DNA of 64,000 bases from positions 248,001 through 312,000 of the forward strand of contig JAUIAP010000002.1 of NCBI GenBank assembly GCA_030425205.1. Direction: 5' to 3'. The notes beneath the pieces were generated by a model. The model saw only the letters and a list, made by a program, of their open reading frames with translations, did no database searches and was not told the DNA's origin. Made by a program: the position numbers and the translations under genes. Below, piece after piece: positions 1 through 64,000 of the stretch (within the stretch, counting starts at the first letter, position 1; every line of letters begins with the position of its first letter). This DNA is from Anaerolineae bacterium (GTDB lineage Bacteria > Chloroflexota > Anaerolineae > Promineifilales > Promineifilaceae).

Positions 1-121
1 CTGCGATAATCTTGGCAGAGAGGGCAATATCATATAGTAGATTGGTAAAGTCGCCGCGTGCAGAGTCAGGTTGGGAATCGAGAATGTGCCGTTCAATGGT
101 GACAATTTTGTTATTGATCAT
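1..121 (-). CDS. fbp: Fructose-1,6-bisphosphatase class I, N-terminal fragment cut by the window edge
   Basis: Reading the minus strand from an ATG at 119-121 to the window edge gives 40 residues with no stop. They contain an ERHILDSQ stretch, then GDFTNLLYDIAL, then SAKIIA. That order (R-H-x-L near the start, G-[DE]-[LF]-T about 15 residues later, then IA-x-[AS]-AKII) is the N-terminal signature of class I FBPase, the gluconeogenic enzyme that hydrolyses fructose-1,6-bisphosphate to fructose-6-phosphate. The catalytic metal-binding residues would lie beyond the left edge and cannot be seen. The visible ribosome-binding site is weak. The call rests on motif recognition in a short stretch, but the fit is good along its whole length. 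Confidence 0.75.
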   Translation of the reverse strand, partial: MINNKIVTIERHILDSQPDSARGDFTNLLYDIALSAKIIA

Positions 122-718
122 GGGAAATCCACTGATAGCTGGAACGCCGTGGGATAATGCGCGACAGCTAAATTATTTTATAGTTCATGGATTTTTCAAA
201 TTTTGCAGCAAGGTATAAATAGTGTCATAACCTTCATTTTTCACCCTGCTCCTCATGAAATCCCTATGAACCGATTTATTAATTTGAGTGCTGCATGGAG
301 CGACGCAAGCGTAACATGCGACCCATAGAATGACAAGGGAAATAAGGTCATTTTACTGCCGCTCCACCACCTAAACCCCCTATGTAGCTGACTCACTCTT
401 TGGCCAGCAAATGATGTGAACATTGGTCTGCACACCATTTGCAAGGTTAAATTTATGCTACAATCAGTATCAGTTGACCGTCATGGTCACTATGATACAT
501 TTGTAGCTAAGTAATGAAGCGGCTATATTTAACGTATTGAAATTCGGGGTTCTCTGTGCAGCTTTTGATAGCATCAAATTCCAAGCTGCTGGTGCACGTT
601 GTTTAGCTAGAAACATGGTCATATCGGCCGAATTTACAAAATCTAGCAAAATTTGTCAGTCATGAAGTGCCTCAAATGGCCGTTGTAAAATCATATATGG
701 AAGTAAATACTGACCAAT
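122..718. other. AT-rich intergenic spacer
   Basis: About 600 bases between the divergently placed fbp fragment and the FAS1 gene. The two short open frames here (68 codons on plus, 63 on minus) have no ribosome-binding site, no recognisable domain and atypical composition, so I do not call them. The stretch should hold the promoters of both flanking genes. It also contains one TCGGCCGA octamer at 624-631. I see no RNA gene or clear hairpin. Confidence 0.5.
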
Positions 719-2416
719 ATGATCAATTTTCCTAAAAGAATTATGTCACGTATTTCGAAATTAACTTTCGCGTTGCTAATGTTTATGTTGGTAATCGTTG
801 CGAAGCCCAGCAATGCGCAAGGCAACACCCTCATGGACATCATATCCAGTGACTTACGTCTGGATGAATTTAAGGCGGCCATTAACACGGCAGAGCTGGA
901 CAATATGTTGCGTGGACCCGGTCCATACACCATTTTTGCTCCAGTCGATGGTGCGTTCATCGCCTCAAGTAACAGTGGGGATATGCGCGGCACCGTCCTT
1001 TATCATGGACTAAAAGGTAAATACACCAATGGCGACCTAAAACAACAGACAACGGTTGCCACATTGCTTGGACCCGAACTGGAAATTGTCAACGATCGCG
1101 GTGTGACCATTAATGGTCAGGCGAAGATGGTTGCCATCGATATCCCAGCATCGAACGGGATTTTGCAGATTATTCATGTCCCGCTCTTGCCTCCAGAGGG
1201 TGTCGCCATTCCAACGGCTGAATCGCTTGCAGAGGCAGAGGCAGAGGAAGCAGCTGCGGCGGCTGAGTCAGGGGGCAGCGCGACGACATCAGGTTTGCCA
1301 TCATTGGCGGCGGCCGATCCCGGTCCATCAACCTTCACCGACCCAAATCGTAACCCTGCCTATGTGAGTGGCGGTTTGATGCCCTATTGGATGGGTGTTG
1401 CGACCGATGCGACCGTCTGCAAGGGGATGTCATGGGTAATGGTCGAAGGCTGGGCTGGCTACTCCAAAGTTGGAGCTGATCGCAAAACCAATCCTTATCG
1501 CGGCGATACCTCCTGCGACCAATCGCTTCCAATGCTCTGTTTCAATCGAGATATGAGCGGCGCACCGGCCTTGAGTTTCCGAGAAAGCTGGTCATTCGGT
1601 TCGCTACGTCCAACCTTGCCAGTTCAAGGTTACCAACTCACTTCACAGGCGACCGCCGATGCCTTATGTGCGGCTGCCTATGGTGAAGGGTGGCGTATGG
1701 CTGAGTACCATGACGCAGCTTTTGGTCAAAAGATTGGGCCTGTAAGTGGGCACGACTTTTGGGCGCGCGGTAACGCACCGCTCGGCCAACGCTTTTGGGT
1801 AAGTATTTACGACCAACCTGCCAATCCATGGAATAGCGTGTTGCAACCGAATGGCGCGGGTGGATTTGGTGCAGCCTCAGGGAATAATGGTGGCGGATTT
1901 GTCGACAATCCCGGTGACGACCCCGCATTTATTGGTGATGGCCCCGCTCGAATGTCGCGCAGTCAAGGTTTGGCGGCTGGCAAGATGGCCTGCTCTGGAA
2001 TGACTTGGGTCATCTATCGTCAGATGGATGGGCTTGTCCAAGTTGGTACGGATGCGCGCACGAACCCATTTGTTGGTGACCAATCCTGTGCCGCAACCTT
2101 CCCACTGCTGTGCATTCGCGTTGACGGATATGCTGTTCCGTCTAGCCGCAATGGACAAAACTTCGCCACAGGCTGGTCGGCTGGCTCAGTGCGGTTGACA
2201 CGCCCTGTCAATGGTAATGAGATTTCAACCCGCAATGCGGCTGCCGATTTGTGTGTCAGTTCCTTTGGGAATGGCTGGCGGATGGCCGAGTTTCACGATG
2301 GTTCGCTCGGCTCGCATGGCGGGGGATGGGCATTATGGGCATACGGGAATCTGCCCACAGGACAACGGTTCTGGGTTGCCAACAACGATCAAATGGCGAA
2401 TCCTTGGAACCGCTAA
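719..2416 (+). CDS. Secreted fasciclin (FAS1) protein with two C-terminal Cys-rich repeats
   Basis: 565 residues. A signal peptide (about residues 1-34, ending SNAQG) is followed by one FAS1/fasciclin adhesion domain (about 38-158) with the typical GPYTIFAPVDGAF segment and a late ILQIIHVPLLPP segment. An Ala/Glu-rich linker leads into two tandem copies of a roughly 150-residue module (about 225-375 and 415-565). Each copy begins with C-x-G-M-[ST]-W-V, carries G-D-x-S-C, P-x-L-C and a D-x-LC Cys, then GxGWRMAE[YF]HD, and ends QRFWV...DQPANPWN. I do not recognise this module. The four conserved Cys suggest two disulfides, and the protein is probably extracellular and adhesive. ATG 719 is kept, but ATG 743 would give an equally good signal peptide. 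Neither has a strong ribosome-binding site. Confidence 0.9.
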   Translation: MINFPKRIMSRISKLTFALLMFMLVIVAKPSNAQGNTLMDIISSDLRLDEFKAAINTAELDNMLRGPGPYTIFAPVDGAFIASSNSGDMRGTVLYHGLKGKYTNGDLKQQTTVATLLGPELEIVNDRGVTINGQAKMVAIDIPASNGILQIIHVPLLPPEGVAIPTAESLAEAEAEEAAAAAESGGSATTSGLPSLAAADPGPSTFTDPNRNPAYVSGGLMPYWMGVATDATVCKGMSWVMVEGWAGYSKVGADRKTNPYRGDTSCDQSLPMLCFNRDMSGAPALSFRESWSFGSLRPTLPVQGYQLTSQATADALCAAAYGEGWRMAEYHDAAFGQKIGPVSGHDFWARGNAPLGQRFWVSIYDQPANPWNSVLQPNGAGGFGAASGNNGGGFVDNPGDDPAFIGDGPARMSRSQGLAAGKMACSGMTWVIYRQMDGLVQVGTDARTNPFVGDQSCAATFPLLCIRVDGYAVPSSRNGQNFATGWSAGSVRLTRPVNGNEISTRNAAADLCVSSFGNGWRMAEFHDGSLGSHGGGWALWAYGNLPTGQRFWVANNDQMANPWNR

Positions 2417-2447
2417 AGATCAACCGATTCGTTTGAAACACATTCAG

Positions 2448-2474
2448 AAGCACATCAATTCGATGTGCTTTTTT
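2448..2474 (+). terminator. Rho-independent terminator of the FAS1 gene
   Basis: Nine-base stem AAGCACATC / GATGTGCTT with a five-base loop, running straight into a T tract, 31 bases after the FAS1 stop codon. Confidence 0.85.
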
Positions 2475-2481
2475 GTTGCGT

Positions 2482-2507
2482 GTTTCGGGATTCCCAAATC
2501 CCGAAAC
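2482..2507. repeat. Perfect 11-bp inverted repeat
   Basis: GTTTCGGGATT and its exact complement separated by CCCA, just after the terminator. There is no T tract on either side. It may back up termination between the convergent genes. Confidence 0.5.
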
Positions 2508-2646
2508 GTCCAGCTAAGAAGAATAGATTCCCGCGCGGGTACGAGAGAATTATCTGGTCACCATTGGAGAATATACCCCCCATCCTACATATGGGTTCAT
2601 CCTCTCTTTCCCTATCGTGACGAAAAGTGATGTATTATGCGCCCCG

Positions 2647-2679
2647 AAATACGGCGTTTCTGCCAGAAACCCCGTATTT
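2647..2679. terminator. Hairpin between convergent genes, likely for the minus-strand Kelch gene
   Basis: AAATACGG and CCGTATTT form the outer stem and GTTTCT / AGAAAC the inner stem, separated by a C-C mismatch and closed by a GCC loop. It lies 56 bases beyond the stop codon of the minus-strand gene at 2735. No clear T tract follows, so the terminator role is inferred from position. Confidence 0.45.
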
Positions 2680-2734
2680 GAAGATTGCAATTCCTAACAC
2701 TTGCTTTCAGGATTGGTATTTGTACAGGAAATCA

Positions 2735-4138
2735 CTACGGCTCGTTGCGCGTCGAAGGCAGAAAAATTTGGAACGGGCGTGGTTCAAAAGCGTAAACTTC
2801 AGCTTGAAACGCGCCATCGCGTTCCCCCCCAACGAGATAGATGCGAGTTTCGATGTTGGCGAGGCCGAGCCGTGTCCAGCTTGAGTTGATCGGGACATTG
2901 ACAACTGACCAGTTGTCAGTGGATGCGTCAAACAGTTCCCCAGAGGTGATTTCTGACTCGAAACCGCCTCCTAACACATAGAGCTTATCGAAAATAGTTA
3001 ATGCTTGCGCGCCCGCGCGCGCCTGCAACAGCGGAGGACAGCTCTCCCAAACCTCGCTCATTAAGTTAAAGCGTTCACAACTGTCAAGTTCGGCCGATTC
3101 TGAGCGGCCCCCGACGAAATAGAGCGAATCCCCCAATATCGCGCCCGCCGCATACGAGCGCGACGTTGCAGGCGGTGGCAACGGTCGCCAACTGTCGTCA
3201 ATCGGGTTATAGACCTGAAAGCCATTTGTGACTCCGCGTAAGTTCTCACCCCCGACAACGTATAAAACCTTGCCATCTGAGACGGCAACCGCTCCTATCA
3301 ATGGCACAGGCAACGATGCGGCCGATCGCCAAACATCACCCGCAGGGCTGTAAACTTCAACGTTTGCCGTCGCGCCGTTCGCTGCGCGTCCACCGACAAC
3401 ATAAATTTGTCCGGCAACGATGGCCGCTGCGGCATCCGTGACAGGTGTGGGCTTATCGGCCAAGGTGTACCATGTTTGGTCACGGCTATCAAAAGTGGCG
3501 GTGCTGCCGTCAATGCCATCGGCCGAATCGCACTGTGCTGGATCACATTCCCCGCCGATCCGATAGATGTTTAACCCATCGCCCACCGTCGCCATCCCCG
3601 CACGCGGCACATCCAGCGGGTGCGCCAACCACCAGCCGCGCTCCTCAAGGGCGATTTCGGTAAAAGGCTCGATTTCTGGCTGCGTCAACTGCTGATAGGC
3701 AAAAACACCGCCTACAATGAGGATGAGCAGCAGAGGAAAGAGGAGAAAGATCGGCCGAAAATGACGTTTAGTTGGTGCTATAACAGTTGGAGATTGTGTG
3801 TTTACGGGTTCAATTGTGGGGGTGGAATCGGCCGAAAGTTCAAATTGTTCAACAGTCCCCTCGACCGCCTCCGCCACTTGTTCAGGCTCAGGTGTTTCTG
3901 GAACCGTCTCCTCTTCAACGAGCTCAACCCCATCGATCAACCCTTGTTGTAATCCCAACGTGACCGCCTCTGTGCGAGAGGTCGCTCCCATCTTTGTGAA
4001 AATGTTCCGCACATGGACTTTGACCGTATTGGGACTGATCGACAGTGCGCTGGCGATCTCTTTGTTTGAGCCGCCCGCCACCATCTCATGCAATACGTCC
4101 GTCTCACGCGGACTCAATGATTCGCCGAATTCTGCCAT
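2735..4138 (-). CDS. Membrane-tethered LuxR-type regulator with extracellular Kelch propeller
   Basis: 467 residues. Residues 6-68 are a complete GerE/LuxR helix-turn-helix (LSPRETDVL, GGSNKEIASALSIS, NTVKVHVRNIF, KMGATSRTEAV). An acidic, Pro/Thr-rich linker follows, then one transmembrane helix (about 129-148). The rest (about 165-460) is a Kelch-type beta-propeller, with repeated YVVGG / YFVGG / YLVGG blades. There is no signal peptide, so the N-terminus should be cytoplasmic and the propeller outside, as in the ToxR/CadC layout but with a LuxR DNA-binding domain. No receiver domain is present. It follows the TPR-like gene at 4213 by 74 bases on the same strand and probably shares its transcript. 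The propeller may sense a surface ligand, which is inference. Confidence 0.88.
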   Translation of the reverse strand: MAEFGESLSPRETDVLHEMVAGGSNKEIASALSISPNTVKVHVRNIFTKMGATSRTEAVTLGLQQGLIDGVELVEEETVPETPEPEQVAEAVEGTVEQFELSADSTPTIEPVNTQSPTVIAPTKRHFRPIFLLFPLLLILIVGGVFAYQQLTQPEIEPFTEIALEERGWWLAHPLDVPRAGMATVGDGLNIYRIGGECDPAQCDSADGIDGSTATFDSRDQTWYTLADKPTPVTDAAAAIVAGQIYVVGGRAANGATANVEVYSPAGDVWRSAASLPVPLIGAVAVSDGKVLYVVGGENLRGVTNGFQVYNPIDDSWRPLPPPATSRSYAAGAILGDSLYFVGGRSESAELDSCERFNLMSEVWESCPPLLQARAGAQALTIFDKLYVLGGGFESEITSGELFDASTDNWSVVNVPINSSWTRLGLANIETRIYLVGGERDGAFQAEVYAFEPRPFQIFLPSTRNEP

Positions 4139-4212
4139 GGGGAAATTATACCGATCTCAGTGGGTAGTTTGCAGTAAACAGCAGTCAATAACTGTTCACC
4201 GCTGACTGTCCG

Positions 4213-5295
4213 TTAACCGTCTGCCCCACCCTGCGGCGTGGGCGTCCAGGGCCCTTGTCCCGGTTGTGGGGTGGGCGTCCAGGGCCCTTCTTGCACGGCA
4301 TCACTCGTTGGGGTTGCCGTTGGGGAGGGGTTTTCGCAGTCCCATTTAGCCGTGTTCCATTTTTCACGCAGGTCACTGCTATTGAAGGTTCTCAACGCTT
4401 GGGCATATTGAAATTGTGCGCTGCATGGCTCATTGGCTGCCGCTAGCTGATCGCCATAGCCAATTCGTGCCTCTACCAGCAGGTCGCACGCATCATGGAA
4501 GCCGGGCAGCGTCGTGCAAATTTCATTCAATGCGTTGACGCTGACCTCCCAATTGATGCCAAAATAGGAGACACCCGTTAAGTAGGTGCGTGAATAGTAG
4601 AGCTGACTGATAGCGTTTTCGGGCAGTGTGCCAAGTTTTTCTGCTTGCTCAAAGTAATTGATGCCCAGCGTTACGCGATTGCCGTTTGTGAAGAAAAAGC
4701 CCGCGCCCAGATATGCTTCAAACAGCAGCGAGTTGGTGCGGAAGCGTTCATAGTTTGGATAGTCGATTTGAAAGGCGACAAGCTCTCGAATCGCATCTTC
4801 CCATTGTTCATTTGTAACCATCGTTTCTAGCGTGTTGAGACGGGTTTCGAGCGCGGCTGGCTGAGGGGTGCGATTGGGTTGGGTGGCGACAGGTGGCAGT
4901 AGTGTGGGTGTGTCGGATGGCGTCGGCGTGATGGGGGTTGCCGTTGTTGTCGTGCCGTCGCCCGCGACGATGACGAGCGGGGTTGGCAATGGAGATGCAG
5001 ACATTGCGCCAATCGTCGCTGCGAGGCTAAGCACGTCAGGGTCATCGGGCGACCAGCCTTGCAGCTCTTCTAAGCGACGTTCCGCTAGCGCGATGTTGCC
5101 CGCATCGATGTCCTCATGGGCAAGTTCAAGCTGACGACTAATCTCGGTCACCAAATTGGCCTGCGCCTGTTCGGTGCGCGTTGCCTGACCACTGCGCCAT
5201 GCAAGCGCAGCGATAATTGCGTAGAAGATAATAAGTAATGCGGCAGCTAGTAGGGCATACCCACTGTAGCGCAGCCACGTGCGCGATTTGGTCAA
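4213..5295 (-). CDS. Membrane-anchored TPR-like protein with GPWTPTP tail
   Basis: 360 residues. A short basic start leads into a single transmembrane helix (about 10-33), then a helical segment that includes a TPR-like pair (about 40-85). A Thr/Pro-rich stretch (about 105-150) follows, then a helical domain (about 150-310) that looks like degenerate TPRs. The C-terminus is low-complexity and carries GPWTPTP twice. Without a cleavable signal, the bulk should lie outside the membrane. It sits between a GT4 gene (66 bases upstream by ATG start) and the LuxR-Kelch gene on the minus strand, suggesting a three-gene unit. No catalytic motif is visible. It may be a scaffold in envelope assembly or a partner of the LuxR-Kelch protein, which is inference. 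Confidence 0.8.
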   Translation of the reverse strand: MTKSRTWLRYSGYALLAAALLIIFYAIIAALAWRSGQATRTEQAQANLVTEISRQLELAHEDIDAGNIALAERRLEELQGWSPDDPDVLSLAATIGAMSASPLPTPLVIVAGDGTTTTATPITPTPSDTPTLLPPVATQPNRTPQPAALETRLNTLETMVTNEQWEDAIRELVAFQIDYPNYERFRTNSLLFEAYLGAGFFFTNGNRVTLGINYFEQAEKLGTLPENAISQLYYSRTYLTGVSYFGINWEVSVNALNEICTTLPGFHDACDLLVEARIGYGDQLAAANEPCSAQFQYAQALRTFNSSDLREKWNTAKWDCENPSPTATPTSDAVQEGPWTPTPQPGQGPWTPTPQGGADG

Positions 5296-5361
5296 CGATA
5301 GTTCTCCACAGGGTTTAAGTAGTCATACGCTGATGGTCGTTATCTGCATTGACAGTATAGC

Positions 5362-6459
5362 TTAAGTATCATTTAGGCTGCGATAGACAGCGACAGTTTT
5401 TGATGCGATTTGATCTTGTGTGTACTGTTGTAGAACGCGCTGGCGACCTTTTCGGCCGAAATCCTCGCGTAATTCCACATTCTCTTGCAACAAGCGCAAA
5501 TGGGCGTGCAACCCTGCCACATCATCCTCCCGAAAAATTAGCCCTGCATCCCCAATCACGTGTGGAATCTCGCCGCTATCTGATCCAATAACGGCCACTT
5601 CACACGCCATCGCCTCAGTTAGAACGCGACCGAACTGCTCTTTCCAAGTCGGCAAGGTACGCGATGATAACACTAGCACATCGAGCGAGCGCAAAAATTC
5701 AGGCACATCTTCTGAACCAATTTTGCCTAAAAAGTGGACGCGCTCTGCAATTCCAAGCTGCCGTGCCAACTGTTCCAACTCATCGCGCGCCCCGCCATCA
5801 CCCGCGATTTTGATGCACCAATCGCCCGTTAGCTGTGCAGCCGCTTGTAAGATGAGATCGACCCCCTTTTCCGGGTTGAGTCGTCGATTGGCCGACCCAA
5901 TTGTAAATGGGCGTGATGGACACCGCTCTTTTGGCGTAAATAGACCCATGCTCACCCCAAACTGCGGGAAGGTGGCTGAATCACCACGATATCCTTTACT
6001 GCGCCACACCTGTTCGGCTGCTGCATTGCCCATAATGCCAAAATGTGACCAGTTGAGAATTTGCCGCTCGATCCAGCGGAAGGGCGGAGGATAGCGGCGC
6101 AAGATATTTTGCCATGAGAAAAAGACCAACTTGGCGTTTAGCTTACGTCCGACGCGCATCCCGTGCCACGTCACGAAGCTATATGGCTCCTCATCCATGT
6201 GTAGCACGTCAGGCTTTATTTCATGCAGCAGTTTGGGGAGATCGGGATAGTAATGCAGATGGTATTGACCATTAAAGCGCATCGGCAACACGCGCAAGTC
6301 ATAACCGTCCGTGTGGCTGCGTTCGAGCGTTAGGTTCCCGCGCGCCTCCTTCCAATAAGGTGGCACAACGACAGTCAAATCGGCCGATCGGCCGATTGCT
6401 TCTAACTTTGTTTGGTACGCCCCCACGACGCACGCCTTTGAGACGATGACTACCTTCAA
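5362..6459 (-). CDS. Glycosyltransferase family 4 (GT-B fold)
   Basis: A retaining GT4-type glycosyltransferase. The N-terminal half starts VVIVSKACVVGAYQ and holds the acceptor side. The C-terminal half has the nucleotide-sugar signature: GSANRRLNPEKGVD, KIAGDGGARDELE, VHFLGK, then the E-x7-E type region FGRVLTEAMACEVAVIGSDSGEIPHVIGDAG. I place the start at TTG 6457-6459. It is preceded by AAAGGGCGA, the protein then begins like its relatives, and it leaves room for a promoter before the divergent gene. An in-frame ATG at 6516 would add 19 residues that look unlike the family. Sugar and acceptor are unknown. The neighbouring GT-C genes suggest surface glycan or glycoprotein synthesis. Confidence 0.88.
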   Translation of the reverse strand: MKVVIVSKACVVGAYQTKLEAIGRSADLTVVVPPYWKEARGNLTLERSHTDGYDLRVLPMRFNGQYHLHYYPDLPKLLHEIKPDVLHMDEEPYSFVTWHGMRVGRKLNAKLVFFSWQNILRRYPPPFRWIERQILNWSHFGIMGNAAAEQVWRSKGYRGDSATFPQFGVSMGLFTPKERCPSRPFTIGSANRRLNPEKGVDLILQAAAQLTGDWCIKIAGDGGARDELEQLARQLGIAERVHFLGKIGSEDVPEFLRSLDVLVLSSRTLPTWKEQFGRVLTEAMACEVAVIGSDSGEIPHVIGDAGLIFREDDVAGLHAHLRLLQENVELREDFGRKGRQRVLQQYTQDQIASKTVAVYRSLNDT

Positions 6460-6542
6460 AATTCGCCCTTTACACTGTGGCGCGTTTAACGCGATATGTG
6501 TCTTTTCTGGTTTCATCCCACTCGTTGTTATACTCGTCCGTT

Positions 6543-8564
6543 GTGAGTAGGAAAAATGACCGTGTAACTGCCTCGATCAACCGCCTATTTTACCAAGAAT
6601 GGGTATGGGTCTGTTTGATTCTCATGTTGGCGGCTGCCCTACGATTTGCCTTCCTAAGCGACTACCCACCCGGTCTCTACCGAGATGAAGCATATAATGG
6701 ATTAGACGCACTCGCCGTGCTAGATGGTGAGCGCACGCTCTTTTTTGAGGGCAACAATGGACGTGAACCGCTGCATATCTATGCGATGGCGTTGAGTGTC
6801 GCGATTTTCGGCCGAACGCCACTTGCCCTGCGGCTCCCATCAGCCTTGATCGGCACGCTCACGGTCATCCCGTTTTATCTTCTTACACGAAGCTGGTTCG
6901 GCCGACGCACCGCGCTTTTTGCGGCATTCATTTGGGCGACAACGCTCTGGCCTATCCACCTCAGCCGTCTCGGATTCCGCACCATCTTCCTTCCGTTCTT
7001 TCTGGCAATTGCCTTCTACGCCATCACCCTAACGCTAAAGCGCGCATTCCCGAATCGCTGCACTGATTCTGAGAACCACCATGACTCCAAATCTTTCTCA
7101 CGCATCAATGGAGATAGCAGGCTAGGCATTGCGAGCTTCCTCGCGGGCATTCTCTACGCAATCACCTTCTACACATATTTAGCCGCGCGCCTTACCCCTC
7201 TCTTTCTCATCATTTTTTCACTCTATCTTTATTGGCGTTTTTCGCCGTCGCGCGGCGAAATTCTAGAAGTTTTCAAGCGCATTATTGTGCCATTTGGCAT
7301 CGCCTTTTCGTTGACAATTGCGCCCCTGCTGATCACGCTATCTGTGCAGAATGACGGGCTTTTCGGCCGAACAGATCAGGTCTCAATTTTCAGCCAATCG
7401 ATCAACGAAGGGGACTTTTGGGGAACATTTTGGCGGCATATTTGGCATACCATAGGGATGTTTGTGTGGCGTGGTGACATTATCGTGCGCCACAACCCTG
7501 CGGGGAGACCTGTCTTCGACGTGCTGATGGCTGGTCCATTCCTGATTGGCGTGGTCTGGGCGTTGCGTCATTTCCGGCGTCCTGCGGCAGCGGCGACGTT
7601 GCTCTATTGCGCCACGATGGCATGGGGAACGATCTTGGCGGAGGATGCCCCCCACTTTTTACGAGCAGCGGGGATGCTTCCTATTCTTCTCATTTTTCCC
7701 GCGATCGGGTTGTGTTGGCTATCATCGTGGAATAAACTTCATTCTGGTTTACGGGTTGCCCTACCAACTGTCCTTTTGGTTGGCAGCACGATAATCACTG
7801 TGAGAGATTATCAACGATACATGCGACAGCCAGACACAGCGTATCTGTTTGAGGCGGCTGCGCGGGAGTTAGGGTTGCGGATTTCGGCCGAAACCGCCCA
7901 GAACGTTAGCATCGATGATCGGTACTTTGTCGGATGGACAGCCATCCCATTCTTAGTTGATTCCGATTTGCAACTATACCAAGGTGCGCCCGCGACCGCT
8001 TACGATTTACCACATACCATTTTTGCATGGCCTTATGAATCACTTGATTTTGTCGCTGACCAACTATATCCAAATAGTTCGGTAACGGTGATGGTGGGCA
8101 GTCTCGCACGCGGTGATTTAGAATTGACCGCCTACCCTTTTTACGTTCAGTACGCGATGACGGAGAAACAGGAGTCAGCAGTAACGACCCTCGCAAACTT
8201 TGACAATCAACTTTGGCTTGAAGATGTGACGATTGAAACAGCAGACGAAACGCTTGCCATCACGTTGACTTGGCGCGGCGAACAACTGCTACAACAACCG
8301 CTGACCGCATTTGTTCACGTCGCCGATATTGAAACGGGTGCAATTGTACAAAGTGACATGCCGCCTGCGGGACAATTTTGGTCGCCGCTGTGGTGGCGTG
8401 AGAATTTATCGCTGATTGAACAGCGTGACATCGCAGTGCGCTATGATCCCGAACGCCACACAATTTTTGTGGGCGTTTACAACAGTGTAACGTTAGACAA
8501 TCTCCCCATAGTCGATTCAAATGGGGCGCAGATTGGTGAAAGATGGGAATATCAGGATAAGTAG
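6543..8564 (+). CDS. GT39-type polytopic glycosyltransferase with extracytoplasmic C-terminal domain
   Basis: About 673 residues from GTG 6543; the open frame extends up to 6477, but that would overlap the divergent GT4 gene. Some ten hydrophobic segments fill the first 430 residues. The first outer loop reads YPPGLYRDEAYNGLDAL, with the acidic D-E pair typical of polyprenyl-phosphate-dependent GT-C enzymes (dolichyl-P-mannose:protein mannosyltransferase and ArnT relatives). REPLHIYAM and TLWPIHLSRLGFR are also family-like. The last 230 residues are non-membrane and end in a beta-rich module (LAITLTWRG, FVHVADIETG, ERHTIFVGVYN) shared with other GT-C proteins here. It likely transfers a lipid-linked sugar to a surface acceptor. 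The acceptor is unknown, but the Thr/Pro-rich proteins encoded next are plausible. Confidence 0.88.
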   Translation: MSRKNDRVTASINRLFYQEWVWVCLILMLAAALRFAFLSDYPPGLYRDEAYNGLDALAVLDGERTLFFEGNNGREPLHIYAMALSVAIFGRTPLALRLPSALIGTLTVIPFYLLTRSWFGRRTALFAAFIWATTLWPIHLSRLGFRTIFLPFFLAIAFYAITLTLKRAFPNRCTDSENHHDSKSFSRINGDSRLGIASFLAGILYAITFYTYLAARLTPLFLIIFSLYLYWRFSPSRGEILEVFKRIIVPFGIAFSLTIAPLLITLSVQNDGLFGRTDQVSIFSQSINEGDFWGTFWRHIWHTIGMFVWRGDIIVRHNPAGRPVFDVLMAGPFLIGVVWALRHFRRPAAAATLLYCATMAWGTILAEDAPHFLRAAGMLPILLIFPAIGLCWLSSWNKLHSGLRVALPTVLLVGSTIITVRDYQRYMRQPDTAYLFEAAARELGLRISAETAQNVSIDDRYFVGWTAIPFLVDSDLQLYQGAPATAYDLPHTIFAWPYESLDFVADQLYPNSSVTVMVGSLARGDLELTAYPFYVQYAMTEKQESAVTTLANFDNQLWLEDVTIETADETLAITLTWRGEQLLQQPLTAFVHVADIETGAIVQSDMPPAGQFWSPLWWRENLSLIEQRDIAVRYDPERHTIFVGVYNSVTLDNLPIVDSNGAQIGERWEYQDK

Positions 8565-8604
8565 GCTTGATCGCGTAAGATGCGGGATTAAGTGAGAGGA
8601 AACT

Positions 8605-10500
8605 ATGATTAGAATAAAAAAATTGTGGACAATGTTAGGTGTTGCAATGCTGGCGGCAGTCATCGTTATGCTGAATGCAACCCCATCGGCCGCACAAGAC
8701 AACAGCCCTAACTTGCTCCCCAATCCGGGATTTGAAGGTGGCTATTACAATCAAGACGGTATTGCAGAATTGGCCGTGCCGCTTGGCTATCGGATGCACT
8801 TCATTGATGGTCAGGAGATCAATGGCTCCGAAGGCCCAGCCTATCGTCCCGAAACAGTCGTTTGGAATATCACCCAAGCTCCCCCAGAAGAACAAACCCT
8901 ATTCTGGCGTGATGGTATCTACAACATCAAAATTTTTAAGGGTGGGCACGCGCTATATACAGCGTTGAGTACCGATGTTCAACTCGAACCGGGTGCGCGT
9001 TATCGTTTTGTTGCACCTGTTTTCCCAGATATCGTTGCAGGCTATGAAGGTGGTCGCAAGCAGTCACCGGGAACGGCCGAGTCTGCTGGCGTACGCTTGG
9101 GCGTTTCTGCTCAAGGTGCGACATGGCGCGATGCAAGCCAAATCAACTACACAGGTTGGTTTAATGCGGGGAATACGCCTAACTTCTTCTTCAACATGCT
9201 CGACTATTCGTTCGAGTTTACCGCGCCAACTGCAAACGTGACGCTATGGATTGAACTGTTCGGGCAAAAACAAATCTCCAACAATGGCTACTTTATTGAT
9301 GGCCTTTCGTTGCGAAAAATTGCAGACGCTGCGCCGCCAACAAGTACGCCGCGTCCAACCAATACGCCGGGACCAACCAATACACCACTGCCCGTTGGCC
9401 CATGGTTTACACCCGTTCCAACCCGCATTCCAGCAACACCAGTGCCGACAGGCCCCTGGTTTACACCCGTTCCACCGACAGAAACACCAACGGCTGAGCC
9501 GCTAGAAGAGGTCGTTGAGCCTGTTGACGGTGGCAGTACGACCGATGATTCAGCAGCTGATGATGCCGCATCCGAAGTTGCTGCTGTGCCCGTTGCGCCA
9601 GTGGCCAACCCGGCGGCCTTCCAACCACTGCCGACATCAACCCCTGATGCAAATGGTGTCATTTACGCCGAGATAGGCCCCACTGACTCCGTTTGGAGCA
9701 TTGCGGCGAAGAACGGTCTAACGCTTGACGAGATTTTGGAACTGAACAATATGCCGAAAGACGAAGTGATCTTTGTCAATCAAGGCGACTTGTTGGTGGT
9801 TGGCTTCGCCAATGCACCGGCTGAGGTTGTGGAAGAAGAGGCAGAATCGGCCGATTCTACCGACCTGAGTACCGAGTCAGATGACGCTGATGCCGTTGTC
9901 GAAGGTGGCAGCACAGAAGCAGCGAGTGAAGATACGTCAGAAGAAGCGGTTTCGACCGAACCTGTCGAGGTGACACCTGAACCAACCGCCGCACCCGTAA
10001 TGGGCGAAATTTGCCTCAAGGCTTACGAAGACGAAAACCAGAACGCTGCCTATGATTTGGGCGAGCCACTACGCGCCGATGTCGCCTTCACCATTTTGAA
10101 GGACGACCAAGTTCAGAGCAGCTATATCAGCCGCGTGGACACCGACATTTTCTGCGTCGAAGGGCTAGAGTCGGGAGCATACCGGATTACGCGTTCAAAG
10201 TTGCCCAATGAAACGCTGTCAACAGCCGGCGATGTCAATATCATGCTGTCTGATGGTGGATCTGTGACGGCCGAATTCGGTAGCTACACAGAAGAAGTCG
10301 TCGCCGATGCGGGTGCATCTGCTGTTGAGGCAGAAGAGGCAGTCGCAGAGGTTGAAGCTGCGCCACTTTCGGCCGATGTTGCCCAAGCTGATAACACACC
10401 AAACCCAACGACTGGCATACTAATTGCCGTCGCGGTCGCCGCAGTCCTGTTATTGCTTGCCATCTTGGTTATCATTCTTAGCCGACGCGGAACACAGTAA
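8605..10500 (+). CDS. Secreted LysM protein with Thr/Pro linker and C-terminal membrane anchor
   Basis: 631 residues. A good ribosome-binding site (GAGAGGA, 8594-8600) precedes ATG 8605. A signal peptide ends at SAAQD (about residue 31). Residues 35-240 form a beta-sandwich, carbohydrate-binding-like region (NLLPNPGFEGG ... FIDGLSL). A linker with PTNTP and GPWFTPVPT units follows. Residues 353-398 are a LysM peptidoglycan/chitin-binding domain (SVWSIAAKNGLTLDEILELNN). After an acidic Ser/Thr/Glu region, about 466-560 resemble an SdrD B-type Ca-binding domain (ENQNAAYDLGEPL). A final transmembrane helix ends in SRRGTQ. The next gene is a paralogue without LysM. It probably anchors to the cell wall or links wall and membrane. 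Confidence 0.88.
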   Translation: MIRIKKLWTMLGVAMLAAVIVMLNATPSAAQDNSPNLLPNPGFEGGYYNQDGIAELAVPLGYRMHFIDGQEINGSEGPAYRPETVVWNITQAPPEEQTLFWRDGIYNIKIFKGGHALYTALSTDVQLEPGARYRFVAPVFPDIVAGYEGGRKQSPGTAESAGVRLGVSAQGATWRDASQINYTGWFNAGNTPNFFFNMLDYSFEFTAPTANVTLWIELFGQKQISNNGYFIDGLSLRKIADAAPPTSTPRPTNTPGPTNTPLPVGPWFTPVPTRIPATPVPTGPWFTPVPPTETPTAEPLEEVVEPVDGGSTTDDSAADDAASEVAAVPVAPVANPAAFQPLPTSTPDANGVIYAEIGPTDSVWSIAAKNGLTLDEILELNNMPKDEVIFVNQGDLLVVGFANAPAEVVEEEAESADSTDLSTESDDADAVVEGGSTEAASEDTSEEAVSTEPVEVTPEPTAAPVMGEICLKAYEDENQNAAYDLGEPLRADVAFTILKDDQVQSSYISRVDTDIFCVEGLESGAYRITRSKLPNETLSTAGDVNIMLSDGGSVTAEFGSYTEEVVADAGASAVEAEEAVAEVEAAPLSADVAQADNTPNPTTGILIAVAVAAVLLLLAILVIILSRRGTQ

Positions 10501-10507
10501 ACTGTAC

Positions 10508-10546
10508 AAGAGCCAGATTCCTCGTGGGAATCTGGCTCTTTTCCCC
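10508..10546 (+). terminator. Strong terminator after the LysM gene
   Basis: AAGAGCCAGATTCC pairs perfectly with GGAATCTGGCTCTT across a short loop, and a pyrimidine tract follows. It lies between the LysM gene and its paralogue, so the second gene probably has its own promoter or depends on read-through. Confidence 0.85.
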
Positions 10547-10576
10547 TTTAAGAGAAGATTCTGGAGAAGAATAGAA

Positions 10577-12202
10577 ATGAAGTTTTTGACTAAACAGATA
10601 AAATGGCTCGCGTGTCTGACCACGCTTTTGCTGTTTCTAGGGGGAGGCCAGACTGCATTTGCCCAATCCCCATCCATCGCAAACCCAAGTTTTGAAGAAC
10701 CCTATAGCAATGGACTTGCACAAAATTGGGCACCATGGCATGAAGAACGCAACGTTAATGTCGATTGCAACACTGAATCGATGTTTCGTCGCCCGTCATG
10801 GGGGCCTGAAATTGCGGGTGGGAATGGCGGACAACTTCTCTTAGATGGAAGTCGCTCTCAACACGTTGGTAATCAATTTGCCACTTGGCACGGTGGTGTC
10901 TTCCAGAATGTCACCGGTACGACGGCTGGCACACAATATCGCTTTACCGCAAATGCGTGGGGTCGTGCGTCGCAGGACCAATATCCTGCGCCATCTGATC
11001 GGGTGGTCGACTTCACTGTTCGTGTCGGGATCGACCCAACTGGGGGCGGCAACTGGACGAGCGCAAACGTTGTATGGGGTCCGACTATCTCCCCGCATGA
11101 CGCATGGCAATCTGTCTCTGTTGAAACAGCCGCTCAAGGCAGTACGATTTCCGTATTTATTGCGGCTAATTTTGCCGGCCCCGGCCACTGTCGCGCCCAT
11201 TTAGACATTTGGTTTGACGTGGCATCGTTAGAAACCACAGGCGCCCAACCGACAGCCGTTCCCGTTGTAACAAATACGCCGGGATCAGGTGGCGGTCTGC
11301 CTGTTGTGACAAATACACCGGGATCAGGTGGTGGTGGAAGCGGTGGTCTCCCCGTTGCGACCAACACACCGGGATCAGGTGGTGGTGGAAGCGGTGGTCT
11401 CCCCGTTGCGACCAACACACCAAATCGCCCTCGCCCGACGCCGCGCCCAACCAATACGCCATTGCCAACGGGTCCATGGTTTACAGAAACACCGACGGCT
11501 GTTCCACCAACCGATACGCCTGTTCCACCGACGGAAGAGCCGCCGACAGCCGTTCCTGTGCAACCGACGACTGCGCCAATTGTCGCACAGCCGACCACTG
11601 CACCCGTTATCGTGCAGCCAACGGAAGCGCCAACTGATGTGCCACCGACGGAGATTCCACCCACCGATGTACCGACGAACACACCCGCTCCACAGGGTGG
11701 AACTATCTGTGTCAATACCTTCGCGGACGACAATGCCAACGGGCAACGGGACTCCACAGAGGGGTATATGGCCGGAATTCCTGTCTTCATTGGTCAGAAT
11801 GGGGTGGTGATCAATCAGGGCGCGACGACTGGCTCGGCAGCGGCTGTCTGTTTTGAACAGCTTGTTGCAGGTGAGTATGAAGTTGCGCAACGCTTGCCCG
11901 GCAGTTTAGAAATGACCACAGCGGGCAGCCTAACCATTCCAATCGAGGAAGGCCAGCAGATCGGGTTGGAGTTTGGCAGCCGTGTGCGTGAGATTACAAT
12001 CGAAACGCCCTCTGAAGAAGTGGCCGAATTGCCGACAGTCGTTGTGCAGGATGCTTCAGATGAGACAGGCGGTGAAAATGCACTGCCGACAACGTCCGCC
12101 CAACCAAACGGCCTAGATACCCTTTCAATTGCTGGAATAATCATTTTGGGTGTTGCCGTTGTACTGCTTGGGGGTATTTTGGTTGCCCTGTTGCGTCGCT
12201 AG
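10577..12202 (+). CDS. Secreted Thr/Pro-rich surface protein, paralogue of the LysM protein without LysM
   Basis: About 541 residues from ATG 10577, chosen because a cleavable signal peptide starts there (MKFLTKQIKWLACL... TAFAQ). Residues 30-220 are a jelly-roll, carbohydrate-binding-like region opening with IANPSFEEPYSNGL, comparable to NPGFEGGYYN in the previous protein. Next comes a Gly/Ser/Pro repeat region encoded by 51-bp DNA repeats, then a long PT linker with PTNTPLPTGPWFTETPT. An SdrD B-like domain (GGTICVNTFADDNANGQRD) follows, and a C-terminal transmembrane helix ends LLRR. The same order as its upstream neighbour, minus LysM, points to tandem duplication with domain loss or gain. 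Likely a cell-surface or glycoprotein component. There is no TCGGCCGA octamer in this gene. Confidence 0.85.
   Translation: MKFLTKQIKWLACLTTLLLFLGGGQTAFAQSPSIANPSFEEPYSNGLAQNWAPWHEERNVNVDCNTESMFRRPSWGPEIAGGNGGQLLLDGSRSQHVGNQFATWHGGVFQNVTGTTAGTQYRFTANAWGRASQDQYPAPSDRVVDFTVRVGIDPTGGGNWTSANVVWGPTISPHDAWQSVSVETAAQGSTISVFIAANFAGPGHCRAHLDIWFDVASLETTGAQPTAVPVVTNTPGSGGGLPVVTNTPGSGGGGSGGLPVATNTPGSGGGGSGGLPVATNTPNRPRPTPRPTNTPLPTGPWFTETPTAVPPTDTPVPPTEEPPTAVPVQPTTAPIVAQPTTAPVIVQPTEAPTDVPPTEIPPTDVPTNTPAPQGGTICVNTFADDNANGQRDSTEGYMAGIPVFIGQNGVVINQGATTGSAAAVCFEQLVAGEYEVAQRLPGSLEMTTAGSLTIPIEEGQQIGLEFGSRVREITIETPSEEVAELPTVVVQDASDETGGENALPTTSAQPNGLDTLSIAGIIILGVAVVLLGGILVALLRR
11320..11421 (+). repeat. Two perfect 51-bp tandem repeats inside the surface-protein gene
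   Basis: Units at 11320-11370 and 11371-11421 are identical at every base and encode a Gly/Ser-rich segment followed by LPVATNTP. A shorter, diverged unit lies just upstream (from about 11281). Perfect identity suggests recent expansion, so copy number may vary among strains. Confidence 0.9.
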
Positions 12203-12245
12203 ATCGCTGGCATCGAAGTTCCGCTAGCGAACTTTGTTGCTGTCC

Positions 12246-15200
12246 ATGATCAAGCGTTCCCACATCTTTTTAGCGGCTGCCCTGCTGATTGCATGGGCAG
12301 CCGCTTTTCCATTATTAGAGCCGAATGCGTTGCTAAACACGCGCGGCGGCGGCGATAGCCCCTTCTTGTTACAACGCCTGCACCAGTTAATTGCTGGTTT
12401 GCAAGGTGGACAATTCCCTGTGCGCTGGATGCCCAACGCGGCATATGGATTAGGCTACCCCTTCTTTCACTTCTACGCGCCATTCTCAATCTACGTTGCC
12501 GCCCTTTTTAAGGGGGTTGGGTTTCCGTTCACACGTGCTATTCAATTGGCGCAATTGAGCGGCTTTTTGGTTGCAGGGTGGGGGATGTTTGCATTGGCGC
12601 GAACGTGGTTTAAAGATGATTGGGCAGCAATGTTGGCAAGCGTTGCCTACACAACCGCGCCGTTTCACTTTGTCAATGTCTATGTGCGTGGAGATTCATT
12701 GGCTGAATTTTGGGCGATGGCCTTTTATCCAGTGACGTTGCTAGCCGCGACAAAAGTTGGCAGGGCAAACGACTGGCGCGAGGCGCGCTTGCCATTCTTA
12801 GGCTTAGCGTTTAGTTTTGCGGCGCTCGTCCTCAGCCACAATATCTCGGCACTGATCTTTTCCCCCTTTCTGGCAATCTACTGTCTGCAATGTGGCGCGG
12901 GCAGCGCAATTAGTAGGGGACTGAAGTACGCTCAACAACGCATTGTCTGGCTTGTTGGTGCGGGACTGGTCGGATTGTTGCTGTCGGCGTGGTTTTGGCT
13001 ACCCGCGATAGTTGAGAAGGAGTTGGTCCAACTTGGACCTGTGACAGAGGGTTATTTCAGCTATGTTAACCACTTTCGTGGGTGGGATCTGGTTCAGCCG
13101 ACGTTGATTTTTGACTATGCGGTGACGGCGAACGCTGACCCATTTCGGCTGGGATTGGTGCAGGCTGTCCTGACGGGGGTGGGGGTTATTGGGCTGCTCT
13201 GGCGCTGGCGTACAGGTCAGAGGCGCGAAATCAGCTTTGTGCTACTGCTATTGGTGATGGCTAGTTGGATGATTACGCCGCTATCGCGCATTGCATGGGA
13301 GGGCCTGCCCCTACTTGATTTTACTCAATTCCCATGGCGATTCTTATCTGTACAGGCGGTCGGAACGGCGTTGGCAATTGGAGGATTGGGGCTATTTGGC
13401 AAGGAGGGGCTGGTCAAACAGCTGGGGATGGCTGGAATCGTTGTACTCATGGCGTGGTCGGCCCTGAGCGATTTACGACAAGTTGACTTTTTAGCCTTGC
13501 ACGATAGCGATGTGACAGCGGCGCGACTGGCAGAGTATGAATGGTTTACGAGCAATATCGGCACAACTATCAGCGCGGAGTATTTGCCACAAACTGTGCA
13601 ACCCCGACCGTATGCGGGTTTTGAAGCGCGCGGCTTTTTTGCATCGGGTGATGGAACCATTGAGAGGATGGAAGATGGGGTTTGGCGCGTGACGGGGGTT
13701 TCGGCCGAAAATCATATCCATCTCCCCCATCTCGCAATCGACGGAATCCGCGTGCGCGTAAACGGAGAACGCAGCGCGTGGGCGTCGCAGAATGGCACAG
13801 GCTGGTTGCGACTGACAGTGCCAGCGGGTGAAAATATCGTCTCAGTTGATTATGTAGGGACGCGGCTGACACGTTCGGCCGAATTTCTTTCACTCCTAAC
13901 CCTAATCCTCGTCCTCATTTCCTTTATCAACCGCCGTAACTTGGTCGTCACGGGAGCGGTCACCCTGCTGTTTACAGGACTGGTCTTAATAGCGCGTGAT
14001 GGGAGTGTTCAAGCAAGCCGCGCGCCTAGTTGGGACTTTGCCCAGCAAGCCTATCTGCATGGTTCTCCCGACGGCATTCTCTTTTCAAATGGTGCGCGTT
14101 TGGGAGATTACACAATTTCGCACACAGAGAATGGACTAACCGTCACGCTCGATTGGCTATCAGGCAGTGGCACGGCTACCATTGCACTCGCCACACCCGC
14201 CATCAATCGTGCCACCCCCACCATTCCTGTGCCAATTCTTGCCGAGCAGTCCCAACCCATTGCACTTGGGCCGGTCGCTTACCAATTCGCGCTGGACGAG
14301 AATTTGCCTGCGGGACGCTATCTCTTACGATTGACGTTAGCAGACGGAGTCGCATTGACGGAAGATGGGCAACCTCGTGGCGATCTGTTTCTCGCGCCAA
14401 TTGAAATAGAACGCCCCGCTGAGATTGCTGATGTCGCCCAATTAACGGCGCGCGTCGATGAGATCGAACGGTTGGAGAATGGCAATATACTGCTCAAAAC
14501 GGCATGGGCCACCCCGCAACGTTTGGCGGCAAACTATCAGATGACATGGCGCGTTTATGATCGATTCGGCCGATTTTATGCCGAACTAGATGCCCAGCCA
14601 GCCTATGGGTTTTCCCCAACCACCCTTTGGCAACCCAATATTTGGCAACACGACTGGCTTGCATTGAACTGGCTGGCTGAGGACGGCGTAGAGCCATACA
14701 GCGTTGTCGCCACGATGCGCGATGTGCCTTCTGGTGATTTTGTCTATCAGCGAGAGCTTGGCACGTTCGTCATTCGAAATGGGCAGCCAGTCTATTCAGC
14801 CCGTCAGCCTCAACAAGAGCTGCCAGCCACTGCTATCGCTACCGCTACAACGTTTGGCAACCAGATCGAGCTGGCAGGCTATGAAATCGAAGAGACGACC
14901 GATCTATTCTTGGTGACGCTCTATTGGCGCCGCATCAGTCCACTGTCCGAACCGCTTGACGACTATCTTCGTTTCCTCTATCTCGTTAATCCCATCACAG
15001 GTGAGATTTTGCAACAGATGAATACACCACCACGTTTTGGTATCGCGCCGACAAGCGGTTGGCACACAGGGGAGATCATTACCGATCTCGTTGCCCTGCC
15101 AAGACCTACCGCGCCATCTCTCGACATACAGGTTGGTCTCTTCCAAATCATCAACGACAGTTATCCCCGTCTTCCGATTACCAGCGCAGGTGTGGCGCAA

Positions 15201-15257
15201 GAGGATCTGTTACTTCTCACCCAGTGTGAAAAACGCCCTTGTGACACGGCAAAGTAA
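12246..15257 (+). CDS. Large polytopic membrane protein of the PTPS-related / GT-C type
   Basis: About 1003 residues from ATG 12246. A TTG at 12234 would add four residues. The N-terminal half has about 12 transmembrane segments. Its first outer loop (LNTRGGGDSPFLLQRLHQL ... PVRWMPNAAYGLGYPFFHFYAP) matches the bacterial membrane family annotated '6-pyruvoyl-tetrahydropterin synthase-related domain', which is GT-C-like in layout and unrelated to pterin synthesis. The C-terminal 430 residues are outside the membrane and contain about three beta-sandwich modules, the last being LFLVTLYWRR...FLYLVNPITGEIL...LDIQVGLFQ. The same kind of module ends the other GT-C proteins in the window. It is probably involved in lipid-linked sugar transfer at the surface. 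No biochemical role can be read from the sequence. Confidence 0.82.
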   Translation: MIKRSHIFLAAALLIAWAAAFPLLEPNALLNTRGGGDSPFLLQRLHQLIAGLQGGQFPVRWMPNAAYGLGYPFFHFYAPFSIYVAALFKGVGFPFTRAIQLAQLSGFLVAGWGMFALARTWFKDDWAAMLASVAYTTAPFHFVNVYVRGDSLAEFWAMAFYPVTLLAATKVGRANDWREARLPFLGLAFSFAALVLSHNISALIFSPFLAIYCLQCGAGSAISRGLKYAQQRIVWLVGAGLVGLLLSAWFWLPAIVEKELVQLGPVTEGYFSYVNHFRGWDLVQPTLIFDYAVTANADPFRLGLVQAVLTGVGVIGLLWRWRTGQRREISFVLLLLVMASWMITPLSRIAWEGLPLLDFTQFPWRFLSVQAVGTALAIGGLGLFGKEGLVKQLGMAGIVVLMAWSALSDLRQVDFLALHDSDVTAARLAEYEWFTSNIGTTISAEYLPQTVQPRPYAGFEARGFFASGDGTIERMEDGVWRVTGVSAENHIHLPHLAIDGIRVRVNGERSAWASQNGTGWLRLTVPAGENIVSVDYVGTRLTRSAEFLSLLTLILVLISFINRRNLVVTGAVTLLFTGLVLIARDGSVQASRAPSWDFAQQAYLHGSPDGILFSNGARLGDYTISHTENGLTVTLDWLSGSGTATIALATPAINRATPTIPVPILAEQSQPIALGPVAYQFALDENLPAGRYLLRLTLADGVALTEDGQPRGDLFLAPIEIERPAEIADVAQLTARVDEIERLENGNILLKTAWATPQRLAANYQMTWRVYDRFGRFYAELDAQPAYGFSPTTLWQPNIWQHDWLALNWLAEDGVEPYSVVATMRDVPSGDFVYQRELGTFVIRNGQPVYSARQPQQELPATAIATATTFGNQIELAGYEIEETTDLFLVTLYWRRISPLSEPLDDYLRFLYLVNPITGEILQQMNTPPRFGIAPTSGWHTGEIITDLVALPRPTAPSLDIQVGLFQIINDSYPRLPITSAGVAQEDLLLLTQCEKRPCDTAK

Positions 15258-15287
15258 TGTTGTAACTTGCGACCAATCTAACATTAC
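15254..15287 (+). terminator. Weak stem-loop overlapping the stop codon of the PTPS-related gene
   Basis: GTAATGTT and AACATTAC form an 8-bp stem with an 18-base loop that includes the TAA stop codon. No T tract follows, so a terminator role is uncertain. Confidence 0.3.
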
Positions 15288-15388
15288 CCTCCCGAGCCGT
15301 AAAAATTCCCCAAATAGCCTCTTAAATAATAAAGTCGGCTACATCTCCCAGTCTGCTGGATAGATACGATTCAATCCAAGGAGTTTCA

Positions 15389-17857
15389 ATGAAACGTATG
15401 ATGCGGCTGATCCAACCTATTATTTCAATTCGGTTTAAGCGAACAGCGGCTGCAGTGATCATGCTGCTCACACTGTCTATCATCATTCTGCTCTGGCAGG
15501 CATGGCGTGTGCAATCACAGGTGATCCGCAGCACAATGTTGCAACAAGCAAGTGAGTATGCCAACGTTATTCTGGCCACTCGTCGACTTTATAGTTCAGA
15601 AGTCGCCCAACCTGCCAATGAAAATGGGTTTGAAGTTGCCCACGATTATCAGGGGCGTAATGGCGCGATTCCGCTGCCCGCCACATTTAGCAGATTGCTC
15701 TCTGAGGAGTTAGGTTTTACGACGGATGGCCATAGGGAAGCCAATGTCAATATCTACAGTGCCTATGATTTCCCATGGGAAGCGGAACTGCGTGACCCCG
15801 ACGAATTTGAGTTGATGGCACTTGCTGCTCTGACCGAAAATCCGACCGAACCGATCTACGATTTTACGAAGCTGAATGGACGCGATGTGGTGCGTTTTGC
15901 GGTTGCAGATGTGATGGATGAAAGTTGTGTTCAGTGCCACAATAATCATCCCGACAGTCCAAAAACAGATTGGCAAGTAGGCGATGTGCGCGGTGTCGTG
16001 GCAGTGACATTGCCAACTGATGCTGCGATCCAGTCGATGCGTGGCGGGATGTGGTCAACGGCTTTTATTCTGGGGGCATTGCTGCTAATTGCCGGAGGAT
16101 CGCAATGGCTGTCAAGCCGCCGCACCCGCCACACGATGGAAACGCTGGAGCAACATGTGTTTGAGCGAACTGCGGCATTGTCGGCCGCCAACTTACAGCT
16201 TGAGCGCGGAATGCAGGAACGCATCACGACTGAAAATCGCCTCAGTTCTGTCTTGAACACGGTCGGTGAAGGCATCATGACGTTAACGCCAGATGGTAAG
16301 ATTGTCATGTCAAACGACAAGGCGAATGCTATTTGGGGATATAAGAGTGGTGACCTCAATGGACGCCATTTCCAGTCAATTATTGTCGAGGCGTGGCATC
16401 CCTTTGAAGAGTTCAAAACGAAATTTGAGACGATGCACGGCAAGGCGTTTAGCCTTGAACGCACAGGTATCCATAAAAACAAGACGACTTTCCCTGTTGA
16501 GATCCAGCTAACTCGTACCGCTGTTGATGAGCAACTTTACTTGACGATTGCGGTGCGCGATGTCACAGAGCGAAAGCGCATGGAGCGTGCGCTTGATCAC
16601 GAGCGCACTCAGTTGGCACAACGTGTCGATGAACGCACGGCAGAGTTGCAAAGCGCAAACGCCAAACTGGAACGCGTCGCAAAGATGAAGGACGAATTTT
16701 TCGCCAGTATGAGTCACGAGTTGCGAACGCCACTCAATGCGATTCTCGGTCTTTCGCAAGCGTTAACCTCCGATGCGTATGGTGAATTAGCAACTGCCCA
16801 TGCACGACCCATCCACCTGATCAATGAAAGCGGTCAGCATCTGCTCGACCTCATCAATGACATTTTAGACGTTTCTAAAATTGAGGCAGGTAAATTTCAG
16901 TTGGTGAAAGAACGGGTGCATATCCCATCGATTTGCGAGATGAGTGTAAGTATGATCAAACAGGCTGCACTGGAAAAGAACATTGAAGTTATCAGCCAGT
17001 GTGATCCAGAAGTCGTATTTCTTGAGGCGGATGAACGCCGTCTAAAGCAGATCATTGTCAACCTATTGAGCAACGCGGTCAAATTTACGCCCGATTATGG
17101 CAAGGTATCTTTGCGTGTCAAAGGAGATGCGGAGCGCAAAGTTATCTATTTCGTCATTAGCGATACGGGGATTGGGATTCCAAAGGCAGACATCGAGCGG
17201 TTGTTTGAGCCATTTGTGCAGCTCGATAGCCGACTAGCACGCCAATACAACGGGACAGGGTTAGGGCTAGCGCTTGTTGAACGCTTGACAAAGTTGCACG
17301 ATGGACGTGTGAGTGTGAAGAGCGAGGAAGGCAAGGGCAGTCAGTTTGTGATCGCGTTGCCTTGGGTGCAAAATAGCACTGTACAGATCGAGACAGGGAT
17401 CGACTGGCTGATGGAATCGGCCGAATTTGCCCCCGCAGAACAGCAAGTTTCGGCCGAAACAACTCCACCGCTTGTCTTACTTGCTGAAGATAACGAAATA
17501 AATATCGCCACACTCTATGACTTTCTCGAATTTCGTGGTTGTAAAATCATCATCGCGCATGATGGACTAGAGGCGATTGAGAAGGCGAAAAAACACCTTC
17601 CCGACCTAATCTTGATGGATGTGCAGATGCCAAATATGGACGGTCTTGAAGCGACACGCAATCTGCGTGAGGATGTCCGCACCGCCAACATCCCAATTAT
17701 TGCGCTCACTGGCTTGGCGATGAGTGGTGATCGCGATCGCTGCTTGGCGGCTGGTGCCAGCGACTATCTCAGCAAACCGTTCCAACTCGATGATCTGATC
17801 ACAACGATGGACGCGCAACTTGCGTTGATTGGGCATGGTGGATTACAGCATATGTAA
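15389..17857 (+). CDS. Hybrid histidine kinase with DUF3365 heme-type sensor, PAS and receiver domains
   Basis: 822 residues. AAGGAG six bases before ATG 15389 fixes the start. Order: transmembrane helix (about 20-40); DUF3365/Tll0287-like sensor (about 45-205) with C180-V-Q-C183-H184, a CxxCH c-type heme motif; second transmembrane helix (about 216-236); coiled coil; PAS domain (about 283-395); coiled coil; HisKA with phospho-acceptor H443 in ASMSHELRTPLNAIL; HATPase with NLLSNAVKFT, DTGIGIP and GTGLGLAL; C-terminal receiver (about 695-815) with phospho-acceptor D744 in LILMDVQMPNMDG. The heme site should lie outside the membrane and could sense redox state, oxygen or NO, which is inference. 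No partner regulator gene is adjacent. Confidence 0.93.
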   Translation: MKRMMRLIQPIISIRFKRTAAAVIMLLTLSIIILLWQAWRVQSQVIRSTMLQQASEYANVILATRRLYSSEVAQPANENGFEVAHDYQGRNGAIPLPATFSRLLSEELGFTTDGHREANVNIYSAYDFPWEAELRDPDEFELMALAALTENPTEPIYDFTKLNGRDVVRFAVADVMDESCVQCHNNHPDSPKTDWQVGDVRGVVAVTLPTDAAIQSMRGGMWSTAFILGALLLIAGGSQWLSSRRTRHTMETLEQHVFERTAALSAANLQLERGMQERITTENRLSSVLNTVGEGIMTLTPDGKIVMSNDKANAIWGYKSGDLNGRHFQSIIVEAWHPFEEFKTKFETMHGKAFSLERTGIHKNKTTFPVEIQLTRTAVDEQLYLTIAVRDVTERKRMERALDHERTQLAQRVDERTAELQSANAKLERVAKMKDEFFASMSHELRTPLNAILGLSQALTSDAYGELATAHARPIHLINESGQHLLDLINDILDVSKIEAGKFQLVKERVHIPSICEMSVSMIKQAALEKNIEVISQCDPEVVFLEADERRLKQIIVNLLSNAVKFTPDYGKVSLRVKGDAERKVIYFVISDTGIGIPKADIERLFEPFVQLDSRLARQYNGTGLGLALVERLTKLHDGRVSVKSEEGKGSQFVIALPWVQNSTVQIETGIDWLMESAEFAPAEQQVSAETTPPLVLLAEDNEINIATLYDFLEFRGCKIIIAHDGLEAIEKAKKHLPDLILMDVQMPNMDGLEATRNLREDVRTANIPIIALTGLAMSGDRDRCLAAGASDYLSKPFQLDDLITTMDAQLALIGHGGLQHM

Positions 17858-17885
17858 TGGGCATCATCTGATTTAACTAATTTAG

Positions 17886-17907
17886 AACGCGCTACGGCGC
17901 GTTTTTT
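17886..17907 (+). terminator. Terminator of the hybrid kinase gene
   Basis: Stem AACGCGC / GCGCGTT with a TACG tetraloop (a stable UNCG-type loop in RNA) and a run of T, 29 bases after the stop codon. Confidence 0.9.
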
Positions 17908-18105
17908 CATCCTCAGACTTATTCATAGAGCATTGACAGTCCTTCCATGACCCCATACGATTGGTTGTATGCAGAAAATTGCCGCCCGCGCTGAGACGCG
18001 CTATGTGACACCTAAGAGAACTGAGTGACTATATGATTGGCTTGCCGGAAGAGATTGTCGAATCGATTCGACATCAAGCGCACATCAATTTTGAGGGAAA
18101 ATAGA

Positions 18106-18621
18106 ATGACAGGAAGTGATGTACTGATTGATCTGTTGCAGACAAACCAGCGGTTTGTGCACGTGTTGTTGGATGAGATAGATAAAGAATTGCTCCATTG
18201 GCAGCATGATGATGGGGCAAATAGCATTGGCGTGATCGTTTGGCACATCGCGCGGATATTGGATGTCTTTTTGGTGCAGAAAATTGAGGGCAGATCGGCC
18301 GAATCTGAACTCTGGCACGCCAATGGCTGGGCAGAAAGAACGAACTATGATCCCACTGGTATTGGGCATGATGGCTGGGGCAACGTGATTGGCTACACAA
18401 TTGAAGAGGTCGCCGCCATCCCGCAAATGGATGTGGCGACCCTTTTAGGCTACTACGATGAGGTGATCGACTCTGTGCTTGCCGCATTCCAATCGGCGAC
18501 CCTCTATGCTCTCGTTGACGAAAAGCGCACCGCCTACAGTTGGCTCAAAGCCCCACTGATGGACAACATTCGTCACGTCGGCGAAATCATGGCGATTAAG
18601 TCGAGCTGGAAAAGACGGTAG
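18106..18621 (+). CDS. DinB/YfiT-like four-helix metalloprotein
   Basis: 171 residues from ATG 18106, preceded by GAGGGAAAA. The upstream extension of the frame has no ribosome-binding site. The protein is a DinB-superfamily four-helix bundle. IGVIVWHIARILD gives the first metal-binding His and NIRHVGEIMAIK the last, in the usual places for the family. Members bind a divalent metal, and some act as mycothiol- or bacillithiol-dependent transferases or in damage responses. The substrate here is unknown. The gene stands alone between the kinase and the convergent giant surface-protein gene. Confidence 0.88.
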   Translation: MTGSDVLIDLLQTNQRFVHVLLDEIDKELLHWQHDDGANSIGVIVWHIARILDVFLVQKIEGRSAESELWHANGWAERTNYDPTGIGHDGWGNVIGYTIEEVAAIPQMDVATLLGYYDEVIDSVLAAFQSATLYALVDEKRTAYSWLKAPLMDNIRHVGEIMAIKSSWKRR

Positions 18622-18680
18622 ATTTACGATTTACACTCGCGGAGCGGTCACTGTGTGACATTTACGATAGCTTGACTCCA

Positions 18681-18701
18681 ATCGTAAATCGTAAATCGTA
18701 A
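18681..18701. repeat. Heptamer tandem repeat (ATCGTAA x 3)
   Basis: Three perfect ATCGTAA units plus a partial fourth. They lie between the convergent DinB and giant-protein genes and end at the giant gene's stop codon. The nearby GATTTACGATTTAC at 18622-18635 is an inverted, diverged version. Confidence 0.75.
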
Positions 18702-18702
18702 A

Positions 18703-21700
18703 TCAATCAAACGGATTCTCAAAATCCAATTCGTAGTCGTACTTCCACGTCCCCTCACCAGTTGGTGGTTGGTCGATGTAGCCTAAGCCGACGATTGCAC
18801 CTGCGTTCGCGCACCAGCTATCATCCCACCAGCGGGATGTCCAACTTGTCCATGTCTCAGGCTCACACGCGCCGATTCCTGCCGCAATCCAGAATACACC
18901 CGTAAACGCCGTACAGTTTTCGTTGTTTGGGTTGGCTGCCGCGTCAGTTGGGCAGTCGCGCGCGATTTGATTAAAGCTGCCGGCTGTCGCTGGCACACGA
19001 CTTGTGCCGCCGGGGAAGATGCTCTCGATCGCCAAGCCCAAGTTGCCACGTCCACTGACCACCTGAATGACGGTCGCGTAGATGCTGGCGTTTAGCTCAC
19101 CACCGTAGACCGCATCATTTTCCCCATCGCCGTCAAAGTCAATGTTGCTGCGGAAGTACCAGAAGCGCACGTCACCACTGGCGTTGGCTTGGATGAACGA
19201 GTCGCTATACACGGGGATGTCGCCATAGACACCGAGATAGAGACCTAAGAAGACACCGGGATCGCCGTTAGGGGATTCCGCCTGCAAGCGGTCGAGCGCG
19301 TCGCCAAAGCCTGCAAAGCGGATCACCTGGCTGTCGTACAGCTTGCCAAAGAGCAGGATACCACCTAGGCGATATTGATCCCATGTCCCTTCGCCCATGA
19401 TGCCGAGATAGGCGATCAGTTCGTTGTTGTACTCGCCCACGCCGAACGTCGCACCCAAATCTTTGAATGTGATCTCGGACGCCTCAAACTCATGCAGTCG
19501 GATTCCCCCTTCCACACGACGGTAGCCGGGTTTTGTGCCAATAAGCAATATGGCATCGGCCGTCACGTCGTAATCTCCCGTCAGCGACGACTCGATTCCC
19601 TCGCCCTGCATGATTAGCTCTTTGTCGCGGTTGTAGACAATTTCTATCCAGTCGGCATAGAACAGCTTCTCACTTTCACCCGTTACGTCGTCAACCGAGT
19701 CGAACGACACTTTGCTACCAAAACCGATAAAGTCGATTTCCACACCATGATCGGAGGTTGGCAGCCAGAACGTCGCCTGCCCCAATCCCTTTTCTGTCGC
19801 TAATCCGCTGATGCTGGACAGCGTGCCAGTGATGGTAAAATCGCTGACGCCGTACTTTTGTTGTGCTTCCCATTGGGCCGATTTAACGTGGTCAACCAAC
19901 GCTTCATAGGCGTGACTAAAGTCAAGTTGCGAGCCGTCAAAATCGCTGCGCCACTCATTGCTCCAAAGTGCGCTGGCGAGATCAACTACGTCTGGCGTGC
20001 CGTTCAAACCATCGTGTGTATAGCCAAACTTATTGGCATAGTCGATGATGTCGAGTTCGATATTGGTCGGGTCTTGCGTCAATGTCCATGTGTCAAACGG
20101 GAGTGTGCCGGGCGTGCCATCTTCATTCGGCCGATTCATCACCAACGCCCGAAACGCCGCTTGGCTCGCCGTTGCCCCGAAGAACAGCCCAACCTTATCA
20201 TCGTACCCTTCACTCTCATTCCAGTTCAACTGGACGACCGCGCCGACATCGCCTTCCATCAACTCTAGCCCTTCCACGGGGAAGATGGTCAACTCTGGCT
20301 TAGCATACGCCAACGCCCCACCGTTGCTGTTGAGAACCACGCCGATAGGCAGGAACTCATCCAGCTTATCGTTTAGAATCGGCCACATCCAGTGGAAACT
20401 TGGCTCGGTGACGAGGTGCTTAACGGTAATCGTCGTGCGGTTGGTGCTGGCGAGAGGGTAGTCGCCGACGGGATTATCGAGCGGATCGAATGGGGTGCGA
20501 TTGCGGATTTGGGGTTGGTCAGGGTCTACTTCAATTCGGCCGAAATATTCCACATACCCCTCACCGTCCAGCATGATCAACCCACACGGCCCCGTCAAGT
20601 AAAACGGACAATCGTTTAACGCCTGTTGGTACGTTGTGTTGTAGATGTCGTACCCATTGAATTCCATCTCTGCAAGCAGCGGCAACGTGCCGAGATTGGC
20701 CTCGTTGTCGCCCAACCCAAGCGTTGTTGGCTGGCTATTTGTGTCGGTAATATCGCTATAACGTCGATTGATCTTGACATCGGACAGCGCAAAGTTCGCC
20801 CCGTTAACGCGGTACATCTTCTCAAATGCGACCTCGTTGCCGTGTTGCAGCACCGTGAAGTTGCCGATGTCGCCCGTCGGCAGCCATGCAGTTGCCAGTT
20901 GGAGCGTGATTGCGTTGTTCAGTTCGTTGGCGTTGGGCGTGTCGTAGTTGAGGCCGCTGATTTCGGCCGAACCGTTAAACACGATCACCTCTTTATCCGT
21001 CCCCAATGCCGCATTGAGACCGCTCAACGCCGTGCCAGCTGTCGGCTGATACGCCACACTCGTCAACGCCAAATCCAGCCCCCAGTAGTCATGCGTTGAA
21101 GAATCGACCCCGTTCATCAACTCAAAATCGGTAGCACAGCCGTCAAAGCCAAACCCTGTTGCGTTGAGCGGCAGCGTCACGTCACTTGGGTCGGGCAGGA
21201 ACAGGTTGGACTGTTGCGTCGTTCCATCTGCCAGCAATCCGTTATCGAGGAACAGCCCGTTATAGCCGTTCAGTTTTTCTTGATAGCCGCGCGAATTGGC
21301 ACGGAAGCTACCTTCCCCGTTGAGGATCACGTTTTCGCTCACCCCGCCGACACGCATATACAAGTCGGCACTACCCGCAAAGTTGCCGCCCGTGAAACAG
21401 CTAAAGTTAATCGCGTTGGCCTCCTCGACAAAGTTGATATTGAAGCCGGGATCGATGTCACCAACCGCCTGTAGCCATGCACTGACGGCGGGGGCCGGCG
21501 CGCCGAGAATGCCGTTGCCGCTCGACTGGAGTGGGGCGATGAAGAGCGTGCCAGCGTGTGTTGCGATGTCAAATCTGCCCCACATAAAGTCGTCGTCAAT
21601 TTCGGCCGAATCCAGCAGCCGCCCACCTTGTCCAATCGTCAAACTATCCTCTGCAAACGCGAACGTAGCCGTTCTGCGCTGTGGCACGCTGCCCTTTGGC

Positions 21701-24700
21701 AAGAAGCCATACCGATATTGAATCTGTTCAGTAGCTGTCACAATGGCTGGATCATGGCGTATGAAGTCGGTTACGGAACCGTTGGTGATTCGATCAAAGC
21801 TGACCTCTGCGCCTGTGATTGCGCCTGAATTGACGTTGCTACCGTCGATGTTGAGTGTCGCGCCAGTCCCCAGCACAAACAGATCGCCGGGAAAACTGGT
21901 CGTATAGGCGATTTCACCGTTGTGTTGGAACGTGCCGTTGAGTCCACTGCGATCAATGTGTACTCCTGTGCCATTGTAGGGCTGCACTAACAATCGGCCG
22001 TTATTGCCACGATCAAAGAAGTTGAAGCACTGTAACGGTGTGAAGCAGTACACGTTGTCTGGCACATCACCCAAACGACTCGTTACAGTAGGTGAGCCTG
22101 ACAAGAGAATTTCGTCAAAGCTAAACTGCAACGCAGCGGGCGACATTTCCCACAACAACGCCTCATCGACCACACCCATACTGCCCGTTGTGAGCGGGTC
22201 AAATTGCCATGCGTCTGTCTCAAGTGGGGCAACATTCTTAAACTTGCCGACAACACCAGTGTGATAGCCCGACTTAATCAACCGCACCGATTCGGGCAGA
22301 GCGATCTCAACAATCGCATTCACCTCTCTCGGGAAAAATTCGATCTGCGAAATGATTGCCGGCAACACACCGCGATTAGTTGCATTTATATTGACGTCTG
22401 CGCTAATCCGACCGTTGCTATGCTTATTACCATCCAGCGCAATGTCGACAAATTCGATGGCTTCCTCAAGTCCAAACCCATCAGTCAACAGCGCGTACCC
22501 GTAAAGATGATCGGGATCGACCGTCATTGCTGGACAGCCATTCACATTCCCAAAATAGTACTCCTCAACGTTCAACCGCCAGCCGTTGTGCAGCAAAATC
22601 TCACTCGGCAAACCGACATTGCTGGGGTCTTCTGTTGACGTAACACAGTTGGCATAATCGACGGTCGTCGGAGGGTCCATCGTCAAATCGTTGAGTTGGA
22701 AGGTCGAGTCGCTGCCTTGTGCTGCCAGCGTGATCGGCTGCCAGAAGCCAAGCAGTTCATAGCTTTGTGTGCTAAAGGCCAACGCCGTGTACTCATAGGC
22801 GACGCCATCTGAGCGTGTGCTGGTGTCCCAAATTTGCCACTGCCCGTCAACCGGCAAAATCGTCTGGATATTGGTCACTTGCGTCCATGTGCCGCCGACA
22901 GGTCTGCGGAATAGCGCACCATATGGGGCGGCACCGTCCCCATTGCCGTTTGGCGCAAGCAAAATTTTGACCCCTGCTGGCGCAATGCTGACGCTTTCCA
23001 CCGCACCCAAGTCGGTCAGTTGTCGATTGGTGTTGAGAAAATCGACGTTATTCTGCACGATGCGTGTCGTCGCATCACCCGTCGCATTGCCAAATGGGTC
23101 ACGATTCTGCACGCTGACTTGGCATGTTTCACCGCTGTCTAAGTCGGTTGACCAGGGCGTGCCGGAAGGGGCGACGGTAAACGTCTCATTGCCGTTCTCG
23201 CTTGGGCAGGTCAGTTCGATCACGGGCTGGAACGCCGTCGCTGCGACGTTGACCGTCACCTCTGAGCCATTGATAGACACATCGACCTCGGCTGGTGGAA
23301 TCGGCTCAACTCCTTCCAATGCGGCACACAAATAGGTCGGTGCACTGATGTTGCCGTGTCCGTCAATCGCCTCAAAACGGTAGTAGGCAATTGTGCCGAA
23401 TGGTGGTTGATAGTCATCTTCAAAGGTGAATGTGCGCGGTGCTCCTTCTGCCCAGATGCGCTTGATCAGCGTATAATCCCCATCAACGTGGAAGGCGCGA
23501 TAGACGGCGACCTGCTTGACGCGGCTATCGAGCGGTGCGCTGGTGTAGGGGAGCGAAATCGTTTCGCATAGTGAACCGTCTTCCATGTCGTTGAGACCAT
23601 AGATCTGCGGAAATGGAACGGCTGAACGATTATGGCGTGTTCCAAAAATCGGTGGCGATGGCGCAGACCAGTTCCCCGCATCATCTCGAATCTGCACACG
23701 ATACCATTTGGTCGCCGTCAACTCTGGCACATCGTCAACCGAATATAGGTTGAACGAACCGTTGGTGATTTGGATGGTGTCGATGTCTGTCCATTGATCG
23801 AGCGGTGTCATCGACTCGTCGGCACGCATGATGTAGGCAGTCAGCGGAAAGCTGATCTCCTCATTGTCTTCAAAGGCAAACGTTAAGGTCAGTTTGCTGT
23901 GATCTTCTGGTAGCGTGATCGTTTGAGAGATGACGCTGGCGGGAGAATCGAACTCGCGCACGACGCTGGTGTGTTCGGCGCAGTCGAGCGTTTCGCCCAG
24001 CCCGTTGACGGCACACACCTCATATTGCCACCCTTGCTCATCATAAATATCGTCTGCATCCATGCTTGGATTATTGGCGGCGATGTAGTCGCTGAAATAG
24101 TATGCTTCGCCGTTGGGGTCTTCGCTCGCAAGGGCGGCCGATGGCAGCACGCCCAACAATCCACCCCCTTCCGTCACGGTGTTGACAACTTTGTACGGGG
24201 AGGCAGGAATCTTGCCCGGTCTTTTGCGTAAAACAAATTCGGCTCCTGCGCTTTCGGGCATTTGGACACAGGTGTTGGCACGGCTGGGCGCACTGAAATT
24301 TTGGACGGGATCATCCCAAATCAACGCCGTGCGCCCGTCCATTAGGCGCGTTTGCTGGAATGCACCCCACTCGTAGCGGTTGGCTGGGTCGTCTGGGTGG
24401 CTCCCGCCACGAATGCCGTGATCGGCGTAGGCAAGATTGACGACTTGGCTATCGCGCAAACCTGTGAGAGTGTAGGTTGGGGTCGCAGAATAGGGTGCAC
24501 AGACAGCTTCAAGCGCTAGTCCGCCACCACCCCGCACGGCAGGGGCAACGCGATACTCCCAATCGGCCGATTCCGCCTCACTATCCAAAAAGCCGCGTCC
24601 CGTTGCGATTGAAACTTGATAATACTGTTGTCCCAGCAGCGCGGCGAGGTTGGGGTCTGTACGCAGTTTGTCGTAAATTTCTTGTGCTGACAGCAATGAG

Positions 24701-26517
24701 CCGTTGAGATCATCGCGCAGATCGACGGCGAGAACTTCAATCAGGGCACCGAGCTTTTCTTCCATCTCACTAGCATCGGCCGAAAAATCGACCTCCCCGA
24801 TCACTTCCCACTCATTCGCCCCCAACTCACTACGCTCAACGAGATAGGTGTCTGGCGGCCAGATGCCGTCATTCGTCTGCCATTGCAGCAGCACCTCACG
24901 CTCACCACCTGTGTACGTCTGCGACCACGTCATAATCCCATTTTGGAAGCCGGGCCAGCGCGACACGATCCCCGCACCGCCCTGCACGATGACAGGGCTG
25001 CCCTTGCCAAGCGCAAAGTTGGAAGGGTCTAAATCGCCATTCCAGCCGAAAATTTCGGTCACGTTGCCGATCTGGTTGGCGAGATCGTCTGCACTGTCGC
25101 TATCGGCTTGCAGCGGTACGGCGAAGAACGCATAGCCATTCTCGACCAGTGGAAAATCGACGCGCACGACATCGCCGACGGCCGTAAATTGGGTCGGTGC
25201 GCTGCCGTCAAGGGTGACAAATAGGGCGTCTCCCGCGTTGATGTCGAAGTTATCGCCAAATTGGGGCGGCAACCAGTAGCGGAACCCTTGCGTTTGGGCA
25301 TTCCATTGGCGGATGGAGGTAACACCGCCGATTTCTTGCGCAAGTTGATCGGCCGAACTTTCACCCTGCGGCAAAAAAGGCATTCCGACAAAGCTCGTTC
25401 CGTTGGGGGTTAGCGCATACGTTTGCGCCCCGACGGTGTTGGATGGCTTGGGATCGCCGTCTGTTTCGCATTGCGGCACAATTTTGTAGTAGGCGGCACT
25501 CCCGACGGCTGGCGCACCCAATTCGTACTGTGATTCTGTGACATCGCTGGCAACGAGTGTGCCTGTTTCGAAAAATGGGTCACTGGTGCTTTGGTAAATG
25601 TCCACTGCCTCAATGAGGGGGCTAATCGACCACGAGAGCAGGAGGTTCCCGCCGACCGTTTGAATTTGCAGGTTGGGGACGGTTCCGCATTCGGCCGCAT
25701 ACGTCGGTTGGCTGTTCAAAATGGCAAAAATGCCCAAGCCGATGACGGTGATGAAGCTCAATAGTTTGGTTGTTTGTGGAAGAGTGGATGCCTGTCTACG
25801 CAGGCGTGCCGAATTTCTTAACATCGCGGCTGTCAACGTGAGGGCAACGCCGATCAGGGTGAGCAGCAGCAAGCCGCTTGACGCATCGAGCTGGACAGAC
25901 GAAAGCCCGACAGCCGTCGGAATGGTTCCGTTAAGTCCGAGTGCAGGCGCGGCGAGGCCACCTGTCTGCTCGCTGTCGCCCAACAGCAACGCGCCCCAAA
26001 TGCTGCCACCTGTGACGCTGTCGATTTTCAATGCGAGCGAGGCGATACCATCGCCAGAACGCTCGGCTTCCAAGTAGGCAGTCAGGGCTGCGTTGTCAAA
26101 GATCAAGCCATCCGTCAGGGAAACCGTTTGCAATGCGCTGCCCAATGGGGGCGCATTATTGGCGTTTAAGCTACCTTCCTCCCATGTGTCATCGCTGACG
26201 GCGTAGAGCGTGATGTTCGCATTGGCGGCGTTGAGTTGATCGTTGGCGGTGGTTAGAAGTAGAAATGCGCTGCTAATCGCGGGTTCGCTGGAAAGGTCGA
26301 AACGCAGATAGGTTTCGGCCGAACTCTCAAACCCGCCCAAGCCATCATAACTGATGAATAGCCCATCTCCGTCAAAGTTCTGCGCTGCCGCATTGTGCAA
26401 CACATACCCATCGGCGACGGGCGTTTGCGGATTGGCCGCGCTCGCTGCGCGGAACGCAAAAAAGCCGCCAAAAAGCAGCAGCCATAAGACTAAAATTGAT
26501 CGTATCTGTTTGGTCAT
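18703..26517 (-). CDS. Giant (2604-residue) surface protein with DNRLRE-like, fibronectin-like and beta-rich regions
   Basis: Signal peptide at 1-28 (ends AASAANP). Residues 30-200 form a DNRLRE/CBM96-type beta-sandwich (ETYLRFDLSS ... VSDDTWEEGS). Two hydrophobic helices follow at about 215-235 and 250-270. The second ends SQPTYAAECG and looks like a second signal peptide. From about 275 there are fibronectin III-like modules (LLLSWSISP, REVLLQWQTNDG), then more Ig/FnIII-like domains to about 1200. Beta-helix- or sandwich-like regions of unknown type fill most of the rest. The C-terminus is rich in Trp and Cys and has no LPXTG, PEP-CTERM or transmembrane tail. No catalytic motif was recognised. 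It is probably an extracellular structural or adhesive protein. At least ten TCGGCCGA octamers lie in this gene. Confidence 0.85.
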   Translation of the reverse strand: MTKQIRSILVLWLLLFGGFFAFRAASAANPQTPVADGYVLHNAAAQNFDGDGLFISYDGLGGFESSAETYLRFDLSSEPAISSAFLLLTTANDQLNAANANITLYAVSDDTWEEGSLNANNAPPLGSALQTVSLTDGLIFDNAALTAYLEAERSGDGIASLALKIDSVTGGSIWGALLLGDSEQTGGLAAPALGLNGTIPTAVGLSSVQLDASSGLLLLTLIGVALTLTAAMLRNSARLRRQASTLPQTTKLLSFITVIGLGIFAILNSQPTYAAECGTVPNLQIQTVGGNLLLSWSISPLIEAVDIYQSTSDPFFETGTLVASDVTESQYELGAPAVGSAAYYKIVPQCETDGDPKPSNTVGAQTYALTPNGTSFVGMPFLPQGESSADQLAQEIGGVTSIRQWNAQTQGFRYWLPPQFGDNFDINAGDALFVTLDGSAPTQFTAVGDVVRVDFPLVENGYAFFAVPLQADSDSADDLANQIGNVTEIFGWNGDLDPSNFALGKGSPVIVQGGAGIVSRWPGFQNGIMTWSQTYTGGEREVLLQWQTNDGIWPPDTYLVERSELGANEWEVIGEVDFSADASEMEEKLGALIEVLAVDLRDDLNGSLLSAQEIYDKLRTDPNLAALLGQQYYQVSIATGRGFLDSEAESADWEYRVAPAVRGGGGLALEAVCAPYSATPTYTLTGLRDSQVVNLAYADHGIRGGSHPDDPANRYEWGAFQQTRLMDGRTALIWDDPVQNFSAPSRANTCVQMPESAGAEFVLRKRPGKIPASPYKVVNTVTEGGGLLGVLPSAALASEDPNGEAYYFSDYIAANNPSMDADDIYDEQGWQYEVCAVNGLGETLDCAEHTSVVREFDSPASVISQTITLPEDHSKLTLTFAFEDNEEISFPLTAYIMRADESMTPLDQWTDIDTIQITNGSFNLYSVDDVPELTATKWYRVQIRDDAGNWSAPSPPIFGTRHNRSAVPFPQIYGLNDMEDGSLCETISLPYTSAPLDSRVKQVAVYRAFHVDGDYTLIKRIWAEGAPRTFTFEDDYQPPFGTIAYYRFEAIDGHGNISAPTYLCAALEGVEPIPPAEVDVSINGSEVTVNVAATAFQPVIELTCPSENGNETFTVAPSGTPWSTDLDSGETCQVSVQNRDPFGNATGDATTRIVQNNVDFLNTNRQLTDLGAVESVSIAPAGVKILLAPNGNGDGAAPYGALFRRPVGGTWTQVTNIQTILPVDGQWQIWDTSTRSDGVAYEYTALAFSTQSYELLGFWQPITLAAQGSDSTFQLNDLTMDPPTTVDYANCVTSTEDPSNVGLPSEILLHNGWRLNVEEYYFGNVNGCPAMTVDPDHLYGYALLTDGFGLEEAIEFVDIALDGNKHSNGRISADVNINATNRGVLPAIISQIEFFPREVNAIVEIALPESVRLIKSGYHTGVVGKFKNVAPLETDAWQFDPLTTGSMGVVDEALLWEMSPAALQFSFDEILLSGSPTVTSRLGDVPDNVYCFTPLQCFNFFDRGNNGRLLVQPYNGTGVHIDRSGLNGTFQHNGEIAYTTSFPGDLFVLGTGATLNIDGSNVNSGAITGAEVSFDRITNGSVTDFIRHDPAIVTATEQIQYRYGFLPKGSVPQRRTATFAFAEDSLTIGQGGRLLDSAEIDDDFMWGRFDIATHAGTLFIAPLQSSGNGILGAPAPAVSAWLQAVGDIDPGFNINFVEEANAINFSCFTGGNFAGSADLYMRVGGVSENVILNGEGSFRANSRGYQEKLNGYNGLFLDNGLLADGTTQQSNLFLPDPSDVTLPLNATGFGFDGCATDFELMNGVDSSTHDYWGLDLALTSVAYQPTAGTALSGLNAALGTDKEVIVFNGSAEISGLNYDTPNANELNNAITLQLATAWLPTGDIGNFTVLQHGNEVAFEKMYRVNGANFALSDVKINRRYSDITDTNSQPTTLGLGDNEANLGTLPLLAEMEFNGYDIYNTTYQQALNDCPFYLTGPCGLIMLDGEGYVEYFGRIEVDPDQPQIRNRTPFDPLDNPVGDYPLASTNRTTITVKHLVTEPSFHWMWPILNDKLDEFLPIGVVLNSNGGALAYAKPELTIFPVEGLELMEGDVGAVVQLNWNESEGYDDKVGLFFGATASQAAFRALVMNRPNEDGTPGTLPFDTWTLTQDPTNIELDIIDYANKFGYTHDGLNGTPDVVDLASALWSNEWRSDFDGSQLDFSHAYEALVDHVKSAQWEAQQKYGVSDFTITGTLSSISGLATEKGLGQATFWLPTSDHGVEIDFIGFGSKVSFDSVDDVTGESEKLFYADWIEIVYNRDKELIMQGEGIESSLTGDYDVTADAILLIGTKPGYRRVEGGIRLHEFEASEITFKDLGATFGVGEYNNELIAYLGIMGEGTWDQYRLGGILLFGKLYDSQVIRFAGFGDALDRLQAESPNGDPGVFLGLYLGVYGDIPVYSDSFIQANASGDVRFWYFRSNIDFDGDGENDAVYGGELNASIYATVIQVVSGRGNLGLAIESIFPGGTSRVPATAGSFNQIARDCPTDAAANPNNENCTAFTGVFWIAAGIGACEPETWTSWTSRWWDDSWCANAGAIVGLGYIDQPPTGEGTWKYDYELDFENPFD

Positions 26518-26617
26518 GGTGATCTCCTAAAATTGATGAAGGGCATTTTTGAAAAGCCTGTTCACCATTCATCATAAGAGAGATCGTGATTTCAACGTGA
26601 AGGAACGGGGATTTGCG

Positions 26618-29600
26618 CTAGGGGACGAATAAATTTGGCACCACAAAGCGGTCTTCAACGATTGCCCCTGCCTCGTCTAGCACGGGTAGACGACGCAGAT
26701 CGCGCAATCGGTAGAAGCCGACGACGAGCCGATAGCTGCCACTTTCAAGCTCGGGTGCAAGCTGGACTTGATAGGGATCGCGCACAATTTCGCCGCTTTG
26801 CCATTGCGTTGTCGGATAGGTTCCCTGCACGGGCCAGCTATCGACCTGCCCCACTATGGTGTCATTCTCGTCGAGAACCTGCACAAAAACGGTGTAGTCA
26901 TCTTCGATTGTGCTGAGACTTTGCCAGTTGAGCGTCACTTCAAAGAGACCGTTTGGTGTGAGTTGTGGGGTGGGGATTTCGGCCGATAACAGTCCAATTT
27001 TGTCATCAAAGTTAACGGCTCCAGTGGGTAACGGAACACCGCTGATGCTGATTCGGCCGATTTCACACTGCTCCCGCACTCCCCCAAACCAGCCACAGCG
27101 CACATTGCCGCCTAACGGTTGCACAAGTAGTTCATACTCACCCGCATCAGCCAGCATTGCATGTTGTTCCCACGTATAGCGTTCGTTTTCCAGCAGCCTA
27201 TTTTCGGCCGTACATTGCTCGAAACAGCCATCTGTTATGCGCGTGCCGTCTTTGAGCGCGACCGGCCAATCTTGCGGCTGTGTCGTATTCGCGTCGAGGC
27301 GGATTGAAAACGGTTTCTCTGGACGTGAATTCCTGTCAACGGCGACACTGTTGACTGATTCACCGTCGCGCCAAATGCGCACTGGCGTTGTCAGCGGGGT
27401 GTAGGTTCTCGGTTCTAGCGTGATGGTTTCGAGAGTGTGCCATGTCAGGGAATCGGCCGAACGAAACGCAACGCCCAACGCGATCTGCAACTCGACCGTT
27501 TGCGCTACAGCGACCAGTGGTTTTTCGAGCAAATAGAAATCATCGACCACCTCATCAACTGCCCATGCCGCCGTTGGATAGCTATTGTTGACAGGATGCT
27601 GACTGATCGGGTTTGTCGTCCAGCTCTCCCCTTGCCAACGCAGATAGACCAATTGTGATGGAGCCGCTAAATCTGCCATGCGTCGCCAAGCCAATGAGAG
27701 GCTAGCCACGCTATCAGAATAGGTTGAATCGAGTTCTAAACGTTGATCGACCAACCCAATTCCTGCCTCAATAAATTGTGGCTCTGCCGTTTGAACATCA
27801 GCGAATGGCTGAGCGGGCGCGATCTCAACGAGCGGTGTGGTGGCACGCAGCGGATAGGGCAGACGTGGCAGAAAGCGGGCGAGATAGACCGTTTGCCCGT
27901 TGGCGACGCGCTGATCGAGTTCTGCGCGATACGCCGCCTCATCTGGCAGCACCATGATTTCTAAATCGGGACGCAACCCTTCCGCTTGTTGCAAATAGTA
28001 GAGTGGTGGGAATTTGTCGCTGTCCGCCAAAATGGCCGCGTTCTCAGCCAGTCTTGCCTCCAGAATCGCTGTTGCCCACGCCGTCAACTCATTGGGTGCC
28101 GACTGATCGACCTGTCGCCATGTCTCTGGGACATCTAGCAATAAGAGCAGCGCAATGATACAGCCCAACGCGAGCTGCCAATCGGTTGTATGGCCGCGCA
28201 GACGAGCATGCAATCTTTCAATAATCAACGCTAAGGCGGGAATTGCTCCCCCCAACGCAATCGCCATCGTCAAATGGGCTGGCAACAGAAAGACGTTGAG
28301 ATCGGGGACGTAATAGTTGAGGCAGTAAAACGAGAATGCCGCCCACGTCAGCAACAATGCGATGGCAAAGTGACGATGTTGCAGCAATAAATAGATAAAG
28401 CCGATAGCGATCAAAGTGAGTCCGACCCAGCCCCACTCTTGTAGGAAAAATCGGCCGATAATCCCCCACCGCGCCCCATCGTCTAGCCATGCCCGCCACT
28501 GCAACGCGCCCGCAAAACGACTGCCCGTGATCCATTGAAAAAATCGGCCGAAACCCATCGCTTCCCCATTAACCGCTTGCCAGCGCAACGGCAGATACAG
28601 ATAGAGCAGGAGCGGCAGGATTGCGGCAACGATGATTTTTGGAAGCGCGCTGATTTTAGACTTCAGAGTTTGGATATTGGCATTGTAGAGATAGAGATAG
28701 ATGGTGGCAGGCAGCAGCAGAACGGTTGTGACATGATTGGTCATACCCAACCCAAGCCAAAACGCAAGCAATACCCACCGCCCTAGCACGCTTAAGCGTG
28801 CTTCCTGACCTAGCGTGGCGGTTTTACCCCCATGCTGACCCGATCCAGTCGTCTCAACGAAATGAATCTGACCCCACAACAACCACAACGCCCCCGCCAC
28901 AATCACCGCGTGCAGCGTGTAAACCTCTGCCCCAACCGCCTGACTCCAAAACGTCGGCCGCAATCCAAATACGACGCCCGCCATGATGCCCACGATTGGT
29001 TTCTCCACCACCTTTGTCACAAGCGAACCGACAATCACACACGCAATCAGCGCATAGATCGCCGTCCCGATATTCAGACGCATTGCCACAGACTGCACAG
29101 GCACAAGCAACGTCCACAGCTTGCCAAGCAGCAGAAAAAGCGGATACCCCGTCGGGTGCGCGATCCCTAATTGCGGTGCGGTGACTTGAAACTCGAACGT
29201 ATCGGCCGAACCGACATCGCGGCCGATTGTTGCCCAATAGAGCGGGACTAGGAGCAGGAGAAGGAGTGGTGCGTGATGCGTGATGCGTGAACGGTTTTTA
29301 CGATAGATGGTAATGAGTAGTGTGAGCCAAAGAGAGAATCCAAAAATCCAACGTGAGCGGATTAAATCGACCGTTGGATCGAATAGCCAAATTAAATTGA
29401 TCAACAGTGGCACTGTCGAGGCGAAGTAGTTGGGAATAATTTCAGATACCGCTTGCGACTCGACCAACCAACGGCCCCGTCGCATTCCCGCCATGATCAA
29501 CATCGTCCCAACAACCGCAGTTCCAACCGCCACAAGCGGCAACCCCAACCACGTCCGGCGCGGAAAAACCGCCTCAAACAAGGCGCGTTCGGCCGAAATC

Positions 29601-29677
29601 ACCCCAACAAACACAAATAACACGCTCAACAGGCGCGCTAACTTACCACTTACCACTTGCCACTTACCACTTGCCAT
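26618..29677 (-). CDS. DUF2723 family polytopic membrane protein (TMEM260-like, GT-C type)
   Basis: Up to 1019 residues. The N-terminal 530 residues hold some 12 transmembrane segments. The diagnostic first outer loop reads VGSADTFEFQVTAPQLGIAHPTGYPLF, the DUF2723 signature (D-x-x-E-F, then HPTGYPLF). The eukaryotic member TMEM260 is a protein O-mannosyltransferase, so a protein-glycosylating role is plausible but not shown. The last 480 residues are soluble and beta-rich and end in a module (LFEVTLNWQSLS, YTVFVQVLDENDTIVGQ, YPTTQWQSGE, YRLVVGFYRL) shared with the other GT-C proteins here. The assigned ATG 29677 lies at the edge of a heptamer repeat, and MASGKWQVVSGK is translated repeat, so the true start may be a few codons later. 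Confidence 0.87.
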   Translation of the reverse strand: MASGKWQVVSGKLARLLSVLFVFVGVISAERALFEAVFPRRTWLGLPLVAVGTAVVGTMLIMAGMRRGRWLVESQAVSEIIPNYFASTVPLLINLIWLFDPTVDLIRSRWIFGFSLWLTLLITIYRKNRSRITHHAPLLLLLLVPLYWATIGRDVGSADTFEFQVTAPQLGIAHPTGYPLFLLLGKLWTLLVPVQSVAMRLNIGTAIYALIACVIVGSLVTKVVEKPIVGIMAGVVFGLRPTFWSQAVGAEVYTLHAVIVAGALWLLWGQIHFVETTGSGQHGGKTATLGQEARLSVLGRWVLLAFWLGLGMTNHVTTVLLLPATIYLYLYNANIQTLKSKISALPKIIVAAILPLLLYLYLPLRWQAVNGEAMGFGRFFQWITGSRFAGALQWRAWLDDGARWGIIGRFFLQEWGWVGLTLIAIGFIYLLLQHRHFAIALLLTWAAFSFYCLNYYVPDLNVFLLPAHLTMAIALGGAIPALALIIERLHARLRGHTTDWQLALGCIIALLLLLDVPETWRQVDQSAPNELTAWATAILEARLAENAAILADSDKFPPLYYLQQAEGLRPDLEIMVLPDEAAYRAELDQRVANGQTVYLARFLPRLPYPLRATTPLVEIAPAQPFADVQTAEPQFIEAGIGLVDQRLELDSTYSDSVASLSLAWRRMADLAAPSQLVYLRWQGESWTTNPISQHPVNNSYPTAAWAVDEVVDDFYLLEKPLVAVAQTVELQIALGVAFRSADSLTWHTLETITLEPRTYTPLTTPVRIWRDGESVNSVAVDRNSRPEKPFSIRLDANTTQPQDWPVALKDGTRITDGCFEQCTAENRLLENERYTWEQHAMLADAGEYELLVQPLGGNVRCGWFGGVREQCEIGRISISGVPLPTGAVNFDDKIGLLSAEIPTPQLTPNGLFEVTLNWQSLSTIEDDYTVFVQVLDENDTIVGQVDSWPVQGTYPTTQWQSGEIVRDPYQVQLAPELESGSYRLVVGFYRLRDLRRLPVLDEAGAIVEDRFVVPNLFVP
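29641..29675. repeat. Heptamer tandem repeat (ACTTRCC x 5)
   Basis: Five head-to-tail units: ACTTACC, ACTTACC, ACTTGCC, ACTTACC, ACTTGCC. The array covers the proposed start of the DUF2723 gene and lies just upstream of the YihY gene on the other strand. It may therefore alter the N-terminus or leader of either gene. Confidence 0.85.
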
Positions 29678-29753
29678 CTATCCAATTATGGCGAAACCCT
29701 CCCGCTGTGACTACAATTGTGTGGGGTCGTTTAGCAATCGGCCGAAAATCATC

Positions 29754-30767
29754 ATGAAAGAACTCAATTGGTTGGCTGGTCTTAAAGCGTTTGGCGGCAT
29801 TCTGAAAAGCGCATATAAAAAGTGGGCGAGTGATAAGGTGCCACGTATCGCATCCTCGCTCGCCTTTTACATTGGCCTTTCGCTTGCCCCGCTGCTGATC
29901 TTTGCCGTCGCCGCTGTTGGTATTTTCTACTCAGGCAAGGCAATTGACGTCCAGATATTTTTGAGTGAGGAAATTGCACCACACCTTGGGCAAAGTGGGG
30001 TTGAGATGATTACAACAATCCTCAACCAATCGAGAGATTCAGATGAGGGTATTATCGCGTCGCTGATCAGTATTGGCGTCGTCATGTTCAGTGCATCCAA
30101 TCTTTTTTATCAAATGCAAGATGCCTTCGATACAATTTGGCGCGTTCCCCACAAAGATACCAAAGGCATTGTCAACCTAATAACGAGCCGACTTCGAGCG
30201 GTTTTGGCGGTCCTCGTTGTGGGCCTCCTGCTGTTTGCAATGGTTGTGCTTAACGGCGTTGTTTCCAAAATCGAAACGTTGATCAACACATTTACGCCGT
30301 TTTTCAGCACGGTTCTACCGCTACTCAACTTTCTGACCACACTAATTTTGCTCACACTGCTATTCACCGTCGTCTATCGACGCATGACACAGGCTAAAGT
30401 CCGCACGACTGACGTATTGCTGGGTGGATTTGTGGCGGCCCTGCTGTTTCAAGTGGGTAACTTTGCGCTCGTTTACTATTTGGCAAACGCCAGCATTGGC
30501 TCAGCTTATGGCGCGGCTGGCTCACTGCTCGTGGTCTTGGTTTGGTTCTTCTACACGATGCAGATCATCTTATTTGGTGCGGAAGTGAGCTACGTTTACG
30601 CGCATGAATATGGCACTCGCAGAGTCTTGATCGATAATCCCGGCCCAAATGGGGAACGAGTCTTAGAGGCGATTGCAGCAAATTCAACACCCGCGCCACC
30701 GCCGCCCGCCGCCAATCCATTACGCACATTTTTTGACAACTTGCGCACGCGCTTTTCAAGATCATGA
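29754..30767 (+). CDS. YihY/BrkB family inner-membrane protein
   Basis: 337 residues from ATG 29754. The open frame extends further upstream, but that part overlaps the divergent DUF2723 gene and reads as non-protein. Features of the YihY/UPF0761 family: the N-terminal RIASSLAFYIGLSLAPLLIF, then FSASNLFYQMQDAFDTIWRV, and six transmembrane helices ending at YTMQIILFGAEVSYVYA. The function of this family is not firmly known. It was once called ribonuclease BN by mistake. A Pro/Ala-rich cytoplasmic tail follows the last helix. The stop codon overlaps the tsaD start (ATGA), so the two genes are probably translationally coupled. Confidence 0.9.
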   Translation: MKELNWLAGLKAFGGILKSAYKKWASDKVPRIASSLAFYIGLSLAPLLIFAVAAVGIFYSGKAIDVQIFLSEEIAPHLGQSGVEMITTILNQSRDSDEGIIASLISIGVVMFSASNLFYQMQDAFDTIWRVPHKDTKGIVNLITSRLRAVLAVLVVGLLLFAMVVLNGVVSKIETLINTFTPFFSTVLPLLNFLTTLILLTLLFTVVYRRMTQAKVRTTDVLLGGFVAALLFQVGNFALVYYLANASIGSAYGAAGSLLVVLVWFFYTMQIILFGAEVSYVYAHEYGTRRVLIDNPGPNGERVLEAIAANSTPAPPPPAANPLRTFFDNLRTRFSRS

Positions 30768-31762
30768 CACGAATTCTCGCCATCGAATCCTCCTGCGACG
30801 AAACTGCTGCTGCCGTCATCCGCAATGGCACAGAGATTCTGAGCAACATTATCGCCAGCCAAACCGACCTGCACGCCCAATTTGGCGGCGTTTTCCCCGA
30901 AGTCGCCTCGCGCAAACATATCGAGGTCGTCTATCCCGTCATCCAACGCGCCATGCGTGAGGCCCACATGGGCTGGGAAGATATCGACGCAATTGCCGTG
31001 ACACAGGGGCCGGGCTTGGTTGGCTCACTGCTCGTTGGGGTGAATGCGGCCAAAGGTTTGGCCCTTGCCCGCAACCTGCCGCTCATCACGGTCAATCACA
31101 TCGAAGGACATATCTACTCACTCTGGCTAACAGAAGACGCCCCAAAAATCCAATTTCCCATTCTGAACCTAATCGTCAGCGGCGGTCACACATCGCTCTA
31201 CCTGATGCGGGATCATTTGACCCATGAATATCTAGGCGGGACGTTGGATGATGCTGCGGGTGAGGCGTTTGATAAAGTCGGCCGATTACTCAATCTCCCC
31301 TATCCCGGTGGCCCTCACATCGACCGTGCCGCACAGGAAGGTGATCCCAATCGCTTCCGTTTCCCGCGTGCGGTTATGACGGACGGTTATAATTTCTCGT
31401 TTAGTGGTCTTAAAACGGCCGTCATGCGGGAAACGCGCAATTACGATTCAGGCCGCCTCCCCGTGAACGACATGGCCGCTAGCTTTCAGCGCGCCGTCGT
31501 CGATGTGCTTGTTCGCAAGACGCAACAGGCGGCTGAAGAGCACCAGGCCACCGCCGTTCACATCTCTGGCGGTGTCTCTGCCAATAGTGAAATCCGTTCT
31601 GCGATGGTGGAAACGCTCGACATCCCCGTGCGCTATCCACCTCTCATCCTCTGCACGGATAATGCCGCCATGATCGGCGCGGCCGCCCACCAGCATTACC
31701 TGCGCCAAAATTTCGCCGATCTAAACTTTGACGTGATCCCTAGTTTGCAGTTGGACGAATAA
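30764..31762 (+). CDS. tsaD: tRNA N6-adenosine threonylcarbamoyltransferase TsaD
   Basis: 332 residues, normal length for the family. It transfers threonylcarbamoyl from threonylcarbamoyl-AMP to A37 of ANN-decoding tRNAs, working with TsaB and TsaE in bacteria. Visible signatures: LAIESSCDETAAAVI at the start, the metal-binding HIEGH (about residue 112), IVSGGHTSLYL, LDDAAGEAFDKVGRLL, the SGGVSAN nucleotide-binding segment and LCTDNAAMIG near the end. Its ATG overlaps the stop codon of the upstream YihY gene. A convergent GT39-type gene ends 19 bases downstream. No other t6A pathway gene is in the window. Confidence 0.97.
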   Translation: MTRILAIESSCDETAAAVIRNGTEILSNIIASQTDLHAQFGGVFPEVASRKHIEVVYPVIQRAMREAHMGWEDIDAIAVTQGPGLVGSLLVGVNAAKGLALARNLPLITVNHIEGHIYSLWLTEDAPKIQFPILNLIVSGGHTSLYLMRDHLTHEYLGGTLDDAAGEAFDKVGRLLNLPYPGGPHIDRAAQEGDPNRFRFPRAVMTDGYNFSFSGLKTAVMRETRNYDSGRLPVNDMAASFQRAVVDVLVRKTQQAAEEHQATAVHISGGVSANSEIRSAMVETLDIPVRYPPLILCTDNAAMIGAAAHQHYLRQNFADLNFDVIPSLQLDE

Positions 31763-31781
31763 ATTCCACTAAACGCTGCGC

Positions 31782-34109
31782 TCACTCTCCATGCACCAAC
31801 TCTCTCGCGAGGATGGTTGGTTCCCCAATCGGCTCTTCCGTTTGCCAGTCATAAAGACCAACGCGATACGCAACGATCCCATCAACCGTCGCCAGCGTAT
31901 GTTGTTGTAAAACTATATCTCCGCGAATCAGTGTTGCAGGATATACGTCGAGAATGTCCGATTGGGTCACAATTTCACCCGCACTGTTGAGTGCATGGAC
32001 GAAAATGCGCAGGGCGGCATCGCTTTGGGCTTGAACTTGCCAGCGTGTTGTAAGTTGTGTGGGGTCTGTGTCGGCAACGGATAGGTCGAGCAGTTGCCAG
32101 CCGTTGTCCCCAGTTACAGTGAGTGGTTCGGCCGCTGGGACTGGTTCATGATTTTCGGCCGAAATCATCCGCATGCCCCCATCGACAGGGAAAATTGTTG
32201 TTGTGGTGGGATTGTAGAAAATCGGCCGAAGTTGATTCGTCCCAAACACCCCCTCTGCTACCTCCTGCAAACGCATATTTGGCAACAACACGGTCAATGG
32301 CTCACCAATCGGTTCCACCTCATACAAAAAGATTGAGTACCCAATTTTTGCAAATGGATCTCGTTCGCGAAACCACGCAAACTCATCTCTCTCATCGAAC
32401 ATCACCCCCTGTAAATTGGTTGCGCTAATCGCATAGATGCCCGGTGCCGGGTTGGATGGATAGAGTGGGTTCACATCAGGATGCACCATGCGCGGTGGGA
32501 AACTTGTCAAGCCGCGATAGGGTATTCCGTAATAGTCTGGCCGCGCCTCCCCAAAATAACTCAGCCAAATCTCTTCTGTACCGCTCTCCTCAACCCATTC
32601 CGCTAATCCCTGTAAATCTTGCCCCCAATCCAAATTGCTATCGACCAGCGCGCGCCAGCCGTTATCTGCGCCACCCGCAAGGCTGTTGAAATAGGCTAAG
32701 AAGTCAGGTGCAATGCGGAAAGTTGTGATCAGCAAAACTAGAGTTAGGGAGATGAACAGAATGGCTTCCTGTCTTCGTGGGAATGACAGCGGTGTTGCGG
32801 TCGTATCGCTTCGCTGCCCCTCTCTTCTTGCGAGAGGACGACTGGACGCAAAAATACCAACCGACCCCGCCAAAATCAAATAAGGCAAAATCGGCAAGAT
32901 CAACCGATACCCAAGATTGACGCTTGTGACCAACGCGAATCCCAGAAAGCCGAGCGGAACGGCCACTAGCATTAGTCTTGTCACGAATTGCTGGTGGGTA
33001 AATGTTGCGGAATCCCCAACGCCCAAGACACGCACGACGTCAGATTTCGCTTGTTTTCCATCGCGGACAAGAAACATCTTGAGCAGCCCAACCAAAATCA
33101 TCCCCAATGTCACCAAAGGCGTTTTTAATGCGAACGCTACTGGAAAGTAGTACCACCAACCCGCTTGCGAATAACTGCCGAGCAGAAAGGTGGCGGCCCC
33201 CTTTGTCGAGCGGTTGCCGATGTCGAGCAGTTGCTCCAAATGACGCGCCAATGGCAACGTTTGGCCTGCCAGTTGTGGCAATGCGGGCAGATTGGCGGGC
33301 AACTGGCTGATCTCAAACCCATACATTCCCCAAAGCGTTAAGAATGAGATGATGGGAAAGAGCAGCATGAAGGGCAGGTGTTTCTTGAGCGGCGCAAGTG
33401 ACCTTACTTGCCAAATTTCGTGTAGCCAAGCTGCGATTATCACAATGCCAAAGAGCGGTACAAACAGCCCCGCCGTAAATTTGGTATTGTTGAGCAAGCC
33501 AAACGTCATGGCAGCAATGATTACATTCTGAATGGTGGGTTTTGAAAGATACCGCCACAGTCCATACCCTGCCAACGTTCCCGCCATCGTGATGCCCAAA
33601 TCGGTTGTGGTCAAACGTGTGTGCGCCAAGATGTTGGGATCGAGCGCAATGAACGCCAACGCGAGCAGTCCCGCTGCATCCTGCCCGCTGACATCCCTTG
33701 CCCAGCGAAACGCCACCGCCGCCAAGAGCAGTCCTAAGAAAACGGTCGGGACACGCGCTAGAAACATCACCTTTTCAACATCATTGCCTATTTCCCAGAG
33801 AAATAGTTCGGCCGGTCGGTGAAAGCTCGATGCTTGCCATGAGGGATCGTCCGTTGGTAGCTTGATCGACTCATCGCCAACAAGCAGGAGCGCATTGAGC
33901 GCGTTAAGCCCCAATGGATGTCCCACGCGCATGTGTTGATTTTCACCACGCAGATAGCCCAGCCCACGCACGATGAACCCCTGCTCGTCAAATGTGGGTG
34001 ACTTCTGCCGCAAACTATAGACAGCCAGTCCAAACATGAGCAGGAGAAAGAAACTCGCGATTAGTTGTGTTTTCCAATTGGGGGGAGAGGGAGGGCGACG
34101 AGGAAACAA
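31782..34109 (-). CDS. GT39-type phospholipid-carrier-dependent glycosyltransferase
   Basis: 775 residues from TTG 34109, with AAAGGAA eight bases upstream. About ten transmembrane helices. The first outer loop has SPTFDEQGFIVRGLGYL, with the D-E pair of the PMT/ArnT superfamily, and RVGHPLGLNAL later in the same loop. FIALDPNILAHTRLTTTDLG matches the conserved second loop of the dolichyl-P-mannose:protein mannosyltransferase-like family. After the last helix (about 490) comes a soluble region, SNLDWGQDLQGLAEW ... WLSYFG, typical of bacterial homologues. The C-terminal beta module (LTTRWQVQ, LRIFVHALNSAGEIVTQSD, YRVGLYDW) resembles those of the other GT-C proteins in the window. It probably glycosylates a surface protein or glycan. 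Confidence 0.9.
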   Translation of the reverse strand: MFPRRPPSPPNWKTQLIASFFLLLMFGLAVYSLRQKSPTFDEQGFIVRGLGYLRGENQHMRVGHPLGLNALNALLLVGDESIKLPTDDPSWQASSFHRPAELFLWEIGNDVEKVMFLARVPTVFLGLLLAAVAFRWARDVSGQDAAGLLALAFIALDPNILAHTRLTTTDLGITMAGTLAGYGLWRYLSKPTIQNVIIAAMTFGLLNNTKFTAGLFVPLFGIVIIAAWLHEIWQVRSLAPLKKHLPFMLLFPIISFLTLWGMYGFEISQLPANLPALPQLAGQTLPLARHLEQLLDIGNRSTKGAATFLLGSYSQAGWWYYFPVAFALKTPLVTLGMILVGLLKMFLVRDGKQAKSDVVRVLGVGDSATFTHQQFVTRLMLVAVPLGFLGFALVTSVNLGYRLILPILPYLILAGSVGIFASSRPLARREGQRSDTTATPLSFPRRQEAILFISLTLVLLITTFRIAPDFLAYFNSLAGGADNGWRALVDSNLDWGQDLQGLAEWVEESGTEEIWLSYFGEARPDYYGIPYRGLTSFPPRMVHPDVNPLYPSNPAPGIYAISATNLQGVMFDERDEFAWFRERDPFAKIGYSIFLYEVEPIGEPLTVLLPNMRLQEVAEGVFGTNQLRPIFYNPTTTTIFPVDGGMRMISAENHEPVPAAEPLTVTGDNGWQLLDLSVADTDPTQLTTRWQVQAQSDAALRIFVHALNSAGEIVTQSDILDVYPATLIRGDIVLQQHTLATVDGIVAYRVGLYDWQTEEPIGEPTILARELVHGE

Positions 34110-34169
34110 TGATGTTCCTTTGTGAAATTAGTCAGGCGAGTGGGCGAAGCCTGCAAAAAATCGAGGGAC

Positions 34170-34198
34170 GGGGTGTGATGATCTCGTCATCACACCCC
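34170..34198 (-). terminator. 12-bp perfect hairpin downstream of the DUF11 gene
   Basis: GGGGTGTGATGA and its exact complement around a five-base loop, 48 bases past the minus-strand stop at 34246. A second, imperfect hairpin (ATGGA ... TCCAT with a CGCGC / GCGCG core) lies at 34205-34234. A short T run follows the first stem on the minus strand only after about a dozen bases. Confidence 0.65.
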
Positions 34199-34245
34199 AT
34201 TTGAATGGATTCGCGCCGCCCGCAGCGCGTCCATCCAATGCTATT

Positions 34246-36144
34246 TTATTGATCCATTGGCTTCACTGTGACCCAATCGATGCGCCATGTCGAGTTGTTA
34301 TATTCGTCAGTTGATCCAAATACGCCGAAGTAGGGGTTCGTGTTGCGCTCAGATGAGACAAACTCAGACTGGAGGATGCCGTTTACATAGAGTCGTTGAC
34401 GATCTGAAAGTACCTCAAGTCGCCAGAGGTTCCAATCTCCTGGAATGACAGGGGTCATGTCTGACAGTTCACGCCATGCACCTTCGTTGTCGGACAAGCG
34501 TTTGATACGGCTGCCACCACAGTTCGGGCAGTCGACCAGACGATCGATTTCTTCCCAGAGCAGTTTCAGAACTTCACCACGACCCGCCTGATTGATAAAG
34601 TTGGCGTTGAAGAAGTTTGAGAAACAGTTGAAGGCTGAGTAGATCGCACCGGGAACGAGACATGGCTGACCATTTGAGTCACCGCGTGTGACGATACCGA
34701 AGCTGATCAAATTGCCGTCGGTCACTTGGAAGACACGCATCTCGATGGCATAGGGAGGTTCTGGTGCAGGTTTCATCGGACTGGCAATACCCCAATCCCA
34801 CTTGTCATCAACCTGCATGACGAACCAGCTTTGGTTCAATTCATAGAAACCGCGCACTTCTTCCAAGTAGGAGGTGCGACGGATCGCCCAATCGCCACCT
34901 GCGTCGTTGAAGTCATCACGATAGCTCCCGACGACGGCAATGGTGTTTGACCAACCGCTGACCTGTCCCGTTGTTGATTCAGACCGAACGCGGTAATAGG
35001 TAACGTTGTTGTAGCTGGCTGGCAAGTCATGTTGATAGCTTAGGCTTCCAACGTTGCTGGCCTCAGAAGGCGAGGTGAATTCTGGATGATCGTCCCACTG
35101 TAAATCGTAGGTGACGTTTGCGCCACCACCATCTGTCCAGCCGACCGTGCGTGCGTTGGCTGAATTCGGTTTTGTAATCAGTGAAATCGTTGGCGCCAAT
35201 AACTCTTTGAAGAGAACTGGCAGATAGTTTGTTTTGCGCGAAATGGGTGGCACGGTGATGGTCGTTTCCGCATCAACGGTCGTTACTTCATTCCCGCCAA
35301 CGATGGTTGCGCTGTTTGTGATGATGCTGCCATTTGTAATGCCTGAGCTGTCGATTTGTGCCTTGAAGGTCAACTCAACGCTGGCCGCTGCACTAATGAC
35401 ACCCGTGAGCGTAATGCGGTTGTCATCGTCGGTGGTTGTGAATTCTGCATCACCTGTCACATCTGTTTCCAACGAGCCCGCCACATAGGTGAGCGTATCG
35501 GGCAGTGTGTCGTCAAGCGATACCGCTTGATCGGCCGATCCGTTGCTGTTACTAATCACAATAGTATAGGTCAACTCGTCGCCGGGCATTGCGCTTGTCT
35601 CATCGACGCTCTTGCTTGAATCAGAGAAGTCGCGTCCTGCGCCGCGTGACGCTGTGCCTGAATTGGCGACGATGGTGGTATCGACGGTGTGAATACCACC
35701 CGTGTCACCCACGATGATGTAAATTTCGTTGAAGACCGTGCTGCCAACGTTGGCAAATGCACCGTTGACAACCACATCATAGCTGACGACGACAGAGCCG
35801 TTGGCGGGGATTTCGCCTTGCCAGAAGGCTGTATTCTTCGCTTGGTCGGTGGTGATTTCGGCCGATCTGCTCGATGCTACAATTGAGTTTGGAACCAAGA
35901 CCAACCCCTTTGGCAGTGGGTTGAGCAAGTTGGCGACAATCGCCTCATCTTCATCATTGACAATTTCGACGGCATACGTGAGTCGTTCGTATGGTTCGGC
36001 CGATTGTTTGTTAACCGTAACCCCCGACACTCGCTGGTCATTTGCCCCTGCAAGCATGACAAAAACGGCCAGACATGCCGCCATTAATGCGACGACAAGC
36101 GCCGATCTTATCCATTTATTTTTTTCAACAGTTGATATATCCAC
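34246..36144 (-). CDS. Secreted DUF11-repeat protein with C-terminal lectin-like domain
   Basis: About 632 residues from GTG 36144, chosen because AGAGGAA lies five bases upstream. ATG 36159 would add five residues. Signal peptide or anchor: WIRSALVVALMAACLAVFVMLAGA. Two DUF11-type beta domains follow (about 40-165 and 185-300), with YERLTYAVEIVNDEDE and DELTYTIVISNSNG and the PLPKGL / TLPDTLTYVAGSL motifs. A fibronectin-like domain lies at about 320-410 (YDLQWDDHPEF, YYRVRSES). A last domain (410-632) resembles concanavalin/LamG folds (YAIEMRVFQV, LWRLEVLSDRQRLYVNG). DUF11 proteins are usually surface-exposed and repetitive. No enzyme motif is seen. The gene is divergent from the two-component system at 36389. 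Confidence 0.87.
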   Translation of the reverse strand: MDISTVEKNKWIRSALVVALMAACLAVFVMLAGANDQRVSGVTVNKQSAEPYERLTYAVEIVNDEDEAIVANLLNPLPKGLVLVPNSIVASSRSAEITTDQAKNTAFWQGEIPANGSVVVSYDVVVNGAFANVGSTVFNEIYIIVGDTGGIHTVDTTIVANSGTASRGAGRDFSDSSKSVDETSAMPGDELTYTIVISNSNGSADQAVSLDDTLPDTLTYVAGSLETDVTGDAEFTTTDDDNRITLTGVISAAASVELTFKAQIDSSGITNGSIITNSATIVGGNEVTTVDAETTITVPPISRKTNYLPVLFKELLAPTISLITKPNSANARTVGWTDGGGANVTYDLQWDDHPEFTSPSEASNVGSLSYQHDLPASYNNVTYYRVRSESTTGQVSGWSNTIAVVGSYRDDFNDAGGDWAIRRTSYLEEVRGFYELNQSWFVMQVDDKWDWGIASPMKPAPEPPYAIEMRVFQVTDGNLISFGIVTRGDSNGQPCLVPGAIYSAFNCFSNFFNANFINQAGRGEVLKLLWEEIDRLVDCPNCGGSRIKRLSDNEGAWRELSDMTPVIPGDWNLWRLEVLSDRQRLYVNGILQSEFVSSERNTNPYFGVFGSTDEYNNSTWRIDWVTVKPMDQ

Positions 36145-36388
36145 AAGTATTCCTCTCATTTGCTGGTAATGGGAAAAGAAAAACCGTTTTACACGGCATT
36201 GTTTGTTTCCTAGTTTGCCTCTTAATGAAACTTAGCACAAATTATAATAACGATATCGCGCGGTTGGTGCATCAATTCCTAACCCTTTTCTCTACGTTTG
36301 CCCTGTTGTCACCGATCTGTAACATCTGTCACGAAATGATGACACGCTTGACACACACACGTGACAACGATCCATTACAATAGATGCC

Positions 36389-37093
36389 ATGAACACAAAG
36401 GTACTCTTAGTCGATGACGAAGCGGCAATTACAGATAATCTCGCCCCCATTTTGGAGCGGGCTGGGTTGACCGTGCGTGTGGCGGGCGATGGCGAAGCGG
36501 CATTGGCGCAAATGCGTGAATTTCAACCCGATCTGCTGATTCTCGATGTGTTGATGCCGCGTCTCGACGGACGTGCCGTGTTGCGTCATTTGCGCCGCAA
36601 CGACAACTGGACACCCGTGATTCTGCTAACGCAGGTTGGCGAATCGGTGGAGCGCACTCTTGCGCTCGAAGAGGGTGCAGACGACTACCTTAACAAACCT
36701 TTTGATCCGCATGAACTGATCGCCCGCATTCGTGCCGTCTTGCGCCGCATGCAAAAGGGGCAACGCTCGCTGGCAGGCGTGATGACGTTGAAGAGCGGTG
36801 TGATTGAGTTGGATCGACAGGCACGGCGGGTGCGCGTCGATGGACAAGAGGTCGCGTTGACCCCAAAGGCGGTTGCCCTGCTCGAATATTTGATGACCCA
36901 CCGCGATGAGCTATTGAGCCGCGAGCAACTGCTCGATGCTGTGTGGGGGTGGGACTATCCAACGGGTACGCGAACGGTCGATACACGTATCGCTGAGTTG
37001 CGTCGCGCCATCGCTGACGATCCGCAAAATCCGACCTACATTCAAACGTTGGCGGGGCAGGGGTATCGTTTTATCGGCCGAATTTCCCCATGA
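36389..37093 (+). CDS. OmpR/PhoB-family response regulator
   Basis: 234 residues. The receiver domain (1-120) has the acidic pair D9-D10 in LLVDDEA, phospho-acceptor D53 in LLILDVLMPRLDG, and the conserved Lys in YLNKPFDPHEL. The C-terminal winged helix (about 135-232) carries LTPKAVALLEYLMTH, LSREQLLDAVWGWDY and TRTVDTRIAELRRAI, then the wing VAGQGYRF-type ending QTLAGQGYRFIGR. The ATG of the kinase gene overlaps the stop codon (ATGA), so the pair is co-translated. The target genes are unknown. The divergent DUF11 gene and the downstream lipoprotein at 38059 are candidates from position only. Confidence 0.96.
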   Translation: MNTKVLLVDDEAAITDNLAPILERAGLTVRVAGDGEAALAQMREFQPDLLILDVLMPRLDGRAVLRHLRRNDNWTPVILLTQVGESVERTLALEEGADDYLNKPFDPHELIARIRAVLRRMQKGQRSLAGVMTLKSGVIELDRQARRVRVDGQEVALTPKAVALLEYLMTHRDELLSREQLLDAVWGWDYPTGTRTVDTRIAELRRAIADDPQNPTYIQTLAGQGYRFIGRISP

Positions 37094-37971
37094 ACCGCCT
37101 AACGCCAATATTTCCCGCCCTCTTGGGTCTGCTGCTGGCAACACTCTGGCAACAGTTTGATTTGCCAAACCCGATCTTCTATTTGCGGATCAGCTTGAGT
37201 TCGCTCCTCTTGCTACTTGGAATCTTGGCAAGCACGATGCTGGCCGTTCTGCACTGGCGCAGACGCCAACAGCAGTCGGCACTACATGCCTTGCGCGACG
37301 AACTGAGCATCGACCGCCGCCGCTTTTTGCAACGGCTTGACCATGAGTTAAAAAACCCATTGATGGCGTTGCGGGCAAGTTTGACCAATTTGAAAGATAG
37401 CGATTCGGCCGAAAGACGCGCCGCCGCATTCAACAGTGCTGAATTGCAAACGGTACGGCTCAGCCGCCTGACGAGCGATTTACGCAAAATCGCCGATTTG
37501 GAGACACGCCCGCTCCAGCGGACAACGATTGACTTGACCGCCCTATTGCAAGAAATTCACGAACTGGCGCAGGAGCAACGCGCCAACGTGACGCTGACCA
37601 TCCCGCAGGCGCCGTGGCCACTGCCGACAATTGACGGTGATTGGGATTTGCTCTTTCTCGCCATCTATAACTTGGTCGATAACGGCATCAAGTTTACGCA
37701 GCCCAGCGACAAAATCGAGCTGCGTGCACGTGAGGATGGCGCGACGATTGTGATAGAGGTAGCGGATACAGGACAGGGCGTGGCGGCTGAAGAACTGCCC
37801 TATGTCTGGGATGAGCTATATCGCGGCACATCAGCACGCGGTATCGCGGGCAGTGGGCTTGGACTGGCACTGGCGCGCGCTATCGTGCGCCGACATGATG
37901 GGTCGGTAAGTTTCGACAGTCGCGCCGGACAAGGCACGCTGGTGGCGATGCGACTCCCATTAACTGATTGA
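37090..37971 (+). CDS. Membrane sensor histidine kinase, partner of the OmpR-type regulator
   Basis: 293 residues. Two transmembrane helices lie close together (about 5-20 and 36-56) with almost no outer loop (QQFDLPNPIFYLRI), so it probably senses membrane state or a partner protein rather than a bulky ligand. HisKA: RRFLQRLDHELKNPLMAL with phospho-acceptor H85. HATPase: N-box LVDNGIKFT, G1 DTGQGV, F-like region, G2 GSGLGLALA. There is no HAMP or PAS domain, and the protein is short for its class. It autophosphorylates on His and passes phosphate to the regulator encoded just before it, with which it overlaps by four bases. Confidence 0.95.
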   Translation: MNRLTPIFPALLGLLLATLWQQFDLPNPIFYLRISLSSLLLLLGILASTMLAVLHWRRRQQQSALHALRDELSIDRRRFLQRLDHELKNPLMALRASLTNLKDSDSAERRAAAFNSAELQTVRLSRLTSDLRKIADLETRPLQRTTIDLTALLQEIHELAQEQRANVTLTIPQAPWPLPTIDGDWDLLFLAIYNLVDNGIKFTQPSDKIELRAREDGATIVIEVADTGQGVAAEELPYVWDELYRGTSARGIAGSGLGLALARAIVRRHDGSVSFDSRAGQGTLVAMRLPLTD

Positions 37972-38058
37972 CGATTTCCCGAATTTCTGGAAAGGACAAC
38001 TGATTTAACACAGAGCGCGAACGAGCCGTTCGCACCATACCCCCTTGGAGGTACTAAG

Positions 38059-39555
38059 ATGAAACGACTATTTTTAACCTTACTGACCCTGCTAATTGTG
38101 GCGTGTGGCACATTTGAAGTCGGTGTTGAGCCGACCGTGCCGCGACCAACGCCAACAAGTGAGCTAACCGTCACAAATGAGCCAACAGTGACCGTTGCGA
38201 TTGTTGACCCAACGCAAACGACCGCTGTCAACGATGCAACTCAGGTCGTCCCAGAACCATCTGCGACGATGACGGCTATTCCTGAGGTAACGGCAACCCC
38301 TGCACCGATTGAAAATACACCGCTACCAGAACTAACTGATCCAACGGCAACCCCTGCGCCGATTGGTGGAGTTCCTGAAACGCCTGTCCCGCTGCACGTC
38401 ACCTATCTCAAGGATGGCAACTTGTGGGTGTGGACGGAAGCGGGTGGCGCGCGCTTGGTTTATGATGACCCGAACACTGATTTAGAATCGGCCGAAATCA
38501 GCCCCACTGCCGAGCAGATCGCCTACGTGCGCGACGGTGTGTTGTGGCAAGTTACAACGACAGGCGAGCATAATGTCGAGCTAACCCCACCGTTCAATCT
38601 TGCATCGATTCACGATGCACCCGGTGTGCGTGTCTATCGTTATGGCTGGCTGCCCGCTAGCCGGACGCTGCTCTACAATACGTCGCCCCCACCCAGCGAT
38701 GGCCCGGGCTTCTTCGTAAGCGATAATTTGCTGGCATTGACGCTTCAATCGAGTGGCAATGTCAACGAGATATTGCTCGAAAATGGTGCTGGCGGGATGT
38801 TCTATCCCTCGCCCGACGGGTCACAAATCGCCGTTGTGCGACCGGGACAGATCGATGTCATCGCCAGCGACGGATCAAACAAGCGCACCGTGTTTACCCA
38901 CTCACAAATTTTGACCTACAGCGAGGCACCCTACTATGTCCAGCCCGTCTGGAGTGCTGACAGCACGCGGCTTTTCATCGCTCTCCCGCCCACTGCTGCG
39001 TTGGAAGACCCCAACCCAGAGACGGAAATTTGGCAAGTTTCGGCCGATGGCGCTCTTCAGCAGCGCATGGGAACCGTTGCATTTGCCGCGTTGCACGCTG
39101 GCGCAGTGGTCTCGCCAAACACGATGCAGGTCGCTTATCTCGCGCCCGCCAGCGGGGATGCATCGACCAAAGTTTTAGCCTTTGCGCTGCTAGAGGATGC
39201 GACCATCGGTGATAGTCTCATAACAGATGTCATTGTCGAAGAGCTCGGGCAATGGTCGCCAGACGGTCAGCACATCATCTTTACCCCCAAATTTGATGGC
39301 AGCCCACAGCGTATGGTGGCAACGGTTGATGGCACAACGTTGATCGGACTTGGTGCCGCAGATTGGCCGAGTGAATCAGGGGCGCAGACAATCGTCGATG
39401 CCCAATGGGTTGATGCTGAAAACTTGATCGTCGTCCGACAAAATGCGACGGGGCAATGGGAGATCGTTCTGCGGCATCTCACCAACGGTGATGTCGCCAT
39501 CCTTGACAGCGTTGCAGGCAGACCGCCAAGCTTTGATCTTGTTGGCAAACGCTGA
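38059..39555 (+). CDS. Lipoprotein with Thr/Pro linker and TolB-like propeller
   Basis: 498 residues. GGAGG eight bases before ATG 38059. Lipoprotein signal peptide with lipobox LIVAC (C16). A Thr/Pro/Val-rich linker follows (about 20-115), with PTVPRPTPTSE and two copies of TATPAPI. Residues 120-498 form a beta-propeller of PD40/WD-like blades (EISPTAEQIAYVRDG, YPSPDGSQIAVVRPG, PVWSADSTRLFIALP, GQWSPDGQHIIFTPK). It should be anchored to the outer face of the membrane. It follows the two-component pair on the same strand (87 bases), so it may be part of that unit or its target. No enzymatic residues are evident. Confidence 0.9.
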   Translation: MKRLFLTLLTLLIVACGTFEVGVEPTVPRPTPTSELTVTNEPTVTVAIVDPTQTTAVNDATQVVPEPSATMTAIPEVTATPAPIENTPLPELTDPTATPAPIGGVPETPVPLHVTYLKDGNLWVWTEAGGARLVYDDPNTDLESAEISPTAEQIAYVRDGVLWQVTTTGEHNVELTPPFNLASIHDAPGVRVYRYGWLPASRTLLYNTSPPPSDGPGFFVSDNLLALTLQSSGNVNEILLENGAGGMFYPSPDGSQIAVVRPGQIDVIASDGSNKRTVFTHSQILTYSEAPYYVQPVWSADSTRLFIALPPTAALEDPNPETEIWQVSADGALQQRMGTVAFAALHAGAVVSPNTMQVAYLAPASGDASTKVLAFALLEDATIGDSLITDVIVEELGQWSPDGQHIIFTPKFDGSPQRMVATVDGTTLIGLGAADWPSESGAQTIVDAQWVDAENLIVVRQNATGQWEIVLRHLTNGDVAILDSVAGRPPSFDLVGKR

Positions 39556-39596
39556 GATTGGCGTGAGAGTGCGAGCAGGCAAATAGAATCGATAGC

Positions 39597-39645
39597 GTCG
39601 CGGATTTCTCAGATAAAAGCTGGGAAATCCGCGACTTGTATTTTC
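39597..39645 (+). terminator. Terminator after the propeller lipoprotein gene
   Basis: Twelve-base stem GTCGCGGATTTC / GAAATCCGCGAC with a 15-base loop, followed by TTGTATTTTC. Confidence 0.8.
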
Positions 39646-39732
39646 TCTGCGCCCCATTATTTCAGTCGCGCAACTAATCACCGCAATCTGCGTAAATATT
39701 GATAGAAGTTTCAACTACAAAAGGAGCAAACC

Positions 39733-39984
39733 ATGGGTTTATTAGGTTGGATTGTATTTGGTGGATTAGCTGGCTGGGTTGCCAGCATCATTGTTGGTAA
39801 CCGCAAGAATCAAGGGTGTATCGGCAACGTCGTGATCGGTATTGTCGGTGCGTTGGTCGGCGGATTTATTGTCAAGCTCGCGCAGGGCGGTGACGGCATC
39901 AACTTTGGCTGGGATTGGTATAGCTTTGGCGTAGCCGTCGTTGGCGCATGTGCCTTGCTGCTCGTTCTCGGTCGAAGGTCATAG
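39733..39984 (+). CDS. GlsB/YeaQ/YmgE family stress-response membrane protein
   Basis: 83 residues, three transmembrane helices. AAAAGGAGC precedes ATG 39733 at good spacing. The start LLGWIVFGGLAGWVASIIVG and the middle GCIGNVVIGIVGALVGGFI are the two signature Gly-rich helices of the transglycosylase-associated (GlsB/YeaQ) family. Members are small, stress-induced membrane proteins without known biochemical activity. The gene stands alone, with a terminator before it and an inverted repeat after it. Confidence 0.93.
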   Translation: MGLLGWIVFGGLAGWVASIIVGNRKNQGCIGNVVIGIVGALVGGFIVKLAQGGDGINFGWDWYSFGVAVVGACALLLVLGRRS

Positions 39985-39990
39985 TGGCTG

Positions 39991-40032
39991 AGTGAACAGT
40001 AACCGCGAACCATTGGTTCCATACTGTTCACT
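39991..40032. terminator. 11-bp inverted repeat between convergent genes
   Basis: AGTGAACAGTA and TACTGTTCACT match perfectly around a 20-base loop that itself contains GAACCATTGGTTC. Its position between the stop codons of two convergent genes suggests a two-way terminator, although T tracts are lacking. The wording of the repeat resembles the spacer at 4161-4212. Confidence 0.5.
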
Positions 40033-40041
40033 GCAAACTCC

Positions 40042-41187
40042 CTATTGTCCCGGTTGCCATGCCGGCATCCGCTCTTCAGATTCGGCCGATGTGATTTCCC
40101 GTTCCAACAGGCCATCAAGACTGATCATGTTGATGTTGCGATTGCCTTGGTCCCCGCCTGTGACATTGGTATGGTAAAGAATCCACTGCCCATCGGCCGA
40201 AAACGCCGCGAAGAAGTCGTCTAGCTCGTTATTCGTCAAGCGTTGCTGATCGCTACCATCTCCGTTCATCAGATAAATTTCATACTTGTTGTCGTCCCGA
40301 TTGCTATGGAAGGCGATCTTTGAACCATCGGGCGACCATGTTGGATAGTAGCTTCCGCGTGCCGCGTCGGTCAGTTGCACTTCCCCCGACCCATCCGCAT
40401 TCATGACATAAATCTCACGCCCATCACCCGTTTCGCGGTCAAATGCAATTTTGTTGCCATCGGGCGACCAGCGTGGGCCATACTCATCTGCCTGAGTCGA
40501 CGTAATTTTTTGAATATCAGAGCCATCGGCATTGATCACGAAAAGATCAAAATCACCATCTCGATCAGATTGGAAGACGATCTTGCCGCCATCGGGTGAC
40601 CAGTCGGCAAAGCGGTCAGATCCGCCATGATTGGTGATATTGACCTTATTTTCCCCGTCTGCGTCCATCGTGTAGAGTTCCCAGTTGCCATCCTGTTTGG
40701 AGTGGTAGAGAATTTTTGAACCATCGGGTGACCAAATCGGTCGCCAATCCCCAAACCAGCTCGTGGTTAACTGTTTCTTTTCGCTGCCGTCAAGCCGAAT
40801 GGTAAAGATATCGAAGTTGCCGCCTTCGTTGGAGGCATAGGCGATGCGGCCGACATTTTCCTGTGGGGTGAGTGTTGGTGTCGTTGGGGGGGCGGTAGGG
40901 GTGTCCGTTTCTCCTGCTGTGGTGACGGGGGTCACCGCCTCGCCATCGCTCAGTGGCGCCAATGTTGGTGCGGCTTGAAACTGTTGTGTTGGAGGTAGTA
41001 GGGGAACATTATCGGCCGATGCTTCCGCCGCATTTGGCTCCCCCGCCAATGGTCGCGTCGTGATCACCTGCTGATAGATTTCCCACGCGAACAGAGAGAA
41101 CATTGCCACAACCAGCACACTGCCCAACAAGCAGCCTGTACTGATCAAAGTACGTGTTCGTTGACGATTTTTGACTCTATTTGCCAT
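40042..41187 (-). CDS. Membrane-anchored TolB/PD40 beta-propeller protein
   Basis: About 381 residues from ATG 41187; TTG 41190 would add one. A basic start (NRVKNRQRTR) leads into one transmembrane helix (about 14-38), then a Thr/Pro linker (about 70-105). The propeller (110-381) has six regular PD40 repeats: SPDGSKILYHSKQDGNWELY, SPDGGKIVFQSDRDGDFDLF, SPDGNKIAFDRETGDGREIY, SPDGSKIAFHSNRDDNKYEI and others. These are typical of TolB and DPP-like propellers, but there is no TolB N-terminal domain and no peptidase domain. It is likely an extracytoplasmic sensor or scaffold. No operon partner is evident, as it is convergent with the GlsB gene. Confidence 0.9.
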   Translation of the reverse strand: MANRVKNRQRTRTLISTGCLLGSVLVVAMFSLFAWEIYQQVITTRPLAGEPNAAEASADNVPLLPPTQQFQAAPTLAPLSDGEAVTPVTTAGETDTPTAPPTTPTLTPQENVGRIAYASNEGGNFDIFTIRLDGSEKKQLTTSWFGDWRPIWSPDGSKILYHSKQDGNWELYTMDADGENKVNITNHGGSDRFADWSPDGGKIVFQSDRDGDFDLFVINADGSDIQKITSTQADEYGPRWSPDGNKIAFDRETGDGREIYVMNADGSGEVQLTDAARGSYYPTWSPDGSKIAFHSNRDDNKYEIYLMNGDGSDQQRLTNNELDDFFAAFSADGQWILYHTNVTGGDQGNRNINMISLDGLLEREITSAESEERMPAWQPGQ

Positions 41188-41311
41188 CAATTATTCCCAA
41201 AGTTATTTGTATACAGCGAATACGACGTGGGAAAATTATAGCAGTGTAAATGCTTATTGGGTTGTGACAATAGATCAAATTAGCTGAAAAATGGCGTGAA
41301 GTGTAAGGATC

Positions 41312-41348
41312 AAAAAGAGGTTCGCAGTTTTGAAAACCGCGAACCTCT
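41312..41348 (-). terminator. Terminator of the PspC gene
   Basis: Read on the minus strand: AGAGGTTCGC pairs with GCGAACCTCT, the inner GTTTT pairs with AAAAC, and a five-T tract follows. It starts eight bases after the PspC stop codon. Confidence 0.88.
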
Positions 41349-41356
41349 CTAAATGC

Positions 41357-41542
41357 TTACGCTTTGGGCATCAAAACCCATAACACGAGATAGAGTAGGA
41401 CGCCGGGTACCCCGCCCGGAGCCAGTGCCAGCAGGAAGAGGAGACGAATCCAGACTGGGTCGATGTTATAGCGGTCGCCAATTCCCGCCGCCACACCAGC
41501 GATGATGCCGTTTTTTCGTTCAAGTCGTTTTGTCTTATACAT
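41357..41542 (-). CDS. PspC domain membrane protein
   Basis: 61 residues that are essentially one PspC domain: RLERKNGIIAGVAAGIGDRYNID, then PVWIRLLFLLALAPGG and LLYLVLWVLMPKA. PspC is the membrane component of phage-shock responses in proteobacteria. Stand-alone short PspC proteins like this one are common in many phyla, where their role is mostly unstudied. It has its own terminator and no psp neighbours here. Confidence 0.93.
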   Translation of the reverse strand: MYKTKRLERKNGIIAGVAAGIGDRYNIDPVWIRLLFLLALAPGGVPGVLLYLVLWVLMPKA

Positions 41543-41709
41543 GGTTGAAATTCTCCAGTTTGCAAGATGGTCAAGACCATCGTGATAATCAATCTATTTA
41601 ACTACTATACGCTGAACCGATGGCGAAGTTGCGCGGTTGTCTACGCGCTGGAATGAGTCAAGAATGAATCGGCCGACCAGTGGAAAACGTTCGCTCAGAA
41701 AACTCTTCC

Positions 41710-41739
41710 TTTACAAATGCGCTGCGTTTGTTCTATACT
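41710..41739 (+). promoter_or_regulatory. Putative housekeeping promoter for the GreA-type gene
   Basis: TTTACA (41710-41715) and TATACT (41734-41739) are separated by 18 bases, close to the -35/-10 consensus. The start codon at 41891 would then follow a leader of about 145 bases that contains a short ACGGG / CCCGT hairpin near 41840. The rest of the 41543-41890 interval shows no gene. Confidence 0.45.
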
Positions 41740-41890
41740 GCAATAGAGTGAGGTTGCACCAACACACTCAGAGAAGGACGATTCACCAAAGCGCAACCAT
41801 GCGCTAGAACCCAATAAACACAAATGAAGTATCTAATTTAACGGGTGGAGCCTAGCCCGTTGTAGTTATTCGTTGGAACGGAGGTTTAAT

Positions 41891-42361
41891 ATGGACACTG
41901 GTCTATACGTGACGGCTGCTGGTTTAGAGAAGATAAAAATTGAACTAACAGAACTAAAAACAGCGCGATTGGCAGAAGTCGCCGAGAAATTACAGCTTGC
42001 GCTTGCTCATGGCGAGATAGATGGCAACCCCGATTATGATGCGGCGTTGCAAGAGCAAGCGATTGTTGAAGATCGCATCCAGATGCTTGAGGACGCGGTG
42101 CGCTTTGCGATTGTGATCGAAGAGGAATCGGCAACATGTGATAGCGTTCGCGTCGGCAGCACCGTCAAGATCAGCGAGGAGGGGTGGGACGAAGTTGAAG
42201 AATATCGCATCGTTGGCGTGCATGAGGCCGCCCCAAGCAAAGGTTTAATCTCCAGCAAGTCACCGCTGGGCAACGCGCTGCTAGGCGCGAAGGTGGGCGA
42301 TCTGGTCGTCGCATTGACGCCGGGTGGTGAGGCACGCATGCACGTTTTGAATATCGCATAA
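41891..42361 (+). CDS. GreA/GreB-type transcript cleavage factor
   Basis: 156 residues from ATG 41891, with GGAGG seven bases upstream. The N-terminal coiled coil (1-75) has TAAGLEKIKIELTELKTARLAEVAEKLQLALAHGEIDGNPDYDAALQ in segments typical of GreA, with the acidic tip (GEIDGNPDYDAA) replacing the usual GDLSENAEYHAA. The C-terminal FKBP-like domain (80-156) has VRVGSTVKISEEG and ISSKSPLGNALLGAKVGD. It should bind RNA polymerase through the secondary channel and stimulate cleavage of backtracked RNA. The tip acidic residues D and E are present in changed spacing, so it may be a paralogue rather than the main GreA. Confidence 0.88.
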   Translation: MDTGLYVTAAGLEKIKIELTELKTARLAEVAEKLQLALAHGEIDGNPDYDAALQEQAIVEDRIQMLEDAVRFAIVIEEESATCDSVRVGSTVKISEEGWDEVEEYRIVGVHEAAPSKGLISSKSPLGNALLGAKVGDLVVALTPGGEARMHVLNIA

Positions 42362-42372
42362 TCTGTGTAGTT

Positions 42373-42411
42373 CGTATTTGTTGCGGGCGCATTATCCCCG
42401 CAACAAATACG
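42373..42411 (+). terminator. 15-bp perfect hairpin after the GreA-type gene
   Basis: CGTATTTGTTGCGGG pairs without mismatch with its complement around a nine-base loop, 11 bases after the stop codon. There is no T tract, but stem strength and position support termination. The remaining 250 bases up to 42665 show no gene. Confidence 0.7.
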
Positions 42412-42665
42412 CGCATAAATGCTGCACCGTACAAACATTAATTATGCTGGTGCAACTTCCTGTTAACCCATTCTCCGCATCATAACTGAACTCAATCTGT
42501 ATACACTTCCCACTTTGGTGCTTGAAACCGCAAAAAATAGGGAGAGTATTGGTAAATGCTTGGAAAATTGCTGAAGACATAGGGTAGACGTTCCCACAAA
42601 GTTGTAAAGCGGGTTTAGATTGGTAGGATGCGGCGATTATTTCAACGATTATTTGGTTAAACAGG

Positions 42666-44579
42666 ATGCGACGAACCCAACTTTTTATTCTGCTCGCCAT
42701 GGCGTGCGTACTGACAGGCTGTTTCTTAGATATATCACTCGGCACGGAACAGACCGCCCCCGCAATCGTAATCACTGACATAGTGGATGTGGCGGGGGTT
42801 GACGTCTTTGTGACAATCGAGATCACCCCATCACCCACGCCAATTATTCCAACCCCTGAGCCAACAATTCCCGTGCGGCAAGAGATTGTCGAACTTGATG
42901 TGGCCGTGACGGGCAGCATCGGTGCGCCCGATCCACAGCTTGCAACTGCCAGTCAAACGATTGATTTTGTGACAAATATCTATGCGGGATTGACACGCAT
43001 CAACGAAAGCACGAGTCAGATCGTGCCAGAGTTGGCGCGGAGCTGGTCAACACAAGAGGAAGGGCGCATCTGGCAGTTTAATTTGCGCGATGATATTTAC
43101 TGGGTGCGTGGGGTGCCGCCGGCTGGCGGTGGCTTGTTGCAGCGTGATGAGACACGACGGTTGGTGGATGTCGCGCAAATTCGGCCGATAACCGCCCATG
43201 ATGTCGTGTTTGCCATCCAACGTGCCTGCAATGCCAACACCGATGTTCCTGATGCCTACGTCCTCTTCATCATTGAAAATTGTCAGGCGATCTACAATAC
43301 ACCTGAACCATCGGAGGAACAGCTTGCGACGCTCGGTGTGCGTGCATTGGGCGACTTCTCGCTCGAAGTGCGCTTGACAAAGCCCGCCGCCTACTTTTTA
43401 TCGATTACGACGTTGCCGATTTTTCGGCCGATTCCCGCCGATCTCGTTGCTGACGAAGACAATGATTGGCTCGATTTGCAACAGTTTCGGAGCAGTGGTC
43501 CGTTTCTCTATAGTCCATTGAGCAATTTGGATGCAGAGGTGCCTCTGCTGGTCCTACAGCGCAATCCGTTTTGGCCGACCGATCTCACGCCACCGATCCC
43601 TGAAACATCGGCCGATATTACCTTGCACCACGCCGAGCGTGTCAACCTCTATCGCTATGCATCCAATCTCGCTGCCTATGACGTGTTCAACGATGATCAG
43701 CTCGACTTGATTCCGCTCCCGTTTGAAGTTCAGGAGCAGGCGTTGGCGGCCGACGTGCCGCCCCCGTTTACAAGCAACGGCGATGTCTTCTATCTCGGTT
43801 TCAACTATGACGATCCAGAATTTGGTCTACCCGAAGTGCGACGCGCATTCAGCAAGGCGATTGACCGCGAACGCTTAATCACGGAGGTGTATGACTCGGA
43901 AGGACGACCGATGCGTCTTTTTGTCCCGCCGAGCGTTGTCCACGCTTCCCCCGATCTGCTGCGCAGTGCGTATGATCCAGACAGCGCACGACAGCTTCTC
44001 GCCAGTGTGGGGTTTGCCAATTGTCAAGAGTTAGGACAAATCAGTTATCTCGTCGATGCGACCGATCTCGCGTTGCAACATGCCGAAACGTTGATCGATA
44101 TGTGGGTCGAAGAGCTATTTTGTATCGAGAGTCAATTTGAGATTGAACAGGTGCAGTTTGGCACGCTGTTAGCCTACACACGACCCGGCACGGGAGAGTT
44201 ACGCCCCGATATTTGGGATTTGGCGTGGTCGGGCTTTTATCCCGACGCGCACGACTATTACAACACGGTGCTGCATTGTGTGGAAAGTGAAAATCGGCCG
44301 AATCGCCCCTGTTCACAAATTGACGGCCTGATTACGCTCGCCGCCAAGACAACTGATCCGTCCCAGCGGGATGAACTATATCGTCAAATTTCCGTCGCAC
44401 TGTTCGGCAACGATGGGGAGTTCCCGATCATTCCACTCTATGTGCGCGGGAAATATGAACTCGTTCAAAACTGGATTACGCGCAGTGATGGCAAGACCGA
44501 CCGCGCCCAATTTGGTGGCACGCGCTACGATTTTTATCTGATCAATCAACAGGTCAAGGCGTTGGAGCGGAGTCAATAG
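42666..44579 (+). CDS. Oligopeptide-type ABC transporter substrate-binding lipoprotein (SBP family 5)
   Basis: 637 residues. Lipoprotein signal with lipobox VLTGC (C19). After a short Thr/Pro linker (PSPTPIIPTPEP) comes the family 5 binding fold: DPQLATASQTIDFVTNIYAGLTRI, PELARSWSTQEEG, WQFNLRDDIYWVRG, ITAHDVVFAIQRA, then VRRAFSKAIDRERLI and DLAWSGFYPDAHDYYNTVL. Family members bind peptides, nickel or sugars. The ligand cannot be read here. No permease or ATPase gene is adjacent, so it is an orphan that must work with a transporter encoded elsewhere or act as a receptor. Length is normal for the family. Confidence 0.92.
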   Translation: MRRTQLFILLAMACVLTGCFLDISLGTEQTAPAIVITDIVDVAGVDVFVTIEITPSPTPIIPTPEPTIPVRQEIVELDVAVTGSIGAPDPQLATASQTIDFVTNIYAGLTRINESTSQIVPELARSWSTQEEGRIWQFNLRDDIYWVRGVPPAGGGLLQRDETRRLVDVAQIRPITAHDVVFAIQRACNANTDVPDAYVLFIIENCQAIYNTPEPSEEQLATLGVRALGDFSLEVRLTKPAAYFLSITTLPIFRPIPADLVADEDNDWLDLQQFRSSGPFLYSPLSNLDAEVPLLVLQRNPFWPTDLTPPIPETSADITLHHAERVNLYRYASNLAAYDVFNDDQLDLIPLPFEVQEQALAADVPPPFTSNGDVFYLGFNYDDPEFGLPEVRRAFSKAIDRERLITEVYDSEGRPMRLFVPPSVVHASPDLLRSAYDPDSARQLLASVGFANCQELGQISYLVDATDLALQHAETLIDMWVEELFCIESQFEIEQVQFGTLLAYTRPGTGELRPDIWDLAWSGFYPDAHDYYNTVLHCVESENRPNRPCSQIDGLITLAAKTTDPSQRDELYRQISVALFGNDGEFPIIPLYVRGKYELVQNWITRSDGKTDRAQFGGTRYDFYLINQQVKALERSQ

Positions 44580-44623
44580 TTGCGTCTTGTCGCGCAAAGT
44601 GACAAACGTTTCACGATAGAAAG

Positions 44624-45739
44624 TCAGCCATTTGATGCAAGCCGCGTGTAAATTTCACAAATCTGTGCGGTTGCCTGTTGTGAGGTGAATTTACGATTGA
44701 GAAGCTGCGTTTGAGTTTTTAAGAGTGCGTGTCGCTCAGACGGTCTTATTAAGAGATGCAGGGCGGCACGGGCAAGGGCAGGGGCATCTTGGGGGGCGGC
44801 CGTTAGCTCTGGTGGCGCGAGTTCGGGAATAAGGCCGACACGTGTGCCAATGACGGGACAGCCGTGTGCAATCGCCTCTAGCAGCACCATCGCTTGGCTT
44901 TCATGGCGAGAGGTGAGCAGCAATAGCTGCGCCGCCGCATAGATCGCACCCATCTCCGTATGTGCCACATGCCCCAAAAAGCTGACTTTTTCTGACAATC
45001 CGAGTTCTGTTGTTAACTGCACAAGCTGGTTTTTTAGGTGACCTTCCCCTGCAATTGTTAAGTGTGTGTTGGGGATTTCGGCCGAAATTCTGGCAAACGC
45101 CCGTAACAGCGTCGCCTGATCTTTAACGGGTGTGAGCGCGCCGACGTGCAGCAGTTGTAAGCTGGTCCGCGCCTGCGCAAACGGGTCGGACGCATGTGGG
45201 ACTTCTACCCCTTGTGACCAGCGAATGATGTTGGCTGACGGCACGTGTGTGCGCGCAATGTCGGCGACAAAATCGCTGCCAGCCGTGACGACGTTGGCGT
45301 GTTTAAGGGCAAAGCGACTGAGTTGACGATTAACGTGGCTGCGTGCGCCGCCGTAGGCGATGTCGGGGAGGTTGACGAGCTCACCACCAAAGACAGACGC
45401 GACCACAGGAATGTTTAGTCGCTTCCCCGCAAGCACTGCGAGGAATGCCGCTTCATCTGCCCAAAAACCGTGTAGGATATCGATGGGAACGGCCTGATGG
45501 ATAGCTCGCAGGGTGCGGATGTATAGGGGAATTCGGCCGATTCCACCAACCACACCACCGCCCAACGCGAGCACCTCGACCCCATCAACGACATAACGCC
45601 CGCGTAAATTAGGATGGCGCAGCGTGAATATCGTAACCTCATGCTGCGCTGTCAAGCGACGCACAAGATGCCTCAAGACCGGAATCGCCCAATCTTGATC
45701 GTCGCGGCTATATCCCGGCGTGATGATTCCAAATTTCAT
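44624..45739 (-). CDS. Glycosyltransferase family 4
   Basis: 371 residues with a clean start at ATG 45739 (MKFGIITPGYSRDDQDWAIP). The N-terminal domain has DILHGFWADEAAF and VVASVFGGELVNL. The C-terminal domain has LLHVGALTPVKDQATLLRAF, LTIAGEGHLKNQL, VSFLGHVAHTEM, and the GT4 donor site SRHESQAMVLLEAIAHGCPVIGTRVG (ending in E-A-x-A-x-G). A retaining nucleotide-sugar glycosyltransferase, probably acting on the cytoplasmic side on a lipid-linked or polysaccharide acceptor. It faces the preceding SBP gene convergently. Donor and acceptor are unknown. Confidence 0.92.
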   Translation of the reverse strand: MKFGIITPGYSRDDQDWAIPVLRHLVRRLTAQHEVTIFTLRHPNLRGRYVVDGVEVLALGGGVVGGIGRIPLYIRTLRAIHQAVPIDILHGFWADEAAFLAVLAGKRLNIPVVASVFGGELVNLPDIAYGGARSHVNRQLSRFALKHANVVTAGSDFVADIARTHVPSANIIRWSQGVEVPHASDPFAQARTSLQLLHVGALTPVKDQATLLRAFARISAEIPNTHLTIAGEGHLKNQLVQLTTELGLSEKVSFLGHVAHTEMGAIYAAAQLLLLTSRHESQAMVLLEAIAHGCPVIGTRVGLIPELAPPELTAAPQDAPALARAALHLLIRPSERHALLKTQTQLLNRKFTSQQATAQICEIYTRLASNG

Positions 45740-45788
45740 GTGTGTTGGAAATGCCCGCTATTCAGCACGTTTGGCTGGCGTAGAAGGG

Positions 45789-46724
45789 TCAGTTAGCCGC
45801 TTCACAAGGCACGGGTAAGTTTGCGAGTTGCCATTCGGTCAATGATAAACCAGCCGCATGTAGCTGTGTTGCTAGCTCAATGCCCACATAGCGATAGTGC
45901 CAGGGCTCATAATAGAATTGGGTGATCTCTGTCGCCTCACGCGGATAGCTCAAGGTGAATCCATAGAGATGGGCGTTTTCGACTAGCCATGCCCCTTCGG
46001 CCGTCTGATAGAAATAGGTGTGGAACTCGTTATCGAGTTCGGGCGAACCAAAGTCGAGCGTTGTGCCTAGCTGATGTTCGCTGGCACCCGGCGGTGCGCT
46101 GAGCAAACTGGCACGCTCGGGAACCTCTGTCGTCCACTTGCTCCACGCAATATATTGCTGGTCGTAGCTGCGATAACCCGAAATGATGGTTGGCCGCAAA
46201 TCAGCCGCCGTCATTGCCGCCATCATCTCAACCAACGGCTGGACGACGGGTTGTCGAATATAGGTATCAAACCCTAGCGTTACGCGCACGTCAAAGTAAT
46301 CGCTCAATGGGACGAGATCGGCTGGCTCGTACTCTCGGCTAAGGCGGTATTCACGGCTGACAATGGTCAGCAGCTCATCAGGCGGAATGCGCTCTGTGCA
46401 TTGCGGGATCGGGGTTGCCGTTGGCGTGATCGTTGGAGTCGGGGTGTTGGTCGGCGTATGTGTTGCCGTCGGCGTGCTTGTGGGCGTGTTGGTTGGCGTT
46501 TGGGTGGGTGTTGGTGTGGCGGTATTCGTTGCCGTGGGTGATGGCGTGTTGGTGGCGGTGGCGGTGGCGGTTGGTGTGTTGCTGGCGGTTGGGGCGGCGG
46601 TTGCCAAAATTGTCGCCGTTTTCGTTGCGGCAACAGCTATCCCCGCCGGTGATTGAGCGGGATAGGTTGGGGTCATACATGCCGTCAAAAGGAGAATGGA
46701 AGCGATGAGATACAGCCAGCGCAT
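45789..46724 (-). CDS. VanY-type D-Ala-D-Ala carboxypeptidase lipoprotein (peptidase M15B)
   Basis: 311 residues from ATG 46724, chosen over the frame start at 46760 because a lipoprotein signal begins there (MRWLYLIASILLLTAC, lipobox Cys 16). A very regular Thr/Pro/Ala linker follows (about 25-110). The catalytic domain (about 120-311) carries TIISGYRSYDQQ, the zinc-binding SEHQLGTTLDFG (His and Asp) and EPWHYRYVG (catalytic Glu region and second His). M15B enzymes trim the terminal D-Ala from peptidoglycan stems. This one is tethered on a long, probably extended or glycosylated linker so it can reach the wall. No vancomycin-resistance genes are nearby, so a housekeeping wall role is more likely. 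Confidence 0.94.
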   Translation of the reverse strand: MRWLYLIASILLLTACMTPTYPAQSPAGIAVAATKTATILATAAPTASNTPTATATATNTPSPTATNTATPTPTQTPTNTPTSTPTATHTPTNTPTPTITPTATPIPQCTERIPPDELLTIVSREYRLSREYEPADLVPLSDYFDVRVTLGFDTYIRQPVVQPLVEMMAAMTAADLRPTIISGYRSYDQQYIAWSKWTTEVPERASLLSAPPGASEHQLGTTLDFGSPELDNEFHTYFYQTAEGAWLVENAHLYGFTLSYPREATEITQFYYEPWHYRYVGIELATQLHAAGLSLTEWQLANLPVPCEAAN

Positions 46725-46903
46725 GATTGAATTATGGGGGTTTCGGCCGATTCTATCCACTTATTCGCCTATCCTTTATTGTTCCTTCACCGTCTAAGTT
46801 TCGTATGAGGTCTACCTCCTTTACACAATTCTCACACGCACATACTATTCTGTGACCAGCAGAGAACTGTGTAACTATTTTCAGAGAGACGGAGAGCTAA
46901 CAA

Positions 46904-47263
46904 ATGTGTGTAGAAGGTGCAAGAAGCGCAATCACATCGGCTGTTGCCGATTGGGACGGTGTTATCGTCCAACCCCATCGTTATGGTGGAACCGAATTTG
47001 TGCTAGGCCGGCGCGAGATCGGACATATTCATGGCAATCAGCTTGTTGATATCCCTTTCCCAAGAGAGGTGCGCGATGAAATTGTGTCTGCAGGACGGGC
47101 AAATGCCCATCATATTCTGGCAGATAGTGGCTGGGTCTCCTTTTGGCTAGATGAGCCCGTCGATGTGGAAGAAGCGATTGATCTGTTGCGCGAGTCATAC
47201 GAACTCGCCGTTCATCAGCGGGCGGCGCGGCGCAAACGTCAGGCCGCCGTCATTGACATGTAA
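46904..47263 (+). CDS. Small luciferase-domain (DUF5519) protein
   Basis: 119 residues from ATG 46904. It carries RYGGTEFVLGRREIGHIHGNQLVDIPFPREVRDEI in pieces typical of the 'luciferase domain' (DUF5519) family, then AHHILADSGWVSFWL and a C-terminal helix (ELAVHQRAARRKR). The family name comes from similarity to a domain of fungal proteins. No light-producing activity is implied, and the biochemical role is unknown. The conserved His in GHIHG and AHH could bind metal or act in catalysis, which is inference. It has its own terminator and stands alone. Confidence 0.85.
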   Translation: MCVEGARSAITSAVADWDGVIVQPHRYGGTEFVLGRREIGHIHGNQLVDIPFPREVRDEIVSAGRANAHHILADSGWVSFWLDEPVDVEEAIDLLRESYELAVHQRAARRKRQAAVIDM

Positions 47264-47270
47264 TGTAGAG

Positions 47271-47294
47271 AGGACGCAGTTAGCGTCCTTTTTT
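47271..47294 (+). terminator. Terminator of the luciferase-domain gene
   Basis: GGACGC / GCGTCC stem with a five-base loop and six T, eight bases after the stop codon. Confidence 0.9.
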
Positions 47295-47315
47295 GTTGCC
47301 AATTGCCAGCACCCA

Positions 47316-47912
47316 TTACCCGGTACGTTCTGTCAGCTGCTCTACAATCTTAACTAGTGTCGGATAGGGATGTGCCCCTTGCAGCAGGTGTTTCTGAACA
47401 AAAATTAGCGAGGGGACGCCGCCGATGCCGTATTCAAACGCTTGCTCAATATCGGCCGAAACCGCACGCCGATTCCCCTCATCCGCAAGTGCAGCACGAA
47501 ATTCGTCTTCAACTAATCCAGCGCGTTTAGCTGCGCGCACCAATACCGCCACGTCTTCAATATCCTCATTGTCCTGCCAATATAAATCCATCACGGCCGC
47601 ATGATACGCATCGCCAAACCCTTGCGCCTGGGCAAACTTCATCCCCACGTGGGCAGGGCGACTGTTCACACCAAACACGCCGCCGCCAAACGTCAGCCCA
47701 TCGAAATTTTCGAGCGCAGCTTGTTCGATATGTTTGCGGGCGGCCAAGATGCGCTGCTTATAATCGGGCGGGATGGGCGTCCCTTTCGGCCGAATTTCAT
47801 AGGCACGCCAAATAATCTCAACTGCGTGCGTCGTTTGTAGTTTTTGCAATGCACTCGCGCCGAGATAGCACCACGGACATGCGAAGTCTGACCATACTTG
47901 AATTGTAATCAT
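47316..47912 (-). CDS. DsbA/FrnE-type thioredoxin-fold oxidoreductase
   Basis: 198 residues from ATG 47912. The open frame extends to 48029, but the extra 39 residues are unlike the family. ITIQVWSDFACPWCYLG places a CPWC active site at about residues 11-14 in the first beta-alpha unit. The long helical insertion (about 55-150) and YGIGGVPSLIFVQKHLLQGAHP near the end (cis-Pro loop GVPS) match FrnE-like members of the DsbA family, also annotated as 2-hydroxychromene-2-carboxylate isomerase relatives. There is no signal peptide, so it should act in the cytoplasm as a disulfide oxidoreductase or in oxidative-stress defence. It is monocistronic. Confidence 0.92.
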   Translation of the reverse strand: MITIQVWSDFACPWCYLGASALQKLQTTHAVEIIWRAYEIRPKGTPIPPDYKQRILAARKHIEQAALENFDGLTFGGGVFGVNSRPAHVGMKFAQAQGFGDAYHAAVMDLYWQDNEDIEDVAVLVRAAKRAGLVEDEFRAALADEGNRRAVSADIEQAFEYGIGGVPSLIFVQKHLLQGAHPYPTLVKIVEQLTERTG

Positions 47913-48209
47913 GCAGGAAGGATAGAGATGCAAGTTGGAAGTTGCAAGGGCTGATCGGCCGAAACGAACAGCGAGTGAGAGCATATCTTGCGTATAAATC
48001 CGACCGATTAATCGCCAGCCATTTTTCACGCAAAATTCTAACGGTATACTAACTTAGTTTAGTGTGTTGTAAATTAACAAGAGCGTTAAACTAATATAAA
48101 TTACGAGGAGGAGCTATCTTAATATGCGCTTACCTGCTCTGTAAGACCGACATTACAAATTTGTGTATTTTTTGTGGCTTCTTCCATTCAATCCCTCTAG
48201 GAGTAAGCC

Positions 48210-50327
48210 ATGAAGAGTTTCCGTACACTGATAATTGTTGGGCTAACAATGCTCACCCTCTCGTTCGTTTTTGTCTCTGCTAGTTTGGCACAAAGCGATA
48301 GTCTGCGCGGCAAAGAATCCACTGCCAAAACGCCCGAAGAAGCCGAAATCAACCAATCCCAATCCAATATCGATCACGTCAACGTCGCTGCACCAAGCGC
48401 TGTTCAAATTGACTGTAGTGGGGGTGCGACAATTGATGTCTATGCATCAGATTTTGAGTCTAATGCGGGTGGATGGAGTGGCAATAACGATTGGGAACAT
48501 GGCACACCAACCTATCCAGCTGGATTAGGTGCCAACAGCGGTGTCAATGTCTGGGCGACCAAACTGTTGACTGACCACACAAACCTCGGCGATTCCAGCA
48601 TCTTATCGCAAACCTTCGATTTTAGCAGCGTCCCTAATGGTTCTACATTTGAGCTGTCATGGGCGCAACATCTCGAAGCGAACGGTAGTGGTTTTGACTT
48701 CGCCTCTGTGAAAGTGAATGGCGATATTCTCTATGACTCTATGATAGGTGGCGATGATCCAGTCGGTTATGTTACGCGAACAGTTGACCTATCTGCCTAT
48801 GCTGGCAACCCATCCGTGACCATCGTCTTTGACTTCGCTGCCACAACCGTTGTCAATGATCCCGGTTGGTACATTGATGACGTTGCCATTCAACATTGTC
48901 AATATAACGGACCAGTTGTTGAGTTAGAGAAGACGGTTGGTACAGACCCGGCAATTTGTGCCGCGACCACGGCAATCGTTGTTGGTGCTGGAACAGATGT
49001 CACATATTGCTATAGCGTCACAAACATCGGCACGCTGTCGGCGACATTGCATGATCTCGTTGATAGTGAGATTGGCACCATCTTATCGGAGTTCTCGTTT
49101 GAGCTAGCTCCTGCAACCAGTATCTTTGTAACCCAAACAGTCCCCAATGTTCAAGTTGACGTGACAAATGTCGCTACATGGACCGCCTACAATGTTGGCC
49201 CTACAGACGTAACATCTGACACTGCCTCCGCAACAGTTACGGTCCTTACATCTCCCCTTGACGTTACCAATACAGGTAGTGGCGGAACCAGTGCTGGAGA
49301 AAATCTCACGTTCACTATCGATGTAACTAACCCCGCTTCCGACACAGTCAATGGCGCCGCAACAGAGCTTACCGCAACGCTTGACATTTCAATCAGCAAT
49401 GCGCTTGATCTCAGTGCGACAGTCGCGGCATCGTACTATGACACCAGCGCGCCATCGACATTACTTGGCACGCTTACGGAGGCTGATTTGTCCAATTGCG
49501 TTGATGCAGGGGATGAAGTCACGCCTCGTGATCCATTTACAAATACACCCGGACAAGGTGTCAACGGAGGTCCACTGGCGGCGGGCAGTATCATTTGTCA
49601 AGTTGATGTCAGTGGCTTTGGAGACGCACTAATCGACACCATGGACTACCGCGTCGCCTTCCAGCCAATCGGTGCTAGTTGGGACACTGAGTTGCGCGTG
49701 TTCTTTGATGCTCCTCCCTACGATCGCTCCTTTGGCGTGAATCTCGGGGGTTATGGGGCCGGTGCGGCATCGGCCGTGCCAGTGTATGGCGAAGCGCTTG
49801 ACAATACGACATTGCAAGGGGTCCCAACTGGGGCAAGCGCAGGAACATGGGAAGTCTTCATTTTCGAGTCCTTTAATGATGTTGGAGAAGACCCCGATTC
49901 TGTCCTGATTACATTTACTCTCGATATCTATGGTTGGGACTACGTTACGGTTAACCCAACAGTGTCGCGTGTGCCAAACGGGGCCGTGACGCTTCCGTCA
50001 GTTGGGATTGCCAGTGCGAGCGACTTTGGCAATCTACTCAGCCCAACCCATGTTGAGATCGTTTCGCAACCCGATTGGTTTGCTGTCTGTGGTGGTACGG
50101 CGGCAGCAATTTGGCAAGTCGTGACGACTATTACCGATGGGAATGGTCTCAATTCGAGCGATACGGCGACAGTTTCACACGCGGGCCAAGATGGGCCCGG
50201 ATGCGACGCCTTGTCCATCCAGTTGCTCAGTTCACAGGTAGCCTCGCCCGCTATTATGTCGTTGTTAATTGCAACGCTCTTTGTGCTGCTTGGCACAACC
50301 GTTGTCATCATGCGACGACGCACGTGA
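48210..50327 (+). CDS. Secreted DUF11 protein with jelly-roll and P-like domains and C-terminal anchor
   Basis: 705 residues. AGGAG nine bases before ATG 48210. Signal peptide ends SLAQS (about residue 28). Residues 75-230 form a jelly-roll (YASDFESNAGGWSG ... PGWYIDDVAIQHC) of the kind found in MAM-like and peptidase-associated domains. DUF11-type module at about 238-345 (DVTYCYSVTNIGTLSATLHDL). Then a segment resembling a proprotein convertase P domain (GTWEVFIFESFNDVGEDPDSVLI region), where asymmetric Cys pairs are visible. The C-terminus is a transmembrane helix followed by MRRRT, as in the LysM protein pair at 8605 and 10577. No protease domain is present, so it is probably structural. 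It contains no TCGGCCGA octamer. Confidence 0.87.
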   Translation: MKSFRTLIIVGLTMLTLSFVFVSASLAQSDSLRGKESTAKTPEEAEINQSQSNIDHVNVAAPSAVQIDCSGGATIDVYASDFESNAGGWSGNNDWEHGTPTYPAGLGANSGVNVWATKLLTDHTNLGDSSILSQTFDFSSVPNGSTFELSWAQHLEANGSGFDFASVKVNGDILYDSMIGGDDPVGYVTRTVDLSAYAGNPSVTIVFDFAATTVVNDPGWYIDDVAIQHCQYNGPVVELEKTVGTDPAICAATTAIVVGAGTDVTYCYSVTNIGTLSATLHDLVDSEIGTILSEFSFELAPATSIFVTQTVPNVQVDVTNVATWTAYNVGPTDVTSDTASATVTVLTSPLDVTNTGSGGTSAGENLTFTIDVTNPASDTVNGAATELTATLDISISNALDLSATVAASYYDTSAPSTLLGTLTEADLSNCVDAGDEVTPRDPFTNTPGQGVNGGPLAAGSIICQVDVSGFGDALIDTMDYRVAFQPIGASWDTELRVFFDAPPYDRSFGVNLGGYGAGAASAVPVYGEALDNTTLQGVPTGASAGTWEVFIFESFNDVGEDPDSVLITFTLDIYGWDYVTVNPTVSRVPNGAVTLPSVGIASASDFGNLLSPTHVEIVSQPDWFAVCGGTAAAIWQVVTTITDGNGLNSSDTATVSHAGQDGPGCDALSIQLLSSQVASPAIMSLLIATLFVLLGTTVVIMRRRT

Positions 50328-50360
50328 TTCGCTGAGCTCTTCCAGCAATGAGTTGTTCGC

Positions 50361-50393
50361 AAAAGGTGTTCGCCAAACGGTGAACACCTTTTT
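50361..50393 (+). terminator. Terminator of the DUF11 surface-protein gene
   Basis: AAAAGGTGTTC pairs with GAACACCTTTT around a ten-base loop and continues into T, 34 bases after the stop codon. Confidence 0.88.
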
Positions 50394-50494
50394 GTTTCCG
50401 TGGGAACGTGCGCAGCTCGTTTATCATTTTGCAATTGTGGCGAAACGACCCAGAAAATTGGACACGCTCCTATTCGGTGGTACGATCCTGGAAG

Positions 50495-50515
50495 TAATAT
50501 ATTATTGATATATCA
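50495..50515. promoter_or_regulatory. Putative operator of the GntR regulator, in front of its own gene
   Basis: Two ten-base palindromes, TAATATATTA (50495-50504) and TGATATATCA (50506-50515), lie with centres exactly 11 bp apart and end four bases before the gntR start codon. The same two-palindrome layout recurs before the dehydrogenase gene at 52851-52871, with 17 of 21 positions identical. A regulator bound here should block its own transcription or translation start. Confidence 0.65.
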
Positions 50516-50518
50516 GCT

Positions 50519-51166
50519 ATGTCATTAAGTACGCAAGCCTATACCACCATCAAACAGAAGATCATAACGTTGCAACTACAGCCCAGCGACGTCATCGACG
50601 AAAATGCCCTGCGCACCGAGTTAGGATTGGGGCGCACGCCGATTCGAGAGGCGTTGCAACGGCTTGATCGCGAACAGCTCGTCAACATTATTCCGCGTCG
50701 CGGCACCTTTGTCAGCGAGATTAGCATGAGCGATTTGCCATTGCTCTATGAAACACGTGCCGTTCTTGAACGTCACACGGCTGAGCTAGCCGCGTTGCGC
50801 GGCACACAGGCGCATTGGGAAGATATGACCAATGTCTTAGCAGAAGCTGCGCTGGCCGAAACTGCGCCCGACCACGCTAACCACATGATCGAAATCGACC
50901 GCCGTTGTCACGAAATAATCTATGCAGCGGCCACAAATCGTTTCCTGACGGACACGCTAATTCAGCTCTATGCCCAAAGCAATCGACTATGGCATCTCTA
51001 CCTTGCCAAAGTCGATCGGATGCAACAGGCAGTCTTGGAACATCAGGAAATTCTAGCGGCATTAAAATCGGCCGATTCCACCCGCGCTGGCAACCTAATG
51101 GAAAAACATATCCGCTCCTTTCAAGCTGAGATTCAGGCTGCGATTGTGAGTGAGTTAAAATTGTAG
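50519..51166 (+). CDS. GntR-family regulator, FadR/FCD type
   Basis: 215 residues. The N-terminal winged helix (about 5-70) has LQPSDVIDENALRTELGLGRTPIREALQRLDREQLV in segments typical of GntR, with the wing PRRGTFVSEI. The C-terminal FCD helical bundle (about 78-205) has RAVLERHTAELAAL, then D-x-x-C-H-E-I (EIDRRCHEIIYAAATNRFL), EHQEILAAL and EKHIRSF. These Asp/His positions usually bind a metal and the effector acid. FCD regulators commonly control catabolism of small organic acids or amines. Downstream in the same direction lie a methyltransferase, a flavoprotein dehydrogenase and ETF genes, the likely regulon. The start lies so close to the operator that the mRNA may be leaderless. Confidence 0.95.
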   Translation: MSLSTQAYTTIKQKIITLQLQPSDVIDENALRTELGLGRTPIREALQRLDREQLVNIIPRRGTFVSEISMSDLPLLYETRAVLERHTAELAALRGTQAHWEDMTNVLAEAALAETAPDHANHMIEIDRRCHEIIYAAATNRFLTDTLIQLYAQSNRLWHLYLAKVDRMQQAVLEHQEILAALKSADSTRAGNLMEKHIRSFQAEIQAAIVSELKL

Positions 51167-51231
51167 TGGCTAGTGACTGGTCGCTAGTAAGTAGTGAAGA
51201 ACATTTCATACTAGCCACTAGCAACTAGCCC
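51164..51231. repeat. Paired heptamer arrays forming an inverted repeat
   Basis: TAGTGRC-like heptamers (five units from the gntR stop codon, 51164-51198) face CTAGCCA-like heptamers (three units, 51211-51231). TAGTGGCTAGT (51164-51174) and ACTAGCCACTA (51210-51220) are perfect complements, so the transcript can form a long hairpin between gntR and the methyltransferase gene. Confidence 0.75.
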
Positions 51232-51246
51232 CTTTCCGAGGCACAC

Positions 51247-52773
51247 ATGGGACGCAAACGTAGAACAAGACGACGCGATAAATCGGCCGATAATAAAGCC
51301 GCACAAGTCGCAAAAATTACCCAACCTGTCCACGATATGATGGTTTACGAGGTGTTGGATGCGACCGGCGTTGCGCGCGTCAATGACGTTTCGATGCAGA
51401 TTTTGGAAGAGATCGGCATCGACTTTTACGACGAAGAATGTCTCGCCATCCTCAAGGAAAATGGTGCGACGGTCAAGGGTTCAACCGTCTTCTTTGACCG
51501 CGCCATCGTTCATGAGTGGCTCGCCCATGCGCCCAGTCAGTTTACCCAGATTGCGCGCAACCCACTGCGCAATGTGCAGATTGGAGGCAACAAAATCTGT
51601 TTCGCACCCGTCTATGGGCCGCCATTTGTCTATGATCGGGAGCGTGGCCGACGGGAAGCCAAGCTGGTCGATTTTGAGAACTTTGTCAAGCTGACCTACA
51701 TGACGCCCTATCTGCATCACAGTGGGGGGACGGTCTGTGAACCAACCGATACTGAACGCCACACACGCCACCTCGACATGGTTTATGCCCATATTAAATA
51801 CAGCGATAAGCCGTTCATGGGGTCTGTGACGAGCCAACTCAATGCCCGCCAAACGGTCGAAATGTGCGAGATATTGTTTGGTGCGGACGCAATCCGCGCA
51901 AACCCCGCCACGATTTCGCTGATCAACGTCAGCAGTCCGCGTCGCTACGATGATCGTATGTTAGGGGCGTTGAAGGAGTACGCGAAGTCACGGCAGGGCA
52001 TTCTGATCAGCCCCTTTATCCTCTCTGGTGCGATGTCGCCCGTCTCCGTTGCCAGTACGGCGGCGCAGATCAATGCAGAAGCGTTGGCCGGCATTGTGCT
52101 TACGCAGATGATCAATCCGGGCACACCGGTAATCTATGGTGCGTTCCAGACAAACATTGATTTGCAGAGTGGTGCGCCGGTGTTCGGATCGGCCGAATCG
52201 CAACACGCCCTCTACGCCACCGCCCAACTCGCTCGCTATCACAATCTTCCCGTCCGCAGCGGCGGCATGTTTGCCAGCAGCAAAGTGGCCGACGCACAGG
52301 CAGCCTACGAATCGACAATCGTCATGCAGGCCGCCATGCACGCACGCATCAACTTTGTCCTGCACGCCGCTGGCTGGCTCGAAGGTGGCTTGACGGCTGG
52401 TTATGAGAAGTTTGTCATGGACTGCGAAGTGCTCGGCATGATGCACCGCTTCCTGACACCGATCGATCTGAGCGATGAAGCGTTTGCCATGGATTCACAG
52501 CGCACCGTTCCGCCCGGCGGCCATCATCTCGGCACAGACCACACGATGAAACATTTCCGCGAGGCGTTCTTTCGCAGCGATCTGTTTGATTACAATTCGG
52601 CCGAACAATGGCTAGAAGAGGGTGGCAAAACGTCGGAAGAGGTCGCCAACACGCGCTACAAAAAGCTGCTGCGTGAATACGTTGCCCCACCGCTTGACCC
52701 CGCCATCGACGAAGCCCTCAACGACTACATGGCACGCACCAAGCCGACCATCTCGCATGACAACGGCGGGTAA
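51247..52773 (+). CDS. MttB-family corrinoid methyltransferase without pyrrolysine (glycine-betaine-type)
   Basis: 508 residues, read through without any in-frame amber codon. GAGG six bases before ATG 51247. A very basic start (MGRKRRTRRRDK) precedes the trimethylamine methyltransferase fold: NDVSMQILEEIGIDFYDEE, ICFAPVYGPPFVYD, VKLTYMTPYLHHSGG, SDKPFMGSVTSQ, LISPFILSGAMSPVS, TAAQINAEALAGIVLTQMINPGTPVIYG. In methanogens MttB carries pyrrolysine at the active site. The non-Pyl branch includes MtgB, a glycine betaine:corrinoid methyltransferase. Here it sits next to a dimethylglycine dehydrogenase-like gene, which fits betaine demethylation. No corrinoid-protein gene is adjacent, so the methyl acceptor is open. 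Confidence 0.9.
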   Translation: MGRKRRTRRRDKSADNKAAQVAKITQPVHDMMVYEVLDATGVARVNDVSMQILEEIGIDFYDEECLAILKENGATVKGSTVFFDRAIVHEWLAHAPSQFTQIARNPLRNVQIGGNKICFAPVYGPPFVYDRERGRREAKLVDFENFVKLTYMTPYLHHSGGTVCEPTDTERHTRHLDMVYAHIKYSDKPFMGSVTSQLNARQTVEMCEILFGADAIRANPATISLINVSSPRRYDDRMLGALKEYAKSRQGILISPFILSGAMSPVSVASTAAQINAEALAGIVLTQMINPGTPVIYGAFQTNIDLQSGAPVFGSAESQHALYATAQLARYHNLPVRSGGMFASSKVADAQAAYESTIVMQAAMHARINFVLHAAGWLEGGLTAGYEKFVMDCEVLGMMHRFLTPIDLSDEAFAMDSQRTVPPGGHHLGTDHTMKHFREAFFRSDLFDYNSAEQWLEEGGKTSEEVANTRYKKLLREYVAPPLDPAIDEALNDYMARTKPTISHDNGG

Positions 52774-52849
52774 ATTTGCCTTAGATGCTAACAGCACACA
52801 TGGCGTGACTGGCTAGCAACTTTCAAGCAAGTAAGTTAAAATCTCGTGT

Positions 52850-52872
52850 GTGATATATCACAGATATATCAC
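52850..52872. promoter_or_regulatory. Second putative GntR operator, in front of the dehydrogenase gene
   Basis: TGATATATCA (52851-52860, within the 12-base palindrome GTGATATATCAC) and AGATATATCA (52862-52871) have centres 11 bp apart, one helical turn. The pair matches the gntR upstream pair at 17 of 21 positions. It lies 110 bases before the start codon at 52980, suggesting a separate regulated promoter for the dehydrogenase and ETF genes. Confidence 0.65.
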
Positions 52873-52979
52873 CGAATCTCAAATAAGTGCATTCAAAATG
52901 ACAGTAACTCGGCGCAAGATTATCTATGCTCCTACCCCTGACAGAGCTGACTTGCGACCAAACATAGAGGGTTTACAGA

Positions 52980-55493
52980 ATGAGTGATTTCCCATCGACT
53001 GCAAAAGTTGTCGTCATCGGTGCTGGCATCGTCGGCAACGGACTTGTCTATCATCTTGCGAAATTAGGCTGGACGGATATTGTCCAGATCGACAAGGGGC
53101 CATTGCCCAACCCCGGCGGCTCGACTGGTCATGCGTCTAACTTCATCTTCCCCGTTGACCACAACAAAGAGATGGTGCAACTGACGGAAGACAGTACCCG
53201 TCAGTACAAAGAGCTGGGCGTGCACACGACCTGCGGCGGGATTGAAGTAGCGCGCACCGATGCACGCATGGAGGAGTTGCGCCGCCGCATGGCTTCTGCC
53301 AAAGCGTATGGCATCGAAGGCCATCTGTTAACCCCCGCAGAAGTCAAAGAACTGGTTCCCTTCATCAATGAGGAGATCATTCTCGGTGGCTTCTATTGTC
53401 CGTCAGTCGGCGTGGTTGATTCTCTGCGGGCTGGCACATTGATGCGTGAATACGCGCTTGAGCAGGGCGTTTTGTCCACGCACGCCAACGTAGAGGTGCT
53501 AGACATGCTGGTGGAAGATGGCGCGATCAAGGCGATTGTGACGGACAACGGCACGATTGAGACAGAGTATTGTGTGATCGCGACGGGTTGCTGGAGTCCG
53601 AAACTGGCGGCCATGGCTGGGGCAACAATTCCGCTCACGCCTGCCGTGCATCAAATGATTTCGGTTGGCCCGATTCCGATATTGCAGGATGCACCGGGTG
53701 AGATCAGCTTCCCGATTGTGCGCGATATGGACACGTTCTGTTATGAGCGTCAGCACGGCGGCGATATGGAGGTAGGGTCTTATGCACATCGGCCGATTCT
53801 CATGCGTGCCGAAGATATCCCCTCTATCGCTGAATCAAAGCTGTCCCCAACCGAACTACCCTTCACCGAAGAAGATTTCGACCCACAACTCGAACAGGCA
53901 TTTGAACTGATGCCCGACATTTTGGGCGATGAAAATGCGGGGATTCGCTACGCGATCAACGGCTTATTGTCATTGACCCCCGATGGTTTTCCGCTGATCG
54001 GTGAAACTGAGGTCAAGAAGCTGTGGTCGGCCGCTGCGATTTGGATCAAGGAAGGGCCGGGCGCGGCGCGCATGACGGCCGAGCTGATGACGCGCGGCTG
54101 GTCAGAAATCGACTCGCACCACTCTGAAATTTCGCGCTTCTACGACTACGCACGCAGCAATGAGCATGTCACCGCTCGCGCCAACGAACATTTCAACAAA
54201 ACATATGGCATCGTCCACCCGCGTGAACAGTGGGCGAGCAATCGCAATGTGCGTGTTAGCCCGTTCTTCCCGCGCGAAAAGGAGCTGGGCGCGGTCTTCT
54301 TTGAAACGGCTGGATGGGAACGCCCACAATGGTACGAATCAAACGCCCATCTCCTCGAAAAATACGGCGATCGCGTCAACAAGCGTGAACACGAATGGGA
54401 TGCGCGCTGGTGGTCACCCATTATCGACGCGGAACACCTCAACATGCGCGACAATTGCGCAATGGTTGATTTGACGGCGTTTGCGATTTTCGATTTCAAG
54501 GGACCGGGCGCACTCGACTTTATGCAAAAGATGTGTGTGTCGCAGATGAATGTCAAAATCGGCCGATCCATTTACACACCCGTCCTGCTCCCCAACGGCG
54601 GCTTCAAAATGGACATCACCGTGTTGCGTTTGGACAAAAACCATTTCCGCATCATCACAGGTGGTGGCGACGGCGGCCGCGACAAGGCGTTCTTCGAGAC
54701 CCATTTGCCAGAAGATGGCTCTTGCCAACTGCATGACATGACCTCTGCAACCTGCACGATTGGTCTTTGGGGGCCGAATGCACGCAAAGTGCTGCGAGAA
54801 ATCACGACGGATGATGTGAGCGACGAGGCGATCCCCTATGGCACATGGAAGAAAATCCGTATTCACGGTATCCCCGCCATCGCATTCCGCATCTCCTACG
54901 TCGGTGAACTGGGCTGGGAAATCACGCTTAACACCGAACATGGCCTCCGTGCATGGGACTACATCTATGAGGCGGGTCAAGCGCATGGCATTGCGCCTGC
55001 GGGAATCGGCGTTTATGGTGGCACAGGTCGTCTCGAAAAAGGGTATCGCCTGATCGGAGCAGAACTCGAATCACATTACAGCCCTGTCGAAGCTGGCTTG
55101 GCACGTCCAAAGGTCAAGCGGCAGGATTTCATCGGCCGAGAAGCCTACCTGAAAGCGCGTGCGTCTGAACCGGACACCATCCTGTGTACGCTGACGGTTG
55201 ATGACCATACCTCAAAATCGGGTGTGCGTCGCTTCATGCAAGGCGGCGAACCATTCTGCACACTCGACGGCAACCGCATCGAAGATAGTCACGGCCGGCC
55301 CTGCTATGTCACGTCGGCCGGTGCTGGTCCCTCAGTCGGCAAGTTCCTCCTGATGGGTTACCTGCCAAAAGAACACGCTGTCGAAGGAAACAATCTGCTG
55401 GTCGAATACATGATGGAGCAGTACCCCGTGACGGTTGCTGTTGCTGGCAGCACGCCATTGTTCGATCCAGAAAACGAGCGGATGAAGGGCTAA
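52980..55493 (+). CDS. Dimethylglycine/sarcosine dehydrogenase-like flavoprotein with GcvT folate domain
   Basis: 837 residues. AGAGGG precedes ATG 52980. The N-terminal DAO-type FAD domain (about 8-380) starts VVVIGAGIVGNGLVYHLAKLG. GGSTGHASN holds the His that carries covalent FAD in dimethylglycine dehydrogenase. The middle linker domain leads into a GcvT/aminomethyltransferase fold (about 430-835): LDFMQKMCVSQMNV, FRIITGGGDGGRDKAF, SYVGELGWEI, GYRLIGAELE, SPVEAGLARPKVK, DFIGREAYLKA. Family members oxidatively demethylate dimethylglycine or sarcosine, pass the one-carbon unit to tetrahydrofolate and the electrons to ETF. The ETF genes directly downstream support that. The substrate is inferred from context and could be another N-methyl amine. 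Confidence 0.92.
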   Translation: MSDFPSTAKVVVIGAGIVGNGLVYHLAKLGWTDIVQIDKGPLPNPGGSTGHASNFIFPVDHNKEMVQLTEDSTRQYKELGVHTTCGGIEVARTDARMEELRRRMASAKAYGIEGHLLTPAEVKELVPFINEEIILGGFYCPSVGVVDSLRAGTLMREYALEQGVLSTHANVEVLDMLVEDGAIKAIVTDNGTIETEYCVIATGCWSPKLAAMAGATIPLTPAVHQMISVGPIPILQDAPGEISFPIVRDMDTFCYERQHGGDMEVGSYAHRPILMRAEDIPSIAESKLSPTELPFTEEDFDPQLEQAFELMPDILGDENAGIRYAINGLLSLTPDGFPLIGETEVKKLWSAAAIWIKEGPGAARMTAELMTRGWSEIDSHHSEISRFYDYARSNEHVTARANEHFNKTYGIVHPREQWASNRNVRVSPFFPREKELGAVFFETAGWERPQWYESNAHLLEKYGDRVNKREHEWDARWWSPIIDAEHLNMRDNCAMVDLTAFAIFDFKGPGALDFMQKMCVSQMNVKIGRSIYTPVLLPNGGFKMDITVLRLDKNHFRIITGGGDGGRDKAFFETHLPEDGSCQLHDMTSATCTIGLWGPNARKVLREITTDDVSDEAIPYGTWKKIRIHGIPAIAFRISYVGELGWEITLNTEHGLRAWDYIYEAGQAHGIAPAGIGVYGGTGRLEKGYRLIGAELESHYSPVEAGLARPKVKRQDFIGREAYLKARASEPDTILCTLTVDDHTSKSGVRRFMQGGEPFCTLDGNRIEDSHGRPCYVTSAGAGPSVGKFLLMGYLPKEHAVEGNNLLVEYMMEQYPVTVAVAGSTPLFDPENERMKG

Positions 55494-55532
55494 GAGAATT
55501 TGCAAGGGGCAGGTTGCAGGGTGCGATTTCTT

Positions 55533-55560
55533 ACTTGCAACTTGCAACTTACGACTTGCA
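55533..55560. repeat. Heptamer tandem repeat (ACTTGCA x 4)
   Basis: ACTTGCA, ACTTGCA, ACTTACG, ACTTGCA in a row, ending eight bases before the etfB start codon. It occupies the place of a ribosome-binding site, and no good Shine-Dalgarno sequence remains. It is related to the ACTTRCC array at 29641. Confidence 0.8.
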
Positions 55561-55567
55561 ACTATCT

Positions 55568-56341
55568 ATGAACATTCTAGTCAGTGTAAAACGAGTCCCC
55601 GCAACAGGGGCAAAAATCACGCTCACGCCCGATGAGCGGATGATCGATGCGGGCTATCTGTCGTTTACGGTCAGCCCACATGAGGAGTGCGCGGTCGCAG
55701 AGGCGGTGCAGATCGTCAAGCAGCATGGCGGCAAATCGACCGTGCTGACGTTGGGCGAACCAGATGCGGAAGCGCAGTTGCGCTATGCGATGGCGATGGG
55801 GATCGACGCGGCCGTGCATGTCGTAACGGAGGAGGGGGGAGATTGGGAGCCAATGCCAACGGCCGATGCATTGACGCGAGCGATTCGTGAAACAGAAGCG
55901 AGCAATGGGGAGAGGTTCGATCTGTTGTTATTTGGCAATGAATCGGCCGATTCTGGCGGCTATCAAGTCGGCATCCGTGTCGCCCATGCACTCGGTCTTC
56001 CCTGCGTCACTGGTGTCAAATCAATCGAATTTGACGGCGACAACGTGATCGCCAAACGTGAGGCGAGCGGCGGCGGTTGGGAAATCTATCAAGTGCCACT
56101 TCCCGCGATGCTCACAGTCAAAGAAGGGCTGAACCTACCGCGTTACCCATCTGTGCCGGGCCGCTTGCGGGCGAAAAAGCGCAAGGTAACGACACTGCAC
56201 TACGAGCGTGGAGAAGATGGCTTGAAAAAGGTGCGCTTGCGGACTCCACCAGATGATGGCAGCCAAGTCGAGATTTTGGGGCATGGCCCCAGCGCCGCCG
56301 CAAAGGTCGTCGATTTGTTGGAAGAACTGGAGCTGATCTGA
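55568..56341 (+). CDS. etfB: Electron transfer flavoprotein, beta subunit
   Basis: 257 residues from ATG 55568. The frame extends upstream through a heptamer repeat and is not protein there. NILVSVKRVPATGAKITL opens the ETF beta fold. Next come FTVSPHEECAVAEAVQI (the N-P-x-[DE] region altered to SPHEE), TVLTLGEPDAEAQLRYAMAMGIDAAVHV, LLLFGNESADSGGYQVGIRVAHALG and the C-terminal GLNLPRYPSVPGRLRAKK. With EtfA it forms a heterodimer that takes electrons from the upstream dehydrogenase and passes them to ETF:quinone oxidoreductase. Two bases separate it from etfA, so the two are surely co-transcribed. Confidence 0.96.
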   Translation: MNILVSVKRVPATGAKITLTPDERMIDAGYLSFTVSPHEECAVAEAVQIVKQHGGKSTVLTLGEPDAEAQLRYAMAMGIDAAVHVVTEEGGDWEPMPTADALTRAIRETEASNGERFDLLLFGNESADSGGYQVGIRVAHALGLPCVTGVKSIEFDGDNVIAKREASGGGWEIYQVPLPAMLTVKEGLNLPRYPSVPGRLRAKKRKVTTLHYERGEDGLKKVRLRTPPDDGSQVEILGHGPSAAAKVVDLLEELELI

Positions 56342-56343
56342 TC

Positions 56344-57315
56344 ATGATTTTAACCTTGATTGAACATGAACAGGATGTCATCAATAAGGCGACGTTCGAG
56401 GCGTTGACCTTTGCGCGTAGGTTAGCAGCCGAAGTCGATGTACCGCTCACAGGCTTGCTGTGTGGCGGCGATGTTGATGAGTTTGAAGACATTTTGACGG
56501 AGTATGGCGTAACAACCGTCTATCATTGTGACGATGATCGACTCGATGCGTTTGCGCCCGACGCATGGGCGGCTTGCATCGCGCACATGATCGATGCTGA
56601 AGCTGTGACGGCCTTGATTACGGGCGGCACGGAACGCGCCAACGAGGTATTGGGGCGGGCGGCGGCGCATTTGAATATGCCAATGTGTGCGAATGTGTTA
56701 TCGGCCGAAATCGACCGCGACACCTACAAAGTCCAGCGCGTGCGTTGGGGTGGCAGTCTCTTAGAAGAGGCGACGCTCGCAGGGGCAGTCAAGCTGATGT
56801 CAGTCGCCTTGCATTCACTTGAAGGTATGCCAGATACAGCCGCAGATGCTACTGAAATTGCCCCAATTGATGTTGAATTTAGCGATAGCGATTTTCTTGT
56901 AAAAGTGGTGCGACGTGAAGTACCAGAGAAAGAGGGTATTTCGCTTGCAGATGCGCCTGTTGTTGTCAGCGGTGGGCGTGGTGTCGGCAGCGAAGAGGCA
57001 TTTGCGCCGCTGTACGAATTGGCCGAACTGCTCGATGGTGCGGTTGGATGTTCACGCGCAGTGACCAACCACGGTTGGCAACCCCACGCCAACCAAGTGG
57101 GACAAACGGGTGTGCGCGTTGCACCGACGATTTACATTGCGTGTGGCATCAGCGGCGCGAGTCAGCACATGGCTGGGTGTGCCGGCAGCAAATATATTTT
57201 GACCATCAACAAAGACCCCGAAGCACCGATTTTGGCACGTTCGCACTATGCGGTGATTGGGGATTTACATGAGGTTGTGCCGGCGATTTCGGCCGAAATC
57301 AAGTCGCGCCGATAG
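56344..57315 (+). CDS. etfA: Electron transfer flavoprotein, alpha subunit
   Basis: 323 residues. The N-terminal domain (1-190) is alpha-subunit-like, with ALITGGTERANEVLGRAAAHLNMPM. The C-terminal FAD-binding domain (about 195-320) shows VVSGGRGVGSEEAF, AVGCSRAVTNHGW (the S-R-x-x-x-[DN]-x-GW site), QVGQTGVRVAPTIYIACGISGASQHMAG in shorter pieces, and NKDPEAPILARSHYAVIGDLHEVVP, all standard. The partner is EtfB, encoded two bases upstream. No ETF:quinone oxidoreductase gene is nearby, so electrons must leave through an enzyme encoded elsewhere. The gene ends the catabolic cluster and meets the convergent moeA-like gene. Confidence 0.97.
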   Translation: MILTLIEHEQDVINKATFEALTFARRLAAEVDVPLTGLLCGGDVDEFEDILTEYGVTTVYHCDDDRLDAFAPDAWAACIAHMIDAEAVTALITGGTERANEVLGRAAAHLNMPMCANVLSAEIDRDTYKVQRVRWGGSLLEEATLAGAVKLMSVALHSLEGMPDTAADATEIAPIDVEFSDSDFLVKVVRREVPEKEGISLADAPVVVSGGRGVGSEEAFAPLYELAELLDGAVGCSRAVTNHGWQPHANQVGQTGVRVAPTIYIACGISGASQHMAGCAGSKYILTINKDPEAPILARSHYAVIGDLHEVVPAISAEIKSRR

Positions 57316-57325
57316 CCCAATCTTG

Positions 57326-59299
57326 CTATTGGGGTGAAATATTCATCGCAACACGGTTACCCATTTTTACCGTGCTGTACCCACGTAACCTAGCCACTTC
57401 ATTTTTGAACGCCTTATTTTCCAACACAGCAAATAGCGGTTGCAATAGGTCACTGTGTGCAAATTCTTTGGGAATCACCAAATCATAACGCTCCTGAAAT
57501 AGCGGGATGAAGTCTAGGTCAAGCGCAGCAGCGGCAGCGGCGATCCCTAATCCTGTATCGGCGCGACCAGAGGCGATAGCGGCGGCAACCGCGAGATGGG
57601 TATATTCTTCTTGTTGGTAGTTGGGGATGTTTTCGGCCGATAATCCCCCTCTCTCTAATGCCCAGTCCAACAAAACCCGCGTCCCTGCGCCGCGTTGACG
57701 ATTGACAAACCGCGCTTGCTGTAACGCTACATCCTGCAAATCGCGCAACCCCAGCGGATTCCCCTTCTGCACAATCAACCCCTGTTCCCGCTCCACCAAC
57801 GTCAACAATTCAACCGCTACATCTGGCAAATAACGTTCGATATAGCTGACGTTATACTCGCCCGTTTCTGGGTCAAGCAGATGCGAACCCGCAAAATGTG
57901 TCTCCCCACGCTTTAACGCAATCAAGCCCCCCAAGCTCCCCGCATTTGCCGACGACAACCGCCGCCCTTTCTGCGCCAAAAATTGCGCCAGTAAATCGAG
58001 CGTCATATCGTGCGACCCAATCGCCAAAATCGTCTGATCAACCGCTTGTTTTGGACGCATCAAGCGCACTTGCACGCTCGATCCTGCCGCCAATCCCTGC
58101 GATCCAGTCGGCACAACCACAATCCCATCCGCCCGCACGAGCGACGAAATCACGCCAGCGCCGCGCGTCAATGGAGCCGCCAGCACGCGCTCGCCGACAC
58201 GCCCAACCGCCATCCGCACAAAATCGTCATCCCCCAGCGGCGAAACCAACTTGCGCGTCAGCGTCGCCTCAATCGTTTCTGGCAGTTCAACCGCTTTACC
58301 CAACCACTTTGCCAGCAGTGGCTTGACGAATATCTCACCAGTCATGGCGGCCGAAACAGGATAGCCGGGAACGCCTATGATCGGGACTTTGGATTTCGTA
58401 TTTCGTATTTCGGCTTTAACGGAGCCAATGATGACGGGATGACCGGGACGGACAGCGACACCATGCACGCGGACCTCGCCCAACGACTCGATCACCGAAG
58501 CAGAGAAATCTTCTGCCCCAGCAGACGATCCTGCGTTCAGCAGAATCAAGTCGTGATCTTTTGCAGCTTCGCGCACCGTTGCCTGAATCGCTTCAAAACG
58601 GTCTGGGGTAATTGGAAAGCGCGTCGGTTCGCCTCCCCATTCGCGCACTTGTGCTGCGAGAACAAGGGAGTTGTATTCGATGATGTCGCCCGCATAAACG
58701 GGTACACCGATCGGCTTGAGTTCTGATCCCGTCGGGAGAATGGCGACGCGGGGGCGACGTGCCACGCTGACCTCATGATGGCCGCTTCCCGCGATTGCGC
58801 CGAGATCGAATGGTCGCAAGACGTGGCCGGCGGGTAGGACAAGCTGCGTGGCAACCATATCTTCGCCCATCGGCCGAACATGTTTCCAAGGATTCGTCGC
58901 TTCTCGAATTCGGATCGCATACGGTTCGCGCAACGCATCACTCAATGTTCCATTGGCGTTGATTGGCTCCGTGTTCTCGATTTGAATAACCGCATTGGCC
59001 CAATCAGGCAGCGGGTCGCCCGTATCGACATATTGCGTTTGGTCACCGTAGCGCAAGGTGAGCGGGGCGGTTTGTGTCGCGCCGTTCGTTTCGTGGGCGC
59101 GGACGGCGAAGCCATCCATCGCAGAGGCGTGATAGTGGGGAGCAGAGATTTTTGCCCAAATGGGAGCGGCGAGAGTTCGGCCGATAATTCCTTCCGCCAA
59201 TGGAACCGTTTCAGCCGCTGGAAATGGCATTCCAGCGACAAGTTGCCAGAGCTGGTCGAGTGCTTGTGAAAGCGGGATATCGTGCAAATAGACAGACAT
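57326..59299 (-). CDS. moeA: MoeA molybdopterin molybdenumtransferase fused to a PBP-like domain
   Basis: 657 residues, about 240 longer than plain MoeA. Residues 1-410 are MoeA: PLAEGIIGRTLAAPI, PHYHASAMDGFAVRA (catalytic DG in the M-D-G-[YF]-A loop), TGDPLPDWANAVIQIENTE, VSVARRPRVAILPTGSEL, LILLNAGSSAGAEDF, GVAVRPGHPVIIG and GVPGYPVSAAMT. Residues 430-657 are a PBP-like (PF12727 type) domain: ILAIGSHDMTLDLLAQFL, EYNVSYIERYLPD, IVQKGNPLGLRDLQD, VNRQRGAGTRVLLDW and RADTGLGIAAAA. MoeA inserts molybdate into adenylated molybdopterin. The fused domain resembles molybdate-binding or regulatory domains and may sense oxyanion. No other cofactor genes are in view. Confidence 0.94.
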   Translation of the reverse strand: MSVYLHDIPLSQALDQLWQLVAGMPFPAAETVPLAEGIIGRTLAAPIWAKISAPHYHASAMDGFAVRAHETNGATQTAPLTLRYGDQTQYVDTGDPLPDWANAVIQIENTEPINANGTLSDALREPYAIRIREATNPWKHVRPMGEDMVATQLVLPAGHVLRPFDLGAIAGSGHHEVSVARRPRVAILPTGSELKPIGVPVYAGDIIEYNSLVLAAQVREWGGEPTRFPITPDRFEAIQATVREAAKDHDLILLNAGSSAGAEDFSASVIESLGEVRVHGVAVRPGHPVIIGSVKAEIRNTKSKVPIIGVPGYPVSAAMTGEIFVKPLLAKWLGKAVELPETIEATLTRKLVSPLGDDDFVRMAVGRVGERVLAAPLTRGAGVISSLVRADGIVVVPTGSQGLAAGSSVQVRLMRPKQAVDQTILAIGSHDMTLDLLAQFLAQKGRRLSSANAGSLGGLIALKRGETHFAGSHLLDPETGEYNVSYIERYLPDVAVELLTLVEREQGLIVQKGNPLGLRDLQDVALQQARFVNRQRGAGTRVLLDWALERGGLSAENIPNYQQEEYTHLAVAAAIASGRADTGLGIAAAAAALDLDFIPLFQERYDLVIPKEFAHSDLLQPLFAVLENKAFKNEVARLRGYSTVKMGNRVAMNISPQ

Positions 59300-59341
59300 G
59301 CAGCCGATTATGGCACATCAAACGTTGGGGAATCCAATTTC

Positions 59342-60010
59342 TTAGCCTGTTGACAAAATCGTTGCCAACGCTTGGTTTTTCGCTTTCCGGTCAAAAATAG
59401 CCGCTACCGGAATCGTAAATCCTTCGACAATGTCGCTTGTTAACGTTCCCGCGTTGACCTTTAAGTGCAGTTCATACTGCCCATCACGTAAAAGATATTG
59501 CTCAACTGTTTCGTTCTCAGGATCAACCAGCCAATACTCCCACACGCCATGTTCTGCGTAATCATCGAATTTTGTCGTCCGATCTGTCTTTGCCGTGCTT
59601 GGTGACAACACTTCAACGATGAAATCTGGCGCAGGGTATTTCATCTGATTTGAGGAGATATTGGCGGCTTTCTCTAATCCAAAGTAGCAAATGTCAGGCA
59701 AATAATCGTTACGAGTTAGGGCGATTAAAGCTGTCTCAGGTCGGACAATACCGATCTCATCAATATCAACATAGGTTTTGAGGAGCGATGAGAGGTTAGC
59801 GACAGCTTCGGTGTGGCGATCTTTAGCAGGGGACTGCACAATTATTTCTCCGTTGATAAATTCGGCGCGACTGTCTTCTGTAATCCAATCATAAAATGCA
59901 GCCCGCTTCTGCCTTTCTGCGTTCAGAAACGTGTCCAACTCGGCAACATAGTTGGGTAGTCGATGCGACTTGAGCAATGGTTGAAGTGTTGGCGAAATCA
60001 TCATCGTCAT
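59342..60010 (-). CDS. Uma2-family PD-(D/E)XK nuclease-like protein
   Basis: 222 residues. Uma2/DUF820 signature: EFINGEIIVQSPAKDRHTEAVANLSSLL, then the active-site strand YLPDICYFG with ICYF, APDFIVEVLSPSTAKTDRTTKFDDYAEHGVWEYWLVDPEN in pieces (D ... E-V-L-S-P-S, then K-x-x-D-Y-x-x-x-G-V-x-E-Y-W-x-V-D). The D, E and K residues expected of the nuclease core are present. The family is widespread and highly multiplied in Cyanobacteria and Chloroflexota, and its biological role is unclear. The start is at ATG 60010 or 60004, which makes no difference to the domain. No toxin-antitoxin partner is adjacent. Confidence 0.93.
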   Translation of the reverse strand: MTMMISPTLQPLLKSHRLPNYVAELDTFLNAERQKRAAFYDWITEDSRAEFINGEIIVQSPAKDRHTEAVANLSSLLKTYVDIDEIGIVRPETALIALTRNDYLPDICYFGLEKAANISSNQMKYPAPDFIVEVLSPSTAKTDRTTKFDDYAEHGVWEYWLVDPENETVEQYLLRDGQYELHLKVNAGTLTSDIVEGFTIPVAAIFDRKAKNQALATILSTG

Positions 60011-60174
60011 AATAGGTTCATTTTAGCATGGAAAACGACGTTACAGCACAAAACGCGAAACTCTTTGGGAATTTGTGGGGAAGAGACGTGGTGTGTGCTA
60101 CGTCATCATCTCTGATCACGCACCACCCAATCGTCTTACTAATCCCTCGAATGCCCACAGACTCATACCTTCTT

Positions 60175-60202
60175 ACTAACCACTATCAACTAGCCACTAC
60201 CC
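60175..60202. repeat. Heptamer tandem repeat (ACTANCM x 4)
   Basis: ACTAACC, ACTATCA, ACTAGCC, ACTACCC in the 283-base spacer between the divergent Uma2 and acidic-protein genes. The rest of the spacer shows no gene. Confidence 0.7.
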
Positions 60203-60293
60203 ACTCTCTTCCCCAAATTTGCAAATTGCCAAAACCCGATGTATTTTTTAGCCACCTTCCGTGCATATATGTGCAAAAGGAACAGGTAATATT

Positions 60294-60899
60294 ATGAAAG
60301 TCACGTTCAACAAGTTAGTCGATTGGGTCGAAAACAGATTGCCAGCCACAGATGCCACAGAGGTTGCCGCGTTTGTCGCGCAAAATAGTGAGGCACAGGA
60401 AACGGTCGCATGGCTGCGTCAATTTGCGTCGGCCAGCGCAGCCCTACATATCAGCACACCACCTCAGCAGGTGCGCGATACGCTACGGGCGCGATTCGAC
60501 CAATATGCCGCCCAACAGCCAAGCTTTTTCGAGCGACTATTTGCAACGTTGACGTTTGACAGCGGTTTACAGATGGCGACGGCGGGCATTCGCTCGGCCG
60601 CCAGCGAAGGGCAGCAACAACAGTTGATCTACTCGACAGATTCGGCCGAAATTGCTCTCAACATCATCCGCTCTCCCTCCAATGAATTTGCCGTCTTTGG
60701 GCAACTATTCCCGTTCACCGACATTCCGCTCGATGATTTCAGCATCCAAATGGTGCAGGCAGATAACGAAGTGCAGATAACAGGGACAAACGAATTAGGT
60801 GAATTTGAACTCACTCCATTGCCAGCTGGTAGCTACGAGCTTGTGGTCAGTGGTGAACTGTTTGAATTAGTCGCACCCGTGCAAATAGCGGTCGCATGA
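60294..60899 (+). CDS. Small protein paired with the CHAT gene; anti-sigma-like N-terminus, beta-sandwich C-terminus
   Basis: 201 residues from ATG 60294, with AAAGGAAC upstream. Residues 1-80 resemble the helical start of zinc-free anti-sigma factors (LVDWVENRLPATDATEVAAFVAQNSEAQETVAWLRQF). The middle is a short helical linker (FFERLFATLTFDSGLQMATAGIRS). Residues 135-201 form a carboxypeptidase-regulatory-like beta-sandwich (FTDIPLDDFSIQMVQADNEVQITGTNELGEFELTPLPAGSYELVV in parts). There is no transmembrane segment. In related genomes such proteins usually sit between an ECF sigma factor gene and a TPR-CHAT gene. Here the sigma gene is missing upstream, where Uma2 is divergent. It probably regulates or is cleaved by the CHAT protein, which is inference. 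Confidence 0.75.
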   Translation: MKVTFNKLVDWVENRLPATDATEVAAFVAQNSEAQETVAWLRQFASASAALHISTPPQQVRDTLRARFDQYAAQQPSFFERLFATLTFDSGLQMATAGIRSAASEGQQQQLIYSTDSAEIALNIIRSPSNEFAVFGQLFPFTDIPLDDFSIQMVQADNEVQITGTNELGEFELTPLPAGSYELVVSGELFELVAPVQIAVA

Positions 60900-60956
60900 C
60901 GTTATAATGTGGGGGCTTGTCATTGACACGCCCGAACTACCACAAATAACGCACGC

Positions 60957-63707
60957 ATGACCGCACCATCGGCCGAAAATTTAATCCCTCTCTGGAAATT
61001 ACCCACTCGTTCCGCACAGCTTGCGTGGTTAGATTCGGCCGAAATCTCGCCACGCGATCTACTCCAACTCGCCAATCAATTCGCCCGCAGCAACCCGCAA
61101 AACGCCGACACACTCGCCGCACTCGTTGCGACGCAATCCCCCGATCTACAACCACAAGCCTATTACTTACAGGCGCGACTGCGCACGATGCGCGGCGAAC
61201 TGCAAGGCGCACTTACGTTCATCGATCAGGCGGAGCAAGCCCACATCAAGCGCAACGAGACATTTGCTGCCCTGCGAACCAATTTGGGACGCAGCCATAT
61301 CCTCAATGAGTTGGGACAACACGCAGCCGCGCTAGCCGCCACACAAACCGTGATCGACGCGCTGGCCGACCAGCCGCGCGATGAAAACCAAACGCTCGTT
61401 CTCACCAGAGCCTATCAAAATCGTGGCGTTATTTTGGAGACAACGGGGCAGTATGAAGGGGCGCAAGCGGCGTATGAATCGGCCGAAATTTTGGCCAAGC
61501 AGATCAACGCCCTCGAATCACTCAGCGACATAAAAAACAATCGCGGCATCGTGCTGACCCATCTGGGGCGAGTCACGGAGGCGATCAACTCATTCAAGGA
61601 AGCGATTGCGCTCTTTGCCAACTTAAATTTAGACATCGTTGAAGCACAGGCGTGGAGCAACTGCGCCGATGCGCATCTCAGCGCAGGACAATATACCGAC
61701 GCGCTGGCCGCGCTGCGTGAAGCGGAGAGCCGCCTTGTAGCCAAATCAGCCACCGCCCATGAGCTAATCTTGCGCCGCAAGACGGGGGATGTTTATCGCG
61801 CACTAAATCTCTATCCAGAAGCGATCACCATCTGCGAGTCGCTTGATGAGCCGTTGCTGGCGGCGGGCATGTCCGACCATCGCGCCCGCATGTTGTGGGG
61901 ATGGGGGGCGACGTTGAGCGCGATGGAACGTTGGGACGAGGCGGCGACATTGCTAACAGAGGCGGCACAGCTCTTTGCCCATGCCGATAACATTCCCTTG
62001 CTGGCACGTGTGCGCTTGGCGCAGATGACGGGGCAGCAAGCGCAGGGACAGTCCGACGCCGCCCGTATCACCTTCTCCGAAATGGAGAGTCTGCTTGACG
62101 CCCAACGTTGGCCGGTGCAGTGGGTCGCCGCACAGCTACAGGCTGCCAGTTTGCAGCCATCCCCGCTCGCCACGTTGCAAGCTGCGCTCGCTGCGGCGCA
62201 ACAGCTCGGACTGCCGACGCTCATCTACCGCGCGCATCAGCAGCTTGGACACGTCTATCTACACAATCATGATCCAGCCAACGCGCAACGTCATCTGACG
62301 GCCGCCATCGACATCATCGAGAGTCTGCGTGGGACACTGGCCCATGAAATGGCTCTGACTGCCTTCTTGCGCGACAAGACGGGGGCATATGACGATCTGT
62401 TGCAACTCTATCTCGCAAGCGGCGCAGAGGAAGAGGCATTTACGCTGGCAGAACGGGCAAAGTCACGCACGTTGGTCGATCTATTGACGGGTGTCATTGT
62501 GCCGGCGGCAGCGTCAGATGAGCTGTTAAAATCGGCCGAAACCATCCAACTTGCCGCCCTGCAAGCCGACCTCAACGCAACCTACAATCAGTTTTTTGGC
62601 AGCGACGAACCGCTGGCACAACTGCAAGCACGCGCCAAGCGACTTGAACAACAGATCGCGCAAATCAGATTACGAACCGAAGGCTCAAGACGCGTCAAAC
62701 ATGCGGAACGTGTCGCTGAACGCTTTTCCAAAACGCCACTCGTTGCCTTTCACATTCTCAATGATGAAATTCTCGCCTTCGTTGCGTGGCAGGGGGAGCG
62801 GCGCGTCGTGCGTCAGGTGGGCAGCGTCATCGTTGTCCGCCGCCTCTTGCAGCGTTTAGCGATGCAGTGGGATCGCTTTCGTGCAGGTACGCATTTTGCT
62901 GAGCGTCATTTGCAACTGCTCGAACGTTCCGCCCGCAAAATTCTCCAAGACCTTTATGTCAATCTCGTTGCACCGCTCGCCGAACATCTACCCACAGATG
63001 GGGCATTGACAATTGTGCCGCACGGCTTGCTCCACCAAGTTCCCTTCCACGCCCTGCATGATGGGGCGACCTATCTGTTGGAAAAGTTTGAGATTGGCTA
63101 TGCGCCGAGCGTCACGGTGTGGGAACTGTGCCAGCAAAAGCCGCGTGTTGCAGGGCAGAATACGCTGGTAATTGGATCGGCCGATGATCTCATTCCGCTG
63201 GTCGCGGAGGAGGCAGCCCAGATCGGCGCGTTGCTTGATGCAACAGTGTTGCTCAATGAGGGGGCGACGATTCAGCAGGTGCGAGAGCGGATAGATTCGG
63301 CCGAAGTTGTTCATTTCGCCTGTCATGGACTTTTTCGCGCCGACAATCCGCTATTCTCCGCGCTCAAACTGCACGACGGTTGGCTGACTGCGGCCGATGT
63401 TATGCAATGCGATTTTTCCAACGCGCTGGTCACGCTCAGCGCGTGTGAGTCGGGACGCAGCACCGTTCTGCACGGCGATGAGGTGATCGGCTTGCCACGT
63501 GCATTTTTGAGCGCGGGCGCCGCAACGGTTGTCGTCAGTCTCTGGCTTGTTCCTGACGAAACAACGGGCGCGTTAATGCAGCAGTACTATCAGCAACTGC
63601 CGCGCACCAATCGCGCCGCCGCCCTGCGCAATGCCCAACTTGCACTAATGCAAACCCATCCTCACCCCTATTTTTGGGGTGCATTTGTGTCGATTGGACA
63701 GCGTTAA
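60957..63707 (+). CDS. TPR-CHAT protein (caspase-like HEAT/TPR-associated protease)
   Basis: 916 residues. About ten TPR-type helical repeats fill residues 30-480 (RAYQNRGVILETTGQYEGAQAAYESAE and EAQAWSNCADAHLSAGQYTDALAALREAE are good examples). A coiled-coil segment follows (about 540-590), then the CHAT domain (about 640-915). The catalytic pair is present: His790 in VVHFACHGLF and Cys830 in LVTLSACESGRS, followed by GLPRAFLSAGAATVVVSLW. CHAT proteases are caspase-like. In bacteria they cleave partner proteins after sensing through their repeats. The gene follows the anti-sigma-like gene by 57 bases and probably forms a unit with it. All six TCGGCCGA octamers in this gene are read as Ser-Ala-Glu or Ser-Ala-Asp. 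Confidence 0.95.
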   Translation: MTAPSAENLIPLWKLPTRSAQLAWLDSAEISPRDLLQLANQFARSNPQNADTLAALVATQSPDLQPQAYYLQARLRTMRGELQGALTFIDQAEQAHIKRNETFAALRTNLGRSHILNELGQHAAALAATQTVIDALADQPRDENQTLVLTRAYQNRGVILETTGQYEGAQAAYESAEILAKQINALESLSDIKNNRGIVLTHLGRVTEAINSFKEAIALFANLNLDIVEAQAWSNCADAHLSAGQYTDALAALREAESRLVAKSATAHELILRRKTGDVYRALNLYPEAITICESLDEPLLAAGMSDHRARMLWGWGATLSAMERWDEAATLLTEAAQLFAHADNIPLLARVRLAQMTGQQAQGQSDAARITFSEMESLLDAQRWPVQWVAAQLQAASLQPSPLATLQAALAAAQQLGLPTLIYRAHQQLGHVYLHNHDPANAQRHLTAAIDIIESLRGTLAHEMALTAFLRDKTGAYDDLLQLYLASGAEEEAFTLAERAKSRTLVDLLTGVIVPAAASDELLKSAETIQLAALQADLNATYNQFFGSDEPLAQLQARAKRLEQQIAQIRLRTEGSRRVKHAERVAERFSKTPLVAFHILNDEILAFVAWQGERRVVRQVGSVIVVRRLLQRLAMQWDRFRAGTHFAERHLQLLERSARKILQDLYVNLVAPLAEHLPTDGALTIVPHGLLHQVPFHALHDGATYLLEKFEIGYAPSVTVWELCQQKPRVAGQNTLVIGSADDLIPLVAEEAAQIGALLDATVLLNEGATIQQVRERIDSAEVVHFACHGLFRADNPLFSALKLHDGWLTAADVMQCDFSNALVTLSACESGRSTVLHGDEVIGLPRAFLSAGAATVVVSLWLVPDETTGALMQQYYQQLPRTNRAAALRNAQLALMQTHPHPYFWGAFVSIGQR

Positions 63708-64000
63708 ATCGGTAGTTCTACCACGAGGCTTCACCAAAATTCTATGGATATAGCCGCAGACCAACACGCGAAAAGTGTTCAAGCGGGTTGTTTGCAGTGC
63801 GTATCAATGCCCTTTGCATACCAATCTTTGTTTTTAACCATAGGTTTTCTATACAGTCCCTCGAAACCTCGTTGTCGTATTAGACTCATGACCGCAATGC
63901 AGAAACATTTCTACACTCAATACCAAAAAAATGTGTGGAATTCGCTCTATTAGTCAAAGATAAGAATATCGTAGTAGGAACCGAAAAAGGTACAGATTGG
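63708..64000. other. Right-edge intergenic stretch
   Basis: AT-richer than the genes. A 69-codon frame at 63744 has no ribosome-binding site, no domain and poor codon use, so I leave it out. The last 60 bases look intergenic as well. Nothing else is recognised. Confidence 0.4.

Follow-up and report, generated by a model that had tools for sequence, protein, structure and literature searches.

A predicted membrane-tethered regulator joining a LuxR-type helix-turn-helix to a Kelch propeller is conserved in Chloroflexota

The window, by which we mean the whole 64,000-nucleotide stretch of DNA analysed here, contains a gene whose product combines an intact N-terminal LuxR-type helix-turn-helix, a flexible linker, a membrane helix and a six-bladed Kelch propeller, an arrangement that is conserved as a unit. 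We consider it likely that this protein is an orphan single-pass transmembrane one-component transcription regulator, whose propeller senses outside the cell and controls the pairing of the heads. A one-component sensor with a LuxR head and an outside propeller had already been proposed in the first-pass annotation and, with the head placed inside the cell, stands as the best reading, topology and sensing both being predicted from sequence. The features on which this reading is based are collected in Table 1.

The open reading frame starts with ATG and runs for 467 codons without an internal stop; it could be extended by at most six codons 5' of codon 1, none of which is a start codon. Pfam recognised the GerE domain at residues 6-60 (E 3.1e-22; 78 bits, the family cut-off being 23.5 bits), confirming that the LuxR helix-turn-helix is complete at the N-terminus, and the regulator was the best of about 50 GerE matches in the 7.8-Mb genome. 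The sequences nearest to this helix-turn-helix are those of NarP and FixJ. With matches considered up to an E-value of 1, Pfam detected no receiver (Response_reg), kinase, PAS or autoinducer-binding domain, in agreement with the earlier claim that receiver and PAS domains are lacking. In the same searches the OmpR-type winged helix (Trans_reg_C) was absent, the only helix-turn-helix matches being GerE and other non-OmpR families. The sole hydrophobic segment, IFLLFPLLLILIVGGVFAY (residues 130-148), has a mean hydropathy of 2.69 and is directly preceded by K-R-H-F-R. Behind it, Kelch families match residues 188-449, the best being PF24681 (E 9e-51). No NCBIfam model scored above its cut-off for an architecture of helix-turn-helix, membrane helix and Kelch domain. 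Elsewhere in the genome (contig C60, L113 1223-1480), we observed an 85-aa protein consisting almost only of a LuxR helix-turn-helix.

An AlphaFold2 model of the regulator, built on 41 aligned homologues, had a mean pLDDT of 89.4. It shows a head of four helices (residues 10-20, 25-32, 36-50 and 55-64; pLDDT of 94-98 for the block, residues 1-60), a disordered linker at about residues 75-127 and a membrane helix at residues 130-151, in accordance with the hydropathy and with the order of transmembrane segment and Kelch domain described at first pass. Six blades, assigned by reading the strand list, follow the membrane helix, and strand 169-172 closes the last of them. The best solved folds found by Foldseek were the Keap1 and the designed SAKe6 propellers, with a TM-score of about 0.8-0.88 on the target. 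Pfam repeats, modelled blades and Foldseek matches all identify the domain as a Kelch propeller.

Table 1. Positions in the window of the regulator gene, its parts and the genes next to it
Feature	Position	Strand	Evidence
LuxR-TM-Kelch regulator gene, complete, 467 aa	2735..4138	-	ORF, Pfam, full-length homologues
LuxR/GerE helix-turn-helix, residues 6-60	3959..4123	-	Pfam, AlphaFold2 helices, conservation
Acidic Pro/Thr/Glu linker of low complexity (residues 70-124), disorder predicted	3767..3931	-	pLDDT about 50
Single transmembrane helix, residues 130-151, basic residues N-terminal of it	3686..3751	-	Hydropathy, model
Six-bladed Kelch propeller, residues about 167-452	2783..3640	-	Pfam, model strands, Foldseek
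Cys354 and Cys367, facing in outer hairpin of blade 4, predicted disulfide	3038..3079	-	Co-occurrence, model
C-terminal tail, motif [YF]xx[FY][IL]P, here FQIFLP	2738..2782	-	Alignment
TATAAT box 6 nt before ATG, predicted promoter of leaderless mRNA	4145..4150	-	Homologue and neighbour counts
Membrane helix and all-helical TPR-like domain, four invariant cysteines; possible partner	4213..5295	-	Synteny, alignment, AlphaFold2
GT4-type glycosyltransferase, next gene upstream of membrane-TPR gene	5362..6516	-	Pfam Glycos_transf_1, E 5e-34
PMT_2-type membrane glycosyltransferase, divergent	6477..8564	+	Pfam PMT_2, E 4e-10

The search for the same architecture in the phylum, suggested at first pass, recovered full-length members in the regulator's own class and in further classes. 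Since 45 of the 52 genomes of the same taxonomic family contain full-length homologues, for the most part with 40-46% identity, a chance origin of the layout is excluded. The regulator was found in all 17 good genomes of this family, almost always as one copy. In the same class, 203/396 genomes had a match at an E-value of 1e-30, many of these full-length, and a profile search found full-length members in further classes of the phylum, with 60/400 genomes giving a match at a severe limit of 1e-60. The 94 complete homologues that we collected represent some 30 families in more than one class of the phylum, and each of them has helix-turn-helix, membrane segment and propeller in this order and in the same frame. 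The gene tree requires 29 label changes between taxonomic groups, 28 being the least possible; it thus follows taxonomy, and inheritance has been mainly vertical. Plasmid records gave Kelch-domain matches only, none at 80% coverage, and a scan of the genome contigs with the single protein as query returned only two Kelch proteins, both unrelated. Judged by sequence comparison, this is no one-off fusion: the gene has been passed down in several classes of one phylum, normally as a single copy. Its layout, described at first pass as unusual, does stand out against ToxR and CadC, yet is no exception in the phylum itself, where it is widespread and vertically inherited.

Mean pairwise identity among the homologues is 63% for the helix-turn-helix (residues 6-62), 37% for the propeller and 18% for the linker and membrane helix. 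Furthermore, E12, G22, N25, T38, H42, K49 and R55 are invariant in all 94 sequences. The helix-turn-helix being the best conserved part, DNA binding appears to be the most constrained function. Linker length is very variable, the distance from helix-turn-helix to membrane helix ranging from 23 to 107 aa (median 56; 94 homologues). At the other end of the protein, Pro461 of the tail motif is kept in 93/94 homologues, and the shorter pattern [YF][LIV]P occurs within the last 20 residues of 67/79 homologues, compared with 3/62 other genes encoding an N-terminal membrane or signal segment. These low counts among the neighbours led us to reject the FLP tail as a general export tag, and the tail motif is, as far as the alignment indicates, particular to the regulator family.

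We infer that the helix-turn-helix is cytoplasmic and the propeller exported. The positive charge before the membrane helix and the co-occurring cysteine pairs support this orientation: lysines and arginines are more numerous on the N side of the helix in 71 of the 94 homologues and less numerous in six. Cys354 and Cys367, which lie on the modelled strands 354-358 and 363-367, are both present in 55 homologues and both absent in 32, while Cys354 alone was found in seven and Cys367 alone in none. Likewise, the pair 251/281 is complete in 15 homologues and missing altogether in 75, with one cysteine alone in 0 and 4. On the tree, the pair 251/281 changes about 8-9 times and the pair 354/367 6 and 2 times, with few supported events. 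One disulfide is thus predicted to stabilise the propeller in most members. In the first blade we also observed a seven-residue insertion, CDPAQCD (residues 198-204; positions 3527-3547), which brings two further cysteines and is all but absent from the other 93 homologues. Its CDPAQC pair, the other cysteine pairs and the charge bias fit a disulfide-bearing exported propeller.

Upstream sequence was long enough for 85 homologues, and in 24 of these a perfect TATAAT lies at -17 to -10 (6-12 nt before the start); further upstream the hexamer occurs seven times in about 227 positions. Within the same loci, the box precedes 16/59 regulator genes versus 2/424 neighbouring genes. A Shine-Dalgarno match is absent in 70/86 regulator genes. 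At such a distance, a -10 box would place the transcription start at or next to the ATG, giving a leaderless message, and its position supports the assigned start codon. No -35 consensus was found near the TATAAT boxes of the regulator genes, which explains why a generic sigma-70 scan of positions 2300-6800 found no promoter. No convincing palindrome emerged when the region before the regulator gene was searched for a common operator. Taken together, the TATAAT counts suggest that a conserved leaderless promoter belongs specifically to the regulator gene, and point to independent expression of this gene.

The gene directly upstream of the regulator, on the same strand and separated from it by 74 bp in the window, encodes a membrane-TPR protein whose AlphaFold2 model is all helix (pLDDT 83.8). 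Almost every locus of their own taxonomic family has the two genes adjoining on one strand with a gap of 0-180 bp; in the loci outside this family the membrane-TPR gene was not beside the regulator, and its homologues sit elsewhere in the genome. Homologues of the membrane-TPR protein occur in 150/199 genomes of the class, some of these belonging to a family (f29) that yielded no regulator; such a partner is therefore not obligatory. Four of five homologues examined by eye have an extra TolB-like propeller. Long forms with a C-terminal TolB/PD40-like propeller were seen at L158 2134-4008, L160 2035-3951, L162 2571-4421 and L159 2619-4307, and the protein in the window is a short form of this class-wide family, in which a Pro/Thr tail replaces the propeller.

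Further upstream, the place of the GT4 gene is kept within the taxonomic family and that of the PMT_2-type gene, whose true start is probably downstream of 6477, in several genomes of the family. In other families the genes flanking the regulator are unrelated ones with housekeeping roles (tilS-, folP-, ffh- and recombinase-like, as judged by eye from the sequences), and outside its own taxonomic family it has no constant neighbour. Two further observations concern the surroundings of the gene. The motif GPW(F)TPxPT, or a near form of it, recurs in Pro/Thr-rich stretches of the membrane-anchored or exported proteins encoded at 4213-5295, 8605-10500 and 10424-12202. The convergent neighbour at 719-2416 encodes a secreted protein in which a fasciclin domain precedes two copies of a Cys/Trp-rich unit.

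In the same genome (contig C60, near 24.8-27 kb), we also observed an ECF sigma gene that overlaps by four bases with an anti-sigma-like gene, the pair occupying L122 1323-2801 and 2798-3451. The anti-sigma-like protein has an N-terminal HLATCDDC motif, one membrane segment and an outer Kelch propeller. Pfam did not recognise its zinc-finger part, and the anti-sigma label accordingly rests on the motif and the gene order. The presence in one genome of a Kelch ectodomain with this second type of output supports a sensor role for Kelch.

How might such a protein work? The propeller would bind an envelope or extracellular ligand, either a glycan or a protein, and this binding would alter how two regulator molecules pair in the membrane. 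The two helix-turn-helix heads could then bind their sites as a dimer while staying at the membrane, the long and variable linker giving them the reach to DNA. The lack of constant neighbours outside the taxonomic family suggests that the targets lie elsewhere in the genome; our guess is that envelope glycosylation genes are among them. By analogy with ToxS and ToxR, we would also guess that the membrane-TPR protein takes part within its own taxonomic family.

Several other explanations have to be weighed against this mechanism. In the main rival, a site-1 and then an intramembrane protease would cut the protein on engagement of the propeller and free the LuxR head into the cytoplasm. Cleavage is compatible with the length and disorder of the linker and with the low conservation next to the membrane (juxtamembrane pairwise identity of 15%), and the anti-sigma-like protein with a Kelch propeller, mentioned above, belongs to a class usually controlled by regulated proteolysis. 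However, we found no conserved cleavage-like motif in the membrane helix or juxtamembrane region, the membrane segments have no constant helix breaker, and ToxR, CadC and the 12-TM LuxR regulators act from the membrane; we therefore regard proteolytic release as unlikely. Kelch domains in bacteria can also be enzymes or adhesins, and include sugar-binding and oxidase proteins. It might thus be argued, also from the weak NanM/mutarotase-like matches of the regulator's Kelch part, that the protein works through its propeller, which would be exported to act as a lectin, an enzyme or an adhesin, the helix-turn-helix being vestigial or only weakly autoregulatory. The head would hardly be expected to exceed the propeller in conservation and to keep seven residues invariant in that case, which makes this quite improbable. 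As for an artefact in which separate LuxR and Kelch genes were joined by frame fusion or misassembly, nothing was found in its favour, and we reject it as having a negligible chance of being true, given the same layout in 94 independent loci, the uninterrupted frame and a start supported by the TATAAT box. A failing transmembrane prediction and a helix-turn-helix misassigned from the frame of a separate gene were the two outcomes that the first-pass annotation had named as fatal to its reading; neither came about, as the membrane segment and the in-frame helix-turn-helix are present in 94/94 homologues.

A further competitor, less likely than not, is that in the regulator's own taxonomic family the membrane-TPR protein binds the Kelch domain and either does the sensing itself or is required as a chaperone. 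Such a role finds a precedent in ToxS and VtrC, which serve ToxR and VtrA (PMC9214523), and would fit the same-strand adjacency within the family as well as the make-up of the partner, with its one membrane helix, TPR-like domain and four invariant cysteines. On the other hand, the class-wide spread of the TPR homologues, their distant loci in other families, often with a TolB-like propeller of their own, and the separate promoter-like box of the regulator indicate that the partnership is at best family-specific. In the same way, adjacency limited to one taxonomic family sets the pair apart from co-component systems of the ToxRS/VtrAC kind.

We now compare the proposed regulator, which would sense through its own propeller and act from the membrane, with known systems. 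ToxR, CadC and VtrA bind DNA through an OmpR-type winged helix, unlike the GerE domain found here, and their periplasmic domains are unrelated to the Kelch propeller. What they have in common with our protein is the order of helix-turn-helix, one membrane helix and sensor, the latter exported in them and predicted to be so here, and sometimes an adjacent partner gene (PMC9214523). According to the main text of a survey, transmembrane transcription regulators are a recognised and widespread group in which the single-pass type is the commonest membrane type (PMC10269533). The regulators described there likewise have a DNA-binding domain and a membrane segment in one protein and no histidine kinase, the single-pass type included; this main text names neither LuxR/GerE nor Kelch, and the supplementary tables may list the architecture (PMC10269533). 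With a DNA-binding domain and at least one transmembrane segment in its chain, and with no kinase or receiver, our protein has the domain make-up of a transmembrane one-component regulator, and the charge bias and cysteine pairs support the orientation expected of one.

The membrane-bound LuxR-type regulators DadR, CadR and HcdR of Eggerthella are proven transcription activators (PMC9734109). In these 12-TM proteins, a type found in Coriobacteriia, a LuxR-type helix-turn-helix acts from the membrane, as we predict here, but it is C-terminal and preceded by 10-12 membrane helices, instead of N-terminal with one helix; no exported folded domain is described for them, and a genome has many of them, each next to the genes that it controls (PMC9734109). 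The NarL/FixJ response regulators have the nearest helix-turn-helix but carry a receiver domain, whereas our regulator has none and is membrane-bound. Quorum-sensing LuxR proteins, LuxR solos included, require an autoinducer-binding domain, and none is present in our regulator.

Single proteins that combine a propeller with a signalling output also include the Reg_prop and Y_Y_Y sensors of Bacteroidota; these have Reg_prop rather than Kelch propellers, and of five checked four end in histidine kinase parts and one has no recognised output. We considered the Dyadobacter Y_Y_Y propeller proteins as LuxR-headed analogues and rejected them, since none of those checked has a LuxR head. Keap1-type Kelch domains have the same six-bladed fold (TM-score of about 0.8 on the target), but Keap1 is a eukaryotic cytosolic adaptor with 23-29% identity to the regulator propeller, a likeness that implies no shared function. 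Within the literature collection searched, no paper joined Kelch, LuxR and Chloroflexus. Membrane-tethered regulation is therefore known in principle, while the LuxR-TM-Kelch family itself is apparently undescribed.

To our knowledge, little is known about how these bacteria sense their surroundings. We tentatively propose, as a possibility that we hold with less than even confidence, that the protein belongs to a class of orphan membrane regulators that spans the phylum and has so far not been described. Each genome would carry one copy, vertically inherited and expressed from its own leaderless promoter; the Kelch propeller would probe the surface of the cell, and the LuxR head, which hardly varies, would control a single regulon that is conserved in several classes. 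A DNA-reading head that is on average 63% identical between distant families, in a single-copy gene, leads us to expect an old shared target set. The Kelch propeller, best known from eukaryotes, would then serve in bacteria as an outside sensor on at least two kinds of output.
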